Below are positions 1 through 64,000 of a stretch of DNA of 64,000 nt, in pieces. Within the stretch, counting starts at the first letter, position 1; each line of letters opens with the position of its first letter. Under the pieces are notes generated by a model. That model searched no databases and was not told the origin of the DNA. It worked only from the letters and a program-made list of their open reading frames with translations. Both the position numbers and the translations under genes were made by a program. Origin of the DNA: Ascidia mentula (taxonomy: Eukaryota > Chordata > Ascidiacea > Phlebobranchia > Ascidiidae); assembly GCA_947561715.1 (NCBI GenBank), contig OX387198.1, positions 8,308,001 through 8,372,000 of the forward strand, read 5' to 3'.

Positions 1-3000
1 TGTGCTTTTGAACGACATTTGCGGATCGTTGGTACTGTGGTACGACTCATTTTTGTTTAGGTTAAGTAAGTTTTTGCTCCTATTATGAAATCTGGAAATG
101 CGATAGCGGAACACAAACAGACAATTGTTCGATATGGAACCCGAAATCCATGCTAAAACCACAGCGGGTTCATAGAAGTTTTGGGTAAACACATCGGTAT
201 ATTTCACCGCCAAATAGGAGAGGTCCATGCGACGTGACCTCGTCCTGATATGTTTGGTATAATGGTTATGAGGCGAGAGTAACAAATTGCCATCAACACC
301 TATTCGTTAAAAAATACGTGACACATATAAAAAATATGTGAATTACTTGAGCGTGAAATTAATAAAATCAAGGCCACACCTCCGTGCCTGGACTGAACAA
401 CAGCGGTGTGGCTTTCAAAAAACGTGATAATGCAATACACATTTCTCTTGCAACCTTATACTATTGAATTGATTTATTTAAAGTTTGTTTTCACTTTAAG
501 GATACACAGGATGACGCTGCACTATGCTGTGTACTGGAGACGTAGCTTGTATGAACAAACCCTTGGATACAAGTTATACGATATGTATTGATCACCAGCA
601 TTTTTTGTGGTCGCTTAGTTTAAACGGGGTTAGTAAGGTGAGGACATGTGTGTTATTATTGTTCGACCCTAATCAGTTAAACAGATCGAGAAAAGATGTA
701 CTGAAACAAATCATTGCTTTTGTCTTGATAATTTAAAAAAAATGTATTGTGAATAACAAGCATTTGCATTGAATCTACAGGGCAGCGTTTCCCCCACCGG
801 TGGTACGTGACGGCATTCCAGGTGGTACGCGAGTACCTTTCCGTAATTTACGGATGTAGTTCGAATTTAAAAAATCGTAAGTGATCTCAAAATGTTATTT
901 TATCCCCTATAAGGTTACTTTGTAACACTCAACCAAGTGGTACGCGTTGAAATTGTTTTACCTCCAAGTGGAACGCACACAAAAAGGTTGGGAATCACTG
1001 TTATAGGGCAATAAAAATAACACAAAAGATTTTTTTCGGTTACCTTTAGAAAAAAAGATTCAAAAAACGATCGACCTTTACATGACTAAGACTAAAACCC
1101 TAACTGAACGAACTGTGTTTCTCCCCAACCCAGATCAACACATGATTCAAACCCATAATACCCTACATGCGTTGCTCACGTACGAGCGTGTCGAAGCATT
1201 ACGAAACCAGACAGGTATGCGTTCGTCGGCAAAGTCGCCGGTTTGGCGATACGGAATGATCGCAACGCAAAAACATTACACGAGAGTAGTTTCCGTCCGG
1301 GTCGAGAGAGTAGTTTTGGCATCTTTGGTGGTAACTTGCGAAATGTCCACCCCGTTTGCCGCATTCGGAAAAAAAGGAATTGAAATTTGATTTGCCGTTG
1401 CTAGAACAGGGGTACTCCTCATAAAGTGCATCACGATCGTTTTACAACTCACATAAAAAGCTTTTGCTGTTTTTCAACCATTATATCCAACTATTCATGG
1501 ATAACTGCCCTGATCATGGGCTGGTGGATACGGTGGGAGTCTTACCAGGAGTTACATCGTGCTCTCAAATCCACAACACAGGGTAACTTGAACCCTCATG
1601 CGCCGCTACACATTACAGTTGAAATTGCACAGAACAGCAAAATCTGGTGTTCGATGTCCATGCGCTTACGACGAACTTCAATGGACCATAACAAACTGCT
1701 TCGCAGTCGATTTTTGCAACCTTGGTGTGACGCGCAAAAAGTTTGAAGAGTCTACGTTTACCCGCCTCACGTTTTCGCTTCCAAGCAAAATTTCCGTCAC
1801 GCTTGGCTTGAGGTCCAGTTAGGTGTGACATCTCCATTGCAATGCTCTGTAGCTGAACGGTCCATTTGGGCCGCGGCCGCATTCAAACGCTTGGTGTTGG
1901 GATTTATCTTCCTAAACGGGCCATAATCACCGAAGTTTATGGATAATACGAACACACAATCTAACCACTACATTGCCTTTGTGTTAAACTACAGACCAGA
2001 TTCTATTAAAGTTTTCCATATCAAGGCGTGTTCAAAGACAAGTTTAAACGCATTTCAGCGTCGCTCTGTTGTGTCCAATAACATGGGGTAAGTTGAAGCG
2101 GTTAAAGGGTATTTTAACGTGAATGCGTTGACATTATCTTCTAAAAAACTGGCCCGCATTTATGCAACAATGGAGCGTTCCTTAGCATACGTGACAAAAG
2201 GTCGCTGTACACGAAATGTACTGAGCATCTTCACTTAGAAACTGATAGAAAACTACCAACAATACTTGCTGTATGAAAAGACAGAAAAACTACACGAAGT
2301 TTGTGGTAATATTTCGGGATAAATAGAGTTGGACAGGAACCCATTTTGCACAATTGACGAAGCGTTTCCCAACATTCGTAGGAAATAGTTACACTGTACA
2401 GTTGTACCGAACATCTTCACTCTGAACTTGAGTTCAAATACACATGAAGGTCCCGAACGCGAGAAATTGTAAACGAACCAATAGGCTAAGCTAAATAATG
2501 AAACACTTCACGACAAAGCGTCACACATAGGTAATTTTGAATTAAATAAGGGAAGTTGATAGCAATTATAAGGTGGAGTATCTTCTCAAATGTTGGTTCA
2601 GAGTAACGAGATCGCACCAGGTGATAAATGCATTGAGAAAACCAGCCACCCGTGACCGAAATAAACGAAGCCACTGATGCGTAAAACTGTAGACAAATTA
2701 CCCACAAGGTTTTTTGTTTCCATTTTCGTGGACAAAAGGAACGAGTTTTCGTTATTGTGATGGATACGTGTTTTTTAGGTGCGGGCGAGCTTTTACAATG
2801 ATGCAGCACTGGACGCGATCAAGTGGAACATCTTGACCTTTAGAAACAAGTGACGTCATCGCGTTATTAGGACTGTGGCTTTGATTTGACCGTTCCTAAA
2901 CCAGAGCAGCATTGTGTTCCGCATTAAGGCTGAATGACAACGATTACCAATCAGTAACGCCTGCGCGAATAGGCTGATACTGCTTGTTTGAGGGATTCAT

Positions 3001-4690
3001 CATGGCACGTGAGAAGCATGTGGTTAAAAACGGAGAAACGTTTTCTGTAAAAAGTGACAATTTGTTGATGAATGGAGAATGTCACCTTGACTTGCGTTTG
3101 GCGAGAGTAAAAGAATGGGCCTAGGGTCGTACCAAGTCATCAAATCAATCAAAGTTACTTTTGCGCATATCGATAAACTTATCGCTATCCAAAAATGTAT
3201 TGTTGTATTTACTGGTGCGACACGCTTGTTGCATCCAATAAAGCAAGAAATCTTGTAAACCAACATACAAAAAGACATCAGTTCAAAAAGACAAACGCGT
3301 TATATACCGACACAAACGCAAGCTCAAAGACCATCCATTTGTCGTTAAAAAAACAACTTGATAAGGTCGTGGACCAAACAAAAACAACCAGGTTTTGTGA
3401 GGGATATCAACCGCGAAGCCGCAATGCTGAATCGTTCCAACTTCGTGCTTTCCGCCAGCCTAACGAACAAAGGCGATTTCCATTTGCTGCGGTAAAGAAG
3501 GCCGGCCAAGCGTTAAAAGTCGGCGGTTCTGTCTCTCGCTATCGAGAAACGGGCATCTTAGTTACCAGTAAACCGTTGAGGAGACACGAAGCTCAACACA
3601 TGCGTTTGACGAATCGAAATTCGGACGACGGGACATGGAAAATGGGTGCGGTGGCATCCGTCGAATGACTCTGACGTTTCGGGGGTGACGCAGAACGTCA
3701 CTATGCCAAAAATAAATTCGGGTCTCGCTCGTAACCACGCCTGGTGTTTGACGTTCGTGCGACCAAAAATAACCGGAAACGTCATGGATTAAAAGTCAAC
3801 TCACGCAGAATACAATGTTAACTAATGGGCGCAAAATTGGCCGTTCAAAAAAGTTCTTTCTCCTGTCTATATTTCCCACCAACACTCGGTATTACAACAT
3901 CTTAAGAACGAAACACAGTCATTGGTCAACAATGCAAAGTCAACCTGCCTTCAATCAAAAGATTTAGGCGGATTTACGTCAAAAACCTGGGCGAACCAAG
4001 ACAATAAAACAATAGTATGGACCAATGAAGAAACCAGGCTCCTCCACCACTGCCTCTGTTTGTTGTTTCAGGCGAAAAGGAACCCCCAACGCGAGGTTTC
4101 TGGTTTGGAAATCACCGACAGAAAGTTGCCGAAATAACAAACGCAAATTTGGACTTTTTAATAAAATCATTTGCGGCATTAAAAGATCGTCAAAACTGAA
4201 CTGGTGTTGGTGGTAATGTTCGTTCATAAACACAGTTGCGCTGGAATAAACGCGACTACAAATCGCAGGAACCGCAAAATACGCGTATTCGCTCAAGTGT
4301 TTAAAATTCCGCTTATCCAGCTAAACTGAAGTTAAGGTGTACAATACTAACAACAAAATGCAACATCAAGCTTCGCGATAAGAAAGAAGTACCGCAACGT
4401 TAATCCGGCCCTGAAGCTTGCAAATCGCTCACGCTTGGCCGCATAGGGCATAGAAATCAACGCAAAGAACCAGATACATATTGCGAAACAGCGACCTCTA
4501 GCGAATACTGTTCAAAATAGAAAGCCATGTCTGTTGTGCGGCTTTAACCAATATATTCAGACGTTTCGATCACAAGATATCGTGGGCTAAAGCGAATGGT
4601 CAACTGGACTTACTTTGTGGCGAGCCAATTAAGTATTTAAATCCAATTTGTTTGCATTTAAGCATTGTCCTTATACAAGAACTAACAACC
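1..4690. other. Left flank with no recognised gene
   Basis: Apart from the short hAT-like element at 783-1000, I recognise no gene here. The longest open stretch (3195-3668, plus strand) is basic, low in hydrophobic residues and lacks a familiar motif; its minus-strand counterpart is equally uninformative. GC-richer patches at 1.1-1.9 kb and 3.4-3.8 kb could hide exons of an unknown gene, but no splice-consistent reading could be assembled. Confidence 0.4.
783..1000. mobile_element. hAT-type MITE, 218 bp
   Basis: The element opens with CAGCGTTTCCC and closes with GGTTGGGAATCACTG, the usual hAT MITE terminus (CAGTG.TTCCCAACC when inverted). It is flanked by imperfect 8-bp duplications, CTACAGGG (775-782) and TTATAGGG (1001-1008), 6 of 8 identical. 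Inside, the motif GTGGTACGCG and variants recur four times. There is no coding capacity, so it is non-autonomous and fairly old. Confidence 0.7.
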
Positions 4691-4691
4691 A

Positions 4692-4845
4692 CCTTTTTCT
4701 TTTTGCCGATTGGGCCCTTGGGTATCGATGGCAGCCTGGCGAGCATCGACTCGAGTGACTGCACTTTAGTTAGTTTGCCGCTTGGTGGCGCGTGGGACTG
4801 ACTTCTTCCTCTTGGCGGGAGAGCGGGAGGAACCTGTGAGGTTGT
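4692..4845 (-). CDS. Orphan proline-rich coding exon
   Basis: Read on the minus strand after an acceptor (CTCACAG at about 4846), this stretch encodes a proline- and basic-rich peptide with an SH3-ligand-like core (PPALPPRGR) followed by SLESMLARLPSIPKGP and a lysine run. A GT donor follows the lysine run. Codon use looks like an exon, but I cannot name the gene. It may join the exon at 5116-5233, either as a separate gene or as an alternative 3' end of the vWA gene that stops at 5322. Confidence 0.4.
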
Positions 4846-5115
4846 CGAAGATGTTGAAACATATTGATAGTTGTGATGTGGCCACGGTAAAGCTACGATG
4901 ACTACTACACTGGAATTGTGATTGCAAACGCTACATAGCAATAACCAAACAAAGTGGCGTTTGTGGCAGGTTTTATTTCAGAATTAAGTGCTGTAGTTTC
5001 TTTTTGCTTTTTTCATTACTTTAAGTCCAGGTATGATAAAAAAGAATGATAATCGTTCCTTTTATGATAAAGCTACAATAGTACTATACGCAAGAAACAA
5101 ACCCAAAGCAGAACC

Positions 5116-5233
5116 TACATTCGCCGGGCGAGGCGACGCGGGTGAGTTCCCGAATTCCTGGTACACTTCAACCTCGCAAGGGAAAGGTTCGGGAGACGAC
5201 AAGTCCTCGGTGGACGAACTGACCTCGACCTAC
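5116..5233 (-). CDS. Orphan acidic/serine-rich coding exon
   Basis: Minus-strand exon candidate bounded by an acceptor (AACGTAG) and a donor (GTAGGT). It reads an acidic, serine/proline-rich peptide (SSSTEDLSSPEPFP, then EVEVYQEFGNSPASPRPA). It begins only about 90 bp past the stop of the vWA gene. An internal donor-like site in that gene's last exon (AAG|GTAGTT near 5383) would splice to it in frame, so it may be an alternative terminal exon. No family recognised. Confidence 0.4.
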
Positions 5234-5321
5234 GTTTTAATGTACATTTCAGAAATTGATAAAATTTTATATTAGCGCAGAAGGAGCTGTTTTTCTCAAT
5301 GGATAAATCAATACACTCATA

Positions 5322-8300
5322 TTACAGTGGTTGTTCACGAAGAGGTGTGTCAAACATTAAGTCGCTGGGTTTATGATCAACTACCTTGGCCAGCTCCTTG
5401 CCGATGTCGTCGATTTTGCTTCTCACGTGTTCGTAGATTTTCTCCTCCTGCTCGGGGTTAGCGATCGATCCAGTCTGTGATTTCAGACTCCTAACAGAAT
5501 AAAATTGGCATCATGTTAGGTTTAAAAGTAAAATCTTCGTAGTAAGACTTAAGTTATCTTGTTGTCTTCAGCAACAGTAAAGTCATTGTTGCATCAAAAC
5601 ATTACTGTACCTCCAGCGCCAATTGCTGCGGGAGTAAGGTAGAAATACGTGCCAAAAATTAAACATTTTTGTGCCGGAAAAGGGCAAGCTTGACCAAGTG
5701 AAGTGGCAACGAAAGATGTTAACACTGAAACGCACAAAACTATTTTGCGTAATAACATGCTTTGATGGTCGAAAAAACGAAAACACAGTATATACGAAAA
5801 AACGAACATCGCCTGTTACGCGGTTTCGCAAATCACATAAAACTACAGTGGCAGGTGATTTAGGTAACGACAATAGAATGGGACCTCGAACGATTTTGTG
5901 ACTGTGGTGTATACTGTATTTGAAAACAACAGGGTGCAAATGATAAAGGCACGTTCCGTGACAGCAGTATCGTCGAACGACGGTGAAATGTATTGTGTGT
6001 ACGGGTCTACTTACATGCCGCGGAAAAGCAATTGCTTGTGGGCATTGGTGACTTGTCGCGCGTAACCCACTTCACCATCCAGGGCAAGTTTGGCGGCAGA
6101 TTGACTCGCATAAGCTCCTGTGAAAACATCAAAGTGGGTATGTGTGTCAATGTCATTACCATCACTGCCCCTAGAATTTGTGCTTTGCTTCATTCTGTTT
6201 GAAGTTTAAATTTATATTTGAATAAGCACGTCAGAATGGCGAAGTTAATGTTTCCGTAAGATTTTAAAGATCACACTGACGCTGATCGTCAATCACGTTT
6301 TGTGGGTAATTTTGGACCCTTCTTTCTGTTGTTTTACTTTAAACCAGTTTTTCTTTTGAGAATGTAATTGGGTTACGTGTGGGGAAAAAGAGAACTTACA
6401 ATTTTAAGACTAATATCTGTACTTACATAAAATGCACATTAATCAAGACAAGTATGTAAATTAGCGCTAGGTTTGCGGATACTATACGGCAATGGATTTA
6501 TTCACACAATATGTTGTACAGAATTCCATGTTTTTTAAACAAAGAGAGTAATGAAAGTCGTTCAGTCAGCAATAATAGCAGATTATGGATTGATGTCAGC
6601 CAAACCAATTTTTTTAAATCACACTAATCTATGCAGCATGTTTCACATTCCACTTCTACACAAACTAATTTTACATCGTTGCAGAAAAGCTTTGTAAAAA
6701 AAAAATATACCACAAAATGAAAATTGACAGTCGCTTACCAACGACGCCCAGGTTCATGTCGATTTCAGCAACTTCTCTACTTTCAGTGACAGGTCGCATC
6801 TGGGAGATGACGCGCATGCGCACACTGCCATCTGGCGGTCGATAGATTATCTTCAGTTGGAAAGGCGCCACAGTTGGTGGAGACACGTTTTCAAATTCTG
6901 AAAGTTATGCGCGTTTAAATATTTTAAAGAAAAAGGCGGCGTTTTGGCTACACGCCATTCTACGTAAGAGTACATTAAAATTTTACTGAAATATCATCAA
7001 GTTTTATACAGAAAGCTACGTCAAATAATATTTTGAAACGCTTACACTCTGCTAAGATCGCTTTGGTTACCTGGTTTACAATGCATAACATAAAGCATGT
7101 ATTTGATTCCAATGGCAACAAGACATCGTGTTACACGACAATACAAACAAAACACAACAACGCGCACCTCCTTCCCTCTTTATTCCGTAGCGAAAAGATA
7201 TTTCCGAATCGTTCGTTGTGTTTCCAACGAACTGAGCAATTGTGCTTCCAACCGCTCCCTCTGTGTTGCTGAAGTAGCTGCAGAAATCAGGACTTCGTTA
7301 AAAATTCATTGTGAGTGTATGTTCTTTTGTGCAACGTTTTATTTACAGTTTTGATTTAATTCATATGACTTGACTAACGTATCTACGTTGTTGTTCTCAC
7401 AAAAGCGTAATAAACTGCACCTAAGGGTCAAACCTGTTGCTTTGCTGTGGGTACAAGCCAAAACTTTATGCAATTTTCTGTTGTCTCATATATAGAGTCC
7501 AATGCATTCGACCTAATACATCCTGTACCACTCAATAGTTCAAGGCTCCTCTGACAAAAAAACTACTTGTTTGGAGGACGTTTCGGTCGTTATTGGACCT
7601 GGCAGCATTAGCAACAAACCATCCTGTACCACACTTAACTAATTTATTTTCCCATATTCACTCTCACTTTTTAGTATACTCAAAAAATGCGTATGAACAT
7701 ATTCAAGAAGGTTGTAAAAAAACCTTTCAAATATTCGAACAACAAATTAACCAATAATGAAAGACATACGTACAGCTGCTTGTGCGTGACAAGATCAATC
7801 GAAACGTTGGTGGCAAGAACCGTATCGGTGAGGATGTCGTTAAACTCTTCCGAGATCCTGTTCGCTTCCACAATGCTCACCTTAACACACAAAAGCATAA
7901 CAGCCATAGCAAACACACGTGCCGTGACAATGGTTGGTTCAATACACGACATATGGCTGACGGAGATTAACACAACACTTATTTTATGTGTTTGTGTAGT
8001 ACATTGTTTACGGGTCGTACGCAAAAGTTTGTTTGAGTTGTCACATGAAGAAGACGGGAAACAGCATGCTGATGAAAAACAATGTACTACACAGGATCGG
8101 CGAACCAAACCACCCTGGTAGGCAGTCGATCGATACCGTATCTATAGTTGCTGAGTAAGATTGACTTAAAAATTTTACTCAGCAGGAAACAACATATTCG
8201 TTACTTCCACATAACAAATATTGCGTTGGCATTTTTAAGGTTCGCATGCTAAATATATTGAAAAGCACTCTATTTTTTGCTTAAACAGTTTGACCAGTGC

Positions 8301-11300
8301 TGTCAATTTCTACGCCTCCAAATATCCTTCAACGCACAATGCAACTGCGTTTGTTTTGTTTGTGGGTGTATTGTATCCTGTTACACTGGGACTCGCCCAC
8401 GTGGGCAAGCACGAACCGAATCGAGTCCGGCCAGCGGGGTTAGTCAAAAGCTGCACTGGTGAGACATGAGATGCCTGGGTAGTATCACCGTCTGCACAGC
8501 TCGATCATCACGATTTGCTTTATTGCTCTTTAACGGGACTATACTATGGGTGATAACCATTCGTTTATGGTTGAACAATGACATTTAAACACAGGCAACT
8601 TGTACTGACAAGTACAATATTTATGTTGTCAAACAAAATAAAAATGTCTCAACGACGTTGAAATGTTTTATTTTTAGTGCACGATTACGAAAGCGATGAC
8701 AACAATTTTGCGCGATTTCGCAATGTTGTCGAGCGTTTTCCGCTAGGTGGTGCGCACGCAGGCCCAAAGCAGCTAACGAGCTGAAAGATTTTCTGTGAAC
8801 TTCTTGTGCCGATTTCTCGCCATTATGTTTAACCCTTGTTGTATTTTTTTGCCTTCTTGCTTAGCCTTTTCTTCAATTGTACGCCTTTAGCGTCGTTTTT
8901 CAATAATAAGAATAAAAAAAAAGATTTTTTTTGTGACCAGCTACTAAAAAGTACAACACGAGAAGCATGTATTATGGTTATGTAAAATTTTAAGGAAAAA
9001 AAACAGTTGCGAAACAACATCTTAGCAGTTACTGTAAGAGTTGAAACAATTGGCTTTTTGTTTTCCTAATGGCGAAGATAATTTTTAAAGCCAATACATT
9101 ATACTTGTACATTTAAAAGTATAATATGAGGTCAATTGGTTCTCTTTTAAATGTCAGTTTTATTCTACTTCTAGCACTTTAACAAAAGCATTCGTGTTCA
9201 AAATAACGTATTACGCTAAGTTACAACATTACCCTCACGATATGTGCAAAATATTACCCTCAAGTTTTCTACATTTTAAGTGTGGAGCGACGTGCGCAAA
9301 CTATATCATAACTCATGTTATATATTTAACGTAACGGACAAATGTTAAATGATCGCTGGGTCTTCTCTCACAACATCTTCCAGTGCAATGTTCACAAAAG
9401 TTGCTTAATCTTTACTGTCAAGGAAAAGCAAACAACCTTGCGGTATACCTGTTAATGATTTCCCCGTTGCGCTGGTGGTTTTATCGCTGTAGCTTTTAAG
9501 TTGTAGGCTACAAAATTGACCAGCTTGGAAACATTTGCTTGGACTTTCCCAATACTAAGTATGCAATGCCTTTATTATAAGTAAGTCTTGCAAATCCCGC
9601 AAAAGTACAGACGGAGAGCGTTGTGTTTCTTTCTCTGATCAATGTCCACTCAGGTATAAATTTTAAAGCGCTTGTAAATCGTTTTGTATACAAGATTAAC
9701 TAGGAGGGCATCGTCAAGCTTACGCAAGGTAGAGGAAGTCAAGGAAAATCAACACGAGCCTTTTCTAAGGAAGCGCCGCTACTGAAATTCAATAAATCAT
9801 CAGTGTAATAAAATAGGCACGCAATTTCTACTTCATACAGCGAACAGAGCCCCACAAAGAACCTATCCTGATGAAAAGTTATTGCGGTAATTACAGCGCC
9901 CAGCGTAGCGGTTTGCAGCAATAACCTCGTTCGGACGCCTATACTTACTCTCCTTTGTGTATATCGTTATTTAAGTCTATAGTAATGACCAGGGAATTTG
10001 CGTTCGCGAATTAAATTTCATTAAAGTAAAAAGCGCATCCATCCCACCTTTCCCGACGTCTTGTGGGCGACTTTGCCTAATTCCACCAACCGACAATCCG
10101 TACCAGCAATACTCAGGATGGACACGATCACTCTGCGTTGAAAACGAGTATAGAGGTTACGGTTTGTTAGCCAACCAACGCGGCACTAACGTGGACTAAC
10201 CAAGCTAATACATAATAAAAAACAATAGTCAATAGTGCATGTTAAGTGGCTGCACATGCTTGCTGCCATCACAGAACCATCCCAAAAGTCTTTCATTAAA
10301 GAGGTAACAGACGAAGTAGTGATTAGGGATTACGCGCAACGAAATTATCGCAGCGCTGTTGTCGTTACCTCCTTACAAAATTTGTAGTCAGGGTTTGCAA
10401 GTAAAACGTGACACGCGAATGCATTCAAAGTACGTAAGTAACTCGTTAAACCCATACTACCACTAAGGTTAGCGGGGTTATGTCCTGCGATACAGCCATC
10501 AGGCGTGGGTCGGCCTGAAAACGTAACAGGGAAAGCGAAATGCCATTCTGTTAATGCGTTATTTTAACTATTTGCAAAAATGCTATATCTTTAATATATG
10601 TAAACATAAGAATGGTATAACCCCCATCTTTATTATAGCCTGTGCAACAAATATTACATATTTCCCAAATCTAACGATAGAGCGCAATTGGGTTTTTTAT
10701 AACTTCCAGCAGCAAGTTTTTGGCGGTAAATGACGAACAAGCAACAAATATATCGTACCCAGATTTGGAGGCTAGTTCGGCGGTTTGATTGTAGAAGTGA
10801 TGACAAAGTTGGTAGTCGCTCTCCGTCTCCAAGCTTCCAATGCCCACGTTCGCCCTTCCATCCGTACACACGATCACCTGTACATAAGCAATAGCGCTAA
10901 CATTTATCACGTTAAGGTGCTGGCGGTATTAATGGGGCTGGCTGAGACGTACAGGCAGGTAAACGTGACTCACACGCTCCCAACAGTTTCATTTTAACGC
11001 ATTTATTTGTCAGATAAATAAAGACAACCAAATCGTGTTCGCATGGTCGTATGCTGGGAGAGGAGGATATGCTATCAGGTGCGCGGCTGCGCGGGTCAAG
11101 CACAGACAGTAGTCGTATATGAGTGATGAGGTACGACCGGTCGCACAAGACTATCAACACAGGAGTGCATTTGACACCTTACATAATTACCAAAAGTGGT
11201 GATTTTGTCATTTTCGGCATGTCTGTAAAACTCACTTTCACTTACTTCAAAGAGTGTTATCATCATGTGCACCAAATTATCAAAAAAATACTAAATATAT

Positions 11301-14300
11301 GCTTCGCCTGTGTACACTATTTAACGCTTTCAACAGGTTGAAGCCAGTTTTTTCAGAATGACGTCACACATGACGCACATAAACGAGTAGTGGTGACAAA
11401 TCACCAGAGCCGTCTATCTGTTGTCATATCGAGTCAGGTGATATAACAGGTGAAGTGGTGACGACGGAAACACCCCGATATAATAACTAACTTCCGAACA
11501 CTGTGAAGACAAAGCATTAATAAACATGCCAAGTGTCCATGAACAAGTTTAAAAAGCCTTCACACGGTCGCCATAACAACCTTCAATTTGTAATCGCACG
11601 GGCGAAACCGTGTCGAATAGAGGTACGTGACCGATGTTGTTACAGCAGGTGGGCAAAAGTCATGTGATCTAGGTCGTTGTGTGAGAGTCATTCATCCATG
11701 ACGCTGTGGCCACAAGCTCTTAAACTATTTCAAGGTCGTCTTTCTATGACGCTGGTAGACACAAAACTATAAATAGGGATTTGTTTGGGGCTGTAGGAAA
11801 AGAGAACGATACTAAATCCCCAGTTTTCTTCCAGCAGCCCCGACCGGTGACCTAGTTATCAACAAGACTTCAAAATACCAACCAGGTAAAACTGGATAAA
11901 CCGGACGAAATACTTCCGCAATAACGTAATACGCTAGACGTCATACTGAATGCAGAATGGTCCTGCGTGGGATAGAGACTATTGGAAATAATGAGAGAGT
12001 GGATATTGATATGAATGAAACACAATCCACACAATTACTGCAAACCAAAATAAACAACACAACGGCCTATGACGTGGCATAATAGACAAAAAATCACGCA
12101 CTTCGGATATTTGGTATATTTAAATATGTCCTACCTGAGAGCCGGGCTTTTGAGAAGCAAGTGCCGTTGAAATCAGCAAAGCCGGTCCAAGCGCTGTTCC
12201 GCCAGATTCCTTGAGGCTGGACAAAATAATAAGCGTTTGCTACAATTTCAAAAGTGGTGACGACCACACGTTCTATAGGCGAAAATACTTAAATACATCC
12301 AAGGGCGGCAAGCTTCCGTCCTTTATAAATATTCCCTTCCGCGATTAGCGTTTAAGCTTCCTGTACTTACATCCTCAAAACAATTTAAAATTCAAATACA
12401 AAAAGGCCTCGAAAAACGTGATTCGAACAAATGAATTTCGGATACAGTCCTTAATCGTGCAGATAGTGGTTTCGGTTCCCCTTTGATCTGAATGCTTATG
12501 ATATTCAAATAGGTTTTGCTTCGAGTATTTCCTAAGTGAAAGCAAAACGAAATATACTGTACTTGGAGACGGCGTTGTCAAGTTGGCCTCTCGTCATCGA
12601 GATAGGTCCCGGCAAAGGGACGGTCGAACCAACGTGGTGAAGATAGTCGTAATCGTACAACTGCATATCGGTGAGGGAAAACTGCTGCCCCGCCGAGCCG
12701 TCGCCTAAAACCTGAACCTGAAAAATGCCAAATATTTTTACTGCGCATGCAACTGAAAACGTACGGTTTTGCACGCAACAGAGAAATCAATGTTCCCCTG
12801 GTGCTTGACCTAGTTTGTCAGATTTCTAACCCACGCTGAAGGCAACAGTTTAATTTGAACCCAAATGCTGTTTTAAATACACACCACAGGATTGGCTGTT
12901 ACGTATTTCAGGAAACAAAAAACATAGATTTTTAGTGTATCTTTTTATTAGTCAAGCCTTGATACCAGAAACCGGAAAACGCAATTTCATTGCAAAACAA
13001 ACTCATGCACAGAAACACAAGACTTTTAAAACAAAAACTTTCGTTATTATTACAGAAAAGAGGCTAGTTAAGAAAACTTACAATGTTACTGAAGGTTACC
13101 AGTGCTACCCTGGCATTGGGATTGGAGAGGGAAATTCTGTTGAGCTGTTCATAGATGGCATATTGGACTCCCTTAAAACAAGCAAAATGTCAAGTTTCCT
13201 GTATTTTTCTTTGGAAAATCTCAAGTAAAATGTACATTGGTATTTATGGTGGAAAACAGTTGGTTGTTCTATGCCAAGACAATAAATTGAGAAATGTTTC
13301 ACAAATAAAAGGAAAAGCATTTTTGATGACGATAATAAACAAGTAAACTAATTCTGCATGTAAGCCTACCTGTAGCCTAGACACAAACAGTGACCCTGAA
13401 GCAGCTTCAATCTAAAACAATAATATAAAAGATGTTAAAATACACCAGAATGGTTACTGCCCTACCAATGTCAGCAATGAACTACCTTGGATGTGACGCA
13501 CATGCTTCCCGAAGTGTCAATACAGAGAATCACAAGTGGGTCTTCAACGGCTTGGGGTTGCTCGGCATGCCGCAAAACATATGTTATGTCATGTGCTGAT
13601 TCAAATGGCACTTGGGGACAATCTGTCAGGTTTTTCGTGCCACAGAATTTGCATACCCATTCCTGCAACACACAAAACACATGTTTTAATGCATAGTATA
13701 ATCGCTCACAAAGAAAACATTTTAGTATATTATAACATAGTTGGCAAACCAGCTAGTTATGTTTAGAATAAAGAGGTCACAACTAATTTTTACCTCAGAA
13801 AAATTAGTGCTTGATGCCAAACAGGAGTTACAAAGCACAGGAGGTGTGTTGCACAATGTACTCCCAGAAGTTTCACCAATGATGCCAAGTTTAACGCACA
13901 CAACATTAGTATCAGCAGAAGAATATACAGACTCTGGAGAAGGTGCACTGTAAATAAAAAATAATTTAGATACAGTGTAAAAATACGTCAAAGTAAAATC
14001 AGCTGATGCGATCGTTACGACACCACACCTTTTCACTGTTGTTGGACTTTCTCTCTGCATGTCCCTTTTAATCATGCTCTGAGATAGGTGTGGAGCTGAT
14101 GCCCTGATCATAGGGTTCTGGAAAATAGACAAGTTAACCACTTTATAACAAACAAAAAACATAGGGGTTGCGATCATGCAAATTTAGTGATACAAAACAA
14201 TTAAGCGTGTGCAAAACAAATGTGTACAAACCAGGAATTCCTTGATAGGTTTACACCAACAACTATTAACCAAGTCACCCAAGCACATGCAAGTTAAATT

Positions 14301-16193
14301 AAAATGTTAAAAACTATTTTCACAACATACCACTGCAAGCTCAGTTTGCAAATTAGGTTCAGCAGAATGGAAATTTTCTGCATTGCCATTTTCAACCACT
14401 ACCGGTGACTGCACGCTGTCCTGAGGAAACTCTGCATCACGCCTTACCAGACTTCCAGTTAGCTGTGGTGCAGTGGGAACAATGCTTGGTGTATCCAAAC
14501 TTACAGGTGTGGCATCAGGTTCTGGTAATTCTGGGTATAACTTCTGGTGACTTTTGCCATTGTTCATTTCATAAGGATTTGGCACAGCGGCTTTCGGCGG
14601 AGCAGCAATGGCATCCCATGGAACCTCTTCTTCAGGTTTTGAAAGTGACTTGGATGCAGTCTTCGCCTTTACAGGAGTATCGTCAGAGTTTTGACTGGGT
14701 GTTACAGCAGTGTCGGATGGTGGCAAGGGCAGTCTTCGCTTAAAGGAAGAAGGTGGAGGTCGCAGTGTAGGTATGTTAGCTGTGGGCGCACCTTTACTTG
14801 CAGGCCGTGGTACATAAATAGGTTCATTATTGGAATTAGATTTGTCTGCTGTAGTTGTTTGTCCAGGGGGCAGGGTTTTTCTTGGGGGCAGTGGAGGACC
14901 ACTGCTTACACTATGTAGTTGCTCTGCTTGCCCATTTTGGATGGCAGTTGCACTAGGGTTGGGAGTTTTAATTTGCTTTTCTCTTTCATCTAAAGCCTGC
15001 AGAAAATATATCACTGAATTAATATTTTGTTAATATAAAGTTATTTTTTGACCTTCAAACCTGGAGTAAAAACAAAACAAATATTGAAATATGTATAAAA
15101 AAAAATTTTCAGGTATTTACTAACAGTAGAAAAGGTCCTGTTAGCTAGTTTTTATTCCAATGTTTTAAAAAGGGCAAGGGTGCACAAGGGCAACATATTT
15201 GAACCACAAAGGCAGTATCAGGGGTTTCACATTACTTTACCAAGCTGAGAAAATCAAAGAGTTGGGACCACCACAAAGCGAAAGACAAACAATGATATGT
15301 GTGTTTGGCACTGTGCCCAGAAAGGAAAGAGAGAGAGTGGTTTGCTATGAGGGGAATACCCACATGCACAACATAATGTCTGATTAATGGTGTTGAGCAG
15401 ATTAACTGAGTGAGAAAGTAAACAATTTTCCTGGTATTGTTACCCTAGGCACTACAGGCAATTGATCGTGTAACAACATACTTTTCGAAGCTTGTCCGAT
15501 AAAGATTGACTGCCATATACTGAAGGTTTTTTAGGAATTTGGGGCTTGGCTTGGCTTTTTCTGTCCCTGAAAACAAATTGCAGAAATAACACAGAAAAAA
15601 GCACTTGCAAAAAATAAAATACAGATCAAATGGTGAAAATTATAGCATTGTCGATGTAAGCCACAGATTTTATAAAAACCACTTGTGATCAAAAAAAGAA
15701 GAAGCATATGTTGTTTATCAAAGTAACAGGAAAGCATATCTACCTTTGTATAGATGTCCGATCAATCGATTCATAAATTGGATCATACAATGCCTCCTTG
15801 GGTTGCTGAACTGTATAAATACACATTATAACATGTGTTACTAAAGTCTGACTGGGCTAAAAGGTTGAAACTCAATGCTTATTGGTATGTATGACAACAC
15901 AGAGGTTTGAAGAACGACAAGTGAAGGCAATGCAACTTTGTAAATGTTATCCAAATTCTATTTTACAGTTTTGCAAATTGTTTAAATAAATATTAGAGTG
16001 ATGATTAGTTATGAAGAAATAAAATATTACCTGAAGTGTTGTGACTTTCAGCCCCTTTAGGAACACTAAAGTAAAGAATATGTTCAACAATATTGTTTAT
16101 TAAACTGACAAATGATAAACCATAAACTTCTAAATACCTGGAGTAGTAAGTATCTGCAGAACCAGCATAAACGTGACTTGAACCAAAATCCAT
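5322..16193 (-). CDS. vWA-domain protein with Sec23/24-like zinc finger (circularly permutated Ras protein 1-like)
   Basis: Nineteen splice-consistent exons run from ATG at 16193 to TAA at 5322-5324. Limits: 16193-16138, 16065-16031, 15810-15744, 15566-15482, 14996-14331, 14117-14039, 13947-13794, 13662-13486, 13411-13370, 13171-13082, 12717-12563, 12216-12135, 10877-10759, 10132-10048, 7880-7775, 7277-7168, 6897-6739, 6117-6015, 5490-5322. They sum to about 844 codons. The N-terminus is proline-rich (GPPLPPRK, LRPPPSSFKRRLPLPP). Two CxxC knuckles (CNSC, then CKFCGTKN) form a Sec23/24-type zinc finger. A vWA domain follows with a complete MIDAS: DTSGS near 13.5 kb, SGGTALG near 12.2 kb, CTDG near 10.86 kb. 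The segment GTDCRLVELGKVAHKT and the beta-rich region at 6.7-6.9 kb resemble animal proteins annotated circularly permutated Ras protein 1-like. I see no GTPase P-loop. Exon structure is firm; the family name is from memory and the function is unknown. Confidence 0.78.
7532..7619 (-). mobile_element. 88-bp Penelope-type insertion with hammerhead-like core
   Basis: An exact 13-bp direct repeat, CATCCTGTACCAC, flanks this 88-bp insert (7519-7531 and 7620-7632), so it is an integration with target duplication. On the minus strand it carries a helix GGTC...GACC, then GAAACGTC, then a strand (CAAAC) that pairs with GTTTG upstream: the plan of the small dimeric hammerhead ribozymes of Penelope-like elements. 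The CTGANGA core is degenerate (CTAATGC). It lies in an intron of the vWA gene. It is probably a 3' fragment of a second Penelope family. Confidence 0.55.
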
Positions 16194-16232
16194 TTCTGCT
16201 TGTTATTTTATGTAGTCCATTCAAATGCTTTT

Positions 16233-16286
16233 CTTTAGCAGTAACCAGAATATGTTTCTTAGCAGTAACCAGAATAAGAATAAGTT
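16233..16286. repeat. Two-copy short tandem repeat
   Basis: A unit of about 23-25 bp containing TTAGCAGTAACCAGAATA is present twice in tandem just upstream of the vWA gene start codon at 16193. No function is evident. Confidence 0.6.
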
Positions 16287-16594
16287 GCACACCACCCTGT
16301 AAATTGTAACCGACTTTAGATTACGTTTGCGATCGGGCAGGTGCGTTACAAAGTTGTAGTCAGATCAGAGCAATTGTACTAGTGCACTCATACTGCTTTG
16401 TCATGAAGCGCTCGCGTTCTTACCAAATATTTGCACTTAAACCCTGAACAACAGAACGGCCAGGTACATGCGACTGACGCGTTGATCCAAACACGCAAAT
16501 GTGCACATTTGAAGAATGGTACACGACACATTGAAATCTATCCGTTTTTGAGCTGTTCAACCAAATGAGTATGCACTAATAATTTTCAATCAAA

Positions 16595-16765
16595 ATGTTG
16601 CTGCGATCCTACGACTGACGGTGATTCTCCGTGAGGAAATCACCTTAAACGTGGGCCTGATTGACAACCTTTATGGTTTTATCGGTGCCCATGCCAATTT
16701 GAGCTGTTATAAACTGTTCACCTGCGAAGTTGCTTTCTGCGCAAAATACATTTGATTTGATTTGC
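16595..16765 (+). repeat. Dispersed repeat with GATTT-type tail
   Basis: This is a diverged copy of the sequence inserted at 48345-48560 and 55348-55560. Shared blocks include GCTGCGATCCTACGA, GACGGTGATTCT, GTGAGGAAATCACCTT, GTTTTATCGGTGCCCAT and the terminal (T)GATTTGATTTG. A fixed 3' tail of short tandem units suggests a non-LTR retrotransposon end or a SINE moved by one. It lies upstream of the vWA gene. Confidence 0.6.
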
Positions 16766-18069
16766 TTTGCTTTTCCTGGCGAAACTACGGTTTGCCAAAA
16801 CCCACAAGCTCTATCTCAAACGTGCTACGTGCTGGCGATCAAAATCAACAGAAACGAAACGACAAAGGCAAACACCAAGCGCAGGCTTTGTGACGTCATG
16901 GCGTCCTTGTCGATGCTCTCTACCGACGTCTCACGGAAAAATAAACAACGATTTTTTTCGTTCCAACACGACTACTCTTCATATCATTTTAATCCTCAAT
17001 GATGTGTCACGTAATGGAAAAAATGGTAGGAACTAATAGTCCGTCAATCGAAAAACCACTCAAATAGTCGGTATTTCTTTGGTCATTCATCCGGCATATC
17101 AAATCACATTTCGATCAGTTTCTATTGGAAACCTTATTAACGATAAGCAGTCACCCAACTACACTGCGAAAAGTTGCTCTCCAGATGCTGTTCGCCTAAC
17201 GTTTCTCAACAAAACGTTAGTCCAAGACAAAATCTCCCCAGAGCTTCAATTCAGAACAAATAACAGTTTAGGTCAGCCTTTTGTAAGACTTATGATTATA
17301 CGCTGCAATATCTGAACGTCGTGACTAATTCTACTACACACACAATTTAAAGGCGCTAGCCTTCGTTATGACGCAAGCGCAATACTCAGATGATGCTCCG
17401 TATTTTCTCAGAAACTATATCGGAACTCTTTATCCACAAATACTGCTGATGGAACATTACGTCGGTCTCAGTGAGACAAGACAAAATTACTCCAACTTGC
17501 AGACAATATTTAGGCAACTCCATGCTTTTTACTCCGTATTTCGTACATGTATCTCAGCAATAAACAATAAGGTTACTCCGAAAGCTTACATCACCACATA
17601 AAGTCAGTGTTTAAAATACAAGCTCACAAAAAAAGATTGTTTTTACAACACTGTGCTTGTATAACTCAACATCACAAGAACGTGATCTACCATTGTTTGA
17701 ATATAGTGTCCATGTAAGGAAAATTTGCACAAGTAAGGGAATCAATAAAAATTTAAAAAAAAATAAAAATGAACATTTTAGCACCCCACAGTAAACAGAA
17801 TTCAGAACAGTTACTGACAAAATATTTTGCAAAGACAATAACAGGAAAAAGAGTTTCATAAATATGTCATGTTATACATAAGCTTGTGTATTTGTATATA
17901 GAAATATTGAAGCCAAGTTGCAGAAGTACGATGCAAAGAAAAAACAATACATCAATCAAAGAAAGCAACACAAACATTGATAAACTCTTGTATACAGTGT
18001 GGAATTGTCACACCCAAAAACACAACATTGCAGTACCCTTTAACACAAAATCCCTCTCTTTTTTTAGAT

Positions 18070-18269
18070 CAGTGGCTCTTAACCTTTTTATAGTCACTCT
18101 TTCATTAAATCACCCACAAAAAATATACTTGAAGCTGTTGTGTAACAAGCACAGTTGTTCATTTCTTTAAAAAATAAAATACAAGTTTAGAACCCATCAT
18201 TTATTTTTTTAAAAATAAACAAAATGTACACAATTTTAATAAGACAAACCACAGGTTGGGAATCACTTG
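18070..18269. mobile_element. hAT-type MITE, 200 bp
   Basis: The element begins CAGTGGCTCTTAACC and ends GGTTGGGAATCACTTG, imperfect hAT-like inverted termini. It is flanked by 8-bp duplications TTTTAGAT (18062-18069) and TTTTAGAA (18270-18277), 7 of 8 identical. The interior is AT-rich and non-coding. It lies in the probable 3' UTR side of FAM177. Confidence 0.7.
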
Positions 18270-18446
18270 TTTTAGAATAACCACCCTTAATGTTACAGGC
18301 AGTAAATAAATAAAAAACAAGTTTTTGTACTATACAGTATTGTTGTTGTTTTCAATGAAGCTGGTGTCAGATACTGCTCTTTCCAGCAAGTTAAATATTG
18401 CAAATATAGGAGGTACTTCAAACAGGAACAACATTACTCATCACTC

Positions 18447-19837
18447 CTACTGCCGAGTGTCTGTGGTGACATCAATTTGTGCAGGTTCACCACATTCAAC
18501 TGTTGCAGAGTTTTGAGCTCTGAAAGGCCAACAAAATTAAGCTAGAGCCAGTGTTTTTTTAATAAATCAACCCAATTTCTGCACTGACCGCCATACAAAG
18601 AACACAAACATTAACATATTGTTGTAATTTTAGGGCCATTATATTTCAGTATTACTGGAAAGAAAATGTAACTATACATCAATGTTTATGATATTGCAAC
18701 ATGTAAAATTTGTAAATAATAAATATTTAGGAACCTTGTTGCCCTTCTCACAAAATCCTCTTCAGCTGCTCTCTCCTCTGCTTCAAGCTCAGCGTCCTCG
18801 ATTTCCTCCTCTTCCATACGTTTGATTTCGTCAATCGCATACTGATATTTGGGACTCGTAATTCCAAAGAAATAGGCTAACTTTTCTCCAAGGTAATCAC
18901 ACACTACATTATATATACATATGAAAGTTTGGATATTACACTGCACTTACAAGTTAAAAACAAACATACAACAGGTTTAACCAATAACGTAACTCACAAA
19001 CTTGACAAAAAAAAACATATTTGTAAAAACTAAAATGTTCAAAGGTACAATGGTGTTAATTATAACATTTTAACTTGGCATCTAAATAATTACCAATTAA
19101 CTTACCAGCAAGTCCACTGAAAGCTGATTGTACAGTGTAGTACCAGAAGTATCCAGGCCAGGTTAACTTTGACTAAACAAAAACACATATTATTAGTTTA
19201 AATGAGTATAAATTAGGGTATAAGTCAAACATAAACACAGACAGTCTATTGTAATCCTATATTAACCCAACTGACACAACTGTGTGTCCAATAAATTAAT
19301 AATCATCAAAGTTTTACCACGTCAACTGGAGGGGGTGGTGGTCCATCTACTTCTTCCTCTTCATCAGTACTATATTCTTCCAAAATTCCATCACTGCAGT
19401 GAATTAATCTTCTGGGAACCTTGAAAATTTTTTACGTAGGAACTGAACAGAACACTGTTTATGTATGAACATGGCTGATAAAAAATACAAATATCTATTC
19501 ATCTAAGACTTAAAACACTGTAGTTTAAATGGGCATGACCAGAGACACAAACAGTTTCAACTCCCTTTGTTTAACATTCACAATATCAAGGCCAAATCAG
19601 GTAATAGTACTGTCAAGTCTCTCTAAGTCAGAATACATAAGCATATATTTACAGCTAAACAAAAATTAAGAATTGACCATTATCGGAACTCCCTTCAAAG
19701 CTGATTGTTAAATGTAATTTCCATGACATACTCACCTTAACTTTTCCATTTTTGTCAATTTTAAAATGCTCCAGCCCGTCGGGGCCCAGTATAGCTGTTT
19801 CCAATGAAGGAGTTTCGTCCGGCTTTTGATCCTCCAT
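18447..19837 (-). CDS. FAM177: FAM177 family protein
   Basis: Five minus-strand exons: about 19837-19736, 19420-19318, 19174-19107, 18907-18736 and 18519-18447 (stop TAG). The product is about 170 residues, close to the family's usual size. The order of conserved blocks is that of FAM177A1: an acidic GILEEYSTDEEEE segment, a proline run, an aromatic block (TWPGYFWYYTVQ), then DYLGEKLAYFFGITSPKYQYA and an acidic coiled tail (EEEEIEDAELEAEERAAEE). The aromatic block may sit in a membrane interface. From general knowledge, FAM177A1 is a Golgi-associated protein in vertebrates. Every intron has GT-AG ends. The gene lies upstream of, and on the same strand as, the vWA gene. Confidence 0.9.
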
Positions 19838-22719
19838 TTGTTATGACTTTATGAGGTAATGAAGAACAACAAGGGACGGTTAACCAGCACGAAACCCACC
19901 ACTCAACTGTTTGAATGTTAGAGACAAAAAATATTTCTGATACAAATTACACTGTTTTTGTACAAGTTTTCACCACAGTTACACAACTTCTAGTTGAATA
20001 ACGGCGAACAATTGACCGATTACTTGGTACTCCCAAGTCCCAACAAGTTACAGGGAGATAAACAAACAAATAGAAATAATACACCCGAGACAAAACAAAG
20101 TTATAGTCCTTTAGCGACACCAAACGGCAAATTTATTTTATGTTGCATACACTAGAAGTCAAAAAATAACAAATAAAACATTGGTTGGCGGGTAATTGGC
20201 AGCATTGGCCAAGCGCCCGACCCATATACCAAGAAGAAAACCTGGTCGGGATTCGTGGTCAGGATATCCTTGGTTCAAATCCCAGTGTTTTAAAAAATTG
20301 TTTTCTAAATATTTTTTTCCTAAAGATAAAGCTGTCAAAATGGTACTTTTCTTCTAACTATGTTTGCCGCGAACCTTTTTTTATGGTCAATAATTAACTT
20401 TTATTTGTACCAAACAGCCAGGACGACGAATTCCGGTTTACGATCGCCCTCAACAATTTTGATTTTGTGTATTCAGGGGGCCACTTCCCCTACATGCAAA
20501 ATGCACAAAACCGCGTAGCAATTCGCGTGTTTGAACTAACGGCTGTAACATTTTCCTTTGGTTGACTAAATATAGAACTAGCAGCAAAACAAATTGTTGA
20601 TACGTAAATGACGGACATTGTCGCTGTAAAGGTACGGCAACACAAAGATACTGATAATCACATGCCAAAAGTTTGACACGGTAATCTTCCAGACAACATG
20701 TGCAAACCGTCGCCCTGGCCAACCCATCGACCAGTCGTCTGTTGTAAGCGAGGGCGTCTATTGCTTCGCGCGGTCACAAACGCTGGATTAGCGAAGCCTC
20801 GAATGCATAATTGATGCACGCTGGTGGATTGACATATTGGAATTTGCAGATCGATGACCGCGTCGGAGCAGAGAAAGGTACATGTCCGCGCTCTGGTGAC
20901 AAGTGTCCGCGGCCTATTCCAAATCAATGTAGCCTTGCTTATGAAGGCAGAACACGTAAGATCGGAGTTCGCAGTCCAGTATGAATGTCTAGTCGCGTAT
21001 GTGTGTGTATCTGTTGTAAACAGTATTAAGTCATTAGGTAAGTCATCATGGGCAAATTGATGTGAAGTATCAACAGTTATTTTCTGCTTTGATCGCAATA
21101 TAATTCGCATTTGTTTTTGGAACAAAAACAGGCTAAAATTCAGAAAGAGCCCCACTTGCTACGTTGCAGTAGAATCAAGTCAGCCTGTCATTTCTTTTCG
21201 CAGTAACCTTGTCACCGAAAGTGGCACCTGGTATAAAATCATGTGATACAAGTGGAATTCCACATTGAAAAACAGGGCAGGCCAAGTGCGTCAGACTGTA
21301 AAATTCTTGGTGTAATGGCCTGTGTGTGTTAGGGTCGTATTTACTTTTGTCTCGCCGCCGATGCTGACAGGCAGTTGCGCAAAGAGTAAAGTCGTTACAT
21401 TTCACGCAGATAGTGCAGCTTTGTTACTGCCTGTAGTCTCGTTTTATAGGCCTGCTGTGTTCCGGCACGTGCAGCCCAGCTTTATGTTCGGAATACTTTG
21501 GCTTTGACATGTTTCGTCATTGGATTATACGTGAGCTATGAAATAAACAACTTGACACTTTGGGATATAAAACGACTATGCACCGTAGATCCGGCTTACC
21601 GTGGTAAGTATACGCAACATGTAAACCAATGAATGTACTGTGTTGCTTTTTTTCAAGCAATGTAAAAGCGACAAATTAAACCATTGACGAAAACAGAATA
21701 CTGCAACTCTCTATGACAGAGGCCAGTTTTGATAGCATGTTATCTAGCATCCGTGCGGTGCAATTTGTCGTTCTGGGTGGTTCGGCATAATGATGGCTTT
21801 TGGAAAAGAGTTCCTTTGTGCGTCCAAATGGCAAATTCCAACGTCAATACTGGATAGCGAGCTATGCCCTCGGACCTTGCAACAACAACAACACCGATTC
21901 TTCAATTGATAGAAAAAAAGTTAATTCTTGGGATTAGAACGACTTTTTGCTCGTCCCGTGTCTGCGCATAATTGATTCTGCAATGGCAAGGTTTTGTCTG
22001 TTTTAACTGTGTGGGATTCTGTGCTCGGTGCGCTGAGCAGTTCTTAATAATTCATGTACCAGCAAGTACGGCGAGCGGGCGTTTATTGAGCTACGCCGCC
22101 TGCAAAGCCATCAAACTGCCACAAGTCATCTCGAAGTCACTCCTTAAGGCGTGGGAATCTCTTCCAAAGGCTGATGCTTGCACCTGGGCATCAAGATTTA
22201 CTTCACGGCCTTACGTTGTTTCTTTTCCCGCACGAGGTCCCAACTTTGCCCGTTTGTCGGGTTCAATTATAGTACGCGTGTTTGCGAAACCGTATTACGC
22301 CGGTTGTCGGCCACGGAGCTTACCGTACTATTTGAAGCGCAGCACGTAGGTGGCAAGAATTGAGTGTCAAGGGGCCGTGTCCCCTCGCATCCATTAGTGC
22401 CGGTGATTCTCAGATATGAGAAGCATCGCCAGATGTTTGATGAGCTCGCTATGCGTTTGTGTAATGGTGCATGAAAGCGTTATGAAGGCCTGGGTCGACT
22501 CCCTTTCGATACGCAGGTGTACTCCAAGCGGCACTTTTCAATCCGGGTCAAAGCGGCTTGGGGTGTGATATTTACTTTTCCGACAAGGGGTGGGACGACT
22601 AAGATTCTATACACCGCTAAGCGAGCGATACCTATAAACACCATTCACGTATGATGTATACTCACCATAAGATAGCATACAGTCGACTGACTTGTATTGA
22701 AGTTTCGTCGTAAACCGGT
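19838..22719. other. Spacer between FAM177 and KIF26
   Basis: The two flanking genes diverge from here, so both promoters should lie within it. A tRNA-like sequence sits at 20198-20290. An open stretch at 21972-22349 (plus) carries a CARC/AACK cysteine pattern and could be an upstream KIF26 exon, but no residue pattern confirms it. Otherwise I see no gene. Confidence 0.35.
20198..20290 (+). repeat. tRNA(Leu/Ser)-like sequence, probably a SINE head or pseudogene
   Basis: It opens with GGCAGCATTGGCCAAGCG, resembling the 5' part and A box of class II tRNAs, and has a B box GGTTCAAATCC at about 20272-20282. The 93-base span suits a long-variable-arm tRNA. The acceptor ends do not pair well and I cannot draw a clean anticodon arm, so a tRNA-derived SINE or decayed tRNA is more likely than a working gene. 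Confidence 0.35.
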
Positions 22720-25700
22720 TTGTTTTCTCATTGTAGTCCACAAGTTACAACAAGAAACGGAGTCCACTCAAGTCACGCTGTGGGTACTTCCCCAACCAAG
22801 CCCTGTAGGAAAAAGCAACAACAGCAAGGGTCGCAAGTCCCGCAGAGGCAACAACACAATAGCTCCCGCGTAACATTCAGCGAGGACAAGATGCGACAGA
22901 GACGGACGTTTTTGACCAACTACTGTGGACTGCTCAAGAAGGCACCCCCACCAATTCCACCAAGTCTGATAAAGGGATTAACGAGCAATGAAAACGGTGC
23001 TGGTCGAAGGAAGGACCACCCTGGGCTTGGAAAGGTTGGTGTTGTTTTTGGTTAGATTAAGACAGCCATCTTGGTTTAGGCAAAAACACGCATAATATGT
23101 TCGTTAAGCCTTTGAGCAACAGGCGCACAAGAACAAAGGCAAAACATGACGACGTAGGTGAAAAATCGTTGATGTTTACCTGGCGGTTGAGACGTTTCGG
23201 ATTCCGACCAAAAATTTTGGGAATCACCGGACTAGAAAGATACTTTTGCATGATGTGGTTAACAGATACTACTGCTTTTTGGTAAATCCATAAAAATACG
23301 AGAACCATTTTTCGTTTTGAGTTTGCAAGCTATTGATGCGTGGAGAGTATAAGAAATTGAATTGTTGCTAACCAGTTGACAAAACTTGACAGCTCTGTTT
23401 AGCCGAAAAACCATTATCCGTCGTGTAACCCATTAGACGTGGTCCAACGAGCGGTTGAGTTAGGTGTAGTGAAAACAACGCTTGAGTAATGGTGTCGCGA
23501 GTGAAAGCAGGAAAACGCGCGACAGAACGATGAAACGTCATTGAGCGCGCACCTGTCGGCTCCCGGACCTCGCTGCATTTGTTGTCATATAAACACGCGA
23601 AACAACGGGGCGTAAAGACCCTTAAACTACGGTAATTTCACCGAGACTCCAGTAAGTTCTTCTGAAGCCGAACATTTCAAAGACGTCGTGGGAAAAAGTG
23701 AAACACAAATCACTATTGGTATGGAAAATTGCTGTGGCATCTCATCGACATACATGTAGATGTTCGTAAGGCAGCCAACTTCCACGGAAATCTCGCCAGT
23801 CGGGCAAGGTCGTTCGTTGACGAGACCCGACGGGTTTACGACCGGGCTATTGCTTTTCCTGCGAGACGACAGGAAATTTGTTTCGTTTCAAGACCTCGCG
23901 CCCGAGCGATGGCAATCTGTCACAACGAGTGTGGGGTCGATAGTAACGTAGCGCCTTGGGAAAAAGCCCTCATACCCGCGTCTGCCGTCGAACTGACTCG
24001 ATATATGGATGTTCTTATCGTTACTACCGAGAATGCGCGTGGAGTCTTTCGTCACGCCTTTTAAGCTTTGGGTACCGCAAGCAGTTGCATATTTATTTTA
24101 CAACGAAACGCATGTATGAACTTGATTTATAATATGAGTAAGAAGGCGGTTTCCATTACTTCAAAACTCGCGGGTTAAACAGGTGCTTTCTTTTACGCAT
24201 GACCTGTTTAAGGGCCAGTAAACGTGACACGTGGTACAGTTGGCTACAAACTAGTTTCAAACATCTTCAACTACGACTTCGCATCTGTTAATATGCAGTG
24301 ACGTTGCCAATTTTCTCCCAGTTAGAAATGCTCATTTTTTGCTTATGGGAAGGTTCGTAAATTGTGGACCGTCCTTCGCGTGCGATTCGCTTGCTTTTGG
24401 TACATTTAATTTCGTTTATTTTATTGCATTGGTATTATAAATGAGAACAGTCGATAAAATTGCATCGACATCAGAACAGACCTTGACTTTCGAAGGTGAA
24501 GTCAACAACAATAATAATTTGTCGTCACGCTTAATCGCAGAATACCATCTAATACCACTTGTGGAATTATTGTGAGTCACATAGGTAGCGTAAACACCAA
24601 GTCGCATTTGTCAACCGATTCCTCCACGTTGTTTACGTTTCCAATTGTTCGACTATTGCACTCCGTATTAAAGAAAGAGCCACGACTGGCCTTTCGAGTG
24701 AAGTTAAGTACATAAGCGTGTGATTGACGTCCTTTGTCTTGGAGTTGGAACACCTGGGTGGCACCAACTTTTATCGCTCAGCGCGACTGATATATTTTAA
24801 TAGCAGCGGGCGATATCTGCCTTTCGAAAGCAAACCACGTTTCTAGAACTATCTGTTGATTTGCCCCCACCGTAGTCATTGAAAAAGAATAACTCGCATG
24901 AGCGTCGTAAAGTTTTTATTTCCGGAATTAAACTTTTATCGGTTCCTCTGACCCGTGCGACCCAAGAGCGACGAAAAGTAGGAAAAGTTAAGGTGTTTTG
25001 ACGCAGGAAAAGGAGCTCGCGTGCGTCGCCAACAAATGAGCCACGGAATTTTAAAGCGACCTTCTTTTTGTTTGGGGTGGAAGCCGCTTTGTGTGGGACG
25101 AATAACGATTGTGTGCCGGGTGCAGCCTTCTGCCAATTCATTGGCCACCGTAATCGTTCATACGTGCGGTCTATGATTCCATTTGACGAGTTTTTGCTGC
25201 AAAAGCGTTTATACAAATATTACATGACGCGTAGGAAATTTTGAAACACATCGAACAATTTTGCTTCTTCTCGTATATTTCTGTACGCATTGAACGGTTA
25301 AAAAAAAGCAATTGCAGTGGCCTAAAATAAACCTCGCGTGCCAACCTGCATTGGTCCAAGTTCCGAGAATCAGGTCTTCCCAATACGCTAAGTTCACCGT
25401 CGCTCCAGGCGGGCCGTAAAACGGTCGGAAGGAACAGGCCAATCAGCAAGTCAGAGCCTTGAATTTATTGGCCGTCGACCACAGACGGAGATTAAACTCC
25501 CTTTGTCCATGTACCGGTGCAGCTATCGATCGTAGAGAACGAACAATATACTCGCCGCCATATGTCTGTATCGGCGAACGAGCGACGCTTATTGAGTAAA
25601 ATTATGAAATGCCAATTGGGACGAGTGGACAGGACAGAGGACCTGTTGCAGGTTCGCTGTCGTGTTAATTAATTAATCCGGAATTAGGTTTGAAAATTTG

Positions 25701-28700
25701 ATCTGCCGAATTTGGAATGGTGCCGTTGTTCGATGTAGAACCACAAGGCCGGTGATGGCCGGTGACAGAATTTGTTGTCATGGTCTTCTATGTAACTGTT
25801 ATCCCGGAAGTTTGCTCTATGGACATGTGATAAATGGTTAATAAGTTCTTTACAAAAACCCACAATAATGCTCCAAAGACGTGTAAAAACAAAACAGCCC
25901 TTGTGCATCCCCACATTCCCGATGGTTAAAAAATATCAACATACAAATTTTCTGCGGCAACGAATTACAGGAATGGTCAGCAATCACGTCACAAAGCATT
26001 TACAAAGGGCACTGCATGTTCGTTACAAGGTATATGAGTATAATAACCAGTTTGTAGGTCACAAGGGGTCGACGTGCAGAATATGTGGAACTAATTGGTG
26101 ATAATTCGCATGAACTAATAAGACCGAATGCTCCGCAGGGTCCCGGCTAATGACAGGAGCCGAAGGTAATCTGTTTCAAGCCAACATTGCATTACCGAGC
26201 GCACAACCCTTTCTCATGTGAAACAAACCGCAGTATATACAACAAGCACATTGCATCATTTCAGTTTAAAACTGCAGTAATTATCTGATGCAAAGTGGTG
26301 TTGCACGCACACTACAAAATGTTATGGAACGGTGTTGTATACTGGGTTTAACTACAAGCGCCGAAGGCTTAACCCGGGCTACAAGCCTTGCTGGGATGGA
26401 AGCCGACGGGCGTGGATGGAACTCATAAAATATTCATCGTATTTAACGACTGGGGATGAAGGAGACAAAAACGGATGAATGCGTGTGCAAATAAACGTGC
26501 GGCTCTTTGCATATGCCATATGCTAATACTTCTCATAAAAACTGTTGCTTTGCTGGCGCAAATATTATTCCGTGCCTTTTTCCTCCTAATTTTGTCACAT
26601 GGGACACTGAGACAGAAAACCTTCAACATTCCAAGTTTAAAACACACAACTGTTTTGAAATATAACAAATCTAACGCATGCATAGATTAAGAAAACGTGG
26701 TGCGTTTGGATGAAATCCGACGAGTTTTTTTTTATCCACTTGCAAATAAAGTTATATATATATATACTATACGAGTCAAAATCGCTTTTTTAATAATGGT
26801 GTCCGTGGGTTCACTTTTGCTATTCAGGGCCCCCTAGAATCGCATGGACTTGCGTGATGCACTTTCCTCTCGCAGTGTCTGGTTGGGCGACCCTAGCGAG
26901 GAATAAAATACTTTAAATCACGCTGCAAATTTATTCTACTTTAGGTCAAGATCATGCTTCGGATTACGGGCGACGAAAAAGACTCGGGTCGAAATTCTCC
27001 CAATGACGAATTTCTGCGAGTGGAAGGAAACCGTAAGCACGTGAGCGTCTTTTCCCCGCCCGATCCTGCCACTGGAGGGAGGAGCGGTAACCTGGCAGCT
27101 GCAAAAGTTTACGCATTCGATTCGGTTTTCACTCATGAAACAACCCAGGTACAATTCGTATGAAAGGAATCTTGTTAATTTCTAAAATGTTTGGAGAGAT
27201 TTATGTTACAGTGTTGTGCATGATTGAACTTTAAAAATAGTATATGATGCTAGATATGTCAATAAACGGACGTTTTTAACCTGTTTTATCCATTCTAACA
27301 TGCAGTAAAGATACATACAGAGATATAATGTAAAAATATTGTACAGCAGGTACGCGTATACTAATAACAAATACACTAGATATATATTTGTAATATACCA
27401 CTCATTAATCGTTTTCAGAGCGAAATCTGTTCTGCAAGTTTGGTCGACGTTATTCAGGCTGTGCTGAACGGAGCTGATGGAACCGTGTTCTGTTATGGAC
27501 AAGCCAGTCTAGGTATGAATCACAGAGGATGTCGCTAAAAAGAACGCCGCGCCCCGGGAATTTCAAAACATTTGTCGCCACCACAAACAAACAAATAAAA
27601 GGCACAGCTTTTAGACCTTTTACCGTTCACATGGATTTCCACAACAAGCGCTTGTCCCGAGTTAAGGTTCCTCATTACAATGATAGAAAATTCAACGAAA
27701 TTGCGACATTTCCCACAAACCAAGGACGTAAAATCGGTATTTAACGCGCATACGTTAGTAATGAAAATTAGAAAATTACAATATAAATATCCTCGTGTCA
27801 AACGCAGTTTATTGCAGAGAATACATGTTTCGCTAAAAATCATCTTCAGTTCTTATTCAAATTGAAAGAGGATATTTATATTTTAACTTTTATGTGAATT
27901 TTCCGCTTATGTCACGTACATAACAAGTAGCGTTGGAAAAAGGTTGATTTCCAGGAAGAAAATATTAAATGTTGACCGTGTAGGACGTATTTCGACGAGC
28001 GTTGGTGAAAGGTTTCAGTTGCAGTGCGTCTGTAAATTTCACTTATTTCGTTTTATTGGCCGCCTTCCTCACGAGTAAAAGGGCGCGGAAATTCCCGGAT
28101 GCAATGCAAAATGTCCAATAACAACTTAATTACAAGCTAAAGATTTTTTCGTTTAGCAAACTGGATGAAACAAATTGATCATTCTTATTACAAGGTAGTT
28201 TTGCAGAAATATGTGTATGCAAACATAGCATTTAAAATCACAAGCCTTAAGACGACATTTCCGCAACTTTGATCTTCGTGACACAATGTGGTATCCATGT
28301 GTTTAACGATGAACACGGGTTGTAAAATATGTATTGTGCGCATTTAACTGCCTTTCCTGTAAAAATTACCCATCTGTTCGCATCGGCAGGAAAGACCTTC
28401 GTTCTTTCTGGCAGCGACAACAAAAGCCAAGACCTGGGCGTGATCCCGTGCGCCATCTCGTGGCTGTTCCGCTGCGTGCGGGAACTGCAAGAACAACAAG
28501 GCAATCGATTTTCTGTTTCACTGTCGGCGATTGAAGTTTACGGAACGTCGGAAAAGCTAAGGGACTTGCTCGCCGCATATAGCAACGGTATGTCTTCGTG
28601 TCTTATGGTGTGTAATTACTTATAGTCGGGAATACTTGCATGGCAATGACAAATGGTGTTTTTCAGACCCACCGCCCGCACCACTCACGATTACGGAAGA

Positions 28701-31700
28701 CGCATTAATGGGAACACAGGTGAGACATAAAATCTGGGTTCTCAGCGTTATGTGTTGCACTTTTTCGGAAATAAAAGCACCGCTAACTTGTCGAAACCTT
28801 CCGAAAATATGCAGTATATCCATTTCAATCACAACAAGTTTGTTAAGTCCCCATGTAAGAATCTCCGAACAAACACTATCATGTGCCATTAAAATATGTG
28901 TTTGTCATAACCATTCAGCATTACACATTACATAAGTTTTTCGCGTTAGATTGAATGTTGTTTGTCTCTAACTCAATGCCCTTGAGAGGTAGAAAATGAG
29001 TCTACGCAAGGAAATTGTTTCGGAGTTCACATGAGATTGCGAGGACCAAGATTTTCCGGAATATGAATCCCTGAATTTTAAGGAAAACAATGTTGTTCAT
29101 GGCCGCTTTAACATTAATTGAGCCCTCAAGACTAAAATGAACCCTGGTTTGCCGTATCGGGTGCACTTCCGTTTCGCGAAGTCTGATTTAGAAATCTAAG
29201 TGATTAGAAAATAACTGCATTATTTGCGCAGATTGAAAACAGATGTGAAATACGTGCAAACACTTCGGAGCGTGCTGCTTACCTCCTGGATGCCGCCTTG
29301 GCCTCAAGAAGCTGCTCAGGCTCAAGAAACACGGCCGAGGGAAGACGTCATTCGCATGTTGTGTTTACAATCAACCTCACCCAGTATAAGGCGGATAAAC
29401 ACGGCGACGGTACATGTTAATTTGTGGTTATCTAACTGTGGTTAAAAACGCTTGAACAATCATTGACCGCGCACACATGCAGCCGCAAATACGCAGACCC
29501 TGGGGTTTTTTTTCACTAAAAAATTTCTGTCAAATTACCGAAATGTCAGCGAAAATTTAGGACATTTTCAATTTATTTTGGTCATTTACGGTATAATACT
29601 TACGTTCGCAAAAATGTAAGCAACTTGAATAATCTACCAGCCAATTTCCTTTAGGACATTGTGTCCGAAATGACTTTTATTTTTTGTGACATATCTAAAA
29701 AAATTATGTCAATGACAGACAAATGACACAAAAAAAACCCGCGCAGACCCTTCCATTACATTGTATTTAACCTGATTTGCTCCGTCTGACTACATTAATA
29801 TTTATATGCATAGAGCCAATAATATGAATTTCAGCGGCCATCTTTTGCAGCTCATACAAATAAATATTTATGTTCGTCTTTCATAGGATCTACGGTGCGC
29901 AGCCGCCTTCACTTCATCGACCTGGGAAGCTGTGAGAAAAACCTGATCAAAACCCCGGGTTCGCTCGCCCTGTCGTTCTCCTCTCTCGGTCACGTGATCA
30001 TGGCAATTGTCAACAATTCGAAGCACGTCCCTTTCAGGTAAGGCCCGGTCAAGATCAGCTTGAGGTATCTTGCTCGTGGTTGTGTTGATCATACAATTAT
30101 CTCCGCAATGCTTCAGAAAAATTCATGCTGATTTAATACGGTTGACAAAGTAATACTTGCTCGATTCCACTGCATACCACATAAACAACGGTATTTTCGT
30201 TGCTGGATATTTTCATTGGCCATGTATTTGTACTGGGCATGTTTTAAGAGGGCTAAAGCATTCTTTAAACTCATCTGATGTTTGTAATACATCAGCATCG
30301 CCATAAAAATATGACCCGTTTCTTACGCCCATTTAAAATACTTTTGGTGTTCGAATGGCTTAAATTTTTGGTATTTAATTTCTAGACAGAGCAAGTTAAC
30401 TTGCGTACTGCGCGACGCCCTCGGCAACATCAACTGCCGGGCTGTGATGCTTGCTCACGTTTCACGTGACGTCACTCACTTCGCGGACACCATGGCAACT
30501 ATCCAGCTTGCCTCCCGCATTCACAGAGTTGTGCGAAAGAAAAACAAGGTTTGTCTTGTAAATTGTTTGTATGTGTATGTTAGAGATGCTGTAATTATTC
30601 ATTCGTACTTTAAACTCACCTTGATAAGGTTCAATATTAATTCTCTATACATAGAGTATAATATGGAAAAAAATGGGGAAAAAAAAGGAAAAAAATGCAC
30701 GCAAAAACGTGAACCTTCAAGGGGGCAACGTTTCAACTTCCAAACCAGTTCCAACTCAAATCAATTATGGCTAATGCGTTTCTCAAAAAAATCATTTGTT
30801 GCCGAGCATTCTTCTCCACCACCCAGCTGCCCTGTGTTTACATCTCGTTGCCGTTAATTGCAGGGCCCGAGCGGTAACGGCACTAGCGCGATTGGGGTCG
30901 GTACAAGGATCCATCATCCCAAGCACATGCGTCATAGAACACGTGACGAAGACAGCCTGATCGGCTCCAGGTATGTATTGTTACGTCACAATAGCAGACA
31001 AGAAGGCGAGATACGTTTTACGATTGGTTTACGACCTTTGGGAGATTAGCCTCCTAATTTGTTGTTGTTTAAACGTGCCGGATTCAAACCAAAAGCTATA
31101 TAATTTGTAAAAAAGACGTAATGATGGTATTGTGTAAGATCACATCTTGTTATCAGAATCCTACATTATTGGAGGCTATGAATCGTATTTGCACAAAAGA
31201 CACTCTTGTGTTCGGGAATTATCACAAAATAATCAAATCCACTCAGTTAAATTCTCCAAAACAAATCTTGGCAAATCGGACAAAACTTTAAACAAACTTG
31301 TCGCTTCATTCTGAAACGCAAGATTGCCGTTCTTGCCTTGTTGATAGCAACTAACTTATATCCGCAGTTCGGGCATGGAATGCACGTCTGGCAGCGAACT
31401 CTCATGCGACACCGTGATATACGTGAACGGAAATGGCGTTCCGATGAGCGATCGGGAGTTGACCGACAACGAGGGTCCTCCAGAGTCGGTCCCAATCTCC
31501 AAACCGCCCGTGCCATTACCAAGGCAACATCAAGCGAGTCTCGCCAGTCCCACGGCCGGCGAAGTTCTGCGTTACAATATTCCCGAAGCGCGAGTTAAGC
31601 CCATTCAGAGGTTGCACCAACCGTCGGGCGCAAAGGCTGCATCCAAGATACCTTCGCCCGGAGTAGGGCAACACTCGGTCGAACATCCAAAATCACACCG

Positions 31701-33882
31701 AGGGTCGAAGACAGCGAACGGCGTCGGCAGAGCCGGGGGCTCCCCCAAACCGACTAAGCCACCGCGCTCCGGAAAAAATGCGCCCTCAAACGTCGGAGAC
31801 ACACAGAAGAACGGCCCGGAGGCACGCCGCGCGACAAAGTGCGACAATGTAACGGATCGGTCAATTTCTCACCCGCGCTCCCGCGACACCGATTATTCTC
31901 TCGTAAATCACTGTCCGCGCCCGGGGTCGAACGAGGACAAGTCGCCGCGCGTTTACGATCATGCATCAAGTTTAGATGATGTTTTCCACTGTGACGAGGA
32001 GAAGAATAAAATTGTCGTTAATCACTGCATCGCTGACGTTCAATTGAATGAGAATTATCCCAGGGCGGGCGATCGCAGGCAGGAGCCGGACGGATGCGAC
32101 AACGACGTCAACAGAGAGCGCAAAAAGTCAGCAGCTAAGGCCCATCACCAGTACGTGAACATGCAAGTGGCAATGAATCAGAAGATGGATGTACGACCAG
32201 ACAGCATGCTTGTCAACGTGGATGATGGTGATTGGCGCGGAGCGGGCAATGATGCTGGCGACCCGGTGCCGGAGGCTGACTCGGACGGCGATGACGCGGT
32301 GGATATTAACTTTTATTGCTTGACCCTGACATCGCTGAACCCGCTAGTGCCCGTTTCTCGGCGCAAGTTCGCGCAAGAGGTGAAGCACACCAAACGTCAG
32401 AGAGGCACAGTTGAGCAGCAGCGGGCATTGGCGAGGCAGAACCTTCAGGAAGGCATGCAGATGGAGGGCGCTGATAACGAGACGACCCGTGAGGCGCTTA
32501 GGAAACTTCTAGAAGCCGAAAAGACTCTCGAGGAACTCGTGTTAGATGCAAGCAACGTTAACGGCAGTCGCGATGAATCGGCACCGAGGAACAATAATGT
32601 GTGGGCTTGGAAGGTTGAAGACTGTAACCGCGGCGCTGGTTTCTCGCCGAACGGTGGTTTTAGCCCTATAGAAGATGGCGAACCTATCGTCGACGACAAT
32701 ATAGCACAGATGCCAACGCTGAACTGCGATTACTATTCTCGCGATGACTCTGTTTCCACGGAAAGCGTGGAGAGCCCGCAAAGTCTCACGGACGCCTCGG
32801 CGTCTGCTGCGTTTAGCAACGCCAGCGAGCCCGCCCATAGGCATGTGTGTCTTTATGCGACCAACAGCTTGGAAATGAACTACGTGAGTACCCAGTACCG
32901 AAGCGAGAGCCCGCCGCGAAGTCGCCAGGAGTCTCCATGTCCCAGCAAAAAACTTGTCGTCAAAGACAGCGAACTCAGGCGCCGCACAAGTCGCCCAGTG
33001 ATTATCACCAAATCGACCTCGGAAGAGGGAGCGCACCTTACGCTGGTGAAGAAAGGAAAGGGAGACAGTCGGCCGACCCTTGAGCTGCAGATAACACGAG
33101 AAGAGGTACAGGATGAAGTGGACCTTACCACCACCAAACTAAAGAAACCACGACACATCAACCGTGGTCGGGTGAACGGCATCTCGGCTGACCCAAACTC
33201 TCACGGTAGTGAAAAGGTACCGGCAAAATTGGGTGTCGAAGGTCAGAAACGTTCGAAGTGGTCGGGGTTGCGACGCTTCAGTAGCAAGAGGAGCGAATCC
33301 AAGTCACGGCGTGACTCCGGTGACGTAACAGCCAGTCCTTCCCGTTCCAACAGCATCGTTTCCAAACTTTTGACGCCGAAGGTGAAACGGGCCAGTAGCA
33401 CAAAGCAGGCTAAACGAGGAGACGGAGGCAATGCGGACTCGCCACGCCGTCAACCCGATGTAGTGATGGTTGGGAATTCGCCAGCGCACAGCAAGGGCTC
33501 TGGAAGTGATGAGAAAATCGAAACAGCGAACGGCCACGCGAAAACCAGGTTTGTGAGCCGCAATGTATTTTTTTGTTGATTTTTTGGGTATTTTTTTCTG
33601 GATTATATGATTATGAGCATGCGCTTCAGTGTTTGTGACCTATTTTGTGTCTACATAACCCACATTTAAAGTCAAATTTAGGTGATTTTGTTTCATTTAT
33701 GCTCTTAACAATGTTTCATTCACAGTGCCCTTCATGAAACGGTGGAATCACATCCCAAATCCTGCCACGGAAATACACCGATCAAAGCGCCTGCTTCTGC
33801 AAGCGTTACCCGCAAAAAGAGCGGGGCTAGTCCGTCTGTTTCAAGATTCGGATTTTCAAGAAAGTCAAAGGTCAAGACGTGA
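22720..33882 (+). CDS. KIF26: KIF26-type kinesin (kinesin-11 family, divergent motor)
   Basis: Exons: 22720-23034, 26945-27148, 27419-27512, 28390-28587, 28667-28719, 29232-29409, 29887-30037, 30386-30548, 30864-30970, 31368-33548, 33726-33882 (stop TGA). That is about 1,265 codons from the ATG at 22720. An acceptor at about 22735 means an upstream exon is possible. The motor starts VKIMLRI. Its P-loop GQASLGKT is assembled across the 27512/28390 junction. KIF26 hallmarks follow: [52 protein letters not shown] (in place of the canonical DLAGSE) and [14 protein letters not shown]. The 2.2-kb exon codes a disordered Ser/Pro/Arg-rich tail with a Lys/Arg- and Ser-rich end. Vertebrate KIF26A/B are held to bind microtubules without normal ATPase cycling. 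Intron 29410-29886 carries an hAT MITE. Confidence 0.92.
29500..29741 (-). mobile_element. 242-bp deletion derivative of the hAT element at 36576-39573
   Basis: The left 110 bp match the inverted right end of the full hAT element, and the right 120 bp match its inverted left end, with nothing between; the interior has been lost. Termini are CTGGGGTTTTTTTT and AAAAAAAACCCG. It is flanked by a perfect 8-bp duplication CGCAGACC (29492-29499 and 29742-29749). It sits in a KIF26 intron in the opposite orientation to the full copy, and could only move with transposase supplied in trans. Confidence 0.88.
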
Positions 33883-35599
33883 CGTATATTGCACAAACCA
33901 TTGGCAATTGCTTGAGCATTAAAAAATTTCCAAAATATTTAATTGAGATACAGCCTGCGTTAATTTTTGTATTGTCTGCAGTTTGTAATTTTCAGTCCCT
34001 TTTCTTGTGTTTTTTCTCTAATTGAAATGTTATACTTTTCCTCTTTTCCACAGCCATCTATTTCGACAACGTGCAATTGTTTGTACAAGTTATTGCAGAC
34101 ATTTTCTTTGTTTATGTAGCGAAGCTAGCAGACCTATCGACCGCACGCTGCAGCCTTTTCTTTGCTTTTCAGTTCCCGTGTGCTCGTTCTTATGTTCTTG
34201 CACGGTTTGCAACACCGTGACGCCTGGTGTAACGAGATTGCTGGTCGCGAAAATGTTTTTAAATACACAACGATTTTGTTTCCACGAAGTCTCATACTTT
34301 GAAGTTCTTTTTATGCTTAGAAAGCAACAATATGATAAGCGCTTTATCATTGGTCACAACATTTTAATTGCTTCAATTCCCCAGCAGTATGGTTATTCCG
34401 TAACTTGGCAAAAAGGGCTAATTAGAGAAAAACTGCCATACAACACTTATGACGACATAAATTATCATGCGGCCAAACTTATGCAGCTCTTTGCATGCTA
34501 GACCCGAATACATAGCGGTATTTACTATGTATTGGTAAACACCCAGTGACTACACCAAGGATCACATTGAAGAGTCAGGTTTATTCGCTACAGCGAAACA
34601 AACAACGGAATAGTGACGTACTTATATGCAAAAGTGCGGCGAGAACAGTACATGATCGCACCGTACGATATCTATTGAAACAGTGTGGTAAATGAACACG
34701 TATGACTGACGCGCAAAGAATAAGAGGCTCCACTGTTAATACCGATTGCAATACAAAACCTTGTAGGCAGGGTTGTCATGTCTTGCTTCTTTAAAAGATA
34801 CATGCTTATTTTCAAGAGTGCTGTCTCTATGTAAGTGTGCCTATTTTGTGGAAACGTGTTGATTTCCAGATGGTGTGCCTGGTTTTTAATTATTATTCGG
34901 TTTGCTGGTTGATTTTGGAAGACCGTGGCAGTCGATATTTGCAAAAAATAATTTCGCTTAAGCTTTTGAAACCACGTAAAATCTTGCAGTAAAGCACTTT
35001 CAACTGCGTCATCGCACATAAGCAGTGCGCTGATATTTCGGTTTACTCTAAGCTGACAATAATCCCGCTGATATGTAACACGCCAGTCGTGTGAAGTCAG
35101 GATTGATAAGGGCATAGGTAAGTTGGGTTGTGTGCCTTACTCCACCTGTGTACGAACATATTTTCGAAAAGACCACAGAGGTCAGTTTGTATAAGCGGAT
35201 TGACGAGCATTTTTTAAAAGCCAAACAGCAAAAAATCGCTTTGTGACGCAGGGACACGTCACAACTACGTCTGGGACAATGACCAAGCGAAATTTAGTAC
35301 AAACAAACGAAATAAACGATTCCCAAGCGCCGCTGTGGTGCTTTGGTTCAAAATAACACGCATATTCGTCAAAAAGCGCGCACAGAGGAAAAACTTGGGG
35401 TCCTATGGGTTAAGAATTTCTATGTTGGTTTCGGAATACTGTACATCCCTTATCAGACCATTACCTTCAATTTACCGTTTGGTCGCTGCTGGCAGGTAGT
35501 TTGGCACTTGTGTGTACAACCACATACATTATATGCTGTTGTATTGCTGGTGTGGACAGGACAATAAAAAAGCGATAAAATATCCCATGTGGAAGGCAG
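33883..35599. other. Convergent spacer between KIF26 and ATG14
   Basis: KIF26 ends at 33882 and ATG14 ends, from the other strand, at 35600, so this region should hold both 3' UTRs. Open stretches at 34022-34501 (plus) and 34672-35115 (minus) have no domain-like composition and are probably chance. No repeat or RNA gene recognised. Confidence 0.4.
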
Positions 35600-36567
35600 T
35601 CATTGCAGTTGGTCGCCGGGCTGACCCCACCAACCTTTGGCCCAGTTAAGAGCACTGGTAACTAAACCAGAGGGTTGCTGCATGAGGCTCGACTGTCCAG
35701 TGGTGGATGTGTAAGCGGGCAGACCGGTGCCTTGAGATCTGTCAAACGAGAGAAGTAATGTCGTTAAAAATGGTGACACTATCGCTAAGTTTTATCCAGG
35801 GTATAATTGTTTGGCACGTAGTGTAACAGAGGGAGTAGGGCTTGGCGTGAAAAGTGGACCAAACGTGTTAAATGGTAATTAACATCTGCAAGTTATAAAT
35901 GCATGGACACCTGTCCACAAGTTCGGTATAACATTGTAACCTTGACTAAGAAGTATTCACACTATACTAGAAAACAGTCTTCCCACAGTTTTAATAACCT
36001 ATACATAAATTTTCATTAATTCTAAAAAATGAAGAAAAGTAGAACCTTGGGTCGCCCGTGGGTACAGTCTCCCATTCGTCGTCAAGGAACAATTGCCACT
36101 CGAGTTGGCCGTCGCTATCACTGTCGAGATCGTCGTCCGAAACGTCATTTAAAATAAGAGTCTCTTCCATGTAGTGAATTACGTCAATTGACGGCGTACT
36201 TGGGAACGGTCTGGTATTGAACACGTCACATGTAGGCAGTAGTATTTACTCAGAAAACGACAAAAAAACTACCGTTTGTAAGCATGTACAAAGGTAGAAA
36301 CACGTTTACTGGTGCCCTCATTTCATACCCAGGCACAAACAAAACAAAGCTAGAAATATACGCTTTCAGTAAAAGTGGCCTCATTAATTTTAAAAAACAT
36401 TACCTCCAATTATGACATCAAAATCAGCCCAAATTAAAGGCCTGAAAAAAATTGAAGAAATCGAACAGGACGTATATACCTTATGCCGTCTCTCCGTATT
36501 TTTTCAACAAGGACCTGCAGATTTCGCAATGTTTGCACGGGGTTCATCGTGAAGCCGTCTACGCCTT

Positions 36568-36575
36568 GCTGTAGG
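36568..36575. repeat. Left 8-bp target-site duplication of the hAT element
   Basis: GCTGTAGG here is repeated exactly at 39574-39581 on the other side of the element, the duplication length expected for hAT transposases. Both copies are ATG14 coding sequence. Confidence 0.93.
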
Positions 36576-39573
36576 CTGGGTTTTTTTTTTGTGTCATTTG
36601 TCGGTCATTGACACAATTTTTTCAGAAATGACACAAAAAATAAAAGCCATTTTGGACACAATGTCCCAAAGGAAATTGACTGGTAGATTATTCGAGCGTC
36701 TCATCGCTAGGCGAAAATTCCCTTTGTGTTGCCCCGGACGTCGCTTTTGTGATTCTCGGCGAATCGTTTTCGAGCGGCCGACGGTCGATAACACCCAGCA
36801 GGACGCGGATTTTGCGACTTTTATGCGATAAGAATACGGATACAGTTGCATGGTTTGGTAACAATAGGGATTATTGTCCTTCCTTTGTTTTTTTTTAAAT
36901 TAAACAAACGCAGCGTATTGCCTATATAAACAAGTCTACTCCTGAAAGTTGCTTACATTTTTTTTGAACAATCGCAATACCACATAACTCACTGAATAAT
37001 GGAGCGCGAAGAACAACCTAGAAAAAGAGCTAAAGTTGTATCTGGCACAGGCCAATCCTCGTTGCTAGGATTTTTTACTCAGCCTGCAAGTAGAGTAAGT
37101 GAGAGTAGAAAAAATGCAGAGGTGGAAACGGAAACAACCGAAAGTTCGGGATCAGGATCAGGGGAAAGTTCAAACATTCAAAAAACGTAAGTGGACTGGT
37201 TTTAAATAATCAAAAATTGTCTTAATTTTGAATATTTGTTTAGGTCTGCAAAACGTTTCTTCAGACTTGCGTGGCTTAGCATCTTCTCCTGGCTCCGCTA
37301 CGATAAAGAAACAACCATTGCTTATTGTCATGTATGCCGAGAAGCGAAAGTGAAAAATAGATTTGCGGAGGGGACGAAAGGAACTGCAGGGGGATGGCGT
37401 GTGACCCAGCTGGAAGACCACCAGAAATCCAAGCAGCACAAGTTTGCGCAATCAGCAACTCATGAGCGCAGCAATTGGGAAGAAACGTTGGGCCGATCGG
37501 TAGTTCGAGCAGCTCCTCATACAAAAAGTACTATTTGCTTCATACAATAAACATCTTTGTTGTTCTGTTGTTGATTAGTTTTTCTCCTTTTTCAGGTCTG
37601 ATGATGAATGTTTTGTTTTGTGTCCAAAATGAACGCCCGATACAGTTTGCAACATCACTGCATGATCTGACGAGCACTCAGATTCATGTTGCAACATCAG
37701 GTTCCTGCAAAATTCCTGATGATCACCGGTCCAATGCTTCAACTTATACGTTTTTGGAAGCAATGGATCAGTGCCAAGTCGAACTTGACACAAATGTTAT
37801 AAAGTCTGCACCATTTTTTTCCATGCAAATTGATGAAACGACTGATGTGTCCCAGCAGAAGACCGCCTTAATATTTGTTAATTACATTTCGAAGCAATTC
37901 ACACTAGAAACTCTTCACTGGGAAGTGGTTCCACTTCAATCTGCAACTGCTACGTCGATTACGAGTTCAATTTTAGAATCGTTTAGCAAGAGAAACGTGG
38001 CATTGGACAAGTGCGTGTTGTTTGTTTCCGATGGGGCCAGTACTATGCTGGGATGCAGGAATGGGGTTGCGCAGAAGTTGAAACAACACTGTCCCCTCAT
38101 GCTTGAGCTTCATTGCGCTCCACATCGAGAAGCTTTGTGCGTGAAAGACGCGTACAGTTCAAATGAACTGGTGACAACGGTAGATGCGCAGTTACGGTCG
38201 TTAATTTCGTTTCTGCGCACCAGCAAAAATCTGGCATCCCTGCGCGAATTGGCAGAAATACTAAATGAGGTAAGACATGCTAAATAGTATTTTATGTCAT
38301 ATTTTATTAACAAAATATTTTTTTTTAGGATTTTGTATCTCCTGAACGGGTGCATGACATAAGATGGCTTTCCAGACTGGGCGCAGTTAACAAAATTTGG
38401 AGAAGCTTGCCAACCATTTGCCAATTTCTGGAAAATTTAAGTCACGATTCCGCAACAGGTTCAATTGCGGAAGGGCATGCAAGAAACGTACAAACCAAGC
38501 CTTTTTTGATGACGTTGGCCGCTATGTGCGATGTACTAGCGGTGACTGGGCGGCTCAACAAGTCTTTTCAAAGGTACGGATTGAGTATTATGTCTCCTGT
38601 AAGTTCTAAACAAATAATATTGTTTCAGACACGGGCTTCATCCTTTCGACCTTCGAAAAAAAGTTCAAGCCGCCAGAGAGGAACTACAAGCAACGATGCT
38701 GGAGGCCGATGGAACTTTGAAGATTTCGCCGACACTCAACAAATTAGATAAATTGATTGCAGAAAAAAAAATTCCTTTGACAACCTCTCGTACTCGAAAT
38801 GTTCCAGACGTCAACACAACAAAAAAATCTCTTGCAAAATTTGTCAGTGACATTATTTGTAATTTAAACGACCGATTTCCTGAAGAGAGAAGTGATTCCA
38901 TCTTTGGCCACGCAAAAATTTTTGTGCCAGACAATTTTCCGGAGAACTCTGATGGCATTCTATCATATGGCAATAATAGCATCAGAGCTTTGGCGGCATT
39001 TTATAAATTGGAACAAAATGATATCGAATCAGAATGGTCAAACTTTAAATTTGAAGTAATGCGCAATTGCCAAACAGAAGATGACTGGCGCAAAGTGCTT
39101 AAAATAGCTGCTAAGCGGGATGAAGATTGGCCAAATCTTTCAGTAATTGCAAATGTGTTACTTGTTTTTAATGCGGAAAACGCAACTGTTGAAAGGGGGT
39201 TTAGCCTGTTAACACGTTTAAAAACCCCAATAAGAAACCGTTTGCAGTGTTGCACCGCCGACACCCTTATGCGTTTGAGGCTCAACGCATTATCGTTTAA
39301 AGAATTTAACTACGACAGTGCATATGCGAAATGGTCAAGTAGCGCGAAACGAATGAGGTATAAACCCGATGCGTAGTATTGTGTTTTTGTGTTGCGTTTG
39401 TTTATGTTGCAAAGTTGTTGTTAATAAAGAATGCGTTTCCTTATTTCTTTCTGTTATATCGGCAAAATAAAAATATTATATCGTAAATGACCAAAATAAA
39501 TTGAAAATGACCTAAATTTTTGCTGGCATTTTGGTCATTTGACATAATTTTTTTGGTGAAAAAAAAAACCCAG
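36576..39573 (+). mobile_element. Complete hAT transposon, 2998 bp
   Basis: Both ends read CTGGGTTTTTTTTTT when viewed inward (15-bp inverted repeat), followed by subterminal repeats of the type TCATTTG/GGTCATTT. A perfect 8-bp duplication GCTGTAGG flanks it (36568-36575, 39574-39581). It contains one five-exon transposase gene on the plus strand. Perfect target copies and an open transposase point to a recent insertion, possibly still polymorphic. Confidence 0.93.
36999..39376 (+). CDS. hAT-family transposase
   Basis: Five exons: 36999 to about 37188, about 37244-37527, about 37596-38270, 38329-38573, about 38629-39376. The start ATG follows an AT-rich leader inside the element; the protein is about 640 residues. 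Exon 2 carries a TTF/BED-like zinc-binding region (WLRYDKETTIAYCHVC...HQKSKQH). Exon 3 has the catalytic-core block FFSMQIDETTDVSQQ and the LELHCAPHREAL motif. Exon 5 ends with the hAT dimerisation region (WPNLSVIANVLLVFNAENA, then ERGFSLLTRLKTPIRNRL). Small introns with GT-AG ends keep the frame. I see no internal stop or frameshift, so it is likely competent or only recently silenced. Confidence 0.9.
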
Positions 39574-39581
39574 GCTGTAGG
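39574..39581. repeat. Right 8-bp target-site duplication of the hAT element
   Basis: Exact copy of GCTGTAGG at 36568-36575; see the hAT element. Confidence 0.93.
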
Positions 39582-41189
39582 CACAACGCCAGGATATTGC
39601 TGTTGAGGAGTTTTACGGTGTTGCTGAAGACTAGAGGTGAAACTGATGGGTTGCAAAATGTTCTGCGAAGTATTCGTTCGTGTTATTATAATTTCACAAA
39701 AAAGAGGACAAGAAAATTAAAAAAATGAGGCATAAGTAATTGCTGTTGAAACAAATGGCTTCAATTTCTTGACGTTTCAAAACACTGGCGCAAAAAATAA
39801 ACATTGAACGTTTCGGTTTTCAAACTGCATTACTTTTTTGCATTTTTTGTTGTTCTTTCAGAATTATTCAACTTGTTTTGCGCAGACCCATTAAACACAT
39901 TTTTCGCTCACGTCAACGGCTAAAGAGATCGTAAGTACTCTCTCCACAGTTTGGCGCGCCCAATGTTTACCTGAAATGTAGACGATGGGGAAGATGAGCT
40001 GACAGCAATTTTCTAATGACATGAACCATCTGGGCGGCATGACATAATGCAGAGCTAATGGCAACAGCTGAGTTTTGCGTTCTGTGCTGTACGATAAAAC
40101 TCTCTGAAGCACTGGACATCGAAGTACTTGCTGTGGGCGGGTCAGATCCGGCCTGTCTGTAATTGGCCTCAAGCCAGTTCACATATAGGGCGTAGTTTCC
40201 ATCTGAGGGTGCACTGGCTTCATCGGTTCCAACAGCTATTTGTACCACATCACTGATACCAGCCTACAAAGATAGGAATGTACACTGTACTAGTGGACCA
40301 CCGGGCCAACTTGGTAAAGTCTGCGGACACACAGAGGTCAAAACCAACAAAAAGGGAAACAAATTGCCAATTAAAGCAACTGGTGTACAGTTCTGTAATG
40401 ATAATTTATTGGAGATCTACTTTTAGTTTTTGGCACTGTTATCTCTGACAAGTTTTTTAATGTTTTGAATGATATATATTAGCTAAAACACATAAAGTAT
40501 TAAGGAAAATCTTGTTGACCCCAGCAATAGGTCACAGTGGACTCGTAACTGGTCCATTTATGCTGGTAAAAAATTGGACAAACACCTTGTGGTGAAAATA
40601 CACTAAAACACAATTATACATGTGTAACACTAACAAAATATAGATTTGGAATTTTGGTAAAATTTAATTAAAACTTATTACATTTCAGTGTGTTTCTCTT
40701 TAGATATTTGACATTGCAAAGTTACTACAAGTACAATCAGCAGCAAATTGTATTGAAACCTGTTGGTCAACCCATCGTCCATGCACAAAAGACATTCTTC
40801 TTGCCTCCTCCAGTTCCTCTTGCAACAGAATGGTATCCTTGTCCGAAATAAGTTGTTCTTGTCCATCAATGCTGAAATGTAGCAGATTTTTATACCACGG
40901 TAGTGTGTTGATACAGACTATAATTTGAAACAGAAAAGGGAAGAAGAGGCTTTTGTAATGTAATGGAGGTTAAGATCTTTCCATTTAAACTTACGATGTG
41001 ACTGCTTCGATCTGTTTTGACACTTTAATCGGGAAAATGTATTCTCCAAGCATTGCAATGTGATCCACTTGAGTTTTCCTCAGGTTTTCTTGCAATGGAC
41101 CAAGCCTCGACAACACTGTGGTAATGTTTGTCTAAATAAAGTGAAAAGTGATGAATTATTATATTACGAAATGTCCATATATCAATATA

Positions 41190-41352
41190 TACGTTAGGTT
41201 TACAGGCTTCGTAGCGCAGGCATTGCAGCCTAGCTGGATCAACCACTTTTTCCCAACAAGTCGAAGTGATCTGAAAAATGCTCCTGGTGAGGTTTGAACT
41301 CACGACCCTGGACTAACCAGGCCCAACGCTCTATCATTAGAGCCACGGAGCT
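41190..41352 (-). repeat. tRNA-derived SINE in an ATG14 intron
   Basis: The minus strand of 41352-41279 reads as a tRNA head. It has a D-stem GCTC/GAGC, a B box GTTCAAACC in a T-arm with perfect GTGAG/CTCAC pairing, and an acceptor GCTCC paired with GGAGC. The anticodon loop is two bases too long and A1 is unpaired, so it is not a normal tRNA. A body of about 90 bp follows into an AT-rich end. The body mimics an exon (TTTTTCAG acceptor) but is 67 nt and would shift the ATG14 frame, while the flanking exons 41501 and 41131 join in phase without it. Confidence 0.5.
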
Positions 41353-42269
41353 TTCATGGGGTATATATATTGTGGGGAAGATACACTGGTGCGCAAGCAC
41401 ACAACATGCCAGGCAACCTTCACATATACATGTGGGTTCCTACCACTATATTCAGCATAAACAATATATAGAGTGAACTAAACAACACAAATACAAACCT
41501 GTTTGTTAAATATGTAATCCTTCATTTTCGTTTTTTTGCTTGTAATTCTGGAAAGCCGCTTTTGACACAATGATAAGGACTTCTTACTTTCTACTACAGT
41601 ATGCTGCTGATGTTCTATCTCTAGTTTTCTAGCCACAAGCAACTTCTTCAAGTGTTGTATATTTTCCTTGCACAGTGCAATGGAGCTTTTCTGCACAATG
41701 GCAATAACCTCCAATCACCTTTAAACCAAAATTTGAATGCAGGTTTACTTACGAGATGAGCTTTTTCCACAGTTGATGCAATAACACTCTCAATTCTGCA
41801 AAGTATGGCAAAATCAAAGTAAGCTTTTGCACCTATTAAAGGGAAATAAAAGCATTGGCATGCTAAAATGTTCATATCATGCTACATTATATAATATTTA
41901 ATGTGTATTACCTCTTTCTTTCCTGTTGGTGAGAAGCTATAATGTCCTTAGTGTTCTGTAGGTTCTCCTGTACAGTTCTGCAATATTTTTGTCAATTATG
42001 TAAACCACATAACTCAGGTGTAGTACCAGCATCTGCCAGTATTGTATTTACCTTAAAAGAAACATGGGACGAGCCAAATGACTTTGAGGCTTTCTGACTT
42101 TGCCCTCGTACAAAGTAAGAAAACTGGTGTCTTCATCTTTTTGCAGACACTTGGAACATGCCAAGGACTTTCCAACTTTGTCGCACACTGGGCAACGGTC
42201 GTACACAAAGCTTATTTGTGCATCTTCAAAGTCTTTGGCTGAGACTCTCCCGTTGCTATCTCCTTCCAT

Positions 42270-42685
42270 TGAAGTAACAGAAGTTCGGTCGTTTTAATTC
42301 GCCACAACTGTACATTCGGAGCAGTGTATGTTTGCAAGATCACATACAGTGACTAACACTAATTTCCTATCCTTATTGACTAATAAAAATATTTTAGTTC
42401 ATATTGGCACAAGCGCGTTTATAAAACAATGTGACGACACCTTCCAAAGACTGCACAAAGAACAAAATGCCAAACGGTTTGTTTACTTCAGAGCGCTACA
42501 AATGTCGCAAACTTGTTTTGAACTGGCGACACACTAAACAGATATGTACCTAAAACTAAAATATAAATAAAATTATTCATCATTTAAATTTTTTTAGTTG
42601 AAGCCAATTCAAATTGTTGACTAAAAATTGTTTTTATTTGACACACTGTTTAAAAAGAAATGGTGGTTTTCGCCCCACGCGACAA
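42270..42685. other. Spacer between the ATG14 start and the GT31 array
   Basis: This should contain the ATG14 promoter. It is AT-rich, with no TATA box that I would defend and no other gene. The first tandem unit of the GT31 array begins at about 42686. Confidence 0.4.
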
Positions 42686-43186
42686 ATGTCGCTTTGCCTG
42701 AAATAGATATCACTTAAGAAAGAGTCACCTGAAAAAGTCCCTAAAAATTGGTTTTGGGTTAGAAGAATGGACTAAACGTGTGTCACCTATTTTGATTTCT
42801 ACATGTAATGTAACACCGCTTTGCGTAAAACAATGATAACGTAGACTCCTAATATGGCTCCGTGTGCAGACATACTTTTTGGAATAGAAAGACACGTTGC
42901 GATATCAGGTGGCATTACAGTGACCATTGATGACTGAGCGACTGCTACCTCTGCTCTGTTCAAGTGAACGAGTATTTGGGTATAATGTGCGAACAGATAA
43001 CATAGTAGGCATTTATGAAAATTTGCGATAAAAAAGACTGTTGCCGAGCCGGTTGCCAGAAGGCTTTGGGAGTTCTGCAAGAAAGTATAACTCCATCTGC
43101 ATCTTTCGTTTCGTCTGAGTTTTTGTGATTTGAATTAGGTTAAGAAACATGCGTGCATAACTTTATCCGCCACAGTATATTTTGCA

Positions 43187-44628
43187 CTAATAATTGCACA
43201 CACACAAAGACTTATGTTTAAACTTGTCGAATATCGGCAACCACACGTCACGCATAAAATCCTCTTGGTCGGTAATAAAGCTGTGAGCAGCGTATTGCGG
43301 AGGCTGCACAACTCGTGGCCGTTTTCGATTTTGGCGGGCAAAATCAGTCACAAAAGTGTCTTCAACTTCATGGAAATTAAGCAGATGTCTCGCAATCTGC
43401 ACTGTTGCAATGTACATTCCGAAGCAAGGTAACATTTGTTCTTTGCAGTCTTTGCCATTGGTAAAGTTTCTTTTTGACACGTCTTGCAAGCACATAACCC
43501 TCAAACTGGTAAATTTATCTGCCTGTTGTAATTTTGTATATCCAACAATGGATTCTTGCAAAGCTCCGAGGTCAACCAGCACGTTGTCGTTGGCCAAGGC
43601 GTAATGGTAGTTTTCTGGAAGATGTCTAGAAGCCCATTGCATTCCTGCTATCGCCCCCGCGCTGTTCAAAAAACATAAAATGGTTTACTGCTTTTTATAA
43701 ACTTTAACTGCAAATGACCAGAAAGAAATGTGTCAATCCAAGGCTTATATATCGTAATAAAATGGCCTGCTACCTGCATTTATCTCCACCCTTATAAACG
43801 AGAAGATCCCCATATCTCCAGCTTTCTTTCCACAGCAGATCGTTGATTTTGGTGTGATGCGTTTCGCTCACAACAAAAACCACGTTTATGAAACCGCCAT
43901 CGACGTAGTCCCACGAAGCCCACGTGCGACGGATAAGTTCACGACGTCCGAGGTTGTCGGGGCTTGATTTTACGAAAATTACTAGCTTACTAATTGAGCC
44001 TGAGCGAAAAAACAATCCAGTTATGCAATAACAGAAACATATAGTTAAAGTTTTTTAAACAGTGAACTATATTGTATAAGATTGTAATCGACACACTCTG
44101 TTTTGTGTATAGTTGTGTTTAAATTTTACCTTTTGTTGTGTTGCACCGAGTTAAGTTGCAAGGTAAGGTAAAAGGCACTTTAGGTTGCCAAACCACGTGA
44201 AGTTTTGGATGCCGCTGTCGCTGGCCCCATGTATCTCTTCCAAGCAGCGATTGGGAATCTGGTTTTAGGTTTCTGTCAAACAATGGATCGCAAAATACAC
44301 TACAAAGCATTCATGTGTACAACAAAGCTTGTAACCACAAAACGTATTACAGTTGTTTTGTTCCAAGAACCCATCGCAGTTTGATTGTGTTACTGTGACA
44401 AACATTTTACACAACTGGGAGTTATATTTACTGGTTTACTCAAAAAATATCCCAGTTCTAATGTCATGCAGTTGTTAAGTAACTGTTAACTACTTACCGT
44501 TTTAAGGCTATGCTCGTTTTCAACATATAACCTTGGAAGAGATACAACAACAGAAAAATATAAAATGTAACAGCCACAAGCCTGAGGGCCTTTTGACTTA
44601 ACTGAGTTCCAAAAACTGATATCTCCAT
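43187..44628 (-). CDS. GT31 beta-1,3-galactosyltransferase-like protein A1, metal-binding motif altered
   Basis: Four exons: 44628-44498, 44299-44130, 43999-43774, 43661-43187 (stop TAG), with consistent phases. Exon 1 gives a type II signal anchor (LVAVTFYIFLLLYLF), as for Golgi glycosyltransferases. Exon 2 is a lumenal stem with an N-glycosylation sequon. Exon 3 carries the GT31 signature RRTWASW, then VVFVV. Exon 4 has GMQWASRHLPENYHYA, then N-D-N (codons 43583-43591) where active family members have D-x-D, then CFGMYIAT and VEDTFVTD in place of the usual (E/D)DV.(I/V)TG. The fold looks complete, but both metal-binding acids are lost, so transferase activity is doubtful. All three A copies keep the reading frame. 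Confidence 0.85.
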
Positions 44629-46198
44629 AACTGTTTTCCTACAGGCTATCTGAAAATGCTCCAGCTAAGTCTATCAAAAAAGCACAACGTCAACTTGTGC
44701 ATTCAACATTACAATAATTTATTCAATGTCTTAGAATCGCACGACCGCAACCTGGCTGTTAAACCGCCGTAGTCTACGTAAACTCTCCCAGGTAATGCTG
44801 GTATTCAAGACAAAGACAAAGAGTGTCACGTTTCAATCTTTTAATCTTCTAATTTCGGGCGTATAAAGAACCTACGTATAAAATCAGTTTACAACAAGTG
44901 TCTTACATTTCAGGACGAAAATCTTGTCGGCTCCAGTTTTGGTGCACACACACTCACGCTGTACGCGCGTGGGTAGTTAGTCTAGCAATGCCCACAGGCA
45001 CGAAAACGTCATGACGGTAACGAAAAACGACGACATAATGGTCACACGACACACGTGCACAGTTTCTTATGTTTGAATTGGCCATAGATTAACTTCCAAT
45101 CTTCTCGCAAAAACTGCGCAATTGCGAGGTTTGTTTTCTGGCAAAACCAGTATAGTGCGTGGCTGCGTAGCTCGCACCTTGCACTACCATTGACTCTGGA
45201 ATCGAAAGCTTCTCTCGCAAGATTCCCGTGATCCAAACGTCGTCGACACGAAGTGGTTCAAAATCACGGGAAATTTTTAGGAGCCTTTGAGCCATGCCCA
45301 CGGAAGTAGCGTACATGCCGCCGAGGCAAGATTTCTGGCCCGTACTCCTCCTTGGAGATGAACCACTTGCTTCCTGCATTGCGAAATGGCCTGGCCTTGT
45401 CAAGTACACGATACAGACATATTAGAGGAAAGATATATGTGGCGTTGCTGCCAAAGATGTTCATGTTGGACTCGATGGTTTCTTGCATGACACCAAGATT
45501 CACGAGAAAGTCATCGTCCGCTGTCGCGTACAAATAATGATGTGGAAGGTTTTCTGTTGCCCATTGCATTCCCGTTAGCGTTTTTGTTGCTATGTGCCTA
45601 CAGTTACAAGAATGTGTGCTTGGGGTTTAGTACAATGAGATAATTTGCCGTTCTCATATATGTTTCTTTATGCGCTATTACGATTCCAAAAATGCTACAT
45701 CATCCTTAACCAACGCACTGCACGTTAATAGGGCTTGTACAAAAATCATTATATTTTAAGGGAACAATAATGATTATTGGAATATTGGACTATTTACAGG
45801 CGTCTAAAATACCGAAATGGAAGACGCGGTAGAAGGTACGGACAATCATTTCTACCTTCATTGACTATGAATGATACCGCGCCCAACGAAGCTGCTTTGT
45901 ATGCCACAGGTGTACGATCTTGCGTGAATGGGAAAAAAACACAGTAGTCTTTGTGCGTCTTTCAACCAGCAAACCAACCAGTTTGTTATTGTAATATACC
46001 TGTAATCGTCTGGACCGTTATAGTTCAATATGTCAGAGTTCCTCAAAGCTTCCTCCCGCAGCAAATCTTTTGTCATCTGGTTATCCGGGGCCCCGATGAC
46101 AAAAATAACCTGCATGAAGCCAGTTGAATTATGAATCTGACGCTCTTCTGGTGGAGAACAACAAATATACACCTTTTGTTTAAAAAAGATTGTATTTT

Positions 46199-46246
46199 CT
46201 GACGTTTCGCCTGTACGTACGACTAGGCTTCTTCAGAGAATAAAAC
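46199..46246 (-). ncRNA. Hammerhead ribozyme-like motif (minus arm)
   Basis: Mirror image of the motif at 46868-46925: CTGAAGA, helix GCCT/AGGC, GAAACGTC. It is present because the palindrome duplicates the 3' UTR of the Penelope element on the other strand. Confidence 0.55.
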
Positions 46247-46867
46247 AAACACAGTAGCGAAGCGAACCAACAGGGCAAAGAAATTGAGCGACGAAAAAAC
46301 AAAAGGGCGTAACAGCTAAAACACAGCGGGACATAATTCAATGGACAACATCGATCATGGGTCAAACGGCCAAACATGAGAAACAAAAGTCACGAATTGT
46401 TACGGGCGAAATTGCGGAACACGGGCGAAAGTACTTTTCCATCGTTCCGATTTAAAACATTCGGTAGCGAATTAATATAATAATTTTCCACAACCAACCG
46501 TTTTGCCAAAATTGTTTCTTGTTTTAATACTTTTGCTTCCTTCCAATTGATACGGTGGTCGGATCAATTGGAAGGAAGCAAAAGTATTAAAACAAGAAAC
46601 AATTTTGGCAAAACGGTTGGTTGTGGAAAATTATTATATTAATTCGCTACCGAATGTTTTAAATCGGAACGATGGAAAAGTACTTTCGCCCGTGTTCCGC
46701 AATTTCGCCCGTAACAATTCGTGACTTTTGTTTCTCATGTTTGGCCGTTTGACCCATGATCGATGTTGTCCATTGAATTATGTCCCGCTGTGTTTTAGCT
46801 GTTACGCCCTTTTGTTTTTTCGTCGCTCAATTTCTTTGCCCTGTTGGTTCGCTTCGCTACTGTGTTT

Positions 46868-46925
46868 GTTTTATTCTCTGAAGAAGCCTAGTCGTACGTA
46901 CAGGCGAAACGTCAGAAAATACAAT
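46868..46925 (+). ncRNA. Hammerhead ribozyme-like motif (plus arm)
   Basis: CTGAAGA (46878-46884) matches the CUGANGA core. GCCT (46886-46889) pairs with AGGC (46902-46905) as helix II. GAAAC (46906-46910) and GTC follow, so helix III would be only AC/GU. Flanking TTCT and AGAA form a short helix I. A self-complementary ACGU helix III is the known hallmark of small hammerhead variants of Penelope-like elements that cleave as dimers. Sequence evidence only. Confidence 0.6.
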
Positions 46926-47767
46926 CTTTTTTAAACAAAAGGTGTATATTTGTTGTTCTCCACCAGAAGAGCGTCAGATTCATAATTCATTATGATACCA
47001 GGTGGTCAAAGCCTATTTTCAGTTTTCATGAAGCCAGTTTGTATGAAATTCCAATAACCCCAAGTGCGACGAACCAGATTGCGTTTTTGGAAGTTGCCAG
47101 CCGTTGATTTTATGAACACTACCAGGTTCCAATTCCTATCTGCATACAAAATAACAAGTTACACTTCATTATTATTGAAAATGTTGCATAACGGCGTGTA
47201 TAAAGAATTTCGTTTATTTGAGATCTCCAGTGTTTCTTTGTTGTCGTCAGGAAAATAACATCAACCGATAAACTTCCCAACGTAACCAAGTTAAACGTCA
47301 ATCCAAGTTGTTGGGTTGAAGAATAGGATTTAAGCACGCTGCCAAAACTTAAACAAGCGCTTGTTACGCTGTTTCAGAAACATCAATGCTGCATTTACTA
47401 TACATGAATGTTTGGTTTGACTTATATATGACAATGCTGCAATCGCTACAAAAACATATTTTTTAATTTCAGTGCTGGACGACCCGGAAAGAGGAACTGA
47501 CAACCACCAGTGTGTAAATGAGCTTAATTTCTGTGACGTTAAACCAGGGCCGCTTACCATTCCTTGTCCTGCAAGGGTTGCAATTTTCCTCCAACAGAGC
47601 CCTTGGCTCATGAAAGTAGGTCAAATTGACATAGTCTTTGCTTCGGTTTGAGACTATTGGAAGTTCACTGTTGTTGACAGCGACAGGTTCTTCCGTTACG
47701 TTTACGGGCGTATCAGTCCAGTTGACATAGTCGTTGATTTCGTAGCTGGGTATCCAATTCCGAATCC

Positions 47768-47942
47768 TAAAGTGCACATAATCATGCCGAGGCTTATAGT
47801 GCTGTTTGTGGAAGCAACTACGTTTTTGTGTTTGTAAATTTATGTAGCGTATTTACTCGATTGTAAGCCACAGCTTATAAACTTTTTTAACCTACCGTTT
47901 GTGCGGCTTACAATCGAGGACGGCTTACATTTATTTTTTATT
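47768..47942 (-). repeat. Inverted-repeat-bearing intron 1 of gene B (units 1 and 2)
   Basis: This 174-bp stretch occurs in B1 and B2 (54781-54950) but is precisely missing in B3, where TTTCAA abuts AGGATTCGG. It carries CGATTGTAAGCC and its inverse GGCTTACAATCG about 45 bp apart; the B2 copy has lost a few bases of the inverse. It is either a small insertion enlarging the intron or sequence deleted from B3. Confidence 0.55.
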
Positions 47943-48344
47943 TGAAATTACACAATGTGAAGAGCGTTAGCCATGTCAACAACAAAAACAAAAGAGCGTT
48001 CATCTCTTGTATATTTGCATAACAATTTTGGTACAAACACGTTTCCAGCAACGTTTCTGTCGAACAGCAAAAAGCACTTTGTAAAAAGCCCAAGTATAAT
48101 ATGTCGCTTTGCCTGAAATAGATATCATATAGGAAAGAGTCACCTGAAAAAGTCCCTAAAGATTGGTTTTGGGTTAGAAGAATGGACTAAACGTGTGTCA
48201 TCTATTTTGATTTCTACATCTAATGTAACACCGCTTTGCGTAAAACAATGGTAATGTTGACTCCTAATATGGCTCCGTGAGCAGACTTACTTTTTGGAAT
48301 AGAAAGACACGTTGCGATATCAGGCGGAATTACAGTGACCAAAT

Positions 48345-48560
48345 CAAATCATGTTTATTTTGCGAAAAAAAGCAACTACGCGTAAGAACAATATACAAGG
48401 AAATGAAATGGTATGGGCACCGATAAAACTATCAAGGTTATCGAGTCAGGCGCCCATGTAAAGGTGATTTCCTCACGAAGAATCACCGTCTGTCGTAGGA
48501 TCGCAGCCATGCAGTCGCACTGGGAGGTGATGGGTTGCGACAAGCTGCCAATGGTGACTG
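48345..48560 (-). repeat. Dispersed repeat with GATTT-type tail, copy in unit 2
   Basis: Inserted in the 3' flank of A2 between ACAGTGACCA and the GACTGAGC block, which are nearly adjacent in unit 1 (about 42921-42940). Read on the minus strand it ends CATGATTTGATTTGG. It is the same family as 16595-16765. Exact ends and target duplication are unclear. Confidence 0.65.
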
Positions 48561-48816
48561 AGCAATTAACTGCTACCTCTGTTCAAGGGAACGAGTATTT
48601 GGGTATAATGTGCGAACAGATGACATAGTAGGCATTTATGACAAGTTGCGATAAAAAAAGACTGTCGTCGAGCCGGTTGCCAGAAGGCTTTGGGAGTTCT
48701 GCAACAAAGTATAACTCCATCTGCATCTTTCGTTTCGTCTGAGTTTTAAAGTTGAGATTTGAATTAGGTTAAGAAACATGCGTGCATAACTTTATCCGCC
48801 ACAGTTATATGTTGCA

Positions 48817-50263
48817 CTAATAATTACACACACACAATGACTTATGTTTGAACTTGTCGAATATCGGCAACCACACGTCACGCATAAAATCCTCTTGGTC
48901 GGGGATAAAGCTGTGAGCAGCGTATTGCGGAGGCTGCACCATAATAACTCGTGGCCGTTTTCGATTTTGGCGGGCAAAATCAGTCACAAAAGTGTCTTCA
49001 ACTTCATGGAAATTGAGCAGATGTCTCGCAATCTGCACTGTTGCAATGTACATTCCGAAGCAAGGTAACATTTGTTCTTTGCAGTCTTTGCCATTGGTAA
49101 AGTTTCTTTTTGACACGTCTTGCAAACACATAACCCTCAAACTGGTAAATTTATCTGCCTGATGTAATTTTGTATATCCACCAATGGATTCTTGCAAAGC
49201 TCCGAGGTCAACCAGCACGTTGTCATTGGCCAAGGCGTAATGGTAGTTTTCTGGAAGATGTCTAGAAGCCCATTGCATTCCTGCTATCGCCCCCGCGCTG
49301 TTCAAAAAACATAAAATGGTTTACTGCTTTTTATAAACTTTAACTGCAAATGACCAGAAAGAAATGTGTCAATCCAAGACTTTTATATCGTAATATAATG
49401 GCCTGCTACCGGCATTTATCTCCACCCTTATAAACGGGAAGATCCCCATATCTCCAGCTTTCCTCCCACAGCAGATCGTTAATTTTGGTGTGATGCGTTT
49501 CGCTCACAACAAAAACCACGTTTATGAAACCGCCATCGACGTAGTCCCACGAAGCCCACGTGCGACGGATAAGTTCACGACGTCCGAGGTTGTCGGGGCT
49601 TGATTTTACGAAAATTACTAGCTTACTAATTGACCCTGAGCGAAAAAACAGTCCAGTTATGCAATAACAGAAACATATAGTTAAAGTTTTTTAAACAGTG
49701 ATCTATATTGTATAAGATTGTAATCGACACACTCTGTTTTGTATATAGTTGTGTTTAAATTTACCTTTTGTTGTGTTGCACCGAGTTAAGTTGCAAGGTA
49801 AGGTAAAAGGCACTTTAGGTTGCCAAACCACGTGAAGTTTTGGATGCCGCTGTCGCTGGCCCCATGTATCTCTTCCAAGCAGCGATTGGGAATCTGGGTT
49901 TAGGTTTCTGTCAAACAATGGATCGCAAAATACACTACAAAGCATTCATGTGTACAACAAAGCTTGTAACCACAAAACGTATTACAGTTGTTTTGTTCCA
50001 AGAACCCATCGCAGTTTGATTGTGTTACTGTGACAAACATTTTACACAACTGGGAGTTATATTTACTGGTTTACTCAAAAAATATCCCAGTTCTAATGTC
50101 ATGCAGTTGTTAAGTAACTGTTAACTACTTACCGTTTTAAGGCTATGCTCGTTTTCAACATATAACCTTGGAAGAGATACAACAACAGAAAAATATAAAA
50201 TGTAACAGCCACAAGCCTGAGGGCCTTTTGACTTAACTGAGTTCCAAAAACTGATATCTCCAT
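48817..50263 (-). CDS. GT31 beta-1,3-galactosyltransferase-like protein A2, metal-binding motif altered
   Basis: Same four-exon design as A1: anchor exon from ATG 50263, stem exon about 49934-49766, RRTW exon about 49635-49410, catalytic exon 49297-48817 (stop TAG). It differs from A1 by two extra residues (Ile-Met in RVIMVQPP) and a few substitutions (ESIGGYTKLHQ). The N-D-N motif is retained, so it too lacks the canonical metal-binding aspartates. No frameshift or stop is visible. Confidence 0.85.
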
Positions 50264-52147
50264 AACTGTTTTCCTACAGGCTATCTGAAAATGCTCCAGC
50301 TAAGTCTATCAAAAAAGCATAACGTCAACTTGTGCATTCAACATTACAATAATTTATTCAATGTCTTAGAATCGCACGACCGCAACCTGGCTGTTAAACC
50401 GCCGTAGTCTACGTAAACTCTCCCAGGTAATGCTGGTATTCAAGACAAAGACAAAGAGTGTCACGTTTCAATCTTTTAATCTTCTAATTTCGGGCGTATA
50501 AAGAACCTACGTATAAAATCAGTTTACAACAAGTGTCTTACATTTCAGGACGAAAATCTTGTCGGCTCCAGTTTTGGTGCACACACACTCACGCTGTACG
50601 CGCGTGGGTAGTTAGTCTAGCAATGCCCACAGGCACGAAAACGTCATGACGGTAACGAAAAACGACGACATAATGGTCACACGACACACGTGCACAGTTT
50701 CTTATGTTTGAATTGGCCATAGATTAACTTCCAATCTTCTCGCAAAAACTGCGCAATTGCGAGGTTTGTTTTCTGGCAAAACCAGTATAGTGCGTGGCTG
50801 CGTAGCTCGCACCTTGCACTACCATTGACTCTGGAATCGAAAGCTTCTCTCGCAAGATTCCCGTGATCCAAACGTCGTCGACACGAAGTGGTTCAAAATC
50901 ACGGGAAATTTTTAGGAGCCTTTGAGCCATGCCCACGGAAGTAGCGTACATGCCGCCGAGGCAAGATTTCTGGCCCGTACTCCTCCTTGGAGATGAACCA
51001 CTTGCTTCCTGCATTGCGAAATGGCCTGGCCTTGTCAAGTACACGATACAGACATATTAGAGGAAAGATATATGTGGCGTTGCTGCCAAAGATGTTCATG
51101 TTGGACTCGATGGTTTCTTGCATGACACCAAGATTCACGAGAAAGTCATCGTCCGCTGTCGCGTACAAATAATGATGTGGAAGGTTTTCTGTTGCCCATT
51201 GCATTCCCGTTAGCGTTTTTGTTGCTATGTGCCTACAGTTACAAGAATGTGTGCTTGGGGTTTAGTACAATGAGATAATTTGCCGTTCTCATATATGTTT
51301 CTTTATGCGCTATTACGATTCCAAAAATGCTACATCATCCTTAACCAACGCACTGCACGTTAATAGGGCTTGTACAAAAATCATTATATTTTAAGGAAAC
51401 AAAACAGCCACTAATGATTATTGGAATATTAACAGGCGTCTAAAATACCGAAATGGAAGACGCGGTAGAAGGTACGGACAATCATTTCTACCTTCATTGA
51501 CTATGAATGATACCGCGCCCAACGAAGCTGCTTTGTATGCCACAGGTGTACGATCTTGCGTGAATGGGAAAAAAACACAGTAGTCTTTGTGCGTCTTTCA
51601 ACCAGCAAACCAACCAGTTTGTTATTGTAATATACCTGTAATCGTCTGGACCGTTATAGTTCAATATGTCAGAGTTCCTCAAAGCTTCCTCCCGCAGCAA
51701 ATCTTTTGTCATCTGGTTATCCGGGGCCCCGATGACAAAAATAACCTGCATGAAGCCAGTTTGTATGAAATTCCAGTAACCCCAAGTGCGACGAACCAGA
51801 TTGCGTTTTTGGAAGTTGCCAGCCGTTGATTTTATGAACACTACCAGGTTCCAATTCCTATCTGCATACAAAATAACAAGTTAAGGTGGCTGTACACAGA
51901 ATGCGTAATGCGTGAACGTACGTAAATCGCATCCGAAAACGGACCGACAGATTACGCACGTAAACGGACCGAATTTTCGTTCCGAACCATCCGTTAAAAG
52001 GCACTGTACACAGAATCCGTTATCGTACGAATTTACGCTTGGTTGCGTATGTCAACAAAGGACCGATGACTGCTGCTGCTGCGCACATGTACAATACAAT
52101 TGCAGATCAGTGATTTTCCTTTGGTATCCTTGCTCAAAGATGGCGGA

Positions 52148-52275
52148 TACTTATATCAACAATAATGGCAAACGTTGAAACTGCAACTCAAGTTGTTAAG
52201 GCTACTGTGGTTTTACATAACTGGTTGCAGAGCAAAAATTTGAAGAAGTCTTTGGAAACTAGGGAATGCAGTGCA
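52148..52275 (+). pseudogene. Harbinger DDE transposase C-terminal remnant
   Basis: A short reading contains VVKATVVLHNWLQ, matching the 'KA...LHN(F/Y)L' block near the C-terminus of Harbinger transposases. No upstream catalytic region remains within the element, and a stop lies about 30 codons downstream. Confidence 0.6.
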
Positions 52276-53499
52276 TTGGTGCCTATGAAGTAACTGTTGA
52301 ACTTGTTGAGGGAGCTTGACGACAAGAGGAAACTGTATGTCTTCCCAACATCAAACATTTCACCACCATTCATTGTATGCAAGGCAAATAAGAGACTTGC
52401 TGAAGGACTACTTCAGCAGCAGCCAGGGGGAAGTTGCTTGGCATTACAACATTTTTTTTCCCTGTTTCACAGGGAACAACCCTTGAGTAAGGCCGACTGC
52501 TTTTCTTTTTTATGTTTATTGTTTTTTTTTGTAATAAAATAACAGTTAATGCATACTGAATGTTGGCATATATAACAATGCAAATTGAAGAGGTATTTGA
52601 AGGAAATAAAAAACACTACAGATGAATAGAACACTGGCAGTAAAATACTAAAGAAAGTGAACAGTGAAATGAAAAGAGCAGTACCAATACTTGTGTTTCA
52701 AGTAAATTGCAGTCCAACATGTGAAAAAGAACTGAAAGCAGTTCGATATTTGCATATATACAATGAATACAAAGCTATACAATCTCCGCAGTTTCCTGCA
52801 TCTCAACTTTGTCATAATCTGCCAGTATTATAGTAATGGCTACAAAAGCTTTATGAATGTTGTTTGGCAATGCATCTAATCTTTGTTCAATAATTTTGGC
52901 ATAATGGAATGCTGAGGTTTTTTTAGTTGTTCAGAAATCAAAGCATTGGTTGTGTGCAAAGTTTCACCCAATTGTTCCCATGCAAAATCATTGCAATTAA
53001 ATGATATAAATTATTTTACATATCCTCTTGCTAGGTTTAAATAATATTACCGATAGATCCACACCCGCTGCCTTCCTCCTTCTCTTTTTACCAACTGAAC
53101 TGGGTGAATGACCAGTTAATGCTTGTTGATTTCGTTTTTTTGGGGGTTTCTAAACTTTCAGGTGTACCAATTTCATGTACTTCGGGCTGTTTACCTGAAG
53201 TATCAGGACTTATGCCTAAAAAATACAGGACCTTGTCCTAACAGTTTATTAACATGCTGTTGATTGTATTACCAATGTCTGCTGCCTCACAAAAAGCAGA
53301 GTAAACTTGTTGTTCTGCTGTCAAAGTTGGGTCCTCTTGCAAAATGTGAGACTCAGTGCTAAACATGCAGTAAGTTCAGATACAACCAAATAAGTTTAAT
53401 AACAATATTGCATGCGATGCTTTGTATAATTGTCCAAAAACATCATTGATGAAAAGTATGGCCAGGTTGGTGTAGGTATGTAACCAGATCCACTTGGTC

Positions 53500-53775
53500 T
53501 CTGCTTCTTTCTTTTTGCGTACATACGTATCTCTTAGGTTTCTCCATTTTTCTTTGGCACTTTTATCTTTCAAAGGCAGGCGAAAACATTATCTTTGCTT
53601 GGACAAATTGTACAACAATAAAATTTCGAAGTTTTATAATTTTTGTTAACTGTTATACCACACGCTTTGCCAACAGCATCCCATGCATTTTTGAAAATAT
53701 ATTTTGACACAATGTTTTGTATTTTTTATATCATATAAAGCTGGTCTTTCACGGACAAGTTCAATCAGTTTTTTT
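53500..53775 (-). pseudogene. MADF (Myb/SANT-like) protein remnant of the Harbinger element
   Basis: Minus-strand pieces in order read VRERPALYDIKN, then FKNAWDAVGKACG after a one-base frame change, then SAKEKWRNLRDTYVRKKKE. This is the MADF DNA-binding domain usually encoded as the second protein of Harbinger elements. The frameshift and split exons indicate decay. Confidence 0.65.
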
Positions 53776-55347
53776 CTTTACTATATTCCTACCAGTTGTT
53801 ATGCCATTGTAACAGCTATTATTACTGATAATCACTGCCTCAAAAAGATATTTATCCCAAACAAGGGTAAAAAATCAACTGTTGATCTTAAAAGTACCAT
53901 TTTAACCTTTCAAGTATGCATAAATATTACAAAAACCCACTTTATTAAAGATGGGTATATTTTCACAGCAACAAAATCGCATGCGTACGTGCGTAAAAAT
54001 CAAACATGTTTGATCGCGTCGGATGGCCTTGCGTTAACGCATGGTTCGCAAGTTTCGGACGTTACGCATTCTGTGTAAAGACCCCGTCGGAAGGCGACGG
54101 ACCGAATTTTTACGCGCGTATGCGCTTACGGACGAAAACGGACCGAAACGCATCCTGTGTACAGCCACCTTTACACTTCATTATTATTGAAAATGTTGCA
54201 TAACGGCGTGTATAAAGAATTTCGTTTATTTGAGATCTCCAGTGTTTCTTTGTTGTCGTCAGGAAAATAACATCAACCGATAAACTTCCCAACGTAACCA
54301 AGTTAAACGTCAATCCAAGTTGTTGGGTTGAAGAATAGGATTTAAGCACGCTGCCAAAACTTAAACAAGCGCTTGTTACGCTGTTTCAGAAACATCAATG
54401 CTGCATTTACTATACATGAATGTTTGGTTTGACTTATATATGACAATGCTGCAATCGCTACAAAAACATATTTTTTAATTTCAGTGCTGGACGACCCGGA
54501 AAGAGGAACTGACAACCACCAGTGTGTAAATGAGCTTAGTTTCTGTGACGTTAAACCAGGGCCGCTTACCATTCCTTGTCCTGCAAGGGTTGCAATTTTC
54601 CTCCAACAGAGCCCTTGGCTCATGAAAGTAGGTCAAATTGACATAGTCTTTGCTTCGGTTTGAGACTATTGGAAGTTCACTGTTGTTGACAGCGACAGGT
54701 TCTTCCGTTACGTTTACGGGCGTATCAGTCCAGTTGACATAGTCGTTGATTTCGTAGCTGGGTATCCAATTCCGAATCCTAAAGTGCACATAATCATGCC
54801 GAGGCTTATAGTGCTGTTTGTGGAAGCAACTACGTTTTTGTGTTTGTAAATTTATGTAGCGTATTTACTCGATTGTAAGCCACAGCTTATAAACTTTTTT
54901 AACCTACCGTTTGTGCAATCGAGGACGGCTTACATTTATTTTTTATTTGAAATTACGCAATGTGAAGAGCGTTAGCCATGTCAACAACAAAAACAAAAGA
55001 GCGTTCATCTCTTGTATATTTGCATAACAATTTTGGTACAAACACGTTTCCAGCAACGTTTCTGTCGAACAGCAAAAAGCACTTTGTAAAAAGCCCAAGT
55101 ATAATATGTCGCTTTGCCTGAAATAGATATCATATAGGAAAGAGTCACCTGAAAAAGTCCCTAAAGATTGGTTTTGGGTTAGAAGAATGGACTAAACGTG
55201 TGTCATCTATTTTGATTTCTACATCTAATGTAACACCGCTTTGCGTAAAACAATGGTAATGTTGACTCCTAATATGGCTCCGTGAGCAGACTTACTTTTT
55301 GGAATAGAAAGACACGTTGCGATATCAGGCGGAATTACAGTGACCAA

Positions 55348-55560
55348 ATCAAATCATGTTTATTTTGCGAAAAAAAGCAACTACGCGTAAGAACAATATA
55401 CAAGGAAATGAAATGGCATGGGCACCGATAAAACTATCAAGGTTATCGAGTCAGGCGCCCAGCATGTAAAGGTGATTTCCTCACGAAGAATCACCGTCAG
55501 TCGTAGGATCGCAGCCAGTCGCACTGGGAGGTGATGGGAGCGACAAGTTGCCATTGGTGA
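55348..55560 (-). repeat. Dispersed repeat with GATTT-type tail, copy in unit 3
   Basis: Same insertion point as the copy at 48345-48560 relative to gene A, so it was present before units 2 and 3 separated. Small indels distinguish the two copies. Confidence 0.65.
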
Positions 55561-55817
55561 ATGAGCGATCAACTGCTACCTCTGTTCAAGTGAACGAGTA
55601 TTTGGGTATAATGTGCGAACAGATCATAGTAGGCATTTATGACAAGTTGCGATAAAAAAAGACTGTCGTCGAGCCGGTTGCCAGAAGGCTTTGGGAGTTC
55701 TGCAACAAAGTATAACTCCATCTGCATCTTTCGTTTCGTCTGAGTTTTAAAGTTGAGATTTGAATTAGGTTAAGAAACATGCGTGCATAACTTTATCCGC
55801 CACAGTTATATGTTGCA

Positions 55818-57270
55818 CTAATAATTACACACACACAATGACTTATGTTTGAACTTGTCGAATATCGGCAACCACACGTCACGCATAAAATCCTCTTGGT
55901 CGGGGATAAAGCTGTGAGCAGCGTATTGCGGAGGCTGCACCATAATAACTCGTGGCCGTTTTCGATTTTGGCGGGCAAAATCAGTCACTAAAGTGTCTTC
56001 AACTTCATGTAAATTAAGCAGATGTCTCGCAATCTGCACTGTTGCAATGTACATTCCGAAGCAAGGTAACATTTGTTCTTTGCAGTCTTTGCCATTGGTA
56101 AAGTTTCTTTTTGACACGTCTTGCAAACACATAACCCTCAAACTGGTAAATTTATCTGCCTGATGTAATTTTGTATATCCACCAATGGATTCTTGCAAAG
56201 CTCCGAGGTCAACCAGCACGTTGTCGTTGGCCAAGGCGTAATGGTAGTTTTCTGGAAGATGTCTAGAAGCCCATTGCATTCCTGCTATCGCCCCCGCGCT
56301 GTTCAAAAAACATAAAATGGTTTACTGCTTTTTATAAACTTTAACTGCAAATGACCAGAAAGAAATGTGTCAATCCAAGACTTTTATATCGTAATATAAT
56401 GGCCTGCTACCGGCATTTATCTCCACCCTTATAAACGAGAAGATCCCCATATCTCCAGCTTTCCTCCCACAGCAGATCGTTGATTTTGGTGTGATGCGTT
56501 TCGCTCACAACAAAAACCACGTTTATGAAACCGCCGTCGACGTAGTCCCACGAAGCCCACGTGCGACGGATAAGTTCACGACGTCCGAGGTTGTCGGGGC
56601 TTGATTTTACGAAAATTACTAGCTTACTAATTGACCCTGAGCGAAAAAAAAAGTCCAGTTATGCAATAACAGAACATATAGTTAAAGTTTTTAAAACAGT
56701 GATCTATATTGTATAAGATTGTAGTCGACACACTCTGTTTTGTATATCGAGTCCACAGTTGTGTTTTAAATTTTACCTTTTGTTGTGTTGCACCGAGTTA
56801 AGTTGCAAGGTAAGGTAAAAGGCAATTTAGGTTGCCAAACCACGTGAAGTTTTGGATGCCGCTGTCGCTGGCCCCATGTATCTCTTCCAAGCAGCGATTG
56901 GGAATCTGGGTTTAGGTTTCTGCCAAACAATGGACCGTAAAATACACTACAAAGCATTCATGTGTAAAACAAAGCTTGTAATTACAAAACGTATTACAGT
57001 TGTTTTGTACCAAGAACCCGTCGCAGTTTGATTGTGTTACTGTGACAAACATTTCTACAAACTGGGAATTGTATTTACCGGTTTAAAAATATCCCACGTC
57101 TAATGTCATGCAGTTGTTAAGTAGTTGTTAACTACTTACCGTTTTAAGGCTATGCTCGTTTTCAACATATAACCTTGGAAGAGATACAACAACAGAAAAA
57201 TATAAAATGTAACAGCCACAAGCCTGAAGGCCTTTTGACTCAACTGAGTTGCAAAAAGTGATATCTCCAT
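55818..57270 (-). CDS. GT31 beta-1,3-galactosyltransferase-like protein A3, metal-binding motif altered
   Basis: Four exons as in A1/A2: ATG at 57270 (anchor, LVAVTFYIFLLLYLF), stem about 56946-56777, RRTW exon about 56637-56410, catalytic exon 56298-55818. It is almost identical to A2; substitutions such as LLNLHEVEDTLVTD change the conserved acidic block further. The N-D-N motif is kept. The frame is open throughout. Confidence 0.85.
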
Positions 57271-57446
57271 AATTGTTTTCGTAAAGACTATCTAAAAATG
57301 CACCATCCAAGGCTACAAAGAAAGCATTACGTCAACTTGTGCATTCAACATTACAATAATTCAAGAATTTAATCAATGTCTTAGAATCGCACGACCACAC
57401 CCTGACTGTTAAACCGCCGTAGTCTACGTAAACTCTCCCAGACAAT

Positions 57447-59655
57447 GCCTATTCAGACTGGGGCGTTGATTTTTTTATGCGTGTCAAACATCTTGAGAAA
57501 AGTTGTCGTGCGTATCGAATAGTAACAATGTCGTATCTGGTAACTAACGCATGAGAACGACCAGGCTTAATTCGATTACTTAATGCATTTGGGTAAAATG
57601 CGATTTTTTTTAATAAATCTTGTCGCATCATTTTTTACGGCGATTTGCTGTCTACTGCTTTTGGGGTCAAAATATGTGCAAATAATTGCGTGCTTTTGCT
57701 GTTTGCAAGCGTTGGAAGGCTAAATCGAGTAATATTATCAACCACTATGGCTGTTATGTCAAATAAACTACTTTGCTTGTTATGTTTTTTCTGGTACAAT
57801 AACAGTATCTGTGCACGCAGTAATGCAGTGTTTTGGGAATATTTATTTTGCAAAAACTGGTCATTTTGACATAAAAAGTTGACAAACGATGGTATCGATT
57901 TCTGTTTCTTGATGAAGATGGAGGTGAAGATATTATGATAAACTACATTATCAAAATCAGTTGATCAGTAAATACCCCACCAACACCATGTTCATACTGC
58001 TGAGCGCAAATGTTTCCTGTAAATTCCAGCACCAAACAATACTTTTGTGTATAATATGGGTTTGAAAAAGTTAAGTCTTGACAAAATATATGTTGATTGC
58101 TGAAAAATAGTAAAGGACAGTGGGAATACTTCCATGTAAACCAACCAAAATGTTATGTATGTGTTTGCACATAAATGTACTCAGAAGCATTTTAATAAAG
58201 ACATATCTACATCACATTCTTGTTGTGTTTTACTTGTAACTGATCTGCAAAGACAAAAACAGACCAGTAAAGAAATTATTGTTAAAATATTTAGGTCCAG
58301 TTTGGCGAAAACGAAAGGCAATTGTATTTAGTTCAACAAAATATTACATATTTTCAACTGTTTTCATGAGCATTCAATCAAGTTTTATGGTTAGAGTAAA
58401 CAAATATACATCTGTTATATGTGCAATAGTTTAACAAAAATAACTTCCTTCAAATTCAAACCGTTTTTTTTTTTTGGGGGGGGGGGGGGGATATCAGACA
58501 AGTCAAACTTTTGGACAAAAACTCCAATTTACAACAAAATATTTATAAAAGAGTCAAATAGAAAACGGTAATAAGTGGAAAAATGCATAAAGAAGATTAA
58601 TGGTACATAATTGCATAGGAGACATTATAACCATATCTCTGCCTGTAAAATGACGTCATGATTATGTGACTAGATTTATTACTTCAACACAGTACGTTGA
58701 TACATACTTCAACCAAATATTACATAAGGTGGTATGCTTACACTTTAAAACTTCCATTTACACATGGTGTCCAAAAAACTGTTCGACAAAACATCGCCGT
58801 ACCTCGGAAAGAAGGGTAGGAAATATTTAATATTTTTAATTATTGGAATTAATATAGTACTAACTATAACATACTAAAAATTCAGCTCGAAACTCTACCC
58901 ACGTTTGAAGTAAGTCGAAATTGTTTGCAAGTTTCCTATCTCTTCGTATGCAAAAAGTCGCATTTGATCTCCTGGAAGTCATGCGTGACGGAAACAATCA
59001 GGAGGGGCCGTTGCGCTACCATAAGAGTAAACTATGACTCTATTGGTTTGATAGAGACCGGAAATACAAATTTCTCCCCAAAAATTGTTTGCGGTTTGAA
59101 ATTAAACGTCCTATACTGGCACCAATGCCTTCGAATCACTTTTACCACCAGCATGTACGGCAAAAAAACTACATGTAGATAGGAAAATCGTTGGCGTCCA
59201 ATCTTCGAAAAAAGCCGATACGTCAGGCTTAGTTAAGTTACATAATAGTTCAATTTGTGGACTTTGGTACATACTAATGGTCGGTTCGTGATACTGACAC
59301 CGGTAACTTAACATTTATTCACGCCGCCCGTGTCGAACACTTAGAATGGCGAAAAAGGCATAAATCGACACCCGCCTGTTCAAGACAAGGAGTGTCACGT
59401 TTCAAAAACACGCCAGGTGAAGAAAACAATCCTGCTGTCAATATACCTTCAGACTCTGATTTACCTACTACTTCTTTTTGTGTTGCTAGACTTAAGGTTC
59501 AAAGATACGATGCCTCACTTTAGTGGGAAAGCATAAGTTAGCTCCTAAATGAGTTCAATAAAATTAAATTTGGCGCTCTTTCCGAACATATCACTGGCAA
59601 TAGACCAGCGGCTTTAGAAGCCAATTTTGAGAATTCAAGTAATTTTTGGCTGCAT
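57447..59655. other. Unit 3-specific sequence between A3 and B3
   Basis: About 2 kb absent from units 1 and 2, interrupted at about 59379-59404 by a short block (TTCAAGACAAGGAGTGTCACG) that is homologous to the other units. It contains a pure T run followed by a G run (58465-58490) and no recognisable gene or inverted termini. It may be a composite of decayed insertions. Confidence 0.45.
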
Positions 59656-59834
59656 CTTTTAATTTCGGGCGTATAAAGAACCTACGTATATAATCAGTTT
59701 GCAACAAGTGTCTCACATTTCAGGACGGAAATCTTGTCGGCTCCACTCACGCTGTACGCGCGTGGGCAGTTTGTCTAGCAATGCCGAAAAGCACGAAAAC
59801 ATCATGACGGAAACGAAAAACGACGACATAATGG

Positions 59835-61722
59835 TCACACGACACACGTGCACAGTTTCTTATGTTTGAATTTGCCGTAGATTAACTTCCAATCTTCTCG
59901 CATAAAACTGCGCAAATCCGAGGTTTGTTTCCTGGCAAAACCAGTATAGTGCGTGGCTGCGGAGCTCGCACCTTTCACTACCATTGACTCTGGAATCGAA
60001 AGCTTCTCTCGCAAGATTCCCGTGATCCAAACGTCGTCGACACGAAGTGGCTCAATATCACGGGAAATGTTTAGGAGCCTTTGAGCCATGCCCACGGAAG
60101 TAGCGTACATGCCGCCGAGGCAAGATTTCGGATAGATTTCTGGCCCGTACTCCTCCTTGGAGATGAACCACTTGCTTCCTGCATTGCGAAATGGCCTGGC
60201 CTTGTCAAGTACACGATACAGACATATTAGAGGAAAGATATATGTGGCGTTGCTGCCAAAGATGTTCATGTTAGACTCGATGGTTTCTTGCATGACACCA
60301 AGATTCACGAGAAAGTCATCGTCCGCTGTCGCGTACAAATAATGATGTGGAAGGTTTTCTGTTGCCCATTGCATTCCCGTTAGCGTTTTTGTTGCTATGT
60401 GCCTACAGTTACAAGAATGTGTGCTTTGGTTTTGATACAATGAGATAATTTGCCGTTGTCATATATGTTTCTTTATTCGTTATCAAAAATGCTACATCAT
60501 CCTTAACCAACGCACTGCACGTTAATAGGGCTTGTACAAAAATCATTATATTTTAAGGAAACAAAAGAGCCACTAATGATTATTGGAATATTGGAATATT
60601 TACAGGCGTCTAAAATACCGAAATGGAAGACGCGGTAGAAGGTACGGACAATCATTTCTACCTTCATTGACTATGAATGATACCGCGCCCAACGAAGCTG
60701 CTTTGTATGCCACAGGTGTACGATCTTGCGTGAATGGGAAAAAAACACAGTAGTCTTTGTGCGTCTTTCAACCAGCAAACCAACCAGTTTGTTATTGTAA
60801 TATACCTGTAGTCGTCTGGACCGTTATAGTTCAATATGTCAGAATTCCTCAAAGCTTCCTCCCGCAGCAAATCTTTTGTCATCTGGTTATCCGGGGCCCC
60901 GATGACAAAAATAACCTGCATGAAGCCAGTTTGTATGAAATTCCAGTAACCCCAAGTGCGCCGAACAAGATTGCGACTTTGGAAGTTGCCAGCCGTTGAT
61001 TTTACGAACACTACCAGGTTCCAATTCCTATCTGCATACAGAATAACAAGTTACACATTTATTGTTATTGAAAATGTTGCATTCCGATAAACTTCCCAAC
61101 GTAACCAAGTTAAACGTCAATCCAAGTTGTTGGGTTGAAGAGTAGGATTTAGTCATGCTGCCAAAACTTAAACAAGCGTTTGTTACGCTGTTTCAGAAAC
61201 ACCCATGCTGCATTTACTACATGAATGTTTGGTTTGACTTATATATGACAATGCCCCAATCGCTACAAAAACATATTTTTCAATTTCAGTGGTGGACGAA
61301 CCGGAAAGAGGAACTGACAACCACCAATGTGTAAATGAGCTTAATTTCTGTGACGTTAAACCAGGGCCGCTTACCATTCCTTGTCCTGCAAGGGTTGCAA
61401 TTTTCCTCCAACAGAATCTTTGGCTCATGAAAGTAGGTCAAATTGATATAGTCTTCGCTTCGGTTTGATACTATTGGAAGATTACTGTTGTTGACAGCGA
61501 CAGGTTCTTCCGTTACGTTTACAGGCGTATCAGTCCAGTTGACATAGTCGTTGATTTCGTAGTTGGGTATCCAATTCCGAATCCTTTGAAATTACACAAT
61601 GTGAAAAACGTTAGCCATGTCAACAACAAAAACAAAAAAACGTTCACCACTCGTAGATTTGTTTCCAGCAACGTTTCTGTCGAACAGCAAAAAGCACTTT
61701 GTAAAAAGCCCAAGTATAGCAC
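59835..61722 (-). CDS. GT31 beta-1,3-galactosyltransferase-like gene B3, catalytic part intact, 5' end doubtful
   Basis: Exons: candidate anchor region 61722-61598, stem 61583-61375, RRTW exon 61031-60806 (RRTWGYW), catalytic exon 60412-59835 (stop TAA). The last exon is open, with ATADDDFLVNLG (D-D-D codons 60315-60323), SCLGGMYATSVG and VDDVWITGILREK, all expected of a working GT31 enzyme. The problem is the 5' end. Intron 1 is reduced to 14 bp (61584-61597, GTG...AAG), too short to splice; read through, it shifts the frame. The ATG used in B1/B2 is GTG here, though another ATG lies upstream at 61722. B3 is either a recent pseudogene or uses an unseen first exon. Confidence 0.65.
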
Positions 61723-62977
61723 GTATATATGTTATGTAGTAATTCTAATTGCATTATAACATACATGGTATTGAACAGTTACATAAAAAAAGATGTGTCG
61801 TTTTTCAGAAAGTTTAGTCGTAGTGCCGTTGATTTTAAATGTGAGACAGCACATCTACTGCCCTTTTTTACCGGACTAAACCTGTGGGCTATCCATTAAA
61901 TGTCCGAATTTTGGAATAAAGGATAGAAACATATTTGTGTTACCAACGATTTGCCTCATTTTTTCTTAGTTATTTATCATTTTGTTACAAACCTCATTAT
62001 ATGAAATTTCTGTTGCGAATCAGCGCCGGCTTGCAACCAGTAGACCAACAAGAAAAAAAGAGTAAACCCGCTGCATAACTTTGCTAACCTTTTGCAATTC
62101 CTGGTCAATCGCATTTCTGCCATAAGAATACCAAAATCCTTTTATTTTCAAAATCAAACTATTATATTGATGGCACCGCAGACTGTTAAGCTCTTGAGAC
62201 TGGGTGTTGTCAGTTGTACGCGAGGCCTTTTGACTTCACCGTTCCGTTTCAATGGCATTTAATGTCTTTTTGTTATGCTTGTGCCCTTAGTAGACCGCAT
62301 GGTGGCCGCGGTTTCTGACTGACATGATACTTTTCCAACGCAAGACTATACATTAAGCTGCATGGCAGACAAAACGTAGTAACAAATAAAGTACGTTAAT
62401 TTATGCCAGAAGAGCATAACTGTTTACATTGTTGTATGCCAGGCTGCAAAAGTAGCACAATATGATAAACCCTTGTACCTTGGTCTAAAGCAAAAAAAAT
62501 GGCGAGCCCTGCGTTTTTAAAGGATATATGTGTCAATCAGCGTTGGTGACGGCCAACGTTGGAAACAACCCGGTGACGGTGATTAACGATATAACAAACA
62601 AAAGTCGCAAACACACATAAATTTCCAGTCCAGAAACTGTCAAACAATCATCCAAATTACGATGCTTTATTTTAAAACAGCACCGCTAGACGGTTGTCAG
62701 GCTTTCAGCAGTCGTCATGACACTGATCAATCAGTGCGTCACAAGTATTTATGGACGCATTACCAGTCGAGCACATCAATAGAAACAACACATTAGTGCG
62801 AGGGAATATCGTGGAGTAGATCGAGAGAAATAAAATTATAAATAAAGAAATGAACAACTCGTTTGCAGCGAGGTTTAAGCACGTCTCATGTATGTCACAC
62901 AAACGGCATAATTTCACACTTTGAAATGACGCTTTCGTAATGTCCTCAAAGGAAAATTTGACAAAGCTCAAGGTATT
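61723..62977. other. Spacer between the tandem array and gene C
   Basis: AT-rich sequence holding the 3' flank of gene C and the upstream flank of B3. I see no gene, inverted termini or RNA gene in it. Confidence 0.4.
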
Positions 62978-64000
62978 TTATGTTTCGGCACACGAACACA
63001 ACTGTTTGTGCTTAAACTTATTGTAGATTTTTTCCCACTCACGCTGCATGTAACCGCGTATGTTTTTGGAGCGCTTGCCACGGTAGCCGACGAAGTGTCT
63101 AGCCACGACCAGCTTCGGTTCCACCACCATGCTGCTGGGCATAAGGATCTTCTCTCGCAAGATGCCGGTGATCCAAACGTCATCTACTCGCATAGGCACA
63201 TAGCCGCTAGCCGCCTCCAGCAGCAGCCGAGCGACACCCACTGACGTGGTGTACATTCCGCCGAGGCAGGAGCGAGGGAAGGTACTCCATCGATACTCCT
63301 TCTCGGTTACAAACCACTTGCTTTTGTTGTTGCGAACGACCGGAGAATCGACGAGCATCTGGTATGTGCATATGATAGGAAAGCCATGAGGATTGTGAAC
63401 GTCATACTGGTTCACAAAATGAGACACTGTTTCTTGTAAGGCTCCGAGATCAATAAGGAAGTCGTCGTCGCCCGTAGTGTAGAGATAGTGGCCGGGTAGG
63501 TTTTCCGAAGCCCATCGCATTCCTGTTAGCGTTTTGATGGCGATATTTCTGTTAGGTTAATTTTTGTATTAAAGACAGATTATCCTGGTAAGGGCAAAGT
63601 GACATTGTTCGTAAGGCGCCGATGTCAATTACTTACAAAGCGAGTTAAATCATACATACTCTTGCTGATATAGTGTAGGTAAAGTATGAAGATATCTACT
63701 CCAGCGGTAATTGTTTTCATAATGTAATTCGGACAATGATTATTAATATAAAACCTGAACCTGCTTGATTTCCAGACCAGAGAACAAAATAGTTTTCAAC
63801 CATTTTAAAAACGTATACGAGGCATGAAAAGTTTTACTACCTGTAGTTATCGGGGCCGTCAAAGTTCAAAATATCTCTGTTTCTTTGACTTTCTTCCCCT
63901 AATAATTCGTGGACCCGTTTGCTGTCCGGTTTTCCGGTCACAAACACGACGCGCAGCAATCCGCCCTCAACGTAGCGCCATTTCCCCCACGTCCGACGAA
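62978..64000 (-). CDS. GT31 beta-1,3-galactosyltransferase-like protein C, partial (5' end beyond the window)
   Basis: Two exons are visible: 63842 to the window edge (…RTWGKWRYVEGG, VVFVTGKPDS, FDGPDNYR) and about 63548-62978 (stop TAA). The catalytic exon has GMRWASENLPGHYLY, D-D-D (codons 63461-63469), SCLGGMYTTSVG and VDDVWITGILREK, ending in a cysteine-bearing tail (KHKQLCSCAET). All key GT31 motifs are intact, so this is the best candidate for an active enzyme in the cluster. Anchor and stem exons must lie to the right of 64000. It is close to B in sequence but outside the repeat units. Confidence 0.9.

What the first reader, a model, noticed from the sequence alone, without database searches (positions are those of the whole stretch)
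46113..47039. Perfect 2 x 426-bp palindrome of truncated Penelope-like elements in a gene exon
Both arms carry the same last 51 codons of a Penelope-type protein, the same stop and the same 3' UTR, and meet head-to-head with 13 bp between. The whole sits between exact 13-bp duplications in exon 3 of B1. A palindrome this perfect at birth suggests template switching or paired integration during target-primed reverse transcription.
Basis: partly seen in the sequence, partly recalled or inferred. Interest (0 to 1): 0.85.

Follow-up and report, generated by a model that had tools for sequence, protein, structure and literature searches.

The report
Head-to-head Penelope insertion, both strands primed
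A jumping gene of the Penelope type landed in a galactosyltransferase gene as two short mirror-image copies, and its relatives in the same genome suggest this happens because both cut DNA strands each start their own copy of the element.

Summary
The palindrome is real: perfect arms 46125-46551 and 46563-46989 (427 bp, 11-bp centre) inside 13-bp target duplications, with two uninterrupted paralogous sites in the window. In 34 of 34 head-to-head insertions of this family that could be judged (20 in a sample not chosen for tails, 14 reached through tails), exactly one outer end has the tail. Of these, 31 share an exact flank word of 10 bp or more; none of 8 single-sided or tandem copies does. 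The two arms of a locus mostly come from the same source sequence, and target ends overlap the element by 1-3 nt at both ends in most scored loci. With published biochemistry of an Anolis Penelope element, the best reading is two-sided target-primed reverse transcription followed by joining of the two cDNAs. The published self-priming model predicts neither the tail rule nor the unequal arms. The locus is an unusually symmetric member of a known kind; its near-equal inner ends may be chance. The one-tail rule is the useful part.

The parts
46113..46125 (.). Left copy of the 13-bp target site duplication CATGAAGCCAGTT (last T also matches the first base of the element end TGAATT)
46125..46562 (-). 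Arm 1: 5'-truncated Penelope-like element, minus strand, 3' end to the left, WITHOUT tail; breaks at position 2660 of the reference map
46390..46562 (-). Arm 1 coding remnant: C-terminal end of the RT/GIY-YIG protein with its stop (46390-46392 on the minus strand)
   Evidence: read directly; relative
46552..46562 (.). Asymmetric centre, 11 bp (ACGGTGGTCGG): belongs to arm 1, which runs 11 nt further 5' than arm 2; junction 46562|46563 is blunt
46563..46989 (+). Arm 2: same element, plus strand; 427 bp perfectly complementary to arm 1
46563..46724 (+). Arm 2 coding remnant, 53 codons and TGA
   Evidence: read directly; relative, its domains
46990..47028 (+). Element tail, 39 bp, on arm 2 only; last CA also matches the target
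47027..47039 (.). Right copy of the target site duplication
51749..51761 (.). Paralogous uninterrupted target site (single CATGAAGCCAGTT) in a second gene copy
60919..60931 (.). Paralogous uninterrupted target site in a third gene copy
46040..47140 (-). Galactosyltransferase exon interrupted by the 914-bp insertion (approximate limits)

Best explanation
A young insertion of a Penelope-like retroelement made by two-sided target-primed reverse transcription. The element's enzyme cuts both strands of the target, leaving 3' overhangs of roughly 10-13 nt (later the target duplication). Each overhang's 3' end pairs by 1-3 nt with a ...TTCA site in the element RNA and primes its own cDNA: one at the upstream start site (no tail, arm 1), the other 39 nt downstream (with tail, arm 2). 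Both cDNAs stopped early, near the 3' end of the coding region, 11 nt apart; their free 3' ends were joined bluntly and filled in, giving head-to-head arms that look like a perfect palindrome. Shown: the anatomy, the one-tail rule, target duplication with pairs but not with the single-sided copies tested, a shared source of the arms in most informative cases, overlap at both target ends. Inferred: the overhang geometry, end joining as the joining step, and that both cDNAs were copied from one RNA molecule.
For: One tail and one no-tail outer end in 34 of 34 head-to-head loci that could be judged: 20 of 20 in the sample not chosen for tails and 14 of 14 reached via tail sites (outer ends of L053 and L063 re-set). 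Exact shared flank word of at least 10 bp in 31 of 34 of these, in 0 of 8 single-sided or tandem copies, in 3 of 500 mismatched flank pairs. In 24 loci scored, the target continues into the element end by at least 1 nt at the no-tail end in 21 and at the tail end in 19 (values; 9 of the 33 rows left out): both ends look primed in the same way. Arms of one locus differ less than arms of different loci (0.49% against 0.94%, 18 loci, permutation p 2e-4) and six loci, the window among them, have locus-private variants in both arms; alleles shared among loci agree in 8 of 10 arm comparisons. Arm-end distances within loci are smaller than after re-pairing (median 508 against 1032, P 0.022), as expected if the two cDNAs share a template. 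PMC11167929 (abstract and main text read): an Anolis element cuts and extends both strands and starts at two adjacent internal RNA sites that bound the tail.
Against: Arm ends within 11 nt of each other are what a hairpin or fold-back would give; here they are put down to chance or a shared RNA 5' end (P 0.09). 2 of 10 allele comparisons are discordant (L024, L036). Arm lengths are not rank-correlated (Spearman 0.27, p 0.25). PMC11167929 saw no strand difference in start site in vitro, so the one-of-each choice needs an added rule. Single-sided copies exist (7 of 30 first-sample loci), so two-sided priming is not the only outcome. Gene conversion between arms could also make them alike. The first sample is the 40 best-scored of 351 candidates, so it leans to young copies.
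Confidence: 0.78

Rival explanations
1. Self-priming: one cDNA (or an antisense RNA) folds back and copies itself, so one arm is a copy of the other and the 11-bp centre is the hairpin loop. Self-priming is the mechanism suggested for palindromes in rotifer Penelope elements (PMC3846280, discussion read).
For: Perfect arms, small centre that itself pairs over 2 bp; arms share a private variant.
Against: The outer ends differ by the tail in 34 of 34 loci; arm breaks differ by more than 100 nt in 18 of 20 loci, where a fold-back predicts a small loop; both target ends show similar overlap; in the window the primer end would be a mismatch (A 46552 opposite G 46562, read directly).
Confidence: 0.1
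2. Two separate insertions or template jumps: two independent truncated copies landed next to each other in opposite orientation.
For: Copies of this family can be compound (L018, L022, the C70 cluster).
Against: One pair of 13-bp duplications spans both arms and the paralogs show a single uninterrupted site; blunt junction; shared private variant; the one-tail rule.
Confidence: 0.03
3. Assembly or sequencing fold-back artefact.
For: Perfect palindromes are a typical long-read chimera form (general knowledge); reads were not available.
Against: Tail on one side only, different flanks on the two sides joined by a duplication that matches uninterrupted paralogs, and 33 other head-to-head loci, most with unequal arms.
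Confidence: 0.02
4. Two-sided priming as in the best explanation, but on two different RNA molecules rather than one (a sub-case, not exclusive of it).
For: 2 of 10 allele comparisons discordant; tail arm longer than no-tail arm in 6 of 20 loci, awkward if a trailing enzyme follows a leading one on the same RNA.
Against: 8 of 10 concordant and private variants shared, though two RNAs from one source copy would do the same; free choice of site on two RNAs would give same-type pairs, of which there are none in the 20 loci not chosen for tails.
Confidence: 0.3

Closest known systems
Penelope-like elements with GIY-YIG endonuclease, inverted pLTR form (Adineta vaga Pen families, PMC3846280; passages and discussion read)
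   Same: Head-to-head pLTRs, short target duplications, a 31-bp tail optionally on one of the inverted pLTRs, palindromes at the inverted junction
   Different: Here both arms are short and nearly equal; the one-tail rule and its tie to target duplication are counted; the published explanation (self-priming) does not fit these counts
PAc (Poseidon) of Anolis carolinensis (PMC11167929; abstract and main text read)
   Same: Tail equals the stretch between two adjacent start sites; both strands cut and extended in vitro
   Different: Described from tandem copies; the main text does not assign the two start sites to the two ends of one insertion; no strand difference seen in vitro
LINE-1 twin priming (mostly recalled; PMC2837659 seen only as a search listing with the start of its abstract)
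   Same: Two target strands prime on element RNA, giving an inverted part between target duplications
   Different: In twin priming the two segments cover different parts of the RNA (recalled); here both arms include the same 3' end

Membership tests
Penelope-like elements (EN-containing) | Single ORF with reverse transcriptase and C-terminal GIY-YIG endonuclease | tested here: met
   Related copy L019: RVT_1 and GIY-YIG above cut-offs; the window copy holds only the last 53-56 codons
Penelope-like elements (EN-containing) | pLTRs in direct or inverted arrangement | tested here: met
   20 independent head-to-head events and 2 direct tandems among 30 first-sample loci
Penelope-like elements (EN-containing) | Optional 30-40 bp tail at the 3' end | tested here: met
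   39 bp; junction pattern at 119 sites with at most 2 mismatches
Penelope-like elements (EN-containing) | Short target site duplications | tested here: met
   13 bp here; exact 10 bp or longer in 31 of 34 head-to-head loci
Penelope-like elements (EN-containing) | Hammerhead ribozyme in the pLTR | tested here: inconclusive
   A CUGAAGA...GAAA core is visible by eye at 46878-46909 (motif recalled), but no Rfam hammerhead hit at E up to 1 or 10, and the minimum-energy fold is not diagnostic (z -1.28)
Self-primed (fold-back) palindrome | Both outer ends identical and both inner breaks within a short loop | tested here: not met
   The short loop is met in the window; identical outer ends are not, here or in any of 34 loci

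The most novel reading that the evidence does not exclude
Penelope-type transposition is obligately asymmetric: a protein dimer on one RNA uses two different start sites, one per target strand, so that each complete insertion is a head-to-head pair with exactly one tail, and target duplications arise only when both strands are primed; single-sided copies are failed second primings. The palindrome is the case in which both enzymes ran to the same RNA 5' end.
Probability: 0.45. Interest if true: 0.75.

Novelty: new member of a known kind. Interest (0 to 1): 0.52.

Why it matters
[quoted passage not shown] The counts here turn two known oddities, the optional tail and the inverted pLTRs, into one testable rule: each end of an insertion records which RNA start site primed that strand. 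They also weigh against the published self-priming reading, at least in this genome.

Tried and rejected
Rfam scan of the palindrome gave 27 matches, mostly microRNA families and all below gathering score, as any perfect hairpin would; rejected. A hammerhead ribozyme could not be confirmed. A strict 'one enzyme follows the other on the same RNA' model would make the no-tail arm always longer; it is longer in 14 of 20, so the strict form is rejected. Near-coincidence of the two arm ends as evidence for a hairpin: re-pairing arms among 20 loci gives P 0.094 for a pair within 10 nt, 0.090 for two within 40 nt and 0.18 for three within 110 nt (which used a window difference of 10; the exact walk gives 11), so not pressed. 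Exact overlap at the inner junctions was tried: 26 of 28 loci scored, 10 with overlap, 1 blunt (the window), 15 with apparent filler, but base changes in older copies stop the walk, so no claim is made beyond the window. L011 could not be tested for a duplication because its 3' end lies outside the fetched stretch; its row is not informative. Structure prediction, fold search and the search of solved structures were not used.

Full report
Observation. The sequence holds a perfect inverted repeat, 46125-46551 against 46563-46989, 427 bp per arm with an 11-bp centre (one search reports 430 nt with 5 between by bridging one mismatch). It lies between two exact copies of CATGAAGCCAGTT. The flank 45600-46124 has three matches in the whole genome, all in this window (100, 98 and 95% identity). 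The two other copies show the same site uninterrupted with a single CATGAAGCCAGTT, at 51749 and 60919. The insertion is therefore 914 bp including one duplicated target word. I infer that it happened after this copy separated from its nearest paralog, whose left flank is 99.2% identical over 1628 columns. The exon encodes part of a Galactosyl_T domain.

Between arm 2 and the right duplication lie 37 bp that look like host DNA. They are element sequence: a 71-base query over them gave 40 scored matches of 167 candidates, the window's own included, and the junction pattern occurs at 119 sites with at most 2 mismatches, against none for the reversed pattern. Counting the CA shared with the target, the tail is 39 bp, 46990-47028. 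Arm 1 lacks it. The two arms are thus not equal at their outer ends.

First sample. One search scored the 40 best of 351 candidates and listed 46 matches. I fetched the stretches around them (29 loci) and mapped all, with the window, onto one contiguous reference stretch, L016:4629-7725. Of 30 loci, 20 are independent head-to-head insertions including the window, 1 (L037) was dropped as a duplicate of L036, 7 are single-sided (L012, L014, L020, L026, L029, L034, L035), and 2 are direct tandems (L011, L016). In 20 of 20 head-to-head events exactly one outer 3' end has the tail; the other stops within a few bases of the no-tail position. The query was arm 1 of the window, which has no tail, so this sample is not chosen on that point, though it leans to young, well-matching copies.

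Second sample. I fetched 20 of the tail sites listed that were not yet covered, 2.2 kb each (L046-L065), and added one cluster on C70 from the tail matches (L040, L043). Of these 21, 14 show both outer ends and all 14 pair a tail with a no-tail end; 7 (L048, L052, L057-L061) cannot be judged because an end lies outside the stretch, is damaged or was not found (for L053 and L063 the tail lies outside the mapped body and the outer end was re-set). This sample can only exclude tail-tail pairs. Coordinates alone suggest five more pairs that follow the rule, at C1:8532262/8532318, C70:3922351/3925798, C71:6185485/6185580, C72:7411226/7411751 and C73:4738036/4738339; both lists are cut at 100 places, so these are not counted.

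Target duplications. The longest common word of the two outer flanks is 10 bp or more in 31 of 34 head-to-head loci; L053, L054 and L062 fall below (8, 6 and 6 bp), and L053 and L062 keep a near match with one mismatch. L055's 19-bp word is inflated by a local repeat; by eye its duplication is about 13 bp. The word is 4 to 6 bp in 8 of 8 copies without an inverted partner (7 single-sided and the tandem L016), and 10 bp in 3 of 500 mismatched flank pairs. L028 keeps its duplication behind a 17-bp filler. So target duplication goes with two-sided insertions and was not seen with the others tested. In 24 loci the overlap between target and element was scored: at least one base at the no-tail end in 21 and at the tail end in 19 (values entered). 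Nine of the 33 rows were left out because no duplication was called there (L028, L053, L054, L063) or the ends are damaged, mismatched or ambiguous (L022, L036, L055, L062, L065). With an assumed chance of 0.3 for a one-base overlap the binomial P is 8e-9 and 9e-7. Both element ends begin TGAA when read inwards, so both target 3' ends tend to finish in T, TG or TGA and can pair with ...TTCA in the RNA.

Source of the arms. In the part present in both arms, arms of one locus differ by 0.49% and arms of different loci by 0.94% (18 loci; the permutation on those with more than 60 aligned bases gives p 2e-4). Variants seen in one locus only, but in both its arms, occur in L017, L018, L032, L033, L036 and the window. 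Alleles found in two or more loci agree between arms in 8 of 10 comparisons, against means of 1.95 agreeing and 12.76 disagreeing in permuted pairs; the two discordant cases are L024 and L036. The arms thus mostly come from one RNA or from RNAs of one source copy. Later gene conversion between arms could add to the likeness. The single difference counted for the window is the central mismatch.

Mechanism. The 2024 study of an Anolis Penelope (PMC11167929; abstract and main text read) reports that the purified protein cuts and extends both strands, that reverse transcription starts at two adjacent internal sites, and that the tail is the stretch between them; it saw no difference in start site between the strands. 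Putting that beside the counts above, I conclude that each strand of the cut target primed its own cDNA, one at each start site, and that the free cDNA ends were then joined head-to-head. For the window this gives arm 1 from the upstream site and arm 2 from the downstream site, joined bluntly at 46562|46563. The rotifer study (PMC3846280; passages and discussion read) explained palindromes by self-priming on an antisense template. That predicts alike outer ends and a small loop; here the outer ends differ in 34 of 34 loci, and the inner breaks lie more than 100 nt apart in 18 of 20. The window's own inner breaks are 11 nt apart, which fits either view: re-pairing arms among the 20 loci gives P 0.09 for such a pair. 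Over all 20 loci the median distance between the two breaks is 508, against 1032 after re-pairing (P 0.022), which hints at a shared template, while the rank correlation is weak (0.27, p 0.25).

What remains open. Whether one RNA or two serve the two strands; why one of each start site is used, when the in vitro study saw no strand difference; how the cDNA ends are joined. Near-equal arms are not unique to the window: L055 has breaks 16 nt apart and L051 19 nt apart in BLAST coordinates. The organism was not identified.

Novelty. Head-to-head Penelope copies with short target duplications and a tail optionally on one side are described (PMC3846280). I found no statement that every head-to-head pair has exactly one tail, or that duplications are confined to such pairs, in what I read of PMC3846280 (passages, discussion), PMC11167929 (abstract, main text) and PMC12910113 (12 of 18 passages found), nor a title or abstract start to that effect among the papers listed by seven searches of the held library. 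Most subscription papers, the early Drosophila ones probably among them, are not in that library, and one 2021 paper could not be opened, so this is no proof of absence in print. The locus is a new member of a known kind; the rule raises its interest.

Noticed in passing
G000 C70:3829790-3833660 (L040-L043): A head-to-head cluster whose arms carry several direct ~358-bp repeats, each a partial pLTR with tail and the following stretch (R221-581), in both arms; one outer end with and one without tail, 10-bp duplication.
   Followed up: partly
window 51884-54170: The second gene copy has about 2.3 kb of extra DNA here compared with the first copy, where the flanking stretches meet at about 47160; its nature was not looked at.
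   Followed up: no
window 37466-39376: Open frames that by eye resemble an hAT-type transposase (recalled resemblance, no search run).
   Followed up: no
L055:1847-2060 and L051:1959-2074: Two more near-palindromic head-to-head insertions with arms of roughly 50-120 bp and inner breaks under 20 nt apart.
   Followed up: partly
L028:940-956: A 17-bp filler between the left target duplication and the no-tail end.
   Followed up: no
L030:5982-6003: A 22-bp filler at the inner junction that looks pieced together from nearby arm sequence.
   Followed up: no
L036 and L037: The same head-to-head insertion with the same target word at two places on C1 about 195 kb apart: a copied segment.
   Followed up: no
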